Source of the DNA: a virus
DNA: 40,449 bases
Virus record (IMG/VR): IMGVR_UViG_3300044695_006420
Span: 1 to 40,449 of that record
Strand: one strand, 5' to 3'
The position numbers and the translations under genes are program-made. This document shows, piece after piece, positions 1 to 40,449 of this stretch; positions within the stretch are counted from its first letter, which is position 1; each line of letters starts with the position of its first letter. The notes below the pieces were generated by a model, which saw only the letters and a list, made by a program, of their open reading frames with translations, was not told the DNA's origin and searched no databases.

Positions 1-217
1 TATTTATTATTAATGAACCAACCACATCACATCTTATGTCTTCACCAAAATCGTAATCATATATTAGTTCATAAATTGTTTGGTATTCTATACCAGTCAA
101 GTCATGTATCTCATCTATGGGCATATCTTTATCAATCATATTAACAATGAGTTTACGGTTCTTTTCGGATGACTCAAAAATATTTTTATATTGTGATTCA
201 GATATAATGACTTTCAT
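1..217 (-). CDS. Partial tagged protein with HTH-like segment (C-terminus beyond left edge)
   Basis: The ATG at 217 opens a reading frame that stays open for 72 codons to the window edge. The protein begins MKVIISESQYKNIF, one of the 'I-[TS]-E-x-Q' tags used across this window. Residues about 19-50 (NRKLIVNMIDKDMPIDEIHD, then LTG..YQTIYELI) look like a helix-turn-helix. They align with residues about 17-48 of the gene at 5874-6434 (NYRLVASMWDKGMDTSDIAE), so the two are paralogues. A TATTTAT box lies 5 nt before the ATG, directly after the terminator of the preceding gene. The function is unknown. Confidence 0.8.
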   Translation of the reverse strand, partial: MKVIISESQYKNIFESSEKNRKLIVNMIDKDMPIDEIHDLTGIEYQTIYELIYDYDFGEDIRCDVVGSLIIN

Positions 218-222
218 ATAAG

Positions 223-229
223 ATAAATA
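223..229 (-). promoter_or_regulatory. TATTTAT promoter-like box
   Basis: TATTTATC on the minus strand, 5 nt before the ATG at 217 and just after the terminator at 241-265. It resembles a Bacteroidota -7 box (TAnnTTTG) with the final G changed to A. Confidence 0.45.
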
Positions 230-240
230 CTCGTATAAAT

Positions 241-265
241 AAAAAACCCTCCTTTAGGGGAGGGT
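241..265 (-). terminator. Intrinsic terminator
   Basis: On the minus strand, the stem ACCCTCC/GGAGGGT (7 bp, 6-nt loop) is followed by a run of T. It ends the operon that runs from 2952 down to 285. Confidence 0.85.
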
Positions 266-284
266 AGTAGTAGTGTTATATGGA

Positions 285-845
285 TTAAAGATCATCCCAC
301 CATCCAGGATTACAACTTCCACCTTTACTTGATTTAGACACAATCGATACAACAATAATAAAAAGAATTAACACACCAATAGCAATAAGTATTGATGGAC
401 TAATCGCCATTCCTGCAATCATAATTGGTGTAAGTTGTTCTTGTAATGTTTTACTTTTTGCTGTTTGTATTTCTTGTTTGATTTGTTTTCTCAATCCCAT
501 TAGTTGACCTAATGACATACTTTTAATTTTACCAACCAATGTTTTAATAGTTTGTTTTGCCTCATCTCTTATATTTTCAGGTATCTTATCCATAAGCTTT
601 TGGATAACAGGTGGTACAGTTTTGGACTGACACATATTGGTAATTTCTTGTGGGTTAATCCCATCTTCTTTGGCAATTGCTTCTGCGTCAACCATTTCCT
701 GTTCGCTAAGTATTGGTTTTGCATCACCTAACTTTGATTCTAATAGAGATTTGAACTTTGTGGTATCGATTTGGAGTCCTCCCGTATGTTGTTCTCGAAT
801 ACTATTCTTCTCCTCTGAACTCATATCATTTAATAAATGTTTCAT
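285..845 (-). CDS. Tagged protein with C-terminal membrane helix
   Basis: A 186-aa protein of unknown function. It starts MKHLLNDMSSEEKNSIREQH and carries a second shared motif at about 32-48 (FKSLLESKLGDAKPILSEQ), which matches FFSLLESEMGDVRPLVNE in the gene at 2608-2952. Both motifs end in L-x-E. The middle is helical and charged. A strong transmembrane helix lies near residues 142-170 (SILIAIGVLILFIIVVSIVS), followed by a short Gly/Trp tail. It is the last gene of an operon with 882-1826, 1839-2603 and 2608-2952. A TATTTAT box 15 nt before the ATG may give it its own transcript. By analogy with T4 internal proteins it could be head-packaged, but this is inference. Confidence 0.8.
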   Translation of the reverse strand: MKHLLNDMSSEEKNSIREQHTGGLQIDTTKFKSLLESKLGDAKPILSEQEMVDAEAIAKEDGINPQEITNMCQSKTVPPVIQKLMDKIPENIRDEAKQTIKTLVGKIKSMSLGQLMGLRKQIKQEIQTAKSKTLQEQLTPIMIAGMAISPSILIAIGVLILFIIVVSIVSKSSKGGSCNPGWWDDL

Positions 846-860
846 ATTACTCTTTAAATT

Positions 861-867
861 ATAAATA
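861..867 (-). promoter_or_regulatory. TATTTAT promoter-like box
   Basis: TATTTATA on the minus strand, 15 nt before the ATG at 845. It belongs to the longer-spacing (13-17 nt) class. Confidence 0.35.
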
Positions 868-881
868 CTCTTAAAAAACGT

Positions 882-1826
882 TTACGCTCTTCTTTGAGTA
901 GTCTTTGGGCTTAATTCTTTTGCGGTTACATCAACGGTATAATCTCTCACTTTTTCTTGTGCTTTTGATCCTGCTTTCTGACCTGCCTGTGTCACAGTTT
1001 TCTGTGCGAATTGACCGGCTCTTTGACCAAACGATCTTTCTATCCAACCTAATACTTTACCTAATGTTGAGGTTATTGCATTACGCAAGTTTACCAAACC
1101 GTTATAAAGTGGAGTGCCCTTTAAATACTTTCCGATAAAAGTTATGAAGTTTGTCACCGCCGAAGAAATCTTTGAGGTAATGGTTCCAAAAGATCCTATG
1201 ACTTTTGAAATGTATGAATACGCTTGTGGCGCTTTTTGTGCCACATTTGCAACAAAAGTTGATAATTTTCCAGCGGCAGCGGAACCAACACTTTTCAATG
1301 AGTTTTTAAGAAACTGAGACCCAGCACTTGAGAACGCCACTCCCGCTAAATCTATCAAGATTTTACCATAGTCCCAAACATTTTGTTTGACACCTTTCAT
1401 AATATCGTACAATCCAAGAAGTGCCCAACCAGCTAAAGTTATAATTCTTCCACCACCCGTAAAATCCAACATCATTTGTACTATAGCTCCTTTACCACTT
1501 GTCATGAAAGATCTCATGTCCTCCATAAAAGTATCCAAAGTAACACTTTTCATATATTCATCGAATTTGTCACTTCTGAAACTTTTACAAACTGATCCGT
1601 TTGGTAGTGTTATAAACGCCTTATCACCTCTACGAGTGTCTTGCCATGGTTTGATTTGTTGAGTATAAGAACTTTTTTCTTGTTGTGTCATCAACTTATA
1701 TCCTGGAGGACAAGTTGTTTTATTAACCGTAGCTTGTTTACCTGCGGCACGCAATCTTTTCTCCATATCAGATTTATAATCTTCTACGAGTAATCTGAGT
1801 TGGTGTTCAGATAAAACAATATTCAT
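882..1826 (-). CDS. Tagged hydrophobic-helix protein, paralogue A
   Basis: A 314-aa protein. It begins MNIVLSEHQLRLLVEDYKSD (tag class I-x-E-x-Q, here LSE). A linker of about 70 residues follows, with a CPPGYKL stretch that 1839-2603 lacks. From about residue 95 to the end it aligns with its neighbour: FMEDMRSFM, FTGGGRIITLAGWALLGLYD, DLAGV, AAGKLSTFV, KAPQAYSYISK, SKISSAVTNFIT and GWIERSFGQRAG all have counterparts. The alternating glycine-rich hydrophobic and amphipathic helices suggest membrane insertion or a helical bundle. It lies 12 bp downstream of its paralogue in the same operon. No known domain was recognised. The pair could be injected membrane-active proteins, which is speculative. 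Confidence 0.75.
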   Translation of the reverse strand: MNIVLSEHQLRLLVEDYKSDMEKRLRAAGKQATVNKTTCPPGYKLMTQQEKSSYTQQIKPWQDTRRGDKAFITLPNGSVCKSFRSDKFDEYMKSVTLDTFMEDMRSFMTSGKGAIVQMMLDFTGGGRIITLAGWALLGLYDIMKGVKQNVWDYGKILIDLAGVAFSSAGSQFLKNSLKSVGSAAAGKLSTFVANVAQKAPQAYSYISKVIGSFGTITSKISSAVTNFITFIGKYLKGTPLYNGLVNLRNAITSTLGKVLGWIERSFGQRAGQFAQKTVTQAGQKAGSKAQEKVRDYTVDVTAKELSPKTTQRRA

Positions 1827-1838
1827 TTAACTTATTTT

Positions 1839-2603
1839 TTAATGGTGACCTTTATTACCTGTTAGTGCTGCGGCACCTGCGTGTACGACCGAGTGTTGTG
1901 CCTGATGTTGTCCGTAGTGTTTACCTGTATGTGTTGTTTTTTGTGCTGCTGTTTTAACTGCAGTCGCCGCTTTTTGACCAAAGGCTGATTTTATCCAATC
2001 CAATACTTTAGTTAAACCTGAAGAAATAATATTTTTTAATTTAATTAAACCGCTATAAATAGAAGTCCCTTTAAACCATTTAGCTGCCCATGTTATGAAG
2101 TTAGTAATTGAGGAACTTATTTTTGACGCAATAGATCCAAATGATTTAACCAATTTTGATAGATAGGAATACGCTTGTGGTGTTTTTTTAGCCATAGCTT
2201 GAACAAAAGTAGATAATTTTCCTGTTGCCATATTTGCAATAGGACCTAATGCTTTTTTAACGTATGTTGCACCAGGACCAGAAAGAAGAACACCGGCTAG
2301 GTCAACAAGAATATTAAAAAAATTCCAAGTACCTTTTGCAAGTCCTTTTCCAAGATCATACAATGTTAATAAACCCCATGCTGCCATGTTAATAAATTTA
2401 CCTCCACCAGTGGAGTCGATTATAGTCTGAATTAAAACTCCAACCGAACCTCCCATAAACGATCTAACACCTTCCATAAAGTCATCAAAAGTGAAATTTG
2501 TTACCTTAGAAATAAAATCGGTTAATATATTTTCATTCAAAGGTCCGTCAACACCTTCATGCACAAGTAGAGACAATTGATTTTCTGTGATTATGATTTT
2601 CAT
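1839..2603 (-). CDS. Tagged hydrophobic-helix protein, paralogue B, His-rich tail
   Basis: A 254-aa protein that starts MKIIITENQLSLLVHEG and then has PLNENI, giving three [I/L]-x-E sites (ITE, LVHE-like, LNE) in the first 25 residues. The rest is the same module as in 882-1826: FMEGVRSFM, STGGGKFINMAAWGLLTLYD, DLAGVLLSGPG, ATGKLSTFV, KTPQAYSYLSK, SKISSSITNFIT and DWIKSAFGQKA. The last 35 residues differ and are rich in His (seven of them, ending NKGHH), which could bind metal. It follows 2608-2952 after 4 bp, and a gene duplication is the simplest origin of the pair. The function is unknown. Confidence 0.75.
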   Translation of the reverse strand: MKIIITENQLSLLVHEGVDGPLNENILTDFISKVTNFTFDDFMEGVRSFMGGSVGVLIQTIIDSTGGGKFINMAAWGLLTLYDLGKGLAKGTWNFFNILVDLAGVLLSGPGATYVKKALGPIANMATGKLSTFVQAMAKKTPQAYSYLSKLVKSFGSIASKISSSITNFITWAAKWFKGTSIYSGLIKLKNIISSGLTKVLDWIKSAFGQKAATAVKTAAQKTTHTGKHYGQHQAQHSVVHAGAAALTGNKGHH

Positions 2604-2607
2604 AATT

Positions 2608-2952
2608 TTATCTTTTTCTATATAATTCCATTCCAGCTTGAGATATAAGATCTCTCAATTCTTTTTCCGCAGATAATATTTGATTCATTTTTCCTTTTTC
2701 ACTTGAGTGTGGAAAGTTTGTTTTAATGTCAAAACCAACTTTAGAAGAAATAAACTTATCTTGGAAATCCTTAATGTCGTCGTAGGTCATTTCACCCATA
2801 TCATCACCTTCAAAACCATCTTCAGTATCAACCATCATATCCATTTCTTCTTCAGAGTATAAATTGTCACTTTCATTTACTAAAGGTCTAACATCACCCA
2901 TTTCAGATTCCAAAAGGGAGAAAAATCTGTTTTTATAATTTTTTACTTTCAT
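2608..2952 (-). CDS. Small acidic tagged protein
   Basis: A 114-aa protein whose N-terminal region holds the motif FFSLLESEMGDVRPLVNESD (about residues 10-29), shared with 285-845 and ending in V-N-E. A very acidic stretch follows (residues about 32-60, many Asp/Glu/Met), then a helical C-terminus (KGKMNQILSAEKELRDLISQ). It is the first gene of the four-gene operon, with a TATTTAT box 17 nt before the ATG. No domain was recognised. Confidence 0.75.
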   Translation of the reverse strand: MKVKNYKNRFFSLLESEMGDVRPLVNESDNLYSEEEMDMMVDTEDGFEGDDMGEMTYDDIKDFQDKFISSKVGFDIKTNFPHSSEKGKMNQILSAEKELRDLISQAGMELYRKR

Positions 2953-2969
2953 TTTAAATTGTTTTTCAT

Positions 2970-2976
2970 ATAAATA
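2970..2976 (-). promoter_or_regulatory. TATTTAT promoter-like box
   Basis: 17 nt before the ATG at 2952. It is the likely promoter of the operon 2952 to 285. Confidence 0.4.
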
Positions 2977-3297
2977 CTATTGTTTATCCGTTTCGATCAT
3001 ATCATAAAAATAATCTCTCATTTTTTGTTGATACTCATTTGTAATATATCTTTGTAGTTGGTTTCTTAACATTACTTTTTCGTCCCCCAATAGTGAAGTT
3101 TGATTTGCGAGTTGATTCGCCAGTTTCATTACAGTTGTATTTTGGAAAACGTCATAATCTTTCGGGTAAAGGGGTTTAATTAGATCATTACCCTGCAGGT
3201 ATTCATAAACCATGTCCATAGTTGGATCAATCAAATTCTCGATCATACTAACACGACGAAGTAGTCCAAGATGATTTTCGTTAATGATAATTTTCAT
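2977..3297 (-). CDS. Small tagged protein
   Basis: A 106-aa protein. The start is placed at the ATG at 3297, not an upstream in-frame one, because MKIIINENHLGLLRR matches the family tag and the upstream codons overlap the TATTTAT box. The next segment, RRVSMIENLIDPTMD, resembles KRIKVMERFIDQILSD in 4894-5250, so the two share about 30 N-terminal residues. The rest is predicted mostly helical (QLANQTSLLGDEKVMLRNQL). No domain was recognised. It sits in its own promoter-gene unit. Confidence 0.75.
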   Translation of the reverse strand: MKIIINENHLGLLRRVSMIENLIDPTMDMVYEYLQGNDLIKPLYPKDYDVFQNTTVMKLANQLANQTSLLGDEKVMLRNQLQRYITNEYQQKMRDYFYDMIETDKQ

Positions 3298-3302
3298 ATT
3301 AG

Positions 3303-3309
3303 ATAAATA
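3303..3309 (-). promoter_or_regulatory. TATTTAT promoter-like box
   Basis: CATATTTATC on the minus strand, 5 nt before the ATG at 3297 and just after the terminator at 3322-3347. If it is a -10/-7 element the mRNA would be nearly leaderless. Confidence 0.45.
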
Positions 3310-3321
3310 TGTCGGTAAAAT

Positions 3322-3347
3322 AAAAAACCCCACCTGTTGGGGTGGGG
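3322..3347 (-). terminator. Intrinsic terminator
   Basis: Perfect CCCCACC/GGTGGGG stem with a 6-nt loop, then T6 on the minus strand. It ends the gene at 3370-3609. Confidence 0.9.
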
Positions 3348-3369
3348 AATGTCTTATCTTATTTTTTAA

Positions 3370-3609
3370 TTACCATTGCGATTCATAAACATCACCAATT
3401 GCATCAAGAAACTTTTCTGGGGTTACTCCTGTTTTTAAAATATGATCTTTAATCTTACGTCTTTCATTTTTGTCTGACTTAACCCATAGTTTTGCGGCAG
3501 CTTTTAATGAAGTGGGATACTTATCTTTTTCTTCATCTTTATTTTCATTAATAACTCGTTTAACGATACGAGCCAAATCTGATTCTGTAAGTTTGATAAT
3601 CTTTTTCAT
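3370..3609 (-). CDS. Small protein with LTESDL/VINEN tag
   Basis: A 79-aa protein that begins MKKIIKLTESDLARIVKRVINEN. This is the second main tag class, also at 6760-7056 and 9934-10320, with two candidate [I/L]-x-E sites (LTE, INE). The remaining 55 residues are basic and helical (SLKAAAKLWVKSDKNERRKI, then LKTGVTPEKFLDAIGDVYES) and suggest a small two- or three-helix bundle. No domain was recognised. It is a stand-alone cassette between its own TATTTAT box and terminator. Confidence 0.8.
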   Translation of the reverse strand: MKKIIKLTESDLARIVKRVINENKDEEKDKYPTSLKAAAKLWVKSDKNERRKIKDHILKTGVTPEKFLDAIGDVYESQW

Positions 3610-3613
3610 ACTA

Positions 3614-3620
3614 ATAAATA
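3614..3620 (-). promoter_or_regulatory. TATTTAT promoter-like box
   Basis: TATATTTATT on the minus strand, 4 nt before the ATG at 3609. Confidence 0.45.
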
Positions 3621-3630
3621 TACTGTAAAA

Positions 3631-3810
3631 TCAAATTCTAGAAGCTCTTTCCATAATCATCTTAAGTTTTTTCTCAAGTTCGCGGATTTCGTTTATCTGA
3701 TTATTATTTAATGTGAATGATTCACCTCTAATGGAAGAGATATTGTTTTCTATTCTTGTATACTCCAACATAAGTTGGTTATACGTTGCTGCTTTTTGTT
3801 CGTTGTTCAT
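3631..3810 (-). CDS. Small coiled-coil-like protein
   Basis: A 59-aa protein starting MNNEQKAATYNQLMLEYTRI. The ATG at 3810 is preferred over an in-frame GTG at 3825. It appears all helical with heptad-like leucine/isoleucine spacing (INEIRELEKKLKMIMERASR), so a short coiled coil is likely. It lacks the main tags. A TATTTAT box lies 16 nt upstream. The function is unknown. Confidence 0.6.
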   Translation of the reverse strand: MNNEQKAATYNQLMLEYTRIENNISSIRGESFTLNNNQINEIRELEKKLKMIMERASRI

Positions 3811-3826
3811 AATTAATGTATACACA

Positions 3827-3833
3827 ATAAATA
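3827..3833 (-). promoter_or_regulatory. TATTTAT promoter-like box
   Basis: CTATTTATTG on the minus strand, 16 nt before the ATG at 3810, after the terminator at 3846-3870. Confidence 0.35.
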
Positions 3834-3845
3834 GTCAAAGAAAAG

Positions 3846-3870
3846 AAAAACTCCACTTAATGAGGTGGGG
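3846..3870 (-). terminator. Intrinsic terminator (one mismatch)
   Basis: CCCCAC/GTGGAG stem with one C-A mismatch, followed by T5. It lies 8 bp after the stop of the gene at 3878-4426. Confidence 0.6.
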
Positions 3871-3877
3871 ATTAGAT

Positions 3878-4426
3878 CTAATAGTTTATCCTACTATAAT
3901 TTTCTATCTTGGTACATCTCCAATACATATCCCAACACTCAAAAGATGGTATATCATTAATTCCTGACATATAATTTATTTGATCGGGACTATGGTAAGG
4001 TATGAAGGTAATCATTAGGTGTTTATTGATCTCAGGGATGAACGAATCTATATCATTATAGATCATATTCATAGAAATACTGTCTGTATAGGTTGCGGTT
4101 CTATAAACAGGTTTAAAAGTTGTGGGATCATATATTGGTTGAATTATAACATCAAGAATAACTAACTCCATATAGGTATGTCCATACCATTGGGGTCTTT
4201 GTTCTTTTGGGTCTCTATTTCTAATATGAATATCAAATCTCAAATCAGGATAAGTAATTTCAATAAAATTACCAAGAAGTTTTAGATATTTGTCTCTAAT
4301 TAAGTAAAATAACTTACTATATTCCTCTCTCCGCTTATATTGAGAGTAAGAGGTAATGGGTCGGCTAAGCATTTCATTTACGAAATCTTCATTTTGCCGT
4401 AATCTAAAAAGTGGATCATTACACAT
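3878..4426 (-). CDS. Hypothetical protein
   Basis: A 182-aa protein (MCNDPLFRLRQNEDF...) without any of the recurrent N-terminal tags. The N-terminal 60 residues are helical and charged. The middle alternates beta-like strands (YMELVILDVIIQPIYD, YRTATYTDSISM), and the C-terminus is aromatic (FECWDMYWRCTKIENY). It is flanked by terminators on both sides (4441-4472 upstream, 3846-3870 downstream), so it is a stand-alone unit. No family was recognised. Confidence 0.7.
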   Translation of the reverse strand: MCNDPLFRLRQNEDFVNEMLSRPITSYSQYKRREEYSKLFYLIRDKYLKLLGNFIEITYPDLRFDIHIRNRDPKEQRPQWYGHTYMELVILDVIIQPIYDPTTFKPVYRTATYTDSISMNMIYNDIDSFIPEINKHLMITFIPYHSPDQINYMSGINDIPSFECWDMYWRCTKIENYSRINY

Positions 4427-4440
4427 GAAAAAAATATAGG

Positions 4441-4472
4441 CAAAAAAAATCCCCCAGTCAAAAGAGTAGGGG
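4441..4472 (-). terminator. Intrinsic terminator
   Basis: On the minus strand CCCCTA... pairs with ...TGGGGG (one wobble, one mismatch) and is followed by T8. It ends the gene at 4473-4907. Confidence 0.7.
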
Positions 4473-4907
4473 TTACCTTTCTTTTAAAATTTCTTTAATA
4501 ACCCTTTTAATAACAGATTCATCAATATCACCTTTTCTTTTCTCATCGTGACCATGAACACTTGTATAAACACTAAATGGTAAAAATCCCAAATAATCAA
4601 GATAAAATGTTTCATCGAGTTCATCAATATACCAAGTAGTTTTACTATAGTAATTATCAGCCCAATACTGATAATGGTCTTTACCATTTTTTGTTATAGA
4701 ATCAATAATAATATCCATATCACCAACAGCATCTGTCCCTTCACCAACAACACTTCTAACAACGATATGAAATTTAAATTCATAGACCATATCTTGCGTG
4801 ACATTGTTAAACCCATCATAAACATTTTCAGTATCTGTGAGCATCATTTCAAACTCCTTGTTCTCAAAGAGTTTCTTTAACATATTTTTCAGTTTAGTAT
4901 TCACCAT
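4473..4907 (-). CDS. Hypothetical protein with tag-like C-terminus
   Basis: A 144-aa protein that begins MVNTKLKNMLKKLFENKEFE. The middle (residues about 25-115) alternates beta strands, e.g. DMVYEFKFHIVVRSVVGEGT and DMDIIIDSITKNG. The last 15 residues, ESVIKRVIKEILKER, look like the N-terminal tags of other proteins here (IVKRVIKE, HILKEE) but sit at the C-terminus. It overlaps the stop of 4894-5250 by 14 bp, so the two are cotranscribed. The function is unknown. Confidence 0.7.
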   Translation of the reverse strand: MVNTKLKNMLKKLFENKEFEMMLTDTENVYDGFNNVTQDMVYEFKFHIVVRSVVGEGTDAVGDMDIIIDSITKNGKDHYQYWADNYYSKTTWYIDELDETFYLDYLGFLPFSVYTSVHGHDEKRKGDIDESVIKRVIKEILKER

Positions 4908-5250
4908 AATTCTCTGATCTCACAAACCTAAATACCCAAGCCGCGGATGGTTTATTGTCTTTATATGGAAATAAAGATCCAAACATATCATCAACGTCTT
5001 CAATCGTTTCATTACCACCCAAATATCTAGATGCATCTCTATATGCCGACTCATCATCATTTGTTATAATATAAAACACATAAAGGGGGATTGTGTCTTT
5101 ATTGTATTTACTTGTTCTAAACTCCTCAACTTTAACACTATCAATACCTTCATACCAATCATAGTCAGACAAAATTTGGTCAATGAATCTCTCCATAACC
5201 TTAATTCTCTTAACCGTATCGGCTTGTTCTTCCGTAATAATGATTTTCAT
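4894..5250 (-). CDS. Small tagged protein
   Basis: A 118-aa protein that begins MKIIITEEQADTVKRIKVME. The segment up to about residue 30 matches 2977-3297. The remainder is an alpha/beta mix (TIPLYVFYIITNDDESAY, then YLGGNETIEDVDDMFGSLFP) ending in AAWVFRFVRSENYGEY. A TATTTAT box 5 nt before the ATG and the terminator at 5274-5304 beyond it set off this unit. No domain was recognised. Confidence 0.75.
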   Translation of the reverse strand: MKIIITEEQADTVKRIKVMERFIDQILSDYDWYEGIDSVKVEEFRTSKYNKDTIPLYVFYIITNDDESAYRDASRYLGGNETIEDVDDMFGSLFPYKDNKPSAAWVFRFVRSENYGEY

Positions 5251-5255
5251 ATTAG

Positions 5256-5262
5256 ATAAATA
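5256..5262 (-). promoter_or_regulatory. TATTTAT promoter-like box
   Basis: TATATTTATC on the minus strand, 5 nt before the ATG at 5250. Confidence 0.45.
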
Positions 5263-5273
5263 TAAAGATAAAC

Positions 5274-5304
5274 AAAAAACCCCACCTATTGAAGATGGGG
5301 TTTT
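5274..5304 (-). terminator. Intrinsic terminator, possibly bidirectional
   Basis: CCCCACC/GATGGGG stem (one mismatch) flanked by A6 on the left and T4 on the right. It ends the gene at 5334-5711. Confidence 0.75.
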
Positions 5305-5333
5305 AATATATGTTATGTAAGTTTAACGATATT

Positions 5334-5711
5334 TTATTTTCCTCCTGTTTGTTTTCTATTACTTGGATTACAAAAAGCATCTATAACCATGTAATTAGCA
5401 TCTCGGAGAAGGTGAATATTAGTATTTAATATAACTCTACGGTTACAGTCAATAACTAAATTAGGTTTTACCAATGGTTTAGACGAAGTACTCTGACTTG
5501 TAACGGGATTTGGTTTAGGTTTAGATGTTCCACTCTGACTTGTAACGGGATTTGGTTTAGGTTTAGAAACACTACCAGGATTTACAGCTTTAGCGCCAGC
5601 AGGGTTAGGAGCCCCACTCAGTCCAGTAATTGGTGCTTCATTGATTACTCTTTTTTCTAAGCGAGCGTTAGATTCTTGTATGTGTCTAATTTTACTATAA
5701 CTTTTATTCAT
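5334..5711 (-). CDS. Tagged protein with Pro-rich tandem repeat
   Basis: A 125-aa protein. It begins MNKSYSKIRHIQESNARLEK followed by RVINEAP, a separate tag class that again ends in I-N-E. Residues about 30-82 are low complexity and proline/serine/lysine rich, with a 14-residue unit (SKPKPNPVTSQS plus linker) repeated. The C-terminal 45 residues (NLVIDCNRRVILNTNIHLLR, then DANYMVIDAFCNPSN) may form a small folded domain with two cysteines. It is a stand-alone cassette. The repeat is recent at DNA level (two identical 36-bp copies). The function is unknown. Confidence 0.7.
   Translation of the reverse strand: MNKSYSKIRHIQESNARLEKRVINEAPITGLSGAPNPAGAKAVNPGSVSKPKPNPVTSQSGTSKPKPNPVTSQSTSSKPLVKPNLVIDCNRRVILNTNIHLLRDANYMVIDAFCNPSNRKQTGGK
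5490..5567. repeat. Two identical 36-bp direct repeats (period 42 bp)
   Basis: Identical copies at 5490-5525 and 5532-5567 inside the Pro-rich gene. The 42-bp period keeps the reading frame (14 codons). Confidence 0.9.
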
Positions 5712-5725
5712 AATATTTTTTTATT

Positions 5726-5732
5726 ATAAATA
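5726..5732 (-). promoter_or_regulatory. TATTTAT promoter-like box
   Basis: TATATTTATA on the minus strand, 14 nt before the ATG at 5711. Confidence 0.4.
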
Positions 5733-5786
5733 TATGGATGGACACCTTTTTCTGAAAGGACAACTAAATAAATCACTTAAATGGTC

Positions 5787-5807
5787 AAAAAAATACCCGA
5801 AGGGTTC
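5787..5807 (-). terminator. Second of two tandem terminators
   Basis: Minus-strand ACCC-TTC-GGGT hairpin followed by ATTTTTTT. It lies just beyond the stronger hairpin at 5815-5836. Confidence 0.7.
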
Positions 5808-5814
5808 GGTCGGT

Positions 5815-5836
5815 CGAAAAAACCGACGAAGTCGGG
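5815..5836 (-). terminator. First of two tandem terminators
   Basis: Minus-strand CCGAC-TTC-GTCGG hairpin followed by T6, about 40 bp after the stop of the gene at 5874-6434. The GC-rich hairpins stand out in this AT-rich DNA. Confidence 0.8.
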
Positions 5837-5873
5837 ACGGGCGGTCCGAAAATCCACTCTAAAAGGAAGAATT

Positions 5874-6434
5874 TTAGTTAAAACTACGTTTTTTTATTAT
5901 CTTTCTTATTGTTCTTACCAATTCTTTAGGGTATTCGTTGTTCAAAAAGTCAATAAATTCTTGTATGGAGTTATAAGATGATGGGGTATAATCGGTGTTC
6001 ATTTCAAGCTTATCGTTCTCATCTTCATACTCACCTGTTTTTTTATCTTCAAAATAGTAAGAATCAACGGGAGTAATACAATCTCCATTCCAATAAGGTG
6101 TCGAAAGACCCCTCAATACATAGTTAGGGTCTTCGTAATCAAAACTGATCATCCCACCAAAAGCCCACGCCAAACGCAAGGTTTCATTTTCACCGTGAAA
6201 ATTCTTGTCAATCAAACTTGTGTTAAAAAGGGTCTGTAATATAGTGTCAGCAAAGGAACAATTAATATCAATTTGTTTTTCTCTAAGTAGATAGATGATA
6301 CTAGATTCTCTGAGACCCGTAAATTCTGCAATATCAGAGGTATCCATACCTTTATCCCACATACTAGCAACAAGTCTATAATTTTTGTCTGTAAAAAGGT
6401 GATCGTACTGAGATTCTGAGATAACGTATTTCAT
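5874..6434 (-). CDS. Tagged protein with HTH-like segment
   Basis: A 186-aa protein that begins MKYVISESQYDHLFTDKNYR. Residues about 17-48 (LVASMWDKGMDTSDIAEFTG, LRESSIIYLLRE) look like a helix-turn-helix and align with the partial gene at 1-217. The following 100 residues contain aromatic/acidic patches (MISFDYEDPNYVLRGLSTPY) and a helical end (ELVRTIRKIIKKRSFN, basic). It overlaps the promoter region of neither neighbour and ends 1 bp after the stop of 6436-6753. The HTH suggests DNA binding or regulation, and the tag would allow packaging. This is inference. Confidence 0.7.
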   Translation of the reverse strand: MKYVISESQYDHLFTDKNYRLVASMWDKGMDTSDIAEFTGLRESSIIYLLREKQIDINCSFADTILQTLFNTSLIDKNFHGENETLRLAWAFGGMISFDYEDPNYVLRGLSTPYWNGDCITPVDSYYFEDKKTGEYEDENDKLEMNTDYTPSSYNSIQEFIDFLNNEYPKELVRTIRKIIKKRSFN

Positions 6435-6435
6435 A

Positions 6436-6753
6436 TTAGGTTGACATTACATCCACTGAGATTACATCTCTAACGGGGTGACCAAATCTGTTTTCGATCC
6501 ATTTACCAATTATTTCTAAAGCTTCTTCTGAATCCAAATTAACAAACATATCTTTAAACTCCTCCACAAACATTTCAAAAATATAAACGTCCTTAGTTCT
6601 TCCCCCATAAGTGAAGGCTCTTAATTCGTCAGTGGAGTAAACCTTGTATGTATCGTCAGATTTTAAGCGATTAAGATGAATACCATCAAAGATATAATCC
6701 AAATACTTAAAGTATGCCTTGTTTAATTGTGATTCTGTGATAATGTATTTCAT
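6436..6753 (-). CDS. Tagged protein sharing a domain with 17904-18545
   Basis: A 105-aa protein that begins MKYIITESQLNKAYFKYLDY. The segment YFKYLDYIFDGIHLNRL resembles LVYRWLNNYFDGVQMYHKKH in 17904-18545. Both then have a beta stretch, a helix ending in IIGKWIENRF/LLEEWFDDTY, and a final strand (VRDVISVDV / NDIYISELNV), so a shared alpha/beta domain of about 90 residues is likely. Here the domain is joined to the I-T-E-S-Q tag, there to MKDLIRHILKEE. It lies in a two-gene unit with 5874-6434. The function is unknown. Confidence 0.75.
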   Translation of the reverse strand: MKYIITESQLNKAYFKYLDYIFDGIHLNRLKSDDTYKVYSTDELRAFTYGGRTKDVYIFEMFVEEFKDMFVNLDSEEALEIIGKWIENRFGHPVRDVISVDVMST

Positions 6754-6759
6754 ATAAAA

Positions 6760-7056
6760 TTAATTTTGTGCTCGTCTCATACCTTGTTCGGTAGATATTT
6801 GTATTTGTTTTTTTAATTCGATCATACTTTCCATAAAATAGGATCTAACTCTGTTAATATTTTCCCCCCCGTTAATTCCATTTCTTCTGTAATCATCTTG
6901 TATTTTCACTAAGATGTCCTCAAACTGATCAACAGATGAGGCGATGAATGGATCAACCTGAGAATTGATTATATCGGTAACAGATCTATTTTCGTTAATG
7001 ACCTGTTTAACAATATTAGTTAAATCAGCCTCGGTTAGTCTTACAATCTTTTTCAT
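6760..7056 (-). CDS. Small protein with LTEADL/VINEN tag
   Basis: A 98-aa protein. The start is set at the ATG at 7056 so that it begins MKKIVRLTEADLTNIVKQVI (then NEN), the same tag as 3370-3609 and 9934-10320. The remaining 75 residues are almost entirely helical (FIASSVDQFEDILVKIQDDY, SYFMESMIELKKQIQIS). A TATTTAT box lies 4 nt before the ATG and the terminator 7078-7104 just beyond it. No domain was recognised. Confidence 0.8.
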   Translation of the reverse strand: MKKIVRLTEADLTNIVKQVINENRSVTDIINSQVDPFIASSVDQFEDILVKIQDDYRRNGINGGENINRVRSYFMESMIELKKQIQISTEQGMRRAQN

Positions 7057-7060
7057 ACTA

Positions 7061-7067
7061 ATAAATA
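7061..7067 (-). promoter_or_regulatory. TATTTAT promoter-like box
   Basis: GATATTTATTAG on the minus strand, 4 nt before the ATG at 7056. Confidence 0.45.
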
Positions 7068-7077
7068 TCTTATAAAA

Positions 7078-7104
7078 CAAAAAACCCCACTGATGAGGTG
7101 GGGT
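7078..7104 (-). terminator. Intrinsic terminator
   Basis: Perfect ACCCCAC/GTGGGGT stem with a 7-nt loop, then T6. It ends the gene at 7112-7372. Confidence 0.9.
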
Positions 7105-7111
7105 TAATTAT

Positions 7112-7372
7112 TTAAATCGATTCAACATAAAAGGTTGTTTCTTCACTACCAAAATGTTCGTCATAAGGTGACTGATCAGATAGTTCCTCCCCCAATGAAG
7201 AGTATATACCATCTTCGGTAGGTTTCATGTCCCATACATGTTCGTCAATATAATCTGAGATTTGATCCTCATCCATTCCTTCCAATTCAGGATAGTTGTC
7301 GGTATCAATGATTACTCTTTCACGAGTAAGAGTTGTCGTGAATGTTTCTTCAGCATAAAGTTTTAGTTTCAT
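7112..7372 (-). CDS. Small acidic protein
   Basis: An 86-aa protein that begins MKLKLYAEETFTTTLTRERV. Several phage-associated small proteins have this layout: a strand, a 'YPELEGMDEDQISDYIDEHV' helix, and a C-terminal acidic segment. It is very acidic overall and lacks the main tags. It has its own terminator. Upstream is a 110-bp spacer with a 15-bp palindrome (7409-7423) and no gene. The function is unknown. Confidence 0.65.
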   Translation of the reverse strand: MKLKLYAEETFTTTLTRERVIIDTDNYPELEGMDEDQISDYIDEHVWDMKPTEDGIYSSLGEELSDQSPYDEHFGSEETTFYVESI

Positions 7373-7408
7373 AGTAATATCTTTTTTCTAACGATAGAGA
7401 AAAAAGTC

Positions 7409-7423
7409 AATTTTGTCAAAATT
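7409..7423. promoter_or_regulatory. 15-bp perfect palindrome, operator-like
   Basis: AATTTTG-T-CAAAATT lies in the spacer upstream of 7112-7372. The core ATTTTGTCAAAAT recurs at 11733-11745 and a partial form at 10829-10841, always in intergenic DNA. Confidence 0.35.
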
Positions 7424-7483
7424 TTTCTGGAAATTTTTTTTCGATATTTGACTATAACGAAATAGGGGGGTCGTGTTTTAAGA

Positions 7484-7846
7484 TTACCTCTTTTTAAGTC
7501 TAAGAATAAACTTCTTAGCTTCCACTCTATGCATATCCTCAAGGTATTCTTCAAGTTCTTCGGTATTACCAATGTAACCCATAAGAGGGATAAATGCATC
7601 GCTGGGTAGTGTCATGAATTTAAATATAAGATTAAACTGATCATCATATTCCCAATTGCAAATGGATGAACCATTGTCGGGAGTCATTTCATCATCGTAG
7701 TCTTTAGGAAATAAGGTAACAAGAGTCTGAATTTTATTTTCCCCTCGATAATAAGCTCCATCCCCCTCAATGTCATAATACTTCCTTATAAGTTTAACCG
7801 ACTTATTGGTTTCCTCTTTAATGATATGTTTAATTAGGTCTCTCAT
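7484..7846 (-). CDS. MRDLIKHIIKEE-tagged protein
   Basis: A 120-aa protein when started at the ATG at 7846 (MRDLIKHIIKEETNKSVKLI). This start is chosen because it gives the tag shared with 16597-19751. It overlaps the previous gene by 17 bp. After the tag come alternating strands (YYDIEGDGAYYRGENKIQTL, FNLIFKFMTLPSDAF) and a C-terminal helix ending in a basic FILRLKKR. The tag contains I-K-E. No domain was recognised. Confidence 0.75.
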   Translation of the reverse strand: MRDLIKHIIKEETNKSVKLIRKYYDIEGDGAYYRGENKIQTLVTLFPKDYDDEMTPDNGSSICNWEYDDQFNLIFKFMTLPSDAFIPLMGYIGNTEELEEYLEDMHRVEAKKFILRLKKR

Positions 7847-8186
7847 CCAAATAGTTTTCCAAATATGTTTTGGCCTTATCAAAGAAATAGTTTTTCAAAA
7901 GTTCATTAGGAATATATTCAAAGACATCAAACATCCAAGTAAAGTCCCCATTTATGATAGGTTCAGAAATAATTTCATTTCCATCTGTGAAGAAATAAAC
8001 GGGTTGTATGGATTCAGGTTTTGGTCCGTTTCCACGATCAACATAAAATGTTATGATGACAGAATCATATTGTTTAAAGTTATTAAAGCCCCTTTTTCCA
8101 TACTTGATATCATAGGTAATATCATGAGACCTCAATAGTTTATCAATTACATTTTTTTGTTGACCTTCAGTGATGATGACTTTCAT
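7830..8186 (-). CDS. Small tagged protein
   Basis: A 118-aa protein that begins MKVIITEGQQKNVIDKLLRS. The middle is beta-rich (SVIITFYVDRGNGPKPESIQ, PVYFFTDGNEIISEPIING) and a helix closes it (NELLKNYFFDKAKTYLENYL). It is cotranscribed with 7484-7846 and starts 14 bp after the stop of 8201-9241. No family was recognised. Confidence 0.75.
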   Translation of the reverse strand: MKVIITEGQQKNVIDKLLRSHDITYDIKYGKRGFNNFKQYDSVIITFYVDRGNGPKPESIQPVYFFTDGNEIISEPIINGDFTWMFDVFEYIPNELLKNYFFDKAKTYLENYLDERPN

Positions 8187-8200
8187 ATTATATAATTACT

Positions 8201-9241
8201 TTAACAATAATTATTCTTGGTATCAATAAAGAAATCCCTAAACTGTGATTTATATCCATTATCCGCAAGATACTCATATATCTCATCGTATAAGTCATAA
8301 CTTCCGATTTCATCACATACTTTCTCAACAGCGTTTTGCATTGAAGAAATAACATAATAATCAACCTCACTATCCGTCCAATAATCACAAACATCGTTGG
8401 GATCCAATTCACTCATATATTGATCAATAAACCCCAATCTTCGTTGAGCTCTACTACGTAACATCTTGTCTTCATCTTCGGTGATCACATCATCCCCCTC
8501 GTTGAAGATAGTGTCGATAACATCAGAGAAATTTAACCCCATATCAGAAAGACCAAGTCTATCGGTAATTTCACCATCCAAATAAGATTTACCCTTATCG
8601 GTAATATACATTTCGTATTCTTCACCTTTAGGACTTATTCTCTCTTTGTATATGAATGGTTCCCCATCCAAAACAAAATAATAGAGGGGTCCATACACAT
8701 CAATATATCGTTGAATTACTGATGTACCAATTGACTTTAAGAATTCTTTTGGTAGTTGATTAGGTGAGGTGATCTCTCGAATACTATTGATTAGATCCTC
8801 ACCCAATAGTTTGGTAAATAATCTTTTCTTTTTATCAACATTCTCATTGATGGGTTCCCCCTCGTTGGAATACATTTTAATAATATCAGAAAACCTCAAA
8901 CCCAAAACATCGATTCCAAGTCTCTCGGAGAATTCGTCTTTAATATAAAGATGACCATATTCATCAACGAACCAATCTTTACCTCCTCTGTCTTGATAAA
9001 GATATTCATAATCACCAAGTTCAAAAAAATACATGGGACCAAAAGCCTCTATAAACGACATGGCTGCGTTTAAACTAATACCCCCTTTTCTAAAAAACTT
9101 ATATGGGACATCAAAAGCTTTGGTTATTTTTTTAAACTTACCTGTGAAGTCAATACCCATATGATTGGTTAAGAACTTTTTGTTTTTTTCTAAGTTCTCC
9201 AATAGATAGACATACTGTGATTCTTTAATGAGGTATTTCAT
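8201..9241 (-). CDS. Tagged protein with internally duplicated domain
   Basis: A 346-aa protein that begins MKYLIKESQYVYLLENLEKN. Residues about 30-130 and 150-250 are two copies of one domain. AFGPMYFFELGDYEYLYQDR aligns with VYGPLYYFVLDGEPFIYKER, and SERLGIDVLGLRFSDII with TDRLGLSDMGLNFSDVI. Each copy is followed by an [I/L]-x-E tripeptide (INE at 131-133, ITE at 253-255). A third, unrelated, acidic helical segment (260-346) ends the protein. A prohead-type protease could therefore cut it into three modules. A TATTTAT box lies 5 nt before the ATG. The domain itself was not recognised. Confidence 0.75.
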   Translation of the reverse strand: MKYLIKESQYVYLLENLEKNKKFLTNHMGIDFTGKFKKITKAFDVPYKFFRKGGISLNAAMSFIEAFGPMYFFELGDYEYLYQDRGGKDWFVDEYGHLYIKDEFSERLGIDVLGLRFSDIIKMYSNEGEPINENVDKKKRLFTKLLGEDLINSIREITSPNQLPKEFLKSIGTSVIQRYIDVYGPLYYFVLDGEPFIYKERISPKGEEYEMYITDKGKSYLDGEITDRLGLSDMGLNFSDVIDTIFNEGDDVITEDEDKMLRSRAQRRLGFIDQYMSELDPNDVCDYWTDSEVDYYVISSMQNAVEKVCDEIGSYDLYDEIYEYLADNGYKSQFRDFFIDTKNNYC

Positions 9242-9246
9242 ATATG

Positions 9247-9253
9247 ATAAATA
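9247..9253 (-). promoter_or_regulatory. TATTTAT promoter-like box
   Basis: TATATTTATC on the minus strand, 5 nt before the ATG at 9241. Confidence 0.45.
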
Positions 9254-9265
9254 TATGGAGAAATT

Positions 9266-9628
9266 TTATTGTTTATAGTTGTACCTTATCGTAAGATTAC
9301 TATCATTATCTAACATCCAAAACTCAACAGAGAAAATTTCAAGTCCCGTCTTCTCATTAATAAAAGAAGATATGAGTTTTGATAATAATCTTGGTTTTTT
9401 TGAAACCTGTGGAATAAAATCAATAATAGTTTTTATTGTGTTTTCAGGAATGAACAATTCATTTACATTCCCTCTTTTGTAAATTCTAAATACGATTTCA
9501 CCATCACTTGTTATATCATAACCCTTATTCCCATCTTGTTTTTTAGAGTACTCAATATTGGGAAATAATATGTTCATTATACTAAAGAACATTTTCTTAA
9601 ATTGTGACTCCGTTATCTCTATATTCAT
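9266..9628 (-). CDS. Small tagged protein
   Basis: A 120-aa protein that begins MNIEITESQFKKMFFSIMNI. It resembles the small alpha/beta architecture of several neighbours: a tag helix, a strand pair (YDITSDGEIVFRIYKRGNVN), a helix (TIKTIIDFIPQVSKKPRLLS) and a final strand pair (GLEIFSVEFWMLDNDSNLTI). A TATTTAT box lies 4 nt upstream. The function is unknown. Confidence 0.75.
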   Translation of the reverse strand: MNIEITESQFKKMFFSIMNILFPNIEYSKKQDGNKGYDITSDGEIVFRIYKRGNVNELFIPENTIKTIIDFIPQVSKKPRLLSKLISSFINEKTGLEIFSVEFWMLDNDSNLTIRYNYKQ

Positions 9629-9632
9629 AATG

Positions 9633-9639
9633 ATAAATA
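9633..9639 (-). promoter_or_regulatory. TATTTAT promoter-like box
   Basis: GTATTTATC on the minus strand, 4 nt before the ATG at 9628. Confidence 0.45.
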
Positions 9640-9640
9640 C

Positions 9641-9850
9641 TTAGAAGTTTCTTACTTCATCACCACTATCATATTCATCAAATTCCTGTTTGGTGATCTT
9701 AACGGGTTTATACCCCAAGTTGAAGATGTCATCAATTAACAAACCTTCATTCTTGGATCCTACCTCAACGGCTCCTACACCAACAACTTCACCATCCTTA
9801 TCAACTATCTTAAAATAGTTATACACAATATGTTCATCAGATTTTTTCAT
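9641..9850 (-). CDS. Small hypothetical protein
   Basis: A 69-aa protein (MKKSDEHIVYNYFKIVDKDG...). The ATG at 9850 is chosen because TATATTTG, a Bacteroidota -7 box, lies only 4 nt upstream and the longer reading frame would run through it. It has two beta-like strands (YFKIVDKDGEVVGVGAVEVG), a glycine-containing turn and an acidic end (KQEFDEYDSGDEVRNF). It lacks the tags. The function is unknown. Confidence 0.7.
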   Translation of the reverse strand: MKKSDEHIVYNYFKIVDKDGEVVGVGAVEVGSKNEGLLIDDIFNLGYKPVKITKQEFDEYDSGDEVRNF

Positions 9851-9854
9851 ATTA

Positions 9855-9862
9855 CAAATATA
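9855..9862 (-). promoter_or_regulatory. Bacteroidota -7 box (TATATTTG)
   Basis: TATATTTG-TAAT-ATG on the minus strand. No clear TTG lies at -33. The 4-nt spacing implies a leaderless mRNA for 9641-9850. Confidence 0.55.
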
Positions 9863-9880
9863 ATAATAATTGGTGAAATA

Positions 9881-9907
9881 AAAAAACCCCATCCGTTAAG
9901 ATGAGGT
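9881..9907 (-). terminator. Intrinsic terminator
   Basis: CCTCATC/GATGGGG stem (one wobble) with T7 on the minus strand, after the gene at 9934-10320. Part of its arm lies in the 25-bp duplication at 9896-9945. Confidence 0.75.
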
Positions 9908-9945
9908 TTCAAAGGTTTAATTAAGATGAGGTTTCAAAGGTTTAA
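9896..9945. repeat. Perfect 25-bp tandem duplication
   Basis: Adjacent identical copies at 9896-9920 and 9921-9945. The second copy carries the last codons and stop of the gene at 9934-10320. The first copy holds one arm of the terminator. Confidence 0.95.
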
Positions 9946-10320
9946 TAATTTTGTTTTATCTAATTCCAATATTTCAGCAATTGTTTCAGTATATTCTTCA
10001 TACATTTCAAGTAAATCATAATAATTATCACATTCCATTTCTTCAGCCATATCTACTATGTAACCAAGTTGATCCTCAAGAATTTCATACACAGTATAAA
10101 CATAAATTCCACCAGATTTTCTAAATTCATCAGATTTTCTAATTTTATCAGATTTTCTTGAGATGAATGATTGGGTTTCTTCATATATATCTCTCATACG
10201 TGAGATAAAATCTTCACAACTATTTTCAGGTACATTATTTTCAGGTACATTATTTTCCTTAATAACTCGTTTAACGATACGAGTCAAATCTCTTTCAGTA
10301 AGTCTAACTATTTTTTTCAT
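9934..10320 (-). CDS. LTERDL/VIKEN-tagged helical protein with short repeats
   Basis: A 128-aa protein that begins MKKIVRLTERDLTRIVKRVI (then KEN). This is the class shared with 3370-3609 and 6760-7056. Short duplications follow: NNVPE twice (residues about 23-32) and RKSD-type units three times (KSDKIRKSDEFRKSGG). The C-terminal 65 residues are acidic and helical (YEILEDQLGYIVDMAEEMEC, DLLEMYEEYTETIAEILELD). A TATTTAT box lies 15 nt upstream. The repeats look like recent DNA slippage or duplication. The function is unknown. Confidence 0.75.
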   Translation of the reverse strand: MKKIVRLTERDLTRIVKRVIKENNVPENNVPENSCEDFISRMRDIYEETQSFISRKSDKIRKSDEFRKSGGIYVYTVYEILEDQLGYIVDMAEEMECDNYYDLLEMYEEYTETIAEILELDKTKLLNL

Positions 10321-10335
10321 AATATACGTTTAGTA

Positions 10336-10342
10336 ATAAATA
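10336..10342 (-). promoter_or_regulatory. TATTTAT promoter-like box
   Basis: TATATTTATTA on the minus strand, 15 nt before the ATG at 10320. Confidence 0.4.
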
Positions 10343-10364
10343 TAGTGGGAAATAAAAAACCCCC

Positions 10365-10706
10365 TTACAAGTATGAATGAAATACAACACTTACACCCAT
10401 ATGTTTTCCGATCCTTGATACAGAACTTGAAAACCCTTTGATGTCTTTATTGGTCAGGACGTAGATGTCCCCAAGTTCTTTATATAACTTTCTTTCCTTC
10501 ACACTACTTGGTAAACTGTTGTAGTCCAAAGATACTGTGGACATAAACATTTTGGATAATGTAGTTGGGCTGGGGGTTTTACCGTGAACCCCGTCTAAGA
10601 TGTCCTTTACCAAGTTGTAATAATTCATAGTGAAACTTTTATCACCATATAGTTTACCGTTAAATGTAAACCCGTTTTCCGTAAATAGATTTTTGTATGA
10701 TTTCAT
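10365..10706 (-). CDS. MKSYKNLFTE-tagged small protein
   Basis: A 113-aa protein that begins MKSYKNLFTENGFTFNGKLY. The first ten residues resemble the T4 capsid-targeting peptide style (MKTYQEFIAE, from memory), with FTE in place of IAE. The rest is mainly helical (NYYNLVKDILDGVHGKTPSP, SVKERKLYKELGDIYVLTNK) with a final strand (GVSVVFHSYL). It faces the structured gene-poor region at 10.7-11.1 kb. No domain was recognised. Confidence 0.7.
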   Translation of the reverse strand: MKSYKNLFTENGFTFNGKLYGDKSFTMNYYNLVKDILDGVHGKTPSPTTLSKMFMSTVSLDYNSLPSSVKERKLYKELGDIYVLTNKDIKGFSSSVSRIGKHMGVSVVFHSYL

Positions 10707-10814
10707 AATTTAATGTTTTGATGATACAATGATATTAGTATTAAATGAATAGGTCAAATTTTTCCTAAAATTTTTTCCAGAAATTTTTTACGAATACGTT
10801 ACATGCGGGATTGA

Positions 10815-10853
10815 CCCCCCTATATGGGTGTCAAAATGTCATATATGGGGGGG
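10815..10853. repeat. Large inverted repeat
   Basis: CCCCCCTATATG pairs with CATATATGGGGGG (one bulge) around a 13-nt loop. The loop contains TGTCAAAATGTC, also found at 11737-11748. Confidence 0.7.
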
Positions 10854-10868
10854 ATACGGTGGGGGGGA

Positions 10869-10894
10869 GGGGGTCATTTATCGGGAGGACCCCC
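10869..10894. repeat. Inverted repeat
   Basis: Perfect 7-bp GGGGGTC/GACCCCC stem with a 12-nt loop, next to the G7 runs. Confidence 0.7.
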
Positions 10895-10983
10895 ATGCCA
10901 GGATCAGAGAAGGGGATCATATGTTAATAACTTCTTGACCTGAAGTTTACGGAAGTTTAATTGTCAACTTAGTGATTATTTAT

Positions 10984-11014
10984 TTGGGGGTCTCAATTTT
11001 TTTCAGTATCTTTG
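10984..11014 (+). promoter_or_regulatory. Canonical Bacteroidota promoter
   Basis: TTG at 10984-10986, 20-nt spacer, TATCTTTG at 11007-11014. Transcription would start near 11019-11021 and run into the hairpin at 11076-11102. Confidence 0.65.
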
Positions 11015-11018
11015 TAGT

Positions 11019-11108
11019 GTAACCTTTTTAATCGGGGGGGACCGAGTAGACTCCGACCTGCCTTATATAATATATAATGGGGATCAAATAATTATCCCCA
11101 TTGTTTAT
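11019..11108 (+). ncRNA. Candidate small RNA or attenuated leader
   Basis: About 85 nt lie between a canonical promoter (10984-11014) and a 9-bp hairpin (AATGGGGAT/ATCCCCATT, 11076-11102) followed by GTTTATT. There is no start codon with a credible ORF. The 5' part is G-rich (seven G at 11034-11040) and includes the dyad GAGT-AG-ACTC. The boundaries are inferred. It could also be the leader of the genes at 11142-11413. Confidence 0.35.
11076..11108 (+). terminator. Candidate terminator or attenuator hairpin
   Basis: Perfect 9-bp stem with a 9-nt AT loop followed by a short T-rich stretch (GTTTATTG). The T-tract is weak. It separates the two plus-strand promoters. Confidence 0.45.
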
Positions 11109-11137
11109 TGTCACGTGAAACATTATGATTATATTTG
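11108..11137 (+). promoter_or_regulatory. Canonical Bacteroidota promoter
   Basis: TTG at 11108-11110, 19-nt spacer, TATATTTG at 11130-11137. The ATG of the next gene is 4 nt downstream, so the mRNA is probably leaderless. TATATTTGTAGTATG is identical at 19779-19793. Confidence 0.7.
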
Positions 11138-11141
11138 TAGT

Positions 11142-11255
11142 ATGATTACTATACTCTACTTGATTCTTCCCCTCGTTATAATTAGATTGTACATGTACCT
11201 GACACCGATCGTTAGTAGATCATATCGTTGGGTCATTAACTTTTTGGAACTATGA
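11142..11255 (+). CDS. Tiny membrane protein
   Basis: A 37-aa protein. MITILYLILPLVIIRLYMYL is a single hydrophobic helix, followed by a short polar end (TPIVSRSYRWVINFLEL). It starts 4 nt after a canonical promoter and overlaps the next gene by ATGA, which supports translation. It is on the plus strand, against the general gene direction, so it may be a regulatory or early function. No homologue was recognised. Confidence 0.5.
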   Translation: MITILYLILPLVIIRLYMYLTPIVSRSYRWVINFLEL

Positions 11256-11413
11256 AAACAATCACACTTACTTATTTCGTACTTGGCATCCTTATGATGT
11301 CAGCAGCATTGATCATTGGGGTATCTCTTATGACACTAAAGTATTTCCCCACCTCTAAGGCAAGTGGATGGATCCGTCGTCACATCATTACCGATGTAGA
11401 TCTTGAACCCTAA
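11252..11413 (+). CDS. Small membrane protein
   Basis: A 53-aa protein, MKTITLTYFVLGILMMSAAL then IIGVSLMTLKYF: one transmembrane helix near residues 6-30 followed by a basic segment (SKASGWIRRH). It overlaps the gene at 11142-11255 through ATGA and shares its promoter. Its last 26 bp overlap the 3' end of the convergent gene 11388-11693. Small toxin or holin-like roles are possible, but nothing in the sequence decides it. Confidence 0.5.
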   Translation: MKTITLTYFVLGILMMSAALIIGVSLMTLKYFPTSKASGWIRRHIITDVDLEP

Positions 11414-11693
11414 GGAGTGAGTGATCTCTAATTAACTTATTAACATCTTTTAGATCATCATCTGATAGTGGGGTCATTCTATGAATGAACTCTATGACAT
11501 CCCCCATGTCTGTGTTGATTAATATCCATGCTTTCTGTTTGAACCTATTGTTCACCTCTACTATTCTGTACTCACAGAAACCCGTCAATTCTATTACTTG
11601 ATCACCTGTAACTATGGTATTGTTATAATGTACCTTAATGGAACCATTAATTTCTGATACTGATGTTGAAAACATGTTGATTAATTCTATCAT
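11388..11693 (-). CDS. Hypothetical protein
   Basis: A 101-aa protein that begins MIELINMFSTSVSEINGSIK. It has beta-like strands (SIKVHYNNTIVTGDQVIELT, FCEYRIVEVNNRFKQKAWIL) and a helical end (DDDLKDVNKLIRDHSLLRVQ), and could be a small SH3- or OB-like barrel plus a helix. It lacks the tags. A TATTTAT box lies 16 nt before the ATG. It is convergent with and overlaps the plus-strand gene by 26 bp. The function is unknown. Confidence 0.65.
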   Translation of the reverse strand: MIELINMFSTSVSEINGSIKVHYNNTIVTGDQVIELTGFCEYRIVEVNNRFKQKAWILINTDMGDVIEFIHRMTPLSDDDLKDVNKLIRDHSLLRVQDLHR

Positions 11694-11709
11694 AAGGGGG
11701 ATTTTGTTA

Positions 11710-11716
11710 ATAAATA
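11710..11716 (-). promoter_or_regulatory. TATTTAT promoter-like box
   Basis: TATATATTTATTAA on the minus strand, 16 nt before the ATG at 11693. Confidence 0.4.
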
Positions 11717-11732
11717 TATGTTAAATTATTTG

Positions 11733-11745
11733 ATTTTGTCAAAAT
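11733..11745. promoter_or_regulatory. Palindrome, operator-like
   Basis: ATTTTG-T-CAAAAT, upstream of 11388-11693. It has the same core as 7409-7423. Confidence 0.3.
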
Positions 11746-11860
11746 GTCAGTCTCGTTCGCTTCACGACACAATCCCCTCACCACTATTTACCACTTATTC
11801 CCCATAGTGTTCTACCCACTTTCTACCACCACTATTGGTCCTTACGCTATAGTGAGAGTG

Positions 11861-11881
11861 AAAAAATCCCCTCTGTAGGGG
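11861..11881 (-). terminator. Intrinsic terminator without an adjacent gene
   Basis: CCCCT-ACAG-AGGGG followed by ATTTTTT on the minus strand. The nearest minus-strand gene upstream ends 730 bp away (12609), so it may end a long 3' UTR or a non-coding RNA. Confidence 0.7.
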
Positions 11882-12314
11882 TCAAGAACAACACTTTTTT
11901 AACTACTTACATTCTCCAGCGAAAAATATAGTGTTAGAGTATAGAGCCGGGGGACAGTCCTTTAGGACGTTAGAGTATGTCATAATGTCTTACTTCAACG
12001 AACCTTTAGGTGAACCACTTAGATCCTGACCCCCTAATAATAGACAACTATAAAGACATGTAAACTACTTATTATTCATATCTCTAATGACAGGTGAAAC
12101 CTGATCTGAATGATATAAAACATAAGTAACTCTATTGATCTACTCTAACAGGTGGTAATGATAATTCCGAACGCAGTGAAACGGAGTGGTAATATGTGGG
12201 GGAACTTTGTTCCCCAATTCTAAACCACCTACTCTACTGATCACTAAACGTCTACTCTATTGTCTACTTGATTGTGGGGTCTTTAGTTTATGTGGGGGGA
12301 ACTTACTAAATAGT

Positions 12315-12334
12315 AACTTACCGATTGGTAAGTT
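12315..12334. repeat. Perfect 8-bp inverted repeat
   Basis: AACTTACC-GATT-GGTAAGTT. It overlaps a 20-bp sequence (12303-12322) that recurs with one mismatch at 36538-36557. Confidence 0.7.
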
Positions 12335-12338
12335 TATC

Positions 12339-12464
12339 ATGTATAGAAAAATGAATAATCTATACATAAGAACCTCATCATGTATAGGAAGTGTACATTA
12401 TCTTATCGTAATGTGGATTACTGTAATGACCATTACAATACTGTTTAAGATATGTGGTAATTAA
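12339..12464 (+). CDS. Possible tiny membrane protein (weak)
   Basis: A 41-codon frame, MYRKMNNLYIRTSSCIGSVH then YLIVMWITVMTITILFKI, with one hydrophobic helix, starting just after the hairpin at 12315-12334. No promoter is seen. The longer in-frame extension upstream runs through hairpins and is not credible. It is included only because two other tiny plus-strand membrane genes lie nearby. Confidence 0.2.
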   Translation: MYRKMNNLYIRTSSCIGSVHYLIVMWITVMTITILFKICGN

Positions 12465-12608
12465 TGGGACATATCCTTTATAGGAATGTAAACATTAAAA
12501 AACTTACATTTTAATGTATACTCTGAATATGACAGTAAAAGAGTGTAGGATAAATTTATGAGGTGAATTCCGTAGTGATAACGGAGGACTATGAACCGAA
12601 TGAATTGA

Positions 12609-12866
12609 TCATACAGTCTTTAATTCTATTACAAACACATATGGAAACATATTTGACATATCTTCCTTTATTGTTTCTCTTACAGTATTTTTTTCTCTCC
12701 CCCGTTCTCTTTTAAGGTATAGATCGTAATCTCTACTTGAGATATGTATATTGATCAACACAACACCAAAATATTCCACCAATCCCGTCTTAACCTCAAA
12801 ACGATTATATGGTAATGGGCAGATCATTTTAAAGTATTCTGATATTCTATGTTCTAACTTAGTCAT
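12609..12866 (-). CDS. Small alpha/beta paralogue, array member 4
   Basis: An 85-aa protein that begins MTKLEHRISEYFKMICPLPY. It has the same plan as the three genes upstream: an N-terminal helix, two strands (FEVKTGLVEYFGVVLINIHI), a helix (NTVRETIKEDMSNMFP) and a last strand (YVFVIELKTV). Sequence identity to them is low. It overlaps 12863-13159 by 4 bp and ends the four-gene operon. The function is unknown. Confidence 0.65.
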   Translation of the reverse strand: MTKLEHRISEYFKMICPLPYNRFEVKTGLVEYFGVVLINIHISSRDYDLYLKRERGREKNTVRETIKEDMSNMFPYVFVIELKTV

Positions 12867-13159
12867 CTTCTTGGTTTAATTATATACTCGTGTAAAAGCG
12901 GTATGGTGGCATCATTTGGGTAATTGATATATTTTACTTTAACCACGAAATCTAATTGTGGAAGATACCTTTTTAACTGCGCTCGTATGTTCCTAACGTC
13001 TTTGTTATCTCTTTCATTGTTAATTCTATATAACACCCAACTTCCTTTAAGATCTACCTCAACATCAATTCTATATACCCCATCTTCTCGCAAACGGATC
13101 TCTAACGGGAGATTAACCTCATCAATAAGGGTTTCTATGTATTTGGTTAGATCTTTCAT
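12863..13159 (-). CDS. Small alpha/beta paralogue, array member 3
   Basis: A 98-aa protein that begins MKDLTKYIETLIDEVNLPLE, nearly the same start as 13160-13408 (MKDLSKYIESILD) and 13408-13644 (MKDLSGYIDTLLD). Strands (EIRLREDGVYRIDVEVDLKG, SWVLYRIN), a helix (KDVRNIRAQLKRYLPQ) and a final strand (LDFVVKVKYINYP) follow. It abuts 13160-13408 with no gap. The start resembles the MKDLI..ILKEE tag but lacks the L-x-E end, so it may be a decayed or uncleaved variant. Confidence 0.7.
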   Translation of the reverse strand: MKDLTKYIETLIDEVNLPLEIRLREDGVYRIDVEVDLKGSWVLYRINNERDNKDVRNIRAQLKRYLPQLDFVVKVKYINYPNDATIPLLHEYIIKPRR

Positions 13160-13408
13160 TTATACAAAGATATGTTTAATTTCGAACTTAATATCATCAT
13201 TAGGAAAATAAATCTCTAAATGTCGCCTAATAGTTATTGAATCGGATAATATAATGAAACGTTTGTCTGATTTTGTATAGAGAAAATTTTTTGCGTTTAC
13301 AGTAATAATATATGTGTTGACATCTTTGGCCACATTTAATCCTCTAATTGCCCCATCACTAATTAACCCATCAAGTATGGATTCTATATATTTGGATAGA
13401 TCTTTCAT
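13160..13408 (-). CDS. Small alpha/beta paralogue, array member 2
   Basis: An 82-aa protein that begins MKDLSKYIESILDGLISDGA. Two strands (VNTYIITVNAKNFLYTKS, KRFIILSD), a helix (SITIRRHLEIYFPND) and a strand (DIKFEIKHIFV) give the helix-strand-strand-helix-strand plan of the array. It overlaps 13408-13644 by 1 bp. The function is unknown. Confidence 0.7.
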   Translation of the reverse strand: MKDLSKYIESILDGLISDGAIRGLNVAKDVNTYIITVNAKNFLYTKSDKRFIILSDSITIRRHLEIYFPNDDIKFEIKHIFV

Positions 13409-13644
13409 TATTTCTTCTTATTATCGATGTTGATCTTGACGGCATACTCTATGGTGCCTTTTGGAATGTATTGATCGATAATCTCCGCAATGGCGTTTTG
13501 GAGAAGGAGTTTTACAGAACTATTTGTGTATCTGATGTCTGAAAGAAAAACATCAATTATATAAACTTTCCCATTGAAGCTTACTTTATAATCAAATTTG
13601 GCACTGTCAAGAAGTGTGTCGATATAACCTGATAGATCTTTCAT
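13408..13644 (-). CDS. Small alpha/beta paralogue, array member 1
   Basis: A 78-aa protein. The ATG at 13644 is chosen because MKDLSGYIDTLLDSAKFDYK aligns with the two genes downstream, and the upstream in-frame ATG lies inside the terminator. Strands (YKVSFNGKVYIIDVFLSDIR), a helix (VKLLLQNAIAEIIDQYIPKG) and a strand (TIEYAVKINIDNKKK) follow. It is the first gene of the operon, with a weak -7-like TATCTTAG 4 nt before the ATG. Confidence 0.7.
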   Translation of the reverse strand: MKDLSGYIDTLLDSAKFDYKVSFNGKVYIIDVFLSDIRYTNSSVKLLLQNAIAEIIDQYIPKGTIEYAVKINIDNKKK

Positions 13645-13655
13645 ACCGCTAAGAT

Positions 13656-13688
13656 AAAAAAAATCCCCCATCTTTACAAGTGGAGGAT
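13656..13688 (-). terminator. Intrinsic terminator
   Basis: ATCCTCCA/TGGGGGAT stem (8 bp, one wobble) followed by T8 on the minus strand. It ends the operon 15341 to 13711, and the next operon starts 12 bp later. Confidence 0.85.
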
Positions 13689-13710
13689 TTAATTATTTGT
13701 TTGTATAGGT

Positions 13711-14232
13711 TCATCTATTTAAATAACCATCTATTATTTCTTGCACTTCAGGATTATCTCCTGTGTAAATTATATCAATAACGTATTTGCGTAGTGGGTA
13801 TATTTCATCAGTTAGTACTCTTTCTTCCAACTCTTTTGATTTATCTTTGTATTCGTGTGTCGGGTCTATTGCATCGTAGTTAAATGGTTCGACCCTGTAT
13901 TTTGTTTTTAACTTATCTTTGTCTAATACAAATGTAATGTTTGAATCTTCTATTGGTGAATCCAAACCCACACCTATTGTTTGATTTGGAACCCACTCCT
14001 TATCTCTTGTAAAAGAAATAGCACGTTGTGTTCTTGTGTTGGCTAATCTCTTGTCTAATGTAAGATAATAATCTGATGGGAGAGTTCCTCTTAACGAATC
14101 TAAATTAATAATATCAATACCTCTACTTGTTGAGGTTTTATGATACAATGGTGTTCCTTGTATATCTTCTAACTTTTCAGATATGACCCCCATCATTGAT
14201 TGTATTCTTGATATTTGTTCTTGTAGGTTCAT
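13711..14232 (-). CDS. Tagged ADP-ribosyltransferase-like protein (tentative)
   Basis: A 173-aa protein. It begins MNLQEQISRIQSMMGVISEK, a separate tag class ending in I-S-E. The domain from about residue 27 has the order seen in many small phage proteins and ART-like enzymes: PLYHKTS (H31), a helix and RGT, a Y-rich stretch, AISFTRDKEW (73-80), a strand (ITFVLDKDKL), and KELEERV (E136/E137) before a final strand (YVIDIIYTG). An H...[S/T]...E layout fits the diphtheria-toxin/PARP-like ART fold, but NAD binding cannot be shown here. It overlaps 14229-15341 by 4 bp. Confidence 0.45.
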   Translation of the reverse strand: MNLQEQISRIQSMMGVISEKLEDIQGTPLYHKTSTSRGIDIINLDSLRGTLPSDYYLTLDKRLANTRTQRAISFTRDKEWVPNQTIGVGLDSPIEDSNITFVLDKDKLKTKYRVEPFNYDAIDPTHEYKDKSKELEERVLTDEIYPLRKYVIDIIYTGDNPEVQEIIDGYLNR

Positions 14233-15341
14233 TTCTTTTTCTTCTTAACACAGTTGGGATATCGTTTACCAAACATTGTCTTCATACCTTTTTGGGTATA
14301 TCCTTTCCAACATCTCTCGGTTAGTTCTTCTTCTTTCATTTCCCTTTGTTTACCCATACCTTTAAACACTTTTCTAATGTTTTTAGGTAATGAATTGATT
14401 GGTATTATCTTCGCTTTGATTGTTTTTAATTTGTGTCTTACGGCTTTCTGCGCTCTGTGATGTCCGTCTATAATTGAAATAAATTCATTATTGTCATCAA
14501 CAAATATTAATATCGGGTATTGTAAATCCGACTTATCAATTTTCTTAATTTCTTCCTCATCACCATCCCAACTTAATAGGTGTGGTTTTAACTCTTCTAC
14601 CGAAACTCTTTCTACAGGAATATCTTCAGTTGCATTTAATAAATCAATAAGAGTTATCTTATCACCCTCGTCGTTTTCCCAAGATGTGTCGTGTAGACCT
14701 TCTTTCATTTCTTCTTCTTTTCTTAATGGATTTTTCCTCTTACATTCATTTTCCCAATACTCTAAAGTTGAATTCTCATACTTATCTTTTAAGTATTTTT
14801 GTATATATTCACTGGCAACATCCCAATCATCATCACTTACCGTTTCACTGAACCAAGCGTGGTATAAATCTTCTAATGTCCTCTCATAAAGAACACCTAA
14901 TAAAATGTTAGGATTTCTGTAGTTACAAAAAAGCCTGTGGTATCTGCTTCTCATCTCTTTAAACATTTCATCAATTAGATGGTGTCTTCTTAAAACTTGT
15001 GGTGGTATTTTTGATTCACTAATTTGTTTTGGGTGTTCTATTCCCATAAATTTTTTACATTCCATACCATCGGAAATAGATACATATACCGTTAATGGGA
15101 TCATATTATTAAGATAATCTTGTAGTTCTTCTCGATAAGAAGTCTTAAGTGATTGATCCACCATCATAATAATTAAATATTGATTTTTAGTGTTATCAAT
15201 TTTCTTCACCACCAATTTACATATATCAAAATCAACATAGTCAAGTACCATCTTTTTAATTAGATTTGCATAATCACGTTCTGAGGTTCTCATTGATATC
15301 TCCTCTTCTAATACCTTTCTTATGTGTTTTTTAAGATTCAT
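14229..15341 (-). CDS. Tagged ParB/Srx-like protein with basic tail
   Basis: A 370-aa protein. The ATG at 15341 gives MNLKKHIRKVLEEEISMRTS, a relative of the HILKEE tags, and sits 5 nt after a TATTTAT box. Residues about 25-100 resemble the small alpha/beta module of the 12.6-13.6 kb array. Residues about 245-315 form a ParB/sulfiredoxin-like domain (VERVSVEELKPH; YPILIFVDDNNEFISIIDGH, then HRAQKAVRH, the GxHR signature). The last 30 residues (LTERCWKGYTQKGMKTMFGK, then RYPNCVKKKKK) form a basic Cys-containing tail directly after L-T-E. ParB-like domains can bind nucleotide or cut DNA, and which applies here is unknown. Confidence 0.6.
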   Translation of the reverse strand: MNLKKHIRKVLEEEISMRTSERDYANLIKKMVLDYVDFDICKLVVKKIDNTKNQYLIIMMVDQSLKTSYREELQDYLNNMIPLTVYVSISDGMECKKFMGIEHPKQISESKIPPQVLRRHHLIDEMFKEMRSRYHRLFCNYRNPNILLGVLYERTLEDLYHAWFSETVSDDDWDVASEYIQKYLKDKYENSTLEYWENECKRKNPLRKEEEMKEGLHDTSWENDEGDKITLIDLLNATEDIPVERVSVEELKPHLLSWDGDEEEIKKIDKSDLQYPILIFVDDNNEFISIIDGHHRAQKAVRHKLKTIKAKIIPINSLPKNIRKVFKGMGKQREMKEEELTERCWKGYTQKGMKTMFGKRYPNCVKKKKK

Positions 15342-15346
15342 ATTAG

Positions 15347-15353
15347 ATAAATA
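15347..15353 (-). promoter_or_regulatory. TATTTAT promoter-like box
   Basis: TGTATTTATC on the minus strand, 5 nt before the ATG at 15341. Confidence 0.45.
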
Positions 15354-15367
15354 CACAGTAGATGTGT

Positions 15368-15457
15368 TTAATCCTCGATCTTAAACACAAAAATGATGAT
15401 CATCATTGATGTCGCAAACAATCCAATCCCAATACTTAAAATTTGTTCTAATTCCAT
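15368..15457 (-). CDS. Tiny membrane peptide
   Basis: A 29-aa peptide, MELEQILSIGIGLFATSMMI then IIFVFKIED: one hydrophobic helix between acidic ends. It starts 5 bp after the stop of 15462-15770 and so fits the operon 16569 to 15368. There is no other gene in this gap. No homologue was recognised. Confidence 0.45.
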   Translation of the reverse strand: MELEQILSIGIGLFATSMMIIIFVFKIED

Positions 15458-15461
15458 ATTA

Positions 15462-15770
15462 TTATAATTTATAAGTTAAAGTTTCAGGATAAACATTTTG
15501 ATATGTAACATTAAAATCATCCTCCGTTAAATTAAAATAACTTTTGATCTCACTTCTTAAATAATTCCTATCAATACCTTTATGAATCATAACATATAAC
15601 CCATCATCTAATCCTATATGAACTAATATGTGGATATTATAATGAGGCTTACGTTTTATATTCTTCTTGGTAATCTGTATAGTCAAATCATCTCTATACG
15701 AATAAAGATCTTTGGTAAATGTGTGTAGTATTTTTGACAAATCTTTTACTTTCCGTATTGTTCTTCCCAT
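15462..15770 (-). CDS. Small alpha/beta paralogue of the 12.6-13.6 kb array
   Basis: A 102-aa protein that begins MGRTIRKVKDLSKILHTFTK; VKDLSKIL recalls MKDLSKYI of 13160-13408. The same helix-strand-strand-helix-strand plan follows: DDLTIQITKKNIKRKPHYNI, HILVHIGLDDGLYVMIHKGI, helix RNYLRSEIKSYFNL, strand DDFNVTYQNVYPE. It overlaps 15746-15967 by 25 bp. The function is unknown. Confidence 0.65.
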   Translation of the reverse strand: MGRTIRKVKDLSKILHTFTKDLYSYRDDLTIQITKKNIKRKPHYNIHILVHIGLDDGLYVMIHKGIDRNYLRSEIKSYFNLTEDDFNVTYQNVYPETLTYKL

Positions 15771-15967
15771 ACCTGTGCTCCTGTTCTGTGATCGTAACTT
15801 TCTTCCACTTCTTTTTTATGGTTGTAATACATAGAAAATGACATTATTGACCATAACCAAAAGAATATAAAATACTTACCAAAATGACCTTTAATATACC
15901 ATTTTAGAAAAATGAATGCCAAACCAAATAAGGCAAACCCTCTTAATATTGAAAATAATGTTCTCAT
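15746..15967 (-). CDS. Small membrane protein
   Basis: A 73-aa protein with two hydrophobic helices (MRTLFSILRGFALFGLAFIF and YFIFFWLWSIMSFSMYYN) and a charged C-terminus (KKEVEESYDHRTGAQVWEEQ). It overlaps 15964-16569 by 4 bp and 15462-15770 by 25 bp, so it is translated in an operon. The function is unknown. Confidence 0.65.
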   Translation of the reverse strand: MRTLFSILRGFALFGLAFIFLKWYIKGHFGKYFIFFWLWSIMSFSMYYNHKKEVEESYDHRTGAQVWEEQYGK

Positions 15968-16569
15968 AGTTCTCTTAATGGTTCTCTTGTTTCTTTAACT
16001 TTGAATTGTGTTACCTGATTGGTTCCACTATTACCTCTTTTACCAGTCAATTTCTTAAGTAGACCACTATTGTAGAACTTATTTGGAGTGTCAAATGTTT
16101 CTCCGTTGAAGTGTAGAATACCTTTCGTATCCAATAAAACATCGTAATCAATCCCTTTGTATGTTCGAATCAACATCGTATCTTTACCGAATGAGTTGGC
16201 AATCTTCACCAATCTTTCGTCACCACTCAATGTGATTTGATCTTCTTTTATTTGATTCATATCCATTGGTGTTGCACCATAGATATTCATAAAGTTAATG
16301 AACTCACCTGTTAGTGTGTCTTCCTCATCTTTAAACCATTCTCCAACCAACCTACGACTATCAAGGATTGCATGTAAGAGTTTTTCTACCTTATCCATGT
16401 CGTCTACCATATAAGCAGAGATGATCTTATATCCTATGGGAGATTTGGTACGATTGAGTTGATATTCTCTTTGAGTAAGAGAAATTGTTTTTCCGATCTT
16501 TTTGTCTGTGGTGTCTAACTCACGTCCGAGTAAGTCGTAGTATTCACCTAAATAGATATATCCTTCCAT
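15964..16569 (-). CDS. T5orf172/GIY-YIG-type protein
   Basis: A 201-aa protein. Residues 1-80 match the T5orf172/MUG113 branch of the GIY-YIG fold: GYIYLGEY (GIY strand), KIGKT (24-28, YIG-like), R34 in REYQLN, E62 and H66 in the helix, and GEWF (76-79). Family members are known or predicted endonucleases or DNA-binding proteins. Residues about 130-190 (GIDYDVLLDTKGILHFNGET, then FDTPNKF and a Lys-rich end) resemble a RAMA-type domain, tentatively. There is no tag. The start has TATATTTG 5 nt upstream, and the gene opens a four-gene operon. Confidence 0.7.
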   Translation of the reverse strand: MEGYIYLGEYYDLLGRELDTTDKKIGKTISLTQREYQLNRTKSPIGYKIISAYMVDDMDKVEKLLHAILDSRRLVGEWFKDEEDTLTGEFINFMNIYGATPMDMNQIKEDQITLSGDERLVKIANSFGKDTMLIRTYKGIDYDVLLDTKGILHFNGETFDTPNKFYNSGLLKKLTGKRGNSGTNQVTQFKVKETREPLREL

Positions 16570-16574
16570 AAAGG

Positions 16575-16606
16575 CAAATATAAGAAAATTATTTGACTAA
16601 TCCCAA
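16575..16606 (-). promoter_or_regulatory. Bacteroidota promoter
   Basis: TTG (16606-16604), 21-nt spacer, TATATTTG (16582-16575), then 5 nt to the ATG at 16569. Confidence 0.6.
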
Positions 16607-17907
16607 TAACCTTCTTCAATTGTTTCCATCATCCAAGAAATGATTGATAGTAACTCGTCATTAGTTAGGGTGTTAATTGATGTTAGGTATTGTTCGGTTT
16701 GCTCTGTATATCCATATTCATCTTCTTCATATCCCCATATTTCAACAGCAATTTGGTCGCTGTCTTGTACTAATATATCATTAACATACTTGGTATTACT
16801 TAATGGTAATTTTAAAGCAAAAAGAGAACCAATAGCCTCACTAGTGGACCCACCATGTTCTAAAACAAATTGTCTGATATATTGTTTTAATATTTCTTTG
16901 GGGTTATCTATTTGTTTTATCAACGACCTAACTTGATTAAAGTCTAATCCTGTCATTTCAATTAAGTGGTATAGTCCGTCTTTTTCTATTAGTTTGATTA
17001 GTGATTTTTCTTTGATGGATGATTCATTTAAACTCTTGTCCCACCATCTTTTTGTTCCACATTCAGGAATTAAGGATGTACTTACAAAAAAGTTTTTTAT
17101 TGGTAAGAAATCACGTATCGTTTGAATTACTTCAAGTCTCATATCCTTAATATAACTATTCCCCAATATTGTACCTGTTGTCTTTCTTACATCTTTCATC
17201 CCAAAATTTAACTCAATAATATATGTCCCTTCATCTAAGAATTGTTCATCACCAAAGTCGTGTGTAACTTTAATGTCACAAACACCATCCTCATTTTTAT
17301 ATGGTTCTACAATATCTTTAATTATGTTAAGATACTTTGGTTGTTTTTCTTCTGACTCGTTTAAAGTTTCAGTTCCACCATAAAGTTTATCGTGTAAATC
17401 TTCAACTTCATTAAGGGAAAAATCCCAACCACCAAATAAATCAATGTTTTCTCCATTTATTTCTTTAACGGCAAAATAATTTGTGTTGAATATTCTACCA
17501 TCATCAAATTTACTTTTAAATGCGCTATGTTGAGCTTCGTCGTATAAGTACTTAATCATAGACTTGAAGTCTTCGTTTTCTTCTGGTGTTAATTTGTTTT
17601 CATCATATAAAACATTTATTTCAGGCCAGTAGTTAGTTCTAGGAATATTACTATGTCTACCAATTATTTCATAATCTAAAGGAAATTTTATATCTCCATA
17701 AGCAACAACAGGATAATAAAAAGTAATTGTTCCTGTTAGTTTCTCAAATAAAGAACTAAATTCAGGATCTCCTTTGAATATCTTTTTGAGTGTTGAGATT
17801 CCTCCAACCAACTCCGCAGCATCAAAAATATTACCATTTTCAATAACTTGTTTCAAACTCTGTTGGATTCTGTTTTCTTTTAAGATATGTCTAATTAGTT
17901 CCCTCAT
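16597..17907 (-). CDS. HILKEN-tagged three-module protein
   Basis: A 436-aa protein that begins MRELIRHILKENRIQQSLKQ. Two LNES tripeptide-plus-Ser sites (182-185 and 293-296) split it into three parts. The first (1-180) and third (297-436) both open with a similar helical motif (SLKQVIENGNIFDAAELVGG / SLIKLIEKDGLYHLIEMTGL). The middle part (186-290) has the helix-strand-strand-helix-strand plan of the small paralogue array. The sites fit [I/L]-x-E protease specificity, so it may be a polyprotein. It overlaps 17904-18545 by 4 bp as the last gene of a five-gene tagged operon. Confidence 0.7.
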   Translation of the reverse strand: MRELIRHILKENRIQQSLKQVIENGNIFDAAELVGGISTLKKIFKGDPEFSSLFEKLTGTITFYYPVVAYGDIKFPLDYEIIGRHSNIPRTNYWPEINVLYDENKLTPEENEDFKSMIKYLYDEAQHSAFKSKFDDGRIFNTNYFAVKEINGENIDLFGGWDFSLNEVEDLHDKLYGGTETLNESEEKQPKYLNIIKDIVEPYKNEDGVCDIKVTHDFGDEQFLDEGTYIIELNFGMKDVRKTTGTILGNSYIKDMRLEVIQTIRDFLPIKNFFVSTSLIPECGTKRWWDKSLNESSIKEKSLIKLIEKDGLYHLIEMTGLDFNQVRSLIKQIDNPKEILKQYIRQFVLEHGGSTSEAIGSLFALKLPLSNTKYVNDILVQDSDQIAVEIWGYEEDEYGYTEQTEQYLTSINTLTNDELLSIISWMMETIEEGYWD

Positions 17908-18545
17908 TGTCCTTTTAATCTTCTGTATTCAGCACCATTAAGTTGTTCTAAATAAGTTTGTTCAATCCATCCTGGTAATCTCTCTTCCCACCACAATATA
18001 TCCTTCATTTTATATTTTCCGGTTTTAAGAATAAGTTCTATCATTTCCTCCTCAGTTACATCATCAGGTTTTGTTATCGGTGGAAAACAAATATCACCGT
18101 CACTACTAGACACATTAAGTTCAGAAATGTAGATATCATTTCTACCCATCTTTTTTTGAATCTCACCTAAATAAGTATCATCAAACCATTCTTCAAGAAG
18201 GTATCTTAAATAACTTACTCTCATAGGAAGATCTGTGGTTAAATCATTAAATACATTTTTTGGAATACTTATAGACCCGCTATCAAGACTTCTTTCTTCA
18301 GTTTTTCTTTTGTCGTCATCACCACTGTAATCAGTATCAAAATATAAAGTAACACCCAATATTTCTTTTCCGTTTTTACAAAATTCAAAGGTATGTGTTG
18401 ATTCATAATGTTTTTTATGATACATTTGCACACCATCAAAATAGTTATTCAACCATCTGTAGACAAGTTGTTCTACTTTTGGTGTGGGTTTAGCATATTT
18501 TCTACTAACCTCTTCTTTTAATATGTGTCTAATCAAATCTTTCAT
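17904..18545 (-). CDS. HILKEE-tagged protein
   Basis: A 213-aa protein that begins MKDLIRHILKEEVSRKYAKP. Residues about 27-140 resemble the domain in 6436-6753 (WLNNYFDGVQMYHKKHY; LRYLLEEWFDDTYLG; NDIYISELNVSSSDG). A Pro/Glu linker and a helical C-terminal segment (EEMIELILKTGKYKMKDILW, then WEERLPGWIEQTYLEQL) follow. The last part resembles C-terminal helices of phage structural proteins only loosely. It overlaps neighbours by 1 and 4 bp. The function is unknown. Confidence 0.7.
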   Translation of the reverse strand: MKDLIRHILKEEVSRKYAKPTPKVEQLVYRWLNNYFDGVQMYHKKHYESTHTFEFCKNGKEILGVTLYFDTDYSGDDDKRKTEERSLDSGSISIPKNVFNDLTTDLPMRVSYLRYLLEEWFDDTYLGEIQKKMGRNDIYISELNVSSSDGDICFPPITKPDDVTEEEMIELILKTGKYKMKDILWWEERLPGWIEQTYLEQLNGAEYRRLKGQ

Positions 18546-18985
18546 TATGCGTCGTATTCGTCTTGAGATATTATAAACTCTAATGTAACTATAAATGGTT
18601 CACTACCATAACTACCCCATTTCATACCGATTGGAGTACAATTCATAAACCAATCATTGTCATAGTTAGGCCCTCTTTTTATTAGACCACCGTTTTCAGT
18701 GAAAGTGTATTCTTTGTATATAGAAAAAATTTTATCTTCTAAAGAATTTATATGTTTTCCAAGTCCACCAAAATCATGATCTTCATAATAAGAATTAACG
18801 GTAAGCTTTCCTTCGATATAATGAAATTTTGGATCAAATTTAATCTCACTTATTTCTAAAGAATCTACATCTGAAGAAATATTAACTTCAAAAATGTATT
18901 GGAGTTTCTGCATAGATTTTTTGAATCTCTGTTCAAGATTACCATCCTCTTCTTCTTTTAATATATGTCTAATCAAATCTTTCAT
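18545..18985 (-). CDS. HILKEE-tagged protein
   Basis: A 146-aa protein that begins MKDLIRHILKEEEDGNLEQR. The remainder looks like the small alpha/beta module: helix RFKKSMQKLQYIFEV, strands (SLEISEIKFDPKFHYIEGKL), helix (LEDKIFSIYKEYTFT), and a final strand pair (EPFIVTLEFIISQDEYDA). It overlaps both neighbours by 1 bp. The function is unknown. Confidence 0.7.
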   Translation of the reverse strand: MKDLIRHILKEEEDGNLEQRFKKSMQKLQYIFEVNISSDVDSLEISEIKFDPKFHYIEGKLTVNSYYEDHDFGGLGKHINSLEDKIFSIYKEYTFTENGGLIKRGPNYDNDWFMNCTPIGMKWGSYGSEPFIVTLEFIISQDEYDA

Positions 18986-19308
18986 TACATTACATCGTAT
19001 AAAAATTTCTTAATTGTTCTCACAATTTTTTGTCTGTATGGATCATTCTCGTTCGCAAAGTTGTTAACAGTTTCAATGACATTATTTTCTTGTAACATAT
19101 TCAATATAATCCTTATCTGTTTTTTTTTACTATCCCACATTGATATTCCATAATAATCATCATCTACCTTAAAGTATAACTCTTTAAACTTAATTCTGTC
19201 ATCAATATTAACCTCATTAATTTTATATCTTCTTCTTAAGAAATTAAAAACATTTTGGTCAATTTCTTCAGTTTCTTCTTTCAATATATGTTTTATAAAC
19301 TCTTTCAT
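18985..19308 (-). CDS. HILKEE-tagged small protein
   Basis: A 107-aa protein that begins MKEFIKHILKEETEEIDQNV. It has strands in the middle (IKFKELYFKVDDDYYGISMW) and a helical C-terminus (IETVNNFANENDPYRQKIVR). It overlaps neighbours by 1 and 4 bp within the tagged operon. No domain was recognised. Confidence 0.7.
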   Translation of the reverse strand: MKEFIKHILKEETEEIDQNVFNFLRRRYKINEVNIDDRIKFKELYFKVDDDYYGISMWDSKKKQIRIILNMLQENNVIETVNNFANENDPYRQKIVRTIKKFLYDVM

Positions 19309-19751
19309 ACAAAAAAATATTTGTCAGGATCTATTTCTTTTGGTTCGCCCCATTTATTAAATATTATTAAATTTTCAGGTAACATTTCATAAATGTCGTT
19401 TAATTCTTTTTTAAATTTACGATATTCTTGGAATTTTTCATCTCCAGTCATTTTTTCACCTATTTCAAGAATTGTGAATGGGTAAGCATAATCATCATCT
19501 TTAATCTCTTCGGCCTTTTTTTTGTAATACCATTTTAAATCACTATTGTAGAATTCTTTCGTTTTTTCAATATCGCAAATAATATCAATGTTAATATAAG
19601 TAGCCCTTTCAGAATGTTCTTCAGTATATTTCCACCCAATGACGTATGGGTAACTTTTTTTCAACATCTTTATTGCAAGATCAATTCCTTTTTTTTCGTT
19701 TTTAGAATTTTCAATTTCTTCTTTAATAACACGTCTAATTAGATCCTTCAT
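19305..19751 (-). CDS. VIKEE-tagged protein, first gene of operon
   Basis: A 148-aa protein when started at 19751 (MKDLIRRVIKEEIENSKNEK). An upstream in-frame ATG at 19778 would add nine residues encoded by the TATTTAT box itself, so the later start is chosen. The rest is alpha/beta: helix (GIDLAIKMLKKSYPYVIGW), strand (ATYINIDIICDIEK), a long charged helix and an aromatic end (LIIFNKWGEPKEIDPDKYFF). It heads the operon 19751 to 16597 and is divergent from the plus-strand gene at 19791 over a 39-bp spacer. Confidence 0.7.
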   Translation of the reverse strand: MKDLIRRVIKEEIENSKNEKKGIDLAIKMLKKSYPYVIGWKYTEEHSERATYINIDIICDIEKTKEFYNSDLKWYYKKKAEEIKDDDYAYPFTILEIGEKMTGDEKFQEYRKFKKELNDIYEMLPENLIIFNKWGEPKEIDPDKYFFV

Positions 19752-19757
19752 ATTTTC

Positions 19758-19764
19758 ATAAATA
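19758..19764 (-). promoter_or_regulatory. TATTTAT promoter-like box
   Basis: GATATTTATG on the minus strand, 6 nt before the ATG at 19751. It is the likely promoter of the five-gene tagged operon. Confidence 0.45.
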
Positions 19765-19778
19765 TCAACTATTTTCAT

Positions 19779-19786
19779 TATATTTG
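19779..19786 (+). promoter_or_regulatory. Bacteroidota -7 box (TATATTTG)
   Basis: TATATTTG-TAGT-ATG on the plus strand, identical over 15 nt to 11130-11144. No TTG is evident at -33. Confidence 0.55.
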
Positions 19787-19790
19787 TAGT

Positions 19791-20072
19791 ATGGAAAAGA
19801 TAATCGCATATATACTTGTTAACTTGGTTACTTGGAACCCTGACAAATCTATGGAGATTGTTAGAGAGTTTCTTGGCAGTAAAGAACCTGTTAAACCAAC
19901 TACAAATAAAGTTGTGGTATCAAATCAACCTCAACAAAAAAAGGCTCAACCTAAAAGTAAGAAAGACGAACTTTTGGAGAGCCTTAAGTATTTGAAATCT
20001 AAAGAGGTTAAAACCAAACAAGATAAGGAATCTATCTACACTTTGGAGGTGGTTCTTAAGAATATGGTTTAA
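19791..20072 (+). CDS. Lone plus-strand small protein
   Basis: A 93-aa protein that begins MEKIIAYILVNLVTWNPDKS. Residues 1-30 are hydrophobic/helical, followed by a Lys/Gln/Pro-rich linker (residues about 38-58) and a charged helix (KDELLESLKYLKSKEVKTKQ). It is the only confident gene above 60 codons on the plus strand. Its stop at 20070-20072 directly abuts the stop of the convergent DHH gene (20073), with no spacer. No family was recognised. Confidence 0.7.
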   Translation: MEKIIAYILVNLVTWNPDKSMEIVREFLGSKEPVKPTTNKVVVSNQPQQKKAQPKSKKDELLESLKYLKSKEVKTKQDKESIYTLEVVLKNMV

Positions 20073-21602
20073 TTATTTTTTATTAAACATTGATTTGATT
20101 TGAGATTTGGTAATTTGTTTTATTGATTCATTAACTTCAATCTCAAATTCAGGTTCATATCTTTCAGACCCACTTTCCGCAATCTTTTCTTTAAGGATTC
20201 TAACCAATTCTTTTTGTAACATCTTTATGAACTTAACATACGCAGCGTCTTCTTTTTCAGGATCGTATTTGTATTTACTTTGTGGTGGTCTTGTTGATCT
20301 ACCCAAATAATTTAGTCCTGAAATATTAGTAATACATTTGTGACCGCCACTGTTAGAGTTAATTAAATCCCAAGACGAAACCGTAATTTCATCCAACATT
20401 TTTAATTCACTTTCGTCCAATTGACTAAATGGTTTTTCCATCATCTCTTCTAATTTTCCGAGTGACTTTGATGACATATCAACAGTGTCACCATAAAGAG
20501 CCATAAAATCTTTGAATGTGAACCCAACAGACCCTTCACCAAATTCTTTACCACTTTCAGATACCCATTTAATTGTTGATAGTGGTATTCTTCTGTCTTT
20601 TAATTGTGATTCCCATTTAGATAGTGCCTCGTCTTTTACCTCACCTAAGTTAACACCTTTCAATGCTCTGTCTTTTTTGAATGGGTTACAAGATACTTGA
20701 ACTATACCCATTGGCCAAGCAATTGTTAAGAAGTCAGCATCAGGATAATTTCTAAATGGTGTGTATCTTTCGTATGATCCTGGCTTCATGCTTGATCCAC
20801 CACCATATTGAATGATGATACCATCTTCGTATCTAACGTTAGGGTTTGGTTTCATTGAGGCAACATAATCCTCTTTGTTTTTTTCAAGTTGAGGTATTTT
20901 AGCATATCCCTTTTCTTGGATCTGATCTTTAATGTTAAGAATGATACTTAATAAAGATGGTTTAGCGTTTAACACAATGTCTCTTAAGAAACCTGGCTTG
21001 TTCTTATAAGCTAACAATAATTTGTTAGCAACAAGTCCCATCATTTTTTTATTACTTTTAGCGTCTCGTTCTCTATCTATCTTAAACAAATAACTCATTA
21101 CTTGTTCAGGTGTTAAATCGTATTTTGCAAAATCAGCCGAGTCAACCATAGAGATTGTTTCAATGTCTTCAGGTGTGAAAATTTCTTTAGGTGAGATTGT
21201 TTGTGAGATAGTCTCAACGTTTGATCTTGAAGGTTTGAAGTTTGTTGATGTTCCTTTTTCAACACCAGCTTGTGAGTCGTGGTGATCTGTATGAATAACA
21301 AACATTGGTTTACCGTGTGCAAAATCAACAAGTACCGGCATAATATCACCACTACCATCGGGTTTTTTAACTGAGAACTCTCTATCTCCGTATTGGATTG
21401 GTTCTGCATCAACAACTTTAATTCCGTTTTGTTCCAAGTAGTTTTTCATTGCCAATGCCGTTGTAACACCATCCAAATCTAAGTGGAAATAAATTTTAGC
21501 CATCTTATATCTTTTGGCTAAATCTTTTATATCTCTAATACCACCTTCATTCAAAAGTGATTTAGTTTGTTCTTTAACAATTCTTCTGATTAATTTTTCC
21601 AT
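20073..21602 (-). CDS. Tagged DHH-family phosphoesterase
   Basis: A 509-aa protein that begins MEKLIRRIVKEQTKSLLNEG (VKE, LNE); the ATG at 21602 is chosen for the tag and the TATTTAT box 4 nt upstream. The DHH fold is clear: DLDG motif (42-45, in IYFHLDLDGVTTALAMKNYL), an Asp in VLVDFAHG and the DHH signature (HTDHHDS, about 104-110). A long middle and C-terminal region (to residue 509) includes a GGGSS loop and a Lys/Glu-rich end. DHH enzymes (RecJ, nano-RNase, cyclic-dinucleotide hydrolases) need Mn2+, and the exact substrate is unclear. The tag suggests delivery with the phage DNA. Confidence 0.8.
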   Translation of the reverse strand: MEKLIRRIVKEQTKSLLNEGGIRDIKDLAKRYKMAKIYFHLDLDGVTTALAMKNYLEQNGIKVVDAEPIQYGDREFSVKKPDGSGDIMPVLVDFAHGKPMFVIHTDHHDSQAGVEKGTSTNFKPSRSNVETISQTISPKEIFTPEDIETISMVDSADFAKYDLTPEQVMSYLFKIDRERDAKSNKKMMGLVANKLLLAYKNKPGFLRDIVLNAKPSLLSIILNIKDQIQEKGYAKIPQLEKNKEDYVASMKPNPNVRYEDGIIIQYGGGSSMKPGSYERYTPFRNYPDADFLTIAWPMGIVQVSCNPFKKDRALKGVNLGEVKDEALSKWESQLKDRRIPLSTIKWVSESGKEFGEGSVGFTFKDFMALYGDTVDMSSKSLGKLEEMMEKPFSQLDESELKMLDEITVSSWDLINSNSGGHKCITNISGLNYLGRSTRPPQSKYKYDPEKEDAAYVKFIKMLQKELVRILKEKIAESGSERYEPEFEIEVNESIKQITKSQIKSMFNKK

Positions 21603-21606
21603 AATT

Positions 21607-21613
21607 ATAAATA
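21607..21613 (-). promoter_or_regulatory. TATTTAT promoter-like box
   Basis: AATATTTATA on the minus strand, 4 nt before the ATG at 21602. Confidence 0.45.
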
Positions 21614-21624
21614 TTAACATAAAT

Positions 21625-21650
21625 AAAAAACCCCACCAGTAAAGTGAGGT
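21625..21650 (-). terminator. Intrinsic terminator
   Basis: ACCTCAC/GTGGGGT stem (one mismatch) with T6 on the minus strand, after the YceI gene. Confidence 0.75.
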
Positions 21651-21679
21651 TTTTGTTTTTATAATATTGTGTGAATATA

Positions 21680-22201
21680 TTACGCTTCTTGTTCTACAGT
21701 TTGTTCAACCGTTTCTGACATTTGAATATCCAAAGTTAAAGTCACTTTTTCACTTACCAATACACCACCTGTTTCTAATGGTGCATTCCATGTAAGACCG
21801 AAATCATTTCTATTGATTGTACCTGTGATTTCCCATCCGTGTTTTGTATTTCCCCAAGGATCAACACTCATACCGTTATACTCAGTGTTAAGTTTGATTT
21901 CTTTGGTGATTCCTTTGATTGTAACACTACCTGTAACTGTTTTCATATCTTCAGTCATCTTACCTGCGAAAGCGATTGTAGGGTTCTCCTCTACGTTAAA
22001 GAACTCCGCCGACTTAAGGTGATTGTCTCTGTCAACATTCCCTGTGTTAATGGAGTTAGTGTTAACAGAAACGAATACACTACCGTCTTCATTTACACTA
22101 CCACCAAAGGTTGTGAAATTACCTTTAACCGTAGAAATCATTAGGTGTTTTACTTTAAACCCAACTTCTGAGTGTGCTGAATCGATTACTAATTTTTTCA
22201 T
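21680..22201 (-). CDS. YceI-family protein
   Basis: A 173-aa protein, about the length of the YceI family (a lipocalin-like beta barrel that binds polyisoprenoid-type lipids). Diagnostic segments are IDSAHSEVGFKVKHLMISTV at the start, KGNFTTFGGSV, NHLKSAEFFNVEENPTIAFA, GSVTIKGITKEIKL and the C-terminal DFGLTWNAPLETGGVLVSEK. There is no signal peptide, so it would be cytoplasmic. It is an unusual cargo for a phage, perhaps a metabolic or stress gene taken from the host. It is a single-gene unit with terminators on both sides. Confidence 0.85.
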   Translation of the reverse strand: MKKLVIDSAHSEVGFKVKHLMISTVKGNFTTFGGSVNEDGSVFVSVNTNSINTGNVDRDNHLKSAEFFNVEENPTIAFAGKMTEDMKTVTGSVTIKGITKEIKLNTEYNGMSVDPWGNTKHGWEITGTINRNDFGLTWNAPLETGGVLVSEKVTLTLDIQMSETVEQTVEQEA

Positions 22202-22287
22202 TTTAATTTAATTTTTGTTTATTTTCTAATAAAAATATAGTTTTTTAATTTCGACTTGTAAACGAATAATTTCTTGATCTATGATAA

Positions 22288-22314
22288 GAAAAAACCCCAC
22301 CTTGTGAGTGGGGT
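22288..22314 (-). terminator. Intrinsic terminator
   Basis: Perfect ACCCCAC/GTGGGGT stem with a 7-nt loop, then T6. It follows the tiny gene at 22320-22409. Confidence 0.9.
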
Positions 22315-22319
22315 TCATT

Positions 22320-22409
22320 TTATTTTTTAGACCATTCAAAATAATCTCTTCTGTCTTTCTTTATCACAAATGATATCATTGTAGTTATCGATAACCAAAG
22401 GTATATCAT
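22320..22409 (-). CDS. Tiny membrane peptide coupled to the T9SS gene
   Basis: A 29-aa peptide, MIYLWLSITTMISFVIKKDR then RDYFEWSKK. It has a hydrophobic N-terminal helix and a basic/aromatic end. Its ATG overlaps the TGA of the T9SS gene (ATGA), and a strong terminator lies 6 bp after its stop, which supports a real gene. No homologue was recognised. Confidence 0.5.
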   Translation of the reverse strand: MIYLWLSITTMISFVIKKDRRDYFEWSKK

Positions 22410-23971
22410 TTCTTAATAATTAATTTTTTAGTTTTTACTTTGTTTACTCTAATATAATAAACACCATTCTCTAAATTACGTAAGTCAATTTCATTATCAT
22501 TCACAGAATCAATTACTCTACCACTTTGATCAATCAACTCTATATATGATTTCTTACTAACATAAACTACCTCACTTGCGGGATTTGGGTAGATTCTGAA
22601 GTCATCCGATTTTTCGTTTACCGATGCTAAGTCTCCGAATATTTCTGTTGGAAAACTTGATCCTACAGCCGCTGTCGATCCTTCTTGTAAACGATAATCA
22701 GGCGTCAATCCAAGTGGGACAAATGGTGTTACCCAATTGATGTTTGAGTGTGTTGAAACTGAATCATTTGCGTGTTGTGAGAAATATGTTGATAACACAC
22801 CAGGTGTTGTTGTAATACATACAGTCCCAATGTTAAAGTTTGAAAGGATGTTACTGTGGAAATGCATTGTGTCCCCTAAAATATTATCTTCTACAGGTAG
22901 ACCTTCAATGGATAATCCTTTTTCCCATCCAGTAACAATAGTGTTGAAAACAGAAGTTGCGGTATTTCTTCTTAATCTGAAAGCCTTTTCAAATTTTTCA
23001 CCGATTGGTAGGGAAACCGTTCCGTCGCCTTTAGCGCCAATTATCGTGAAGTTAGAAAAAATAGGTGCCGTCAATGGTTGTGCTGCACTACCTTGTGCAT
23101 CGTTATCCGATTCGAAACAATTTGAGTCGCCAGCGGCGTCTGACAAATTTTCATTTCTAATCGACAAACCAAATTGAACCTTACCTCTGTATCCAAAGTC
23201 AGTATCAAAATCATCATCAATTGATGAATAAGCTATTAAGTGTTTGCAATTTACAGTTCCTCCGAACCATTCAAAAGAGTCGTCACCACAGTGACTTACT
23301 TGTACGTAGTCGACCAAAGTTTGATTACCTACCGAACCAAAAGTAATACCATTAATTTCTTTATTAGGTTCAAGTGGAATACCCGCAAACTCAATACGTA
23401 CAAATCTAATTACACCTGAGTCATCATTATCATTTGTTCCTCCGTGTTGTGTAAAATTTGTTGGTGCGAGTCCTTCAATATTTGCAACACCACCAGGTTG
23501 GTTGTTAATCGCTTTACCCAAGATAATAACACCACCCCAATCACCTTCAGTTCTTTCCGCAATTGGTTTGTTAGATGTAAAGACGATTGGATTAAATTGT
23601 TCTCCGTCCGCAACGAGTTTAGAACCTCTTGTAACGATCAAGGTTCCTTGAGTTGCAAAATCACCTCTGATAATTGTTCCTGGTAAAATAGTTAAAGTCG
23701 CTCCGTTCTTAACGTAAACTTTGTTTTGGAGTTTGATTACTCCTGACCAAGTTGTGTTTGTTGTGATGTCTGAATTTACAGTTGTTTGTGTCGTTGGATA
23801 AACTGTGTTTTGTGGATCCCAATTAGACCAACCATATGTCCAATCTGTTGATGGTGTGTTGTCCGTTACAGGAAACGCACCTCTGTAATCTGTTGGTGTC
23901 CAAAATTGGTTTTGAGAGAAAGACATAAATGTCATCAAAACCGAGAAAATTGTTAAGTAAATTTGTTTCAT
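22406..23971 (-). CDS. Secreted protein with T9SS C-terminal sorting domain
   Basis: A 521-aa protein. The ATG at 23971 starts a signal peptide (MKQIYLTIFSVLMTFMSFSQ); the longer frame would put 19 hydrophobic residues before it. The body is a beta-helix-like repeat region (NGATLTILPGTIIRGDFATQ, GDWGGVIILGKAINNQPGGV, FEWFGGTVNCKHLIAYSSID). The end (about 452-521: FRIYPNPASEVVYVS, G(R)VID, LENGVYYIRVN, KKLIIKK) is a type A Por-secretion sorting domain that directs proteins across the outer membrane of Bacteroidota. Similar proteins are common in flavobacterial genomes. Its presence beside phage-type genes is odd and suggests host acquisition. Confidence 0.85.
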   Translation of the reverse strand: MKQIYLTIFSVLMTFMSFSQNQFWTPTDYRGAFPVTDNTPSTDWTYGWSNWDPQNTVYPTTQTTVNSDITTNTTWSGVIKLQNKVYVKNGATLTILPGTIIRGDFATQGTLIVTRGSKLVADGEQFNPIVFTSNKPIAERTEGDWGGVIILGKAINNQPGGVANIEGLAPTNFTQHGGTNDNDDSGVIRFVRIEFAGIPLEPNKEINGITFGSVGNQTLVDYVQVSHCGDDSFEWFGGTVNCKHLIAYSSIDDDFDTDFGYRGKVQFGLSIRNENLSDAAGDSNCFESDNDAQGSAAQPLTAPIFSNFTIIGAKGDGTVSLPIGEKFEKAFRLRRNTATSVFNTIVTGWEKGLSIEGLPVEDNILGDTMHFHSNILSNFNIGTVCITTTPGVLSTYFSQHANDSVSTHSNINWVTPFVPLGLTPDYRLQEGSTAAVGSSFPTEIFGDLASVNEKSDDFRIYPNPASEVVYVSKKSYIELIDQSGRVIDSVNDNEIDLRNLENGVYYIRVNKVKTKKLIIKK

Positions 23972-24080
23972 CTTTTTAATTTTAAATTTTATTCTACCAA
24001 TAGATAGTAGTAAAAAATCTAAAATCACACTAAAAAAAGAACCTTAACAAAATGGTAAATGAGTTAATATTGTGTTAACA

Positions 24081-24743
24081 TTACCGTATAAATTTGGTAT
24101 CGTAGTAAGTTGCAACATAGTCAGCATTTAAAAGTGGGTATTGTGCAATCACTCCATCAACATCTTCGTAATATTCTTCAGTTTCATAATATGGTTCCGC
24201 ATAATGAGCTAAGAAATCATCAATATATGTATTTATTGCCTCATTAACATCAACATTTTCACCATCTTTTGTGGCAGATATTGGGACAACGGTATTGTCA
24301 ATATAATACGACTCTGCATCGTAATGTCTGGTTTTTAACCCAATAGATTCTATTTGGATAATCCATCGTTTGTGTCCAACGAAGGGAGTTCCTGTTGTAA
24401 ATTTGAGTTCTCTAACTGAATCAAAAACTTTTTGTATTTGATTTTTTACCTTTTCGTTAAGATAAAATTTTGGTTGTTCACCCCATAATATGTGAGTATC
24501 TAATCTAATACCAACATAATCTTCAAACTCCATTAAAATATCTAAAAGTTCGTCATCCACTATTGCCCAATAATAAGAAACATCATTTGGATTTTCTATT
24601 TTAAATCCAATAGGATAAGAAGGTTTGAAGTGTTTACTAACAATTTTTTCCCCAACTATAACAGGAATACATTTTAACCCGTGAAGATTAATTTCATTCC
24701 CCGCAAACCTTTTGAATAATTTTAATATTTTTTCTTGATCCAT
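24081..24743 (-). CDS. Hypothetical protein upstream-coupled to lysozyme
   Basis: A 220-aa protein that begins MDQEKILKLFKRFAGNEINL. No tag. It is alpha/beta, with segments such as SYYWAIVDDELLDILMEFED, HKRWIIQIESIGLKTRHYDA and a Tyr/Glu-rich end (YAEPYYETEEYYEDVDGVIA). It overlaps the lysozyme gene by 1 bp and is translated after it. It may act with the lysozyme, but nothing in the sequence shows how. Confidence 0.65.
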   Translation of the reverse strand: MDQEKILKLFKRFAGNEINLHGLKCIPVIVGEKIVSKHFKPSYPIGFKIENPNDVSYYWAIVDDELLDILMEFEDYVGIRLDTHILWGEQPKFYLNEKVKNQIQKVFDSVRELKFTTGTPFVGHKRWIIQIESIGLKTRHYDAESYYIDNTVVPISATKDGENVDVNEAINTYIDDFLAHYAEPYYETEEYYEDVDGVIAQYPLLNADYVATYYDTKFIR

Positions 24744-25645
24744 TACGCAAACATTTGTGCCTCTTTAGCTCTTCTTTTTTCTAACCCAGGAAATTTCTTA
24801 AACATGTGATTACTTGTCTGTGCAATTTGTTCTTTTGCTAATTCAAGATCACCTCGTTTAATCGCCTGTATAAAATCAGCCTTTCTTATACCACGCCCCA
24901 TATTGTACGTCATTGATATTAAAGTATTATACATACCTTGAGTAAGTTTTGGTTTAATACCTTGTTTTTCCCAATCATTCAAAAATTCATTAACAATTCC
25001 TTCCGCAATTTTAATGTCGTCTTTCAATAATGTTTCAGCTTGTTCTTTAGTAATTTTAGTTATGTTTGGAACAATTTTTTCATATGACGGTAGGAATTCA
25101 TAACCTTCATCCTCACCTTCAAATATTGCGTGTCCGTAACCAATAGTATAAGCACCATCACCAAGATCATATGCTCTTAATACAGGTTCTCCCTTATTTA
25201 TTATCGAACCTTCTTCATACTTTAGATGATTGTATAAGTCGTCAGACGATTGTCTTATTCGTGGTTGCTCAAAAACTTGTTTTTCCGTTTCTACTGCTTT
25301 CTGTAGTGTTGGTTCTAATGAGGACTGAATTTGATTTAAACTCAATAAACCTAAAAACGAATACATTACATATCTAATTATTTTCTTTTTAAGTTCAGTC
25401 GGTAATTCTTTAATTTTGTTCTTTAAGATTGTGAGGTATTCTTTGGCATCCTCTTTGGTTTTAACCCAAAGTTTTGATAGATCTAAATCTTTTTTAACGT
25501 CAGTAAAATCCCACTCCATGTCGGGTTCTGTTTTCCCGTCTTCAGTAAGAAGAGATATTTTAAAAACCATCTCTTCCAATATATTTTCACATGTTAGTCG
25601 TGTTTGAATTCTTTGGTATTGATATTCAGTTAAAGATAATTTCAT
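24743..25645 (-). CDS. Tagged GH24 (T4-type) lysozyme with membrane anchor
   Basis: A 300-aa protein that begins MKLSLTEYQYQRIQTRLTCE, an L-T-E tag. A hydrophobic helix follows at about 89-106 (IIRYVMYSFLGLLSLN). The GH24 domain occupies about 137-300: catalytic Glu in LKYEEG (E144/E145), Asp and Thr in YDLGDGAYTIGYGH (D160/D163, T167), and later YNTLISMTYNMGRG and FPGLEKRRAKEAQMF as in phage lysozymes. It cuts peptidoglycan between MurNAc and GlcNAc. A tag plus membrane helix is unlike a plain endolysin and would fit a virion-carried or signal-arrest enzyme (inference). A TATTTAT box lies 4 nt before the ATG. Confidence 0.85.
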   Translation of the reverse strand: MKLSLTEYQYQRIQTRLTCENILEEMVFKISLLTEDGKTEPDMEWDFTDVKKDLDLSKLWVKTKEDAKEYLTILKNKIKELPTELKKKIIRYVMYSFLGLLSLNQIQSSLEPTLQKAVETEKQVFEQPRIRQSSDDLYNHLKYEEGSIINKGEPVLRAYDLGDGAYTIGYGHAIFEGEDEGYEFLPSYEKIVPNITKITKEQAETLLKDDIKIAEGIVNEFLNDWEKQGIKPKLTQGMYNTLISMTYNMGRGIRKADFIQAIKRGDLELAKEQIAQTSNHMFKKFPGLEKRRAKEAQMFA

Positions 25646-25649
25646 ATCA

Positions 25650-25656
25650 ATAAATA
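25650..25656 (-). promoter_or_regulatory. TATTTAT promoter-like box
   Basis: TATATTTATT on the minus strand, 4 nt before the ATG at 25645. Confidence 0.45.
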
Positions 25657-25666
25657 TATGAGAACT

Positions 25667-26011
25667 CTAAACATACTGAACCTTTGATATTACTAAGTCG
25701 TTAATATTGAAGTATTCCAATTCTTCTCTCAATAATTTCTCGTTTTTGTATCGTCTTACTCTATCGTTTTTTGCTCTAGTGGAACTATAATACCATCTCT
25801 CTTTTATAAATGATACTTTTACATCAACCTCGTACACAAAACCTGGACCATAACTTTTTTGATATTTGCGTATGTTTGCTACTTCTATTTTGATGTCACC
25901 TTCGTGCCAATATCTACCCTCAAAAGAAATCGGTTTTTTATTTATAAGTTTTTTAACAAACTTAGTTCCTTCGTCATTTATTACTCTACCTGTTTTATTT
26001 CCGTGAATCAT
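25667..26011 (-). CDS. Hypothetical basic protein
   Basis: A 114-aa protein that begins MIHGNKTGRVINDEGTKFVK. It is basic and beta-rich (KPISFEGRYWHEGDIKIEVA; YEVDVKVSFIKERWYYSS), ending in a helix and strand (LREELEYFNINDLVISKVQY). No tag. It has a canonical promoter of its own, with the ATG 4 nt after the -7 box. No family was recognised. Confidence 0.7.
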   Translation of the reverse strand: MIHGNKTGRVINDEGTKFVKKLINKKPISFEGRYWHEGDIKIEVANIRKYQKSYGPGFVYEVDVKVSFIKERWYYSSTRAKNDRVRRYKNEKLLREELEYFNINDLVISKVQYV

Positions 26012-26015
26012 AAAA

Positions 26016-26045
26016 CAAAGATAATAAAATATCCCTATCTACCAA
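26016..26045 (-). promoter_or_regulatory. Canonical Bacteroidota promoter
   Basis: TTG (26045-26043), 19-nt spacer, TATCTTTG (26023-26016), 4 nt to the ATG at 26011. It lies across the end of the glycosyltransferase gene and suggests leaderless translation. Confidence 0.7.
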
Positions 26046-26994
26046 AGTTTTTTTTAAGATTCTCTAACTTTGCTTTCTTCAATGCGGTATTAATAACTGA
26101 GTTTGTTTGGTGGTTTGTCGTTTTATTAACTTGTGCGTAATTGATTGTTTTTGGTTGTTTGTTTTCAGGTATGTTTCTTGTTCTTTCACTGAATATCGTT
26201 TCTAAAAATTTGTGTTTTTTTTCTTTTAACTCTTTTGCTAAATTAATTTCTTCATTTTGTATCTGAACTATCGATTGAGATAATGTGTTGGTATCTAAAT
26301 TTAAAACCTGATAATCCCCCATTTTCATCTCATCTAATACAACTCCTCCTTTTTTATTTTTACTTATTTTAAAGTAATCCGCTCTCATTTGTGATGCGTA
26401 TCCTGTATCTTTTCTTCTTGTTAAACTTTTATTATGAAGTCGTCGATGAAACAAAACATCCGATGTTAGATTTATTTTCTTGTTAAACTTATATATTCTA
26501 CCCATGAAATCAGAATCCGCAGCAACTTTCCAACCTTCAAATCCATTCATGTTAAGAAATATTTCTTTTTTAATACCAAAGACACCCTCACCATATAGTG
26601 ATCCATCACTACTAAAGTTTCGGTTACCTTTATAATCTTTGAAGTTAAGGAATTTTGGTTTCACGCAATCGTATTTATCTAACGAATTATCAACCTCACT
26701 TAATAGAGTATCTAACATTATATCATCAGAATCGAAGAAAAATAGTTTATCGTATCTTGCTAGTTCGGACAACGTATTTTTTATAATATATGGTCCACCA
26801 TTTTCAGTAAAATAATAAAAGAAGAAATTTTTAGGAAACTCTTGGGTTTTCACATACTCCAAAGTTTTTTCACAACCATCAATACCAAACAGAATTTCAA
26901 ACTCATTATCGTATTTGTTATTTTGAATTGATGTGACTAACTCACCTATAAATTCTACGGAGTCAAATGTTGGTATAATTACCGATAAACTCAT
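26035..26994 (-). CDS. GT2-type glycosyltransferase with KTINY tail
   Basis: A 319-aa protein. The GT-A fold begins SVIIPTFDSVEFIGELVTSI, has EILFGIDGC and the DxD-type metal site in FFFDSDDIML (about 88-96), then WKVAADSDFMGRIYKF and FHRRLHNKSLTRR as in family 2 acceptor regions. The C-terminal 80 residues are charged and end with KTINYAQVNKTTNHQTNSVI and a basic helix. That tail resembles the tail of the next gene (KTINYETVNQ). It overlaps 26991-27926 by 4 bp and ends the four-gene operon. The sugar and acceptor are unknown. Confidence 0.8.
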   Translation of the reverse strand: MSLSVIIPTFDSVEFIGELVTSIQNNKYDNEFEILFGIDGCEKTLEYVKTQEFPKNFFFYYFTENGGPYIIKNTLSELARYDKLFFFDSDDIMLDTLLSEVDNSLDKYDCVKPKFLNFKDYKGNRNFSSDGSLYGEGVFGIKKEIFLNMNGFEGWKVAADSDFMGRIYKFNKKINLTSDVLFHRRLHNKSLTRRKDTGYASQMRADYFKISKNKKGGVVLDEMKMGDYQVLNLDTNTLSQSIVQIQNEEINLAKELKEKKHKFLETIFSERTRNIPENKQPKTINYAQVNKTTNHQTNSVINTALKKAKLENLKKNFGR

Positions 26995-27926
26995 CTTCTT
27001 TTTTTACTTAATATTAATTTGTTAATCATAGATGAGTTTGTTTTCAGTGTTGAGTTTCCTGTTATAGTTTTTGGTTTGATTGATTTGTGAGATGGTGAGT
27101 TATTAAATATTTGATTCACCGTTTCATAATTAATCGTTTTAACCGATTTTTCCATTGTTTTGGTAATTTTAATTGGTGTTTCTCTAACTTTAAAAATATC
27201 CTCCAATTTTTTTTCGGGTTCAGAATACATAACACTCGGTAAAACTATAGTTTTATCAAAAATAGAATTGGTGACTAATGTTTGTAAATGATCTCTTTTT
27301 GATTCAGTATCAAATATAGTATTATTTTGATTTATGTATTTAATATACCCCGAATCATGCCTTACACATAATATTTCTATTTTATTCTCCATACAATATT
27401 TACCAATCCATACGTCAGCCATATTCGGATATATAAAATATTCTATAGGTAACTTAAATAGATCGGTGTGAAAACACATTACACCAGTACCACCAAACTG
27501 AACAATAACATTTTTATTAACCGCATTTAAACAAGTATATCTTTCTGTTGCCGATCTATAATAACTTGCAATAGGAAAAGATGAGAAGTTTCTGCCGTGT
27601 AATGTTATGACTCTTGTATTACCATATTCCTTACATTTGGCAATCATATACTCAACATAGTTTGGGGGGTAAATTAAATCATCGTCAACAGTTAAAAAAT
27701 ACCCGTCAGATTCCATTAATCTGTAAAACTTAAATGCGTCCCCTTTTGAGTTATCACTAAAATATAAATTTATTTTGTTGTGGTATAAAATACTTGGGAT
27801 CTCATCCTCAAAATCATTTAGAACAAGATTAATTTCGTCACATTGATCCATCAATGACTCCAAAGTTTTAACTAAAGAATCTGTCCTTTTATAGGATGCA
27901 ATATTTACAATTCGTCTTTCACTCAT
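26991..27926 (-). CDS. Glycosyltransferase-like protein with KTINY tail
   Basis: A 311-aa protein that begins MSERRIVNIASYKRTDSLVK. GT-A features: SYKRTDSLVKTLESLMDQCD, a strand with INLVLNDFED, and the DxD motif in FLTVDDDLIYPPNYVEYMI (about 79-83). The acceptor half contains GGTGVMCFHTDLFKLP and ADVWIGKYC. The C-terminal tail has KTINYETVNQIFNNSP and a basic end (KLILSKKRR), similar to the neighbouring gene. It overlaps both neighbours by 4 bp. Confidence 0.75.
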   Translation of the reverse strand: MSERRIVNIASYKRTDSLVKTLESLMDQCDEINLVLNDFEDEIPSILYHNKINLYFSDNSKGDAFKFYRLMESDGYFLTVDDDLIYPPNYVEYMIAKCKEYGNTRVITLHGRNFSSFPIASYYRSATERYTCLNAVNKNVIVQFGGTGVMCFHTDLFKLPIEYFIYPNMADVWIGKYCMENKIEILCVRHDSGYIKYINQNNTIFDTESKRDHLQTLVTNSIFDKTIVLPSVMYSEPEKKLEDIFKVRETPIKITKTMEKSVKTINYETVNQIFNNSPSHKSIKPKTITGNSTLKTNSSMINKLILSKKRR

Positions 27927-28621
27927 CTTGTTATTAAATTCACTTTCATCCTTTCGGTTTGATTCATTTTTGATTCGTGGTTACCGTGATAGACCATAGA
28001 TTTTTTGGTGTGATACATTTTATAACCCATCTCATTTAATCTAACACTAATCTGTTGACCAACTCCTGAACTTAAATTTGGGTCGTTATCCCACCTACGT
28101 TCATCAATTGTCTCTATTTGATAACCTAATGTTTCAAAAAATCTTTTCTCAGCAATGAAACACAAATCGTTCCATTGAGTTTGATAATACTCACCAAAGT
28201 CATTTGTTTTGAAGTTTGTCCAATTTCTTCTGGTTACACGATCATCAGTCAAAATACTCAAACATATTTTTTTAGGGTCAGCTATTGATTCATATATTCT
28301 CTTTGTCTCACCAAAAAAATTATCAACCAAATTTATGTCGTCAGGTAAATAAATAAAGTATTTTGATTTTACATTTTTAATATACTTGAAGGTCGCATTA
28401 AATAATTTGTAATATTTTTTCTTACCCATATTGGGTATCATTTCAACTCTTTTAACATTAAAATTTGATAGGTCTGTTTTTTTATCGCTACAATCGTCAA
28501 AAACCACAACAAGTATTTTATTATTACCTTTTTCGCGATCAATGTTAGATAATAGATCTATAAGCATTTGAGGTCTATTATATGTGGAAATGATAACACA
28601 AAAATCAAACTCCTCATTCAT
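27923..28621 (-). CDS. GT2-type glycosyltransferase
   Basis: A 232-aa protein that begins MNEEFDFCVIISTYNRPQML, a typical GT2 start. It has VVFDDCSDKK (nucleotide-sugar strand), a Lys-rich middle (KKYYKLFNATFKYIKNVKSK) and YFIYLPDDINLVDNFF with the DxD-type Asp pair. It ends with ERRWDNDPNLSSGVGQQISV and MYHTKKSMVYHGNHESKMN. It lacks the KTINY tail. It overlaps 28621-29232 by 1 bp and 26991-27926 by 4 bp. Confidence 0.75.
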   Translation of the reverse strand: MNEEFDFCVIISTYNRPQMLIDLLSNIDREKGNNKILVVVFDDCSDKKTDLSNFNVKRVEMIPNMGKKKYYKLFNATFKYIKNVKSKYFIYLPDDINLVDNFFGETKRIYESIADPKKICLSILTDDRVTRRNWTNFKTNDFGEYYQTQWNDLCFIAEKRFFETLGYQIETIDERRWDNDPNLSSGVGQQISVRLNEMGYKMYHTKKSMVYHGNHESKMNQTERMKVNLITR

Positions 28622-29232
28622 TACGATGCCAATATTGTTCTACATTTATTTATAAAGAATCCATCTCTTCTCTTAAATCGTGATTCAAATGCATGATAAA
28701 TTTGATCATCATAAGTTGTCCCATAACCAAAGTAGATATCATTTTCTAACAGTGTGTGTGGTGATTCAACATGAGATGGGTATAACATCTTTACTTCAAT
28801 ACCTTTTTCTTTAGATGAGTGTGTCATTTCAGCACCACAGTCGGACCTGTAATTTGTTTCAAAGCTAGGTCTACCCAACATAGTATATGTTTTAATACTA
28901 AAGACCATAAATGCGGGTGCCGCATGTATGATAGCATTTTTAATCTTAGGTGCTCTTTGTGCCATTGAATAGATTCCGATGTTATTTTTACACCAATCAA
29001 CGGCAGTATGAATTATTGTATTATTGAGGGGAATTGAGTCAATATCAAATAACACGATAATTTCATTTTCATCCTCAATTTTATTCAGATAGTCGTTAAC
29101 ACATTTACCGTGACTTACCCAATCTGTAATATTCATTTGATCAATGTTGTAACCGTATTTTTCAAATACTCTTTTCTGTAAATTAACAATCTCGGGATTT
29201 ATGACATTGTTATAAAATGTAATTATTCTCAT
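28621..29232 (-). CDS. Glycosyltransferase-like protein
   Basis: A 203-aa protein that begins MRIITFYNNVINPEIVNLQK. The GT-A core is suggested by NEIIVLFDIDSIPLNNTIIH (DxD-like DID), APAFMVFSIKTYTMLGRPSF, DCGAEMTHSSKEKGIEVKML and the ending ...YHAFESRFKRRDGFFINKC. It is the first gene of the GT operon, with TATATTTATG 6 nt before the ATG. Assignment to a GT family is less certain than for its neighbours. Confidence 0.6.
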   Translation of the reverse strand: MRIITFYNNVINPEIVNLQKRVFEKYGYNIDQMNITDWVSHGKCVNDYLNKIEDENEIIVLFDIDSIPLNNTIIHTAVDWCKNNIGIYSMAQRAPKIKNAIIHAAPAFMVFSIKTYTMLGRPSFETNYRSDCGAEMTHSSKEKGIEVKMLYPSHVESPHTLLENDIYFGYGTTYDDQIYHAFESRFKRRDGFFINKCRTILAS

Positions 29233-29238
29233 ACTATC

Positions 29239-29245
29239 ATAAATA
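29239..29245 (-). promoter_or_regulatory. TATTTAT promoter-like box
   Basis: TATATTTATG on the minus strand, 6 nt before the ATG at 29232. It is the likely promoter of the four-gene glycosyltransferase operon. Confidence 0.45.
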
Positions 29246-29278
29246 TAACAGATAATATTTCTGAATAAAGAAATGTTT

Positions 29279-29836
29279 TTAATGTCTGATATTATAATAG
29301 ATCTCCGGCGTGATTATAAAATTGGTTGTAGTGTTTTGTAATTTATCAACAAACTCAAAATCCTCACCATCATCATTACCATCAAAAACCATATTTGAGT
29401 ACTTATTTTTAAATGATATTGATATTCCAACTCGGTTTCTAATAAGATTATTTCTAGTTAATTCAGGATATATCTTACCATCCGTTGTTTTCATTCTCCA
29501 AACAACAAAATCGTATGATGTGTATTTCTCCGTTAATGTTTTAACATAATCTTGGTGTATTGTGTCATCATCATCCAAAAAACCAATCCATTCTGTTTGA
29601 CACATTTTAATACCCTCATTCCTAACTAAACCAGCATTACCATGTCTCTCACCCTTTTTACCTAACTTTTCTAAGTTGAATGTTCGTATTCTTGGGTCCT
29701 CAAATTCTTTCCCAACAACACCATCGTAAAGAACAAAACAATCCCAATTTGGGTTTGTTTGATTAAGTAAGGATTGAATTGTATTATCTAGTGTAGGTCT
29801 ATTAATTGACGGTATTATAAATGTAATTAAACTCAT
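29279..29836 (-). CDS. GT2-type glycosyltransferase
   Basis: A 185-aa protein that begins SLITFIIPSINRPTLDNTIQ after Met. Core GT2 features: NWDCFVLYDGVVG, RHGNAGLVRNEGIKMCQTEW and IGFLDDDDTIHQDYVKTLTE (DxD, about 92-96), then FVVWRMKTTDGKI. It is short: the acceptor half ends at FEFVDKLQNTTTNFIITPEI. It is transcribed with the tagged genes upstream (29836 overlaps the next start by 1 bp), not with the other four. Confidence 0.75.
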   Translation of the reverse strand: MSLITFIIPSINRPTLDNTIQSLLNQTNPNWDCFVLYDGVVGKEFEDPRIRTFNLEKLGKKGERHGNAGLVRNEGIKMCQTEWIGFLDDDDTIHQDYVKTLTEKYTSYDFVVWRMKTTDGKIYPELTRNNLIRNRVGISISFKNKYSNMVFDGNDDGEDFEFVDKLQNTTTNFIITPEIYYNIRH

Positions 29837-30144
29837 TAGTTATGTTTTTTTCTACCTTGACAATGAGCCTTCTGACTGAAACCTTTTGGACTATTACAAT
29901 TAATAGATCTTTTATATTTCTCAGACCATTTTTCTTCAATTGGTTCTTTTGATAATTTGTTCTTCCAAAAATTGAATAGGTTTTTCTTATCATATTCTTT
30001 TTTTCTTTGATCCCAACCACAGTCGTGGCATAAATAAGGATGGTTGTCACTCTTCTCTATATCCCAAGAGTGTTCACACTTTTCACATTCAATTTTGTCA
30101 TTGAATATTCTATCTGCCTGTTTTTCTGTTAGTAGTATTTTCAT
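29836..30144 (-). CDS. Tagged zinc-ribbon protein with basic KGFSQK tail
   Basis: A 102-aa protein that begins MKILLTEKQADRIFNDKIEC. A zinc ribbon is formed by C20-x2-C23 (CEKC) and C39-x2-C42 (CHDC). A Lys/Trp-rich helix (LFNFWKNKLSKEPIEEKWSE) and a tail (NCNSPKGFSQKAHCQGRKKH) follow. The tail KG[YF][ST]QK also occurs in 14229-15341. It probably binds nucleic acid or protein. It overlaps neighbours by 1 and 4 bp. Confidence 0.7.
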   Translation of the reverse strand: MKILLTEKQADRIFNDKIECEKCEHSWDIEKSDNHPYLCHDCGWDQRKKEYDKKNLFNFWKNKLSKEPIEEKWSEKYKRSINCNSPKGFSQKAHCQGRKKHN

Positions 30145-30488
30145 TCTTCACAATTTGAATCTTCATATAATCCGTATAAATAGTCATAGAACTTATTCTC
30201 AGCATATAGTTCAACATCTTCTCTTACCTCCCACATTTCTTCTGATGGTCTTTTTTTGTCATTGTTATCTTCGTCTTCATCATCCTCATCACAATATCCT
30301 TCGTCACAATAGTAAAAACTAATCCCTTGTCCGATACAAAAGTCAGCATAGTCCGGAGCATCCTCAAAATCACAGGGGTCTTGTATTTCGGTTTGATATT
30401 CAATTATATCGTCAATCTTTTTAAGTTCAATTCCTCTTCTTAATAATCTAAGGCTCAGTTCTTGTGACTCTGTTATTATTATTTTCAT
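30141..30488 (-). CDS. Small acidic tagged protein
   Basis: A 115-aa protein that begins MKIIITESQELSLRLLRRGI. It has a Cys-containing, very acidic centre (YCDEGYCDEDDEDEDNNDKK) and a helical, acidic end (EDVELYAENKFYDYLYGLYE). It overlaps both neighbours by 4 bp (ATGA). No domain was recognised. Confidence 0.75.
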   Translation of the reverse strand: MKIIITESQELSLRLLRRGIELKKIDDIIEYQTEIQDPCDFEDAPDYADFCIGQGISFYYCDEGYCDEDDEDEDNNDKKRPSEEMWEVREDVELYAENKFYDYLYGLYEDSNCEE

Positions 30489-31222
30489 CTTCTTAATATT
30501 GGTATTACCTCTTCAGCAAAGAAGTTCATAACTTCATCTTCTATTTGCATGTCTTGGAGTTTATCTTGTAATCTTATATCATCCTCTAAGACGTTGTAGA
30601 AATCGTATCCAGTAATAAAACCTCTTTTGTCTGTTGATATCACACCCAAAAATTCTTCATCTTCAAATGTTATTTCACCAAAATAATTTATTTCATCACC
30701 ATCTTGATATTCTTCAGAAAATGTATAAGTCATCGGCATGTCCATAACATCATATGTAAACTTTTCACCTTCCCTTTGATCAACGTCGTAATCTTCTTCA
30801 TCACTATATGTAAAATCTTCAGCATTACCCCCTTTATCCACAAACTTTTTGAATGCTCTCATCATTGTTTGTTCTGATGGTCTTAACTCACTTCCTTCTT
30901 TAACTTTTTTGTATAGATCTAAAATACGATCAAAGCTTTCATTCAAAGATTCTAAACCAATTTCAGATTCGTAATACTTTTTTAATTGTGTGTTGAACGT
31001 GTCTTCCATTGTCGATATTATACTATCGTACATATTCCACCAATCCTTGATTTCTGTGTTCACAACAATGTCTAATGCGGCATTATAAACATCAATTGAG
31101 TACTCTTTAAAGTTAAAGTTTTTATAATTCTCAATATCAACATGGGTAGTTGCAGCTTCCTCAACAGCTTTTATTAGATCCTTTAATCTTCTTTTAACCC
31201 ATATTTGACCTGGTGTCATCAT
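30485..31222 (-). CDS. Acidic multi-part protein with internal LNE site
   Basis: A 245-aa protein that begins MMTPGQIWVKRRLKDLIKAV; the start ATGATG overlaps the upstream TGA. The N-terminal 90 residues are helical. SLNESFDRILDLYKKVKEGS (about 94-113) resembles a tag placed internally, with L-N-E. Next come ELRPSEQTMMRAFKKFVDKG, a highly acidic stretch and a beta-rich C-terminal part (EINYFGEITFEDEEFLGVIS). It may be two proteins fused or a cleavable proprotein. The function is unknown. Confidence 0.65.
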   Translation of the reverse strand: MMTPGQIWVKRRLKDLIKAVEEAATTHVDIENYKNFNFKEYSIDVYNAALDIVVNTEIKDWWNMYDSIISTMEDTFNTQLKKYYESEIGLESLNESFDRILDLYKKVKEGSELRPSEQTMMRAFKKFVDKGGNAEDFTYSDEEDYDVDQREGEKFTYDVMDMPMTYTFSEEYQDGDEINYFGEITFEDEEFLGVISTDKRGFITGYDFYNVLEDDIRLQDKLQDMQIEDEVMNFFAEEVIPILRR

Positions 31223-32097
31223 AACTGTATTTCTTCTTTTGTTTTATTGTCATAAACTCTGAATGGTTCCGCAATTACAACCCAATCAATGTATTTGTAA
31301 TCTCTATTTCTGTCCCAAGCATTTTCGTTTAACTTAACTTGGATTGTTTTCTTACCAAATTCAGGGTGTTCCATAATTAAATCTGTTCCAAACACCATAT
31401 CAATTAAATCTCCTTCACCACCTTGATATAATAACTTAAATCCTTTATCTTCCAATTCTTTTTTAACTTTGTTCTCAGCCTTTTCACCTACATCAGATCT
31501 GTAAGTAATGTTCTTTACGTAATCAAAAAGTGTTGTTGGGTCTTTGAAGTATTTTTTTAATAATCTCGGTAAAACTGATTTGATTGTGAGTAACCCTTCT
31601 TTTGTGTTACCCATTATCTTATCAATAATTGGTTTAGCCTCAGGTGATTTGTAGAGTAGATCAGTTAGTAATTCCGCTAAATCAGCAGTGTTGGTATTTA
31701 ATTTGTTAACGGGTATCCATTTACCATTAATTAAAACAATTTTTCCACCTTCAACTCTATCTTTAATAAAATAATAAAGAGCCCCTTTTGATAATTTGTC
31801 CATTTCAAATAAAAGTTGAGCACCCTCTTTGAATTTTCTTTTTTGTTCGGGACTAAATGGCGATTTAACTGATTCTAACGCCTCATCTATTATCGCTTGG
31901 AGACCTAAACCATCGTTTACATATAACCATTTTTGTAGGTAAGATATTCTTCTACAAAGTTGATACTTTTCATTATTGTCCTTGAACTGATCGCAAGCAC
32001 CATACTTTTCAACTTGTTCATTTAATACAGATTCCGTGATGACATTTTTAATCAATTCTTTGATTCTGTTAATATCTTCTTTTAATAGTTTTTCCAT
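31219..32097 (-). CDS. Tagged PD-(D/E)XK-like nuclease
   Basis: A 292-aa protein that begins MEKLLKEDINRIKELIKNVI then TESVLNEQ (ITE, LNE). Residues about 32-190 are mostly helical with three cysteines. The C-terminal 100 residues fit the restriction-endonuclease-like fold: GEKAENKVKKELEDKGF (E208), GGEGDLIDMVF (D230/D233) and KTIQVKLNE (Q-x-K, 253-255), ending in WVVIAEPF. The order E...D...QxK is typical, though activity is untested. It is the first gene of the operon that runs to 29279, with a TATTTAT box 5 nt before the ATG. Confidence 0.6.
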   Translation of the reverse strand: MEKLLKEDINRIKELIKNVITESVLNEQVEKYGACDQFKDNNEKYQLCRRISYLQKWLYVNDGLGLQAIIDEALESVKSPFSPEQKRKFKEGAQLLFEMDKLSKGALYYFIKDRVEGGKIVLINGKWIPVNKLNTNTADLAELLTDLLYKSPEAKPIIDKIMGNTKEGLLTIKSVLPRLLKKYFKDPTTLFDYVKNITYRSDVGEKAENKVKKELEDKGFKLLYQGGEGDLIDMVFGTDLIMEHPEFGKKTIQVKLNENAWDRNRDYKYIDWVVIAEPFRVYDNKTKEEIQL

Positions 32098-32102
32098 TTA
32101 CA

Positions 32103-32109
32103 ATAAATA
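32103..32109 (-). promoter_or_regulatory. TATTTAT promoter-like box
   Basis: TATATTTATT on the minus strand, 5 nt before the ATG at 32097. Confidence 0.45.
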
Positions 32110-32111
32110 TA

Positions 32112-32846
32112 TTAAAATTCAAATATCATATAATCTTCTTCACGTTCTTCTTGATAATTCATATTGTGTTGAATTGTTACTAATTGTTCTTTGAAGTGGA
32201 AACTAACACTACCTCTTGATCCTTCGTCTATTTCCCAACCCCCATGAAAAATTTCTAACAGAAAATATACAAGATCTTCTATTCTACCATCCAAACTCTC
32301 TTCGTCTTTTGATGATGTTATTTCACCCTCAATCCAACCGCTATCCCCACTTCCATCATATGTAACTTGTAAAAAATCACCATATTTATCAATCATTTCA
32401 TTAATAAAGTCAGGGTTTTCAAGCATCTTATTTACTGGTTTATCATTTCTCATATTCCAAGGTAATGAAAGTGATACGAGTTCTTTGAAAGTCTTTTCAA
32501 GTGAGGTGCTCTCAGTATTCATTTCATAATGGTCATATGTTACGTCAATAACGTTTCTATTGGCAGTTATACAAAATGTTAATGTCCCATTTTCATTATC
32601 ATAATATCCATCATAAAAATTACCAGTATCAAAATCATCTCTAATATCCGCAAATAAATCTAATATGGAGTCAGGTAAAGATAATTCACCACTAACGTCT
32701 CTACCTCTATATGTTGGCCCATCAAGTGTATCCCATTCTGAATCGTAACATCTATAATTATAACAAACACCATCTTCCATATTCAAGGCGTTTAAAACCA
32801 AAGACATTTTTTTCAAATCTTTTATTTGTTGTTGTGTTAGTTCCAT
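32112..32846 (-). CDS. Hypothetical protein
   Basis: A 244-aa protein. The ATG at 32846 (MELTQQQIKDLKKMSLVLNA) is preferred over an in-frame one 11 codons upstream because the longer frame runs through a TATTTAT box. It is acidic, with alternating strands (NGTLTFCITANRNVIDVTYD; RGSVSFHFKEQLVTIQHNMN) and the repeated pattern YDGSGDSGWIEGEITSSKDE. No tag and no recognised domain. Confidence 0.65.
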   Translation of the reverse strand: MELTQQQIKDLKKMSLVLNALNMEDGVCYNYRCYDSEWDTLDGPTYRGRDVSGELSLPDSILDLFADIRDDFDTGNFYDGYYDNENGTLTFCITANRNVIDVTYDHYEMNTESTSLEKTFKELVSLSLPWNMRNDKPVNKMLENPDFINEMIDKYGDFLQVTYDGSGDSGWIEGEITSSKDEESLDGRIEDLVYFLLEIFHGGWEIDEGSRGSVSFHFKEQLVTIQHNMNYQEEREEDYMIFEF

Positions 32847-32859
32847 ATTCTTTTTAATA

Positions 32860-32866
32860 ATAAATA
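32860..32866 (-). promoter_or_regulatory. TATTTAT promoter-like box
   Basis: CTATTTATTA on the minus strand, 13 nt before the ATG at 32846. Confidence 0.35.
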
Positions 32867-32868
32867 GT

Positions 32869-33222
32869 TTAATCTTCAAACTCTAACTTCTGAGTTCGCA
32901 TTACCCAACTTGGTCTTTCACCTGACATTAAAATCCTCATCCAATCAGACGCAGATGGTATGTGTCCGTCGCAATCTTCTCTAACGTGTTGTTCCCCCAC
33001 ATATCTTGTATAAACAGTTTTACCGTCACTATTCTTGAATTCAGACCCAAACTTTTGTTCCATCTCAAAAATACCTTCACTGTGGTGTCTAAACGCTCTG
33101 TGTAATGAATGACCATACCATCCTTTGGTTTCGTCTAACCAGTTATGAAGATGAATGTAATCTTCCCATTTTCCTCCGTACTTCTTTGCGGAACTTTTTG
33201 AATGTAGTATTGGGTGCGCCAT
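32869..33222 (-). CDS. DUF6915-like protein
   Basis: A 117-aa protein matching the DUF6915 pattern as I remember it: MAHPILHSKSSAKKYGGKWE, DYIHLHNWLDETKGWYGHSL, HRAFRHHSEGIFEMEQKFG, VYTRYVGEQHVREDCDGHIP and SASDWMRIL. The His-rich, strongly conserved motifs suggest a metal site, but the family's function is unknown. It lies 1 bp from the gene upstream. Confidence 0.75.
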   Translation of the reverse strand: MAHPILHSKSSAKKYGGKWEDYIHLHNWLDETKGWYGHSLHRAFRHHSEGIFEMEQKFGSEFKNSDGKTVYTRYVGEQHVREDCDGHIPSASDWMRILMSGERPSWVMRTQKLEFED

Positions 33223-33223
33223 A

Positions 33224-33508
33224 TTATGATTTTTTAATTTTTGATGATTGTTCTATAAAGTATTTGATTGTTTTATTAGTATTGGCGATATTCTCATCAC
33301 CTTTAACTAATTCAGGGTTTTTATTTTCAACAAACTCAAATAGTTTCATTTTCAAATATTTTCTATTCCCTTCTATTTGAAATGATCTATCGTCCTCAAT
33401 AACTAATGAGGGGAAGTTTGAGTTATATAAGTTTTCAGGTGGGAAGATCACCTTATGGTGTCTTGTTAAATAAAAAAACAGTTCCCTATTTAATTGTGGT
33501 TGTATCAC
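33224..33508 (-). CDS. Hypothetical protein, GTG start
   Basis: A 94-aa protein starting at a GTG (33508): MIQPQLNRELFFYLTRHHKV. It contains IFPPENLYNSNFPSLVIEDD and a helical Lys-rich end. The start is uncertain because no ATG lies at the right place. It abuts 32869-33222. No domain was recognised. Confidence 0.5.
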   Translation of the reverse strand: MIQPQLNRELFFYLTRHHKVIFPPENLYNSNFPSLVIEDDRSFQIEGNRKYLKMKLFEFVENKNPELVKGDENIANTNKTIKYFIEQSSKIKKS

Positions 33509-33555
33509 TATTAAATAATAAGAACTGTTTTAATAAAATTAAATGTATAATTAAA

Positions 33556-34041
33556 TTAACTTAAAAACTTCAACTTATACATTGTTGAGTAGATTAACTC
33601 CTGTACGGTATCAATTTGGTTTTGAATATAACTATCCTCAACTGAATCTCTATTTTTTTCAATGACATCTAATACGTGAGTAAAATAAGACATAACTTGT
33701 TTTTTACTTTTGTATGAAGACATTTTATAAGTTTTATAATTACTCATTAAACCGTATTTACCCTGATAGGATTCTACTAACCCATCAGTTAAATCATCAA
33801 TTCCTTCGTAATACTTTTGAAGTGCTTTGTGTTCAGCATAAGATTTAGTACCTAAATGGAAAATATGTACTTGCGTTTGTGAATGTAATAGATGACAAAC
33901 CATTTCACAAAATCCTTCATTTTCATTAGTATCTTCTGAAGTTTCTTCCTCTTGATCCTCTTCTTTATCATCTTCTTGTTCAAAAAGATTTCTTTTGATC
34001 AATTCTTCTTTTAATTTTTCACTTAAATCAAACTTATTCAT
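33556..34041 (-). CDS. DUF5856-like helical protein
   Basis: A 161-aa protein that begins MNKFDLSEKLKEELIKRNLF (then EQ), a tag-like helix ending L-F-E. An acidic linker (residues about 22-42) follows, then a helical bundle: MVCHLLHSQTQVHIFHLGTK, SYAEHKALQKYYEGIDDLTD, GLVESYQGKYGL. This pattern matches the ferritin-like DUF5856 family found in phages, as I recall. The histidines and glutamates could form a metal site. A TATTTAT box lies 15 nt upstream. Confidence 0.65.
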   Translation of the reverse strand: MNKFDLSEKLKEELIKRNLFEQEDDKEEDQEEETSEDTNENEGFCEMVCHLLHSQTQVHIFHLGTKSYAEHKALQKYYEGIDDLTDGLVESYQGKYGLMSNYKTYKMSSYKSKKQVMSYFTHVLDVIEKNRDSVEDSYIQNQIDTVQELIYSTMYKLKFLS

Positions 34042-34056
34042 AATATATTTTTAGTA

Positions 34057-34063
34057 ATAAATA
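34057..34063 (-). promoter_or_regulatory. TATTTAT promoter-like box
   Basis: GATATTTATTA on the minus strand, 15 nt before the ATG at 34041. Confidence 0.4.
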
Positions 34064-34074
34064 TCTGTGAGTTT

Positions 34075-34572
34075 CTATTTCTCCACCAAATCTTTATCGT
34101 GTATGATCACAAGTTCTCTTCCAAAGAATGGATCTAACTCTTTCATTTTTCTTTCAATCTCAGGATAATCAGTCCAAACTTTAACTCCTTCGTTCTCAGG
34201 ACTATAATCATTATCAACCAAATATTGAACTACCGAGTTTTCTTCGGTTGTTATAAATCCGTGAGCAAAGTATCTTGGAACATACACCTCATCACCCTCA
34301 TTCATCTCAAAGAAAAATACTTTATTGTAATCTTCAGATACTGGTCTCATATCAATAACGAAGTCCAATATCTTACCTGAAATGACCTTAATTAGTTTGG
34401 CTTGAGCATATTCATTCTTTTGGAAATGTAACCCCCGAAGTGTGTATTTACGGGGGTTTGTACTGATATTACTCTGTAACCAATTCTTATCTAACTTAGT
34501 AAGATCTAATGGGCTAAATGTTCCTCGTATGTCTCTGAAAACTCTGTTCTCAATAAAATGCGCTTTCTCCAT
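34075..34572 (-). CDS. rmlC: dTDP-4-dehydrorhamnose 3,5-epimerase-like cupin (RmlC type)
   Basis: A 165-aa protein, typical RmlC length. Key parts: FRDIRGTFSPLDL, the catalytic-His motif TLRGLHFQKNEYAQAKLIKV, FVIDMRPVSEDYNK with the Asp partner, and GDEVYVPRYFAHGFITTEEN. It epimerises dTDP-4-keto-6-deoxyhexose at C3 and C5. No other rhamnose-pathway gene is visible, so it would need host precursors or serve a different sugar. It overlaps 34572-35279 by 1 bp. Confidence 0.8.
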   Translation of the reverse strand: MEKAHFIENRVFRDIRGTFSPLDLTKLDKNWLQSNISTNPRKYTLRGLHFQKNEYAQAKLIKVISGKILDFVIDMRPVSEDYNKVFFFEMNEGDEVYVPRYFAHGFITTEENSVVQYLVDNDYSPENEGVKVWTDYPEIERKMKELDPFFGRELVIIHDKDLVEK

Positions 34573-35279
34573 TACAAAAATTTAATTTCATTTGTTATTG
34601 GGTTCCAATCAATGTGCCAAGGTAAATGTGAATATAGGTATCGCTCATTCAACATAGAGGCATTGAAGTGGTGTGTATGTCCATCATAGTGGTGTCCGTA
34701 ACCAGTGTGGATGTGTCCACAGATATGGATCTTTGGTTTGATTTGTTTGATTCGCTCCGCAAGTAATTCACAACCCAAATGAACATTGCGGTTACCTTCA
34801 ACATCATCCAAAATACCCCAAGCCGGACCGTGAGTAATCAAGATGTCAACATCTTCAGGTATCATATCCCATACCGCTTTCAACTCTTCACCATTTCGTG
34901 GTAAGTTAAATGCCCAATTATAGAACTCAGGTTGCCAAGGACTACCCCAAATTTTAACAGTGTTTACATTAGGATCGTGTGGATCACTATCCCCAACATT
35001 AACCCAATCATCTTGGAGATATGTAATGGTATCGTATAGACCGACAATCTCTTTTACTTTTTCAACATTGTTTTGGAAACCCCAATCGTGATTACCCGCA
35101 ATGAATACTTTGTGGTGGTAGTTATCGATTTTATCATACCAAGATGCAAACTCACGGATCTCGTGTTCATAACCCATAGAACTAATATCACCCGCATGGA
35201 TTAACAAATCACCACCAGGTAAGTCACCTGTAATGTGTTTGTGTTTGTTGTGTGTGTCAGAAATTATTGTTAGTCTCAT
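34572..35279 (-). CDS. Calcineurin-like metallophosphoesterase
   Basis: A 235-aa protein with all metal-binding motifs in order: ISDTHNKH (D8, H10), LLIHAGDISS (D31), FIAGNHDWGF (62-65), ITHGPAWGILDD and ICGHIHTGYGH. The short GNHDW..-type core and the ending FNASMLNERY resemble the MPPED/239AB group. The substrate is unknown (phosphodi- or monoesters, possibly cyclic nucleotides). It overlaps neighbours by 1 and 4 bp. Confidence 0.85.
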   Translation of the reverse strand: MRLTIISDTHNKHKHITGDLPGGDLLIHAGDISSMGYEHEIREFASWYDKIDNYHHKVFIAGNHDWGFQNNVEKVKEIVGLYDTITYLQDDWVNVGDSDPHDPNVNTVKIWGSPWQPEFYNWAFNLPRNGEELKAVWDMIPEDVDILITHGPAWGILDDVEGNRNVHLGCELLAERIKQIKPKIHICGHIHTGYGHHYDGHTHHFNASMLNERYLYSHLPWHIDWNPITNEIKFL

Positions 35280-35650
35280 ATCTTAATCCATTTATTATCG
35301 TGATTATATTTAAAAGATCCAATGTGTTCACGATTCCACTCTTTTGGATCTATCAAAGATAGGAATATTTTTCCATCTACCCCATAATATAGGTGATAAA
35401 TTTTTCCAATTACAGGTTCAAAGCTGAATTTTGCTTTGTAGACCAAGTCGTTCCACCTGTATTCCTCAATCAGTTTTTCATATTCTTTTTTGAGTTCCTC
35501 AAACTTGTCTTCAAATTGTTGATTAACATGATTAATTCTTGGGGTTTTCCAAAACTGAATATCGTTTACAACAATTGCCGGCGCACCAACGTTTGATCCG
35601 TAAGGTAGTAAAGCGGGGTTGTCAGCAACATTGTCGGGTTTTTCACTCAT
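35276..35650 (-). CDS. DUF2452-like protein
   Basis: A 124-aa protein with the family pattern as I recall it: KPDNVADNPALLPYGSNVGA, PAIVVNDIQFWKT, QQFEDKFEELKKEYEKLIEE, YRWNDLVYKAKFSFEPVIGK and IYHLYYGVDGKIFLSLIDPK. The function is unknown. DUF2452 members occur in many Bacteroidota and some phages. It is the first gene of the operon with the phosphoesterase and epimerase. Confidence 0.7.
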   Translation of the reverse strand: MSEKPDNVADNPALLPYGSNVGAPAIVVNDIQFWKTPRINHVNQQFEDKFEELKKEYEKLIEEYRWNDLVYKAKFSFEPVIGKIYHLYYGVDGKIFLSLIDPKEWNREHIGSFKYNHDNKWIKI

Positions 35651-35685
35651 ACCCTAAAAATAAATGATTTGTGTTGTTAAATCAA

Positions 35686-36132
35686 CTATGGTTTTGAATA
35701 ATAACTGATTTTGTTTTGGGCGTTTTCTATTAACCACCCGTCAACATTTGGAACTTTCATTAAGAAGTCCAACTCATATGAATAAGCCCAATACTCTTCT
35801 TGGTTTGGGTTCATATTTCTTCCGTAGATCAACAGATGATAACTTTCGTGGATAAGTATTGCACATATATTATAGATGTTACCAAAGTTCATCTCTGAAG
35901 TTGGGATAAGGATGGTATGTGGTGGTTCAGTTGTTGCAAATGTATTATTCCAATAACCGATATTATTACATTTGGTGATGATGTTATTATACTTAACCGT
36001 GTCGTATTTTTGTATGGTATCTAACGCCTGTTGGACTTTACCTTTCCAACCATCCCCAACATCCGCAATATTAATTTGAGATATAGAGGATGACCAAAAC
36101 ATTAACGATATCAAAAGTTGCCATATTTTCAT
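35686..36132 (-). CDS. Exported HExxH zincin-like protein
   Basis: A 148-aa protein. An N-terminal hydrophobic segment (MKIWQLLISLMFWSSSISQI) suggests a signal peptide. AILIHESYHLL (about 92-101) carries the zincin motif HESYH (95-99), and E112/E113 in NQEEYWAYSYELDFL could be the third metal ligand. It is small for a protease, so it may be a metal-binding relative. It overlaps 36129-36596 by 4 bp and is the last gene of the exported-protein operon. Confidence 0.65.
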   Translation of the reverse strand: MKIWQLLISLMFWSSSISQINIADVGDGWKGKVQQALDTIQKYDTVKYNNIITKCNNIGYWNNTFATTEPPHTILIPTSEMNFGNIYNICAILIHESYHLLIYGRNMNPNQEEYWAYSYELDFLMKVPNVDGWLIENAQNKISYYSKP

Positions 36133-36596
36133 ATTTTGATAATTGCTTCGTGTATGGCTTTCTTAAGTGCCGATGATACCGTCATCTTCTCAAACGGCAT
36201 CATACCTTCTCTTACTTCGATCATCATCGCTTTGACTTCCGTTGAAGATTCTCCAATACCTTCATAACATTTTCCGTCGTAGTATAACCTAACCCCAACC
36301 TGTGTCATCGCTTCTGTCTTTTCAAAACCAACCACTCTGATCGTTGTCTTTGGTAACCCAAAGTAAAATACTTCAACATCTATGTCTTTACCATCATCAG
36401 ACAAACAAAACTTTTCTGATAGTTCTTCTTCAACAATCTGTCTAATACCAAAACGAATGTCTCTGTTCCCCATCTCTTTTAATTTTGCCGTGTTGTAGAC
36501 TGAATCAACATAAACACATTGTTGAGCCATTGCGGTGTTACTAAGTAGTAACTTACCAAGTAGTAACATACCAAGTAGTAAGGTTAAATGTTTCAT
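36129..36596 (-). CDS. Small exported protein
   Basis: A 155-aa protein with a signal peptide built from a 5-residue repeat (TLLLG, MLLLG, KLLLS; see the DNA repeat at 36541-36585) and a likely cut after AMAQ. The mature part alternates strands (DIDVEVFYFGLPKTTIRVVG, TQVGVRLYYDGKCYEGIGES) and ends in a helix (SSALKKAIHEAIIKI). The GxGES..VKA segment distantly recalls the CsgG-like gene nearby. No family was recognised. Confidence 0.65.
   Translation of the reverse strand: MKHLTLLLGMLLLGKLLLSNTAMAQQCVYVDSVYNTAKLKEMGNRDIRFGIRQIVEEELSEKFCLSDDGKDIDVEVFYFGLPKTTIRVVGFEKTEAMTQVGVRLYYDGKCYEGIGESSTEVKAMMIEVREGMMPFEKMTVSSALKKAIHEAIIKI
36541..36585. repeat. Three 15-bp tandem repeats
   Basis: Copies at 36541-36555, 36556-36570 and 36571-36585 differ by a few bases and encode the repeated leucine-rich signal peptide of 36129-36596. 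Confidence 0.85.
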
Positions 36597-37180
36597 TTTA
36601 TTATATATTTTTTAAAGTCGGTTGATGCTGGTTTTTCATTTTTAAAATAGTACTTTTCAGTCGTCTTACCATATTTGATTGTTTTGATATATCCGTCAGG
36701 TACTGTTGCCCCCGTTGGTAACACAATCGAAGTTTTAGAGTAAACACATCTGATCTCAACAACTACGGTTTTATTTGTTTTTGCTAATTCTCTTTCTCTC
36801 GCCTCTAACAATCTCCAAGTTGTTCTGTTAAGGTTTTCTTGTTGTAACGAACAATTCAAATATGTGAATGTTTTATATAACATATCTCTATCACAATTGA
36901 AGTCAGCAGCAGGAGCCAAGTGACCTTTATCGTATGGATTGTTTTCATAGTCCTTGTTGTCCGATGTTAGAATTGAATCACAAGTATAAAAGTCCATACC
37001 TTTTCTTGATGCTTCACCATTAGGACATTGTACCGTGTAACGAATAAACTTTGGTTGTTGTAATTTTTCAGAGTATACAATCTCAAACATATTGGTTTTG
37101 ATGTGGATTGAATCTCTTAATGTTTTCTGTGCGAAAACGAATAATGGGAATAAAAATAAAAATAATAACTTAATTCGCAT
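36593..37180 (-). CDS. Exported NUC-type DNA/RNA endonuclease
   Basis: A 195-aa protein. Signal peptide MRIKLLFLFLFPLFVFAQ, then the beta-beta-alpha-metal nuclease core: NNPYDKGHLAPAADFN (DKGH 84-87, H87 the general base) and YLNCSLQQENLNRTTWRLLE (Mg-binding Asn region about 109-118). The family cuts DNA and RNA non-specifically in the periplasm or outside the cell. It overlaps 36129-36596 by 4 bp and 37170-38249 by 11 bp. Confidence 0.85.
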   Translation of the reverse strand: MRIKLLFLFLFPLFVFAQKTLRDSIHIKTNMFEIVYSEKLQQPKFIRYTVQCPNGEASRKGMDFYTCDSILTSDNKDYENNPYDKGHLAPAADFNCDRDMLYKTFTYLNCSLQQENLNRTTWRLLEARERELAKTNKTVVVEIRCVYSKTSIVLPTGATVPDGYIKTIKYGKTTEKYYFKNEKPASTDFKKYIIK

Positions 37181-38249
37181 AGCCTGTTCTTATTAAATAA
37201 ATGTTTGATGTCCCACTATTTTGGGGACTTTGTATTGTTATGCTTTGGGTTCCTGGATATGTTGACCTTAAATCACCATAAGATGAATTGATTAAGTTCC
37301 ATTGTATTTGATTAAATAATCTATAGGTCGGAACACCACTTTCCCAAGGCACGTTAAATGTTTTTTGATATACTTCATATATATCAGATATCGTTAAAAT
37401 GTTATTTCCATTGGTATTCAGTCTATAATAATCTTTTGATGTAAATCCTTGCGTTAAGATCTTTTGGTTGAAGAATTGTGCATCTGATATAGTTGGATTT
37501 GCAACTGTAAGGTTGTCCACAATAATTTGAAAGTTGTATAAGTTCGCATTCAAATTGGTTGTGATATTGTATTGTCCGTTCGCATTTGTATTGTAAGTCC
37601 CGTGAAGGCTATAGTTAGTTTCACTTGTTAATTTCTTAAACAACTTAACAGGTACATTTGATATACCTGTTCCTTCTGAACCATAAACAAAACCTGAATG
37701 ATTATATGGATCAATCGCTCCTGTAATATTTGTTTTAAAGTCAAATGTGTTTCCATAAGCATATGTACCACAAAGGTTAGGTATGTTAGCGTATACCATA
37801 ACAAATCTTACAAATACAGGTCCGTTGAACACTGTGGTTGGTACTGTAAATGTTGCGGACTTAGTGTGTGTTCCCGACCAAGAAAAGTTGTATTGATGTA
37901 CCAATTCACCAGCATCTGTCAATACTCCATTACCATTAAAATCAATCCACATCTTGAAGTATTCCATGTAATTACCGTTTGTCTGTGCGGTATAGTTTAA
38001 TGTAATACTTTGTCCTGCCGTAATGGTCGGTATAAGAGGTCCATTAGTGTAGTTGTAATATCCTGGTGGGTTACCTCCTGATGTTGATGCATACCCATTA
38101 CTACCGGCATATGTTTGTCCGTTAATTGTAACACTTGACACATATTCACAACAAAATTGTGTTGGGTAACTCGTACACAACGGAGATTGTGTATAACCAA
38201 TAAATGTAATAAAAAGGGCTATTGCCCAACTAATAATCTTGCTCCACAT
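37170..38249 (-). CDS. Secreted GEVED-domain protein
   Basis: A 359-aa protein. Signal peptide (MWSKIISWAIALFITFIGYT), then a Cys-containing segment (QSPLCTSYPTQFCCEYVSSV). The GEVED domain follows (about 85-170): YMEYFKMWIDFNGNGVLTDA, GELVHQYNFSWSGTHTKSAT, VFVRFVMVYA. The remainder is beta-rich with a repeat-like SNVPVKLFKKLTSETNYSLH and a dockerin-like NGNNILTISDIYEVYQK. GEVED proteins are usually surface or secreted adhesins or enzymes of Bacteroidota. No T9SS sorting domain is visible at the end. It overlaps both neighbours. Confidence 0.75.
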   Translation of the reverse strand: MWSKIISWAIALFITFIGYTQSPLCTSYPTQFCCEYVSSVTINGQTYAGSNGYASTSGGNPPGYYNYTNGPLIPTITAGQSITLNYTAQTNGNYMEYFKMWIDFNGNGVLTDAGELVHQYNFSWSGTHTKSATFTVPTTVFNGPVFVRFVMVYANIPNLCGTYAYGNTFDFKTNITGAIDPYNHSGFVYGSEGTGISNVPVKLFKKLTSETNYSLHGTYNTNANGQYNITTNLNANLYNFQIIVDNLTVANPTISDAQFFNQKILTQGFTSKDYYRLNTNGNNILTISDIYEVYQKTFNVPWESGVPTYRLFNQIQWNLINSSYGDLRSTYPGTQSITIQSPQNSGTSNIYLIRTGYAN

Positions 38250-39775
38250 GTTACCGTATAATTAAGTGCCTTTTCTTTAATCGCCCAAGCACCACCGGCG
38301 TTTATATTAAACTTAAATCTTTTTGTTATGTTAATATTTGTTCCCAAACTAGGTATTACAACATATGGTGACTTTAATAACAAGTCGTTGTAATAACTGA
38401 TGTATGGTGAGTAAACAAATAAACCCATCAATTTCATATCAATTCTTTTTCCAAATCTCAAATCGTACATCCCTCCGGCAATTACGGCAGTTCCCAAAAA
38501 CTCTGTCTTGTAAACTTGTCCGTAAGAAACTGTACCCATATAAATAGCCTTCAAACTTTTTATCTTTGGGAAACTCAACATCTGTCCTCCCGCAATTGTA
38601 CCGTAGATTGATCCTCTACCTTCAAACCCAACTGATAAGGTTCCTGATAATAAGTTAACAGATCTTTTATTGATCCAAGCGTGATACCCTGTTAGGTTTG
38701 GTCCTTGTTGTGCTGACACATAGTCAATTAGACCACCACGAGCGGTTTCACCATCCCATCTCATATTGTGATAGCCACCTGTTAATTTTAATCCTGTTCT
38801 AACTTCAGAGTTTTGAAAGTTAAAACCCACAAAGTCGCTTGATGCGATTACTGTGGGTTTACCACCTTCCTTATTCTGATTTACTGTTTTTGTCGCCCCT
38901 TGTGTGATGTTGGTTTGTCCTCCACCTTGTTCTTCTGTTACTTCTTGTTGGTTAGATCCTTCCACATTCCCATTACCCCCAGTGTTACCAGTGCCCCCAA
39001 CATTGCTACTACTATTAGTGTTATTATTATTTTCATTTCCATTTTGATTTTGATTTATAGGCGTGACAGCCTGTTGACTTCCATTCTCATTTGATCCACC
39101 CTCAGCTGTAGTTCCTCCTGCTGGTGTTGGATTTTGAGTTCCACCATTTGGATTAGTGGTCCCATTTCCTCCGTTGTTTGAACTTGTTTCATTTGTTCCA
39201 GAAGTGGTTGTACTTCCTTCATTAGTGTTACTTGTTCCATTGTTTTGGTTTTGATTGTTATTGGTCGTGGTATTACTATTATTTGTTGTTGTGACATTAT
39301 TATTATTTCCACTTCCATTTTGGGAACTATTCCCATTCTTCTTATTACCTTTTGAATTATTGGTATTAGAAGAGTTAGATGCCGCAGTTATTGATCCACT
39401 TAAAAAATCTGTTGCTCCGTTTGATAAATCCATCAATGCCGATAATGAATTCAAAAGTCCAACCGTATTAAGTGTTACATCCTGCGTAATGTTTATTTGA
39501 CCACCAAGACCTACAATCTCAGCACAAGGTGATCCGTCATATTGTGAAAAAACTTGGTTAGTCCAAGTTTCAAATGTTCCATCCGTAAATTGTTGTTGAG
39601 TAAAGTTCTCAACAAAACCATAATACCCCACCGTGACTGAGCCATTGATGGGGATTATGATGTTTTTAATGTTTCCTGTACAAGGATCGGTGTAAGAATA
39701 GTTATAGGTTTGAGCATTTGATTTAAAAAAACCAAATAAAATAAACAATAACGATATGATTATTTTAATTTTCAA
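38219..39775 (-). CDS. Exported Asn/Ser/Gly-rich protein, CsgG-associated
   Basis: A 518-aa protein. Signal peptide MKIKIIISLLFILFGFFKSN, a small Cys-containing domain (about 22-130), a long linker rich in Asn, Ser, Thr, Gly and Gln (about 132-300), and a folded C-terminal part (about 300-518) with YHNMRWDGETARGGLIDYVS and strand-like segments that resemble a beta-barrel (KMDLKMLMGLFVYSPYIS-like, SLGTNINITKRFKFNINAGG). It overlaps the CsgG-like gene by 4 bp, so it may be the exported or partner protein of that channel. Function is inferred only. Confidence 0.65.
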   Translation of the reverse strand: MKIKIIISLLFILFGFFKSNAQTYNYSYTDPCTGNIKNIIIPINGSVTVGYYGFVENFTQQQFTDGTFETWTNQVFSQYDGSPCAEIVGLGGQINITQDVTLNTVGLLNSLSALMDLSNGATDFLSGSITAASNSSNTNNSKGNKKNGNSSQNGSGNNNNVTTTNNSNTTTNNNQNQNNGTSNTNEGSTTTSGTNETSSNNGGNGTTNPNGGTQNPTPAGGTTAEGGSNENGSQQAVTPINQNQNGNENNNNTNSSSNVGGTGNTGGNGNVEGSNQQEVTEEQGGGQTNITQGATKTVNQNKEGGKPTVIASSDFVGFNFQNSEVRTGLKLTGGYHNMRWDGETARGGLIDYVSAQQGPNLTGYHAWINKRSVNLLSGTLSVGFEGRGSIYGTIAGGQMLSFPKIKSLKAIYMGTVSYGQVYKTEFLGTAVIAGGMYDLRFGKRIDMKLMGLFVYSPYISYYNDLLLKSPYVVIPSLGTNINITKRFKFNINAGGAWAIKEKALNYTVTCGARLLVGQ

Positions 39776-40449
39776 TTTGGAAATACACCTTTTGTGATTA
39801 ATCTAGAAACAACTCTTGACGATGCTGTCTCTAAGGCTTTCTTTGTAGAAATACCTATAGTTGATTGATTGAATTTTACCTCATCACTAATGTCCCCTAA
39901 GATTGATGAAGTTTTAATTGTTACCGCTTCACCAAGTCCTGAACCTACGATCACTTGACTTGTTTCAGCATCTACAAATTTGATTTGGAGTCCTAATCTT
40001 GTAGTTTGATTTACGGTTTGTTGTCCATTAACTTTTACAACTTCGTCCTCCGATACTGAGAAGTCATAGACCTCAATATAAACAAAGTACTTAGCCAATA
40101 CAACATTACCTTTCACTTCTATTTTGTTTGAGGATACTCCCTTGTCTGATGCTTTGTCTTGAGCGATCATTCTTTGTTTGATGTCTTCCTTTTCTTCTGT
40201 GAAAATAAATCTGTTGGTATATTCCAAATATTCAATAACGATGTTTGTTACACCAAGACCTACTCTTTTATCTTTTAACTCAGGATACATTTCATATAGT
40301 TCCTCATTGATACCAATCTTTAACAATTGGATCGGAACCTGAATCTTTCCATCGTAATCTGCTACCACATCTATTGATTGTTTCTTTTCAAACTCAGCCT
40401 GATATTGTTCTGTCTTTACAGTACCAATACCCCCTCCGTTTTGAGGGGG
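39772..40449 (-). CDS. CsgG-like secretion-channel protein (partial)
   Basis: The frame is open to the right edge without a start; an in-frame GTG at 40368 is not used because the frame continues upstream (PPQNGGGIGTVKTEQYQAEF...). The CsgG pattern is visible: RVGLGVTNIVIEYLEYTNRF, AKYFVYIEVYDFSVSEDEV, TTRLGLQIKFVDAETSQVIV, GSGLGEAVTIKTSSILG and KALETASSRVVSRLI. CsgG forms the outer-membrane pore that exports curli subunits. Homologues occur in Bacteroidota and, as I recall, in some marine phages. It heads the operon of exported proteins. Confidence 0.7.
   Translation of the reverse strand, partial: PPQNGGGIGTVKTEQYQAEFEKKQSIDVVADYDGKIQVPIQLLKIGINEELYEMYPELKDKRVGLGVTNIVIEYLEYTNRFIFTEEKEDIKQRMIAQDKASDKGVSSNKIEVKGNVVLAKYFVYIEVYDFSVSEDEVVKVNGQQTVNQTTRLGLQIKFVDAETSQVIVGSGLGEAVTIKTSSILGDISDEVKFNQSTIGISTKKALETASSRVVSRLITKGVFPN

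Follow-up and report, generated by a model that had tools for sequence, protein, structure and literature searches.

Several described systems resemble the locus analysed here. The internal head proteins of phage T4 (IPI-IPIII and Alt) are small mature proteins made with a short N-terminal leader that ends in L/I-x-E. IPII and IPIII begin MKTYQEFIAE/A (a slash marks a boundary), gp23 has FLTE/A near residue 65, and gp24 begins MAKINELLRES, which holds two L/I-x-E motifs (INE and LRE), the second followed by Ser. T4 gp21 cuts after L/I-x-E; in the T4 capsid-targeting sequence (CTS), residues 4 and 7 serve entry and targeting and residues 8 and 10 serve processing, an Asp at position 10 preventing processing while leaving targeting intact, and the phage packages and delivers foreign proteins that have been engineered to carry a CTS (PMC9026906). 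The leader of the T4 capsid protein is 65 residues long, and Alt is cut at ITE and LTE (PMC5694885). As to what such cargo does, IPI acts as an inhibitor of a restriction system, and on one E. coli strain T4 requires IPIII, which probably counters a defence there (PMC9391042).

In SPN3US and phiKZ, the gp21 relatives gp245 and gp175 cut many head proteins after Glu at a short motif, with several cuts per head protein (PMC5694885, PMC10052503, PMC9026906). Polyvalent proteins are multi-domain mosaic chains, presumed to be packaged and then to give rise to several effectors, which their authors compared to the polyproteins of RNA viruses (Iyer et al. 2017, PMC5512222). The bS21-encoding jumbo myoviruses of Bacteroidetes measure 293-331 kb and carry bS21 on the reverse strand within a terminase-portal-protease-capsid cluster; the best-placed relatives of this phage group are predicted to infect freshwater Bacteroidetes, and in the main text of that source the words "polyprotein" and "cleavage" have 0 occurrences each (PMC9723584). 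The components are thus known already: a capsid-targeting sequence with a prohead protease, giant-phage head proteins that are cut several times (PMC5694885, PMC10052503), and packaged polyvalent proteins (PMC5512222). A natural, reshuffled cargo string joined at prohead-protease sites was not found in literature that was partly accessible and included few subscription papers or preprints.

The window, that is, the whole stretch of DNA analysed, is an entire IMG/VR virus record of 40,449 bases. One of its minus-strand genes (16597..17907) is a single ORF of 436 residues (P0001, starting MRELIRHILKEN), whose product is in our view probably a tag-led capsid cargo polyprotein, cut by the prohead protease into proteins of about 20, 13, and 16 kDa. 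Nine of the related records encode, as T4 does, a prohead protease of the T4 type (Peptidase S77). However, in the T4 cases covered by the sources above each CTS precedes one mature protein, whereas here as many as eight recognised units follow a single tag, most of them preceded by a site, and their combination changes from phage to phage. By sequence, the units showed no relationship to T4 proteins. The repeated cuts in SPN3US and phiKZ break up propeptides, and the accessible parts of those sources describe no string of separately mature cargo. With three units, and 22 arrangements in relatives, P0001 fits among the polyvalent mosaics of two to fifteen domains, but the release of polyvalent effectors is ascribed to embedded peptidases (PMC5512222), whereas the sites described here match a separate capsid protease. 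None of the described polyvalent domains (e.g. ART, zincin, and PBECR) gave a Pfam match above cut-off in P0001, unit G, or unit Z.

Three parts in one window gene

The protein opens with the 11-residue tag MRELIRHILKE (residues 1-11; 17875..17907, on the minus strand like all features of this gene), a predicted capsid-targeting propeptide that ends L-K-E and fits a 10-20-residue leader ending in L/I-x-E. Unit A (17356..17874) would comprise residues 12-184 (20.0 kDa) if the chain is cut after E11 and after E184, the latter within an LNES at residues 182-185 (17353..17364). Unit B (residues 185-295, 13.0 kDa; 17023..17355), a small alpha/beta fold in the structural model, runs to a second LNES at residues 293-296 (17020..17031), where the cut would follow E295, and unit C (residues 296-436, 16.3 kDa; 16600..17022) completes the chain. 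Both LNES are predicted prohead-protease sites, and the predicted products A, B, and C are acidic (pI 4.4-4.9). The initial annotation had placed the ORF and both LNES exactly, in coordinates as well as residues. Among 20,000 shuffles of the sequence, two LNES arose in 2 and at least one in 286. When 11 relatives are aligned, N294, E295, and S296 do not vary, and E184 and S185 as well as the tag residues L9, K10, and E11 hardly do.

An AlphaFold model of P0001, made with the 11 relatives, had a mean pLDDT of 72.2 and a pTM of 0.41. Stretches with pLDDT below 50 (1-9, 139-142, 179-189, 218-225, 285-297, and 432-436) take in both LNES sites and the tag, and in addition two loops within units (139-142 and 218-225) and the C-terminus. 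The proposal that the LNES sites divide the protein into three parts was borne out by these low values at both sites and by the occurrence of A, B, and C apart from one another elsewhere. Two finer statements of the initial annotation held in part. The first and third parts were said to open alike: their models each start with four helices, but the sequence likeness is weak and confined to a helix-turn motif of 23-24 residues (hhalign, 64% for the heads alone, 14% for the whole units, and 4.9% with smaller alignments), so that a common origin of A and C is possible from the alignments. The middle part was said to have the small alpha/beta plan of neighbouring single-domain genes; the plan appears in the model (helix-strand-strand-helix-strand), but homology of unit B to small window neighbours was not established by comparison (e.g. 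11.9% against 12863-13159). The hhalign scores of unit B against other units of the same strings (78.6% over 36 columns with unit E and 48.5% over 85 with unit F) suggest that it may be related to them.

Searches of known families and folds added little. P0001 had no match in Pfam at E 1, in PHROGs below E 0.04, or in NCBIfam below E 0.1, no peptidase domain was recognised in it by these profile searches, and tblastn against 50,697 GenBank phage records gave no match. Some other units and strings had no Pfam or NCBIfam family above cut-off, and none of 88 pattern matches to unit C in bacterial genomes was a relative. With the P0001 fold, Foldseek returned no match at E <= 0.001 in PDB or BFVD. 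VIA-align placed unit B (188-285) near the C-terminal domains of cation transporters, with MamB as the best match (Z 8.6, 78 aligned residues, 3.4 A); this borderline score may reflect only a common arrangement in the model, and A and C are barely covered by that list.

Exchangeable units and the sites that join them

Searches of viral contigs returned six loci with P0001 and eleven with its middle part, several on the same contigs, and 16, 24, and 32 loci with units C, A, and G, many on shared contigs. The relatives range from 325 to 966 aa in length (one, L003, is cut by the contig end, and the tag-A-C gene of L004 has a GTG start), and the compared sequences are kin, some nearly identical, so the counts given here are not independent. 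Profile models of eleven unit types matched 63 non-redundant ORFs among the 1113 distinct ORFs of the loci, a set that left out L019-L026. Thirty ORFs carry at least two recognised units, in 22 distinct arrangements; three of the 30 are cut by contig ends, and A-E-F-D and D-G-F are known only from such cut ORFs. Arrangements include A-C (L002), A-E-F-G-D-H-B-C (L001), and D-B-C (L018, which belongs to the 291,867-base record G007), and the joints read LNES, MNES, INES, VNES, LRES, LKES, or LMES.

What follows unit A varies: E in nine cases, F in three, C in two, B in one (the window), a second A in one, other sequence in four, and the end of the chain in five. The initial annotation had held that a continuous domain across the LNES sites would speak against separate parts; none was seen in the relatives, where A's site precedes these varied units. 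L002, without unit B, differs from the window protein by exactly one whole LNES-to-LNES step. The window gene is itself a mosaic, its unit A being 83% identical to that of L002 and 43% to that of L001, and its unit C 84% and 86%, respectively. These sequence comparisons show that, in related phages, the sites are where units become joined or lost and where their order changes.

The initial annotation had proposed that its modules would turn up as separate tagged genes in other genomes, and they do. Unit A occurs alone as a tagged gene (e.g. L090:3558-4097 and L081:6001-6540), as does C (L011:7108-7569 and L008:9777-10193), and in two ORFs B comes immediately after a tag: LKES and a further part come next in L053:2582-3280, and a tail in L008:9346-9774. 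Unit G is likewise a single tagged gene in L111:5959-6396, and unit Z in four loci. The occurrence of units as tagged genes elsewhere supports the description of P0001 as fused cargo with cleavable links, of which cleavage itself is what we infer.

Embedding in longer proteins was also found for three tagged genes just upstream in the window and for one unit of a fourth, all on the minus strand. The adjacent gene (17904..18545; MKDLIRHILKEE) corresponds to residues 259-469 of a longer L011 protein, behind SLKESIKNVLDEE, with 40% identity. The gene at 18985..19308 (MKEFIKHILKEE) recurs within longer proteins of L001, L002, L044, L049, L065, and L066, its counterpart sitting behind internal tags in five ORFs, with L066 as the sixth. 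The gene at 19305..19778 is found behind unit A via LNES in L060 (24% identity, E 9e-9), as part of the "other sequence" counted above after A's site, and behind an internal tag in L003 (54%). The fourth is the second multi-unit tagged protein of the window (8201..9241), whose first unit lies inside an L052 polyprotein behind LNEN. This protein has an internally repeated unit with the boundaries PINENVDKKKR and VITEDEDKML, and its first unit is also present in a G007 gene. A further candidate, 39775-40290, was rejected as an embedded tagged gene because it merely has a different start codon.

Breaks in homology coincide with the sites. In 14 ORFs, 60 of 220 trimmed homology-segment ends lay at most 3 residues from [LIMV]xES, against 9.0 expected and a maximum of 21 in 2000 draws, although the ends are not independent and the shared motif alone can extend a match by up to four residues. 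This test, run with default BLAST gap costs and with end points in proteins without any site dropped, superseded an earlier untrimmed one, in which 33 of 158 ends fell no more than 5 aa from a site and 9.1 were expected. Segment starts concentrate on the first two motif residues and segment ends on Ser. The unit models had been cut at sites, and therefore a separate count was restricted to ORFs outside the models: [LIMV]xES marked 40 of 61 internal unit starts (4.5 expected, maximum 13 of 2000) and [LIMV]xE marked 49 (18.7 expected, maximum 30). Unit starts without a nearby [LIMV]xE, 16 of 114 overall and 12 of 61 in ORFs outside the models, are explained partly by the imprecision with which unit starts were set; non-canonical sites are LNEG in L004, IYES in L044, and LYET in L053. 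The motif [LIM]NES occurs 60 times in the 18,066 aa of multi-unit ORFs (3.3 per 1000 aa), 0 times in the 22,534 aa of the G007 structural block (ORFs 88-134), and 14 times in 89,942 aa representing all G007 ORFs except three strings. For the looser [LIMV]xES, the counts are 109 in multi-unit ORFs, 22 in the structural block, and 141 in other G007 ORFs; L/I-x-E is short and occurs also where no cut is expected.

Clustering of segment ends at the sites would also be seen if LNES were a conserved DNA recombination sequence and its amino acids incidental. We hold this explanation to be very improbable, given that 31 [LIM]NES sites in the 14 ORFs use 19 different DNA 12-mers, with Ser encoded 22 times by TCN and nine times by AGT, so that the protein sequence is conserved and not the DNA. 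Units also start at the same point behind N-terminal tags.

N-terminal and internal junctions differ in what is conserved. Across 37 distinct N-terminal junctions the entire tag is conserved, with Ile at P-7 in 29 of 31 and Arg or Lys at P-6 in 28 of 31. Across 89 distinct internal junctions, positions P-15 to P-4 all reach at most 0.83 bits of relative entropy, against 2.25 bits at P-3, 2.27 at P-2 (Asn in 59 of 89), and 2.61 at P+1 (Ser in 67 of 89); P-3 and the Glu (P1) were imposed by the search pattern, whereas P-2, P+1, and the absence of upstream conservation were not. Set beside the roles of residues in the T4 CTS, this pattern suggests that internal junctions shed the entry residues and retained the cutting residues. 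Some strings retain a complete internal tag (RLQESIRSILRED in L008 and YLKESIRKVLKEET in G007 ORF274), and the tag of L018, ILRES/VDKSE, continues like the internal LRES/VDKSE of L012 and L016.

The same junctions bear on the alternative that real fusions enter the head but work as an uncut chain, as the unprocessed virion RNA polymerase of N4 does, LNES being a flexible linker left by fused tags. Model confidence is indeed low around the sites, where the chain is probably flexible, certain multi-domain proteins that phages package are not cut (PMC5512222), and homologous giant-phage head proteins vary in being processed or not (PMC5694885). However, if the site were only a scar, it should have decayed as the remainder of the tag did, whereas P-2 and P+1 are kept, across differing codons, where P-15 to P-4 are not, and the predicted leader end of the capsid protein has the same motif. 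On balance, an uncut chain seems unlikely to us, and we return below to processing at the sites.

Protease, capsid protein, and tagged genes in related phages

Peptidase S77 (PF03420) was found above cut-off in 9 of the 25 IMG/VR records holding the units. Neither the window, a 40 kb fragment, nor 15 of the 24 other records had a match above cut-off, and fragments cannot prove absence; the huge phages LR745206, LR756502, and LR756501, found via their DHH gene, had S77 matches only below cut-off. In G007, the S77 protease is clustered with a gp23-type capsid protein, a T4-type portal, and bS21 (matches to PF03420, PF07068, PF07230, and PF01165, the last at 7.5e-10). There bS21 lies on the opposite strand beside the portal, protease, and capsid genes, a likeness to the bS21 jumbo phages of Bacteroidetes (PMC9723584) that holds for G007, the window's 40 kb lying outside that cluster.

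In all nine S77 records, two of which are identical over the stretch compared, the conserved leader of the capsid protein ends in [LI]NE/[AS] (LINE/A in eight and LLNE/S in G023). From the T4 case, the capsid protein is predicted to be cut at this leader end, and the presumed capsid site and the sites of the strings thus have the same residues before the cut. The protease in related records, this shared capsid motif, and the selective retention of cut-site residues strongly suggest, at the level of sequence, that the strings are cleaved at their sites.

Adjoining the capsid gene, G007 ORF171 (L034:12874-14421) and its counterparts in eight records encode an acidic, scaffold-like protein. It has several L/I-x-E-S sites near its C-terminus, as expected of a core protein cut many times.

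Tag and sites could instead serve another sorting step or protease, such as an embedded zincin-like unit or another phage compartment. Some strings (G007 ORF274 and L107) do have an HExxH unit, weakly SprT-like below cut-off, and embedded zincin peptidases are thought to process polyvalent proteins (PMC5512222). Yet no zincin-like unit was recognised in P0001, unit Z occurs in one of the 30 multi-unit ORFs, and the motif matches both the gp21 rule and the capsid-protein site; against another sorting route, tag-like heads, recognised by eye, also stand on G007 ORFs 168 and 169 beside the capsid gene. We rate this explanation as distinctly improbable, below that of an uncut chain, and retain processing by the capsid protease.

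The two chains with an HExxH unit (L039:4716-6308, which is G007 ORF274, and L107:452-1303) end in that unit behind a complete internal tag, and the G007 HExxH unit is also a single tagged gene in four loci, weakly SprT-like in one. A Pfam search of units G and Z gave no match above cut-off; one Z gene had a weak SprT-like match (0.0067) below it. The idea that unit G is an ADP-ribosyltransferase was unsupported, Pfam giving only DUF5820 below cut-off and the model of the region being poor (L001 residues 184-725, mean pLDDT 54), and its PDB matches, the best being EGFR at E 0.009, were taken as chance.

Tags extend well beyond the strings. Four tag classes, written by eye (LIRHILKE, IITExQ, RLTESDL...INE, and NLQENIRRI), stand on many otherwise unrelated genes. 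They were found on 49 of 347 G007 ORFs, where shuffled heads predict 0.49 (maximum 3 of 200), and are dense at 210-270 kb, where the strings lie (37 of 93 ORFs), and sparse at 30-120 kb (1 of 83). In the window, 20 of 70 minus-strand ORFs have a tag, overlapping ORFs counted. The second, ITE class, seen in the window as MKIIITE, resembles the ITE and LTE ends at which the T4 Alt leader is cut.

Other observations concern the ends of proteins. The window ORF 4473-4907 (minus strand) has the tag-like VIKRVIKEILKER at its C-terminus instead of its N-terminus. The C-terminal motif ERCWKGYTQKGMKTMFGKRYPNC of 14229-15356 (minus strand) is common to proteins of T4-like cyanophages and recurs in several tagged window proteins and inside an L002 chain. 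In the three huge phages found via the DHH gene (LR745206, LR756502, and LR756501; loci L019, L020, and L021), many protein heads, among them MISKYNQFINEE, MLRKYGQFINEE, and MVKRYKQFINEG, are similar to MKTYQEFIAE, the leader of T4 IPIII. A pattern written after seeing those heads matched 6 of 40, 4 of 44, and 7 of 36 ORFs in the three loci, with shuffled means of 0.5, 1.0, and 0.4. The DHH gene of the window is tagged MEKLIRRIVKEQ, and in two of these three phages the DHH gene has an IPIII-like head. A 488-aa ORF of the 735 kb phage LR756501 (L021:18441-19904; head MLKNYWTYIKES) has repeated units, each ending in RWYKKGKLNES, KGKLVNE, KGKLLNE, or similar, with two LNES in the ORF; it may be an independent string, bounded by L-x-E, of a huge phage that is only distantly related.

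Predicted loading and release of the cargo

In the mechanism that we propose, the 11-residue tag would act like the T4 capsid-targeting sequence and carry the whole chain into the prohead; packaging in the head is something we infer by analogy with T4. During head maturation, a T4-type prohead protease (Peptidase S77) would cut P0001 after E11, E184, and E295, at (L/I/M)-x-E, and so yield equal numbers of three compact proteins (about 20, 13, and 16 kDa). Together with the DNA, the released proteins would pass down the tail and take effect at an early stage in the host, and small single domains may be needed for passage through the tail tube. For what the units may do there, the inhibition of restriction by IPI and the probable anti-defence role of IPIII serve as the model. 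Such genes likely originated when neighbouring tagged genes fused in frame; the targeting part would then have decayed while the cut site was retained.

A broader reading, which we hold with somewhat less confidence than the polyprotein assignment but still favour, is that these jumbo phages have an evolvable system of cargo loading, in which one entry tag leads as many as eight effector units in an exchangeable array, the capsid protease releases them equally inside the head, and fusion, loss, and reshuffling take place at the sites. If so, a phage could change its injected arsenal while keeping its packaging signal.

If the assignment of P0001 is true, tag and sites would provide a reading rule for the accessory genes of a jumbo-phage group, one that tells which are likely virion proteins and where each mature protein starts and ends. 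The strings would parallel in nature the engineered T4 tag fusions, and they would amount to a polyprotein strategy of DNA phages with the capsid protease as the releasing enzyme. The contents of the jumbo-phage head and its early attack on host defences would then become directly testable.
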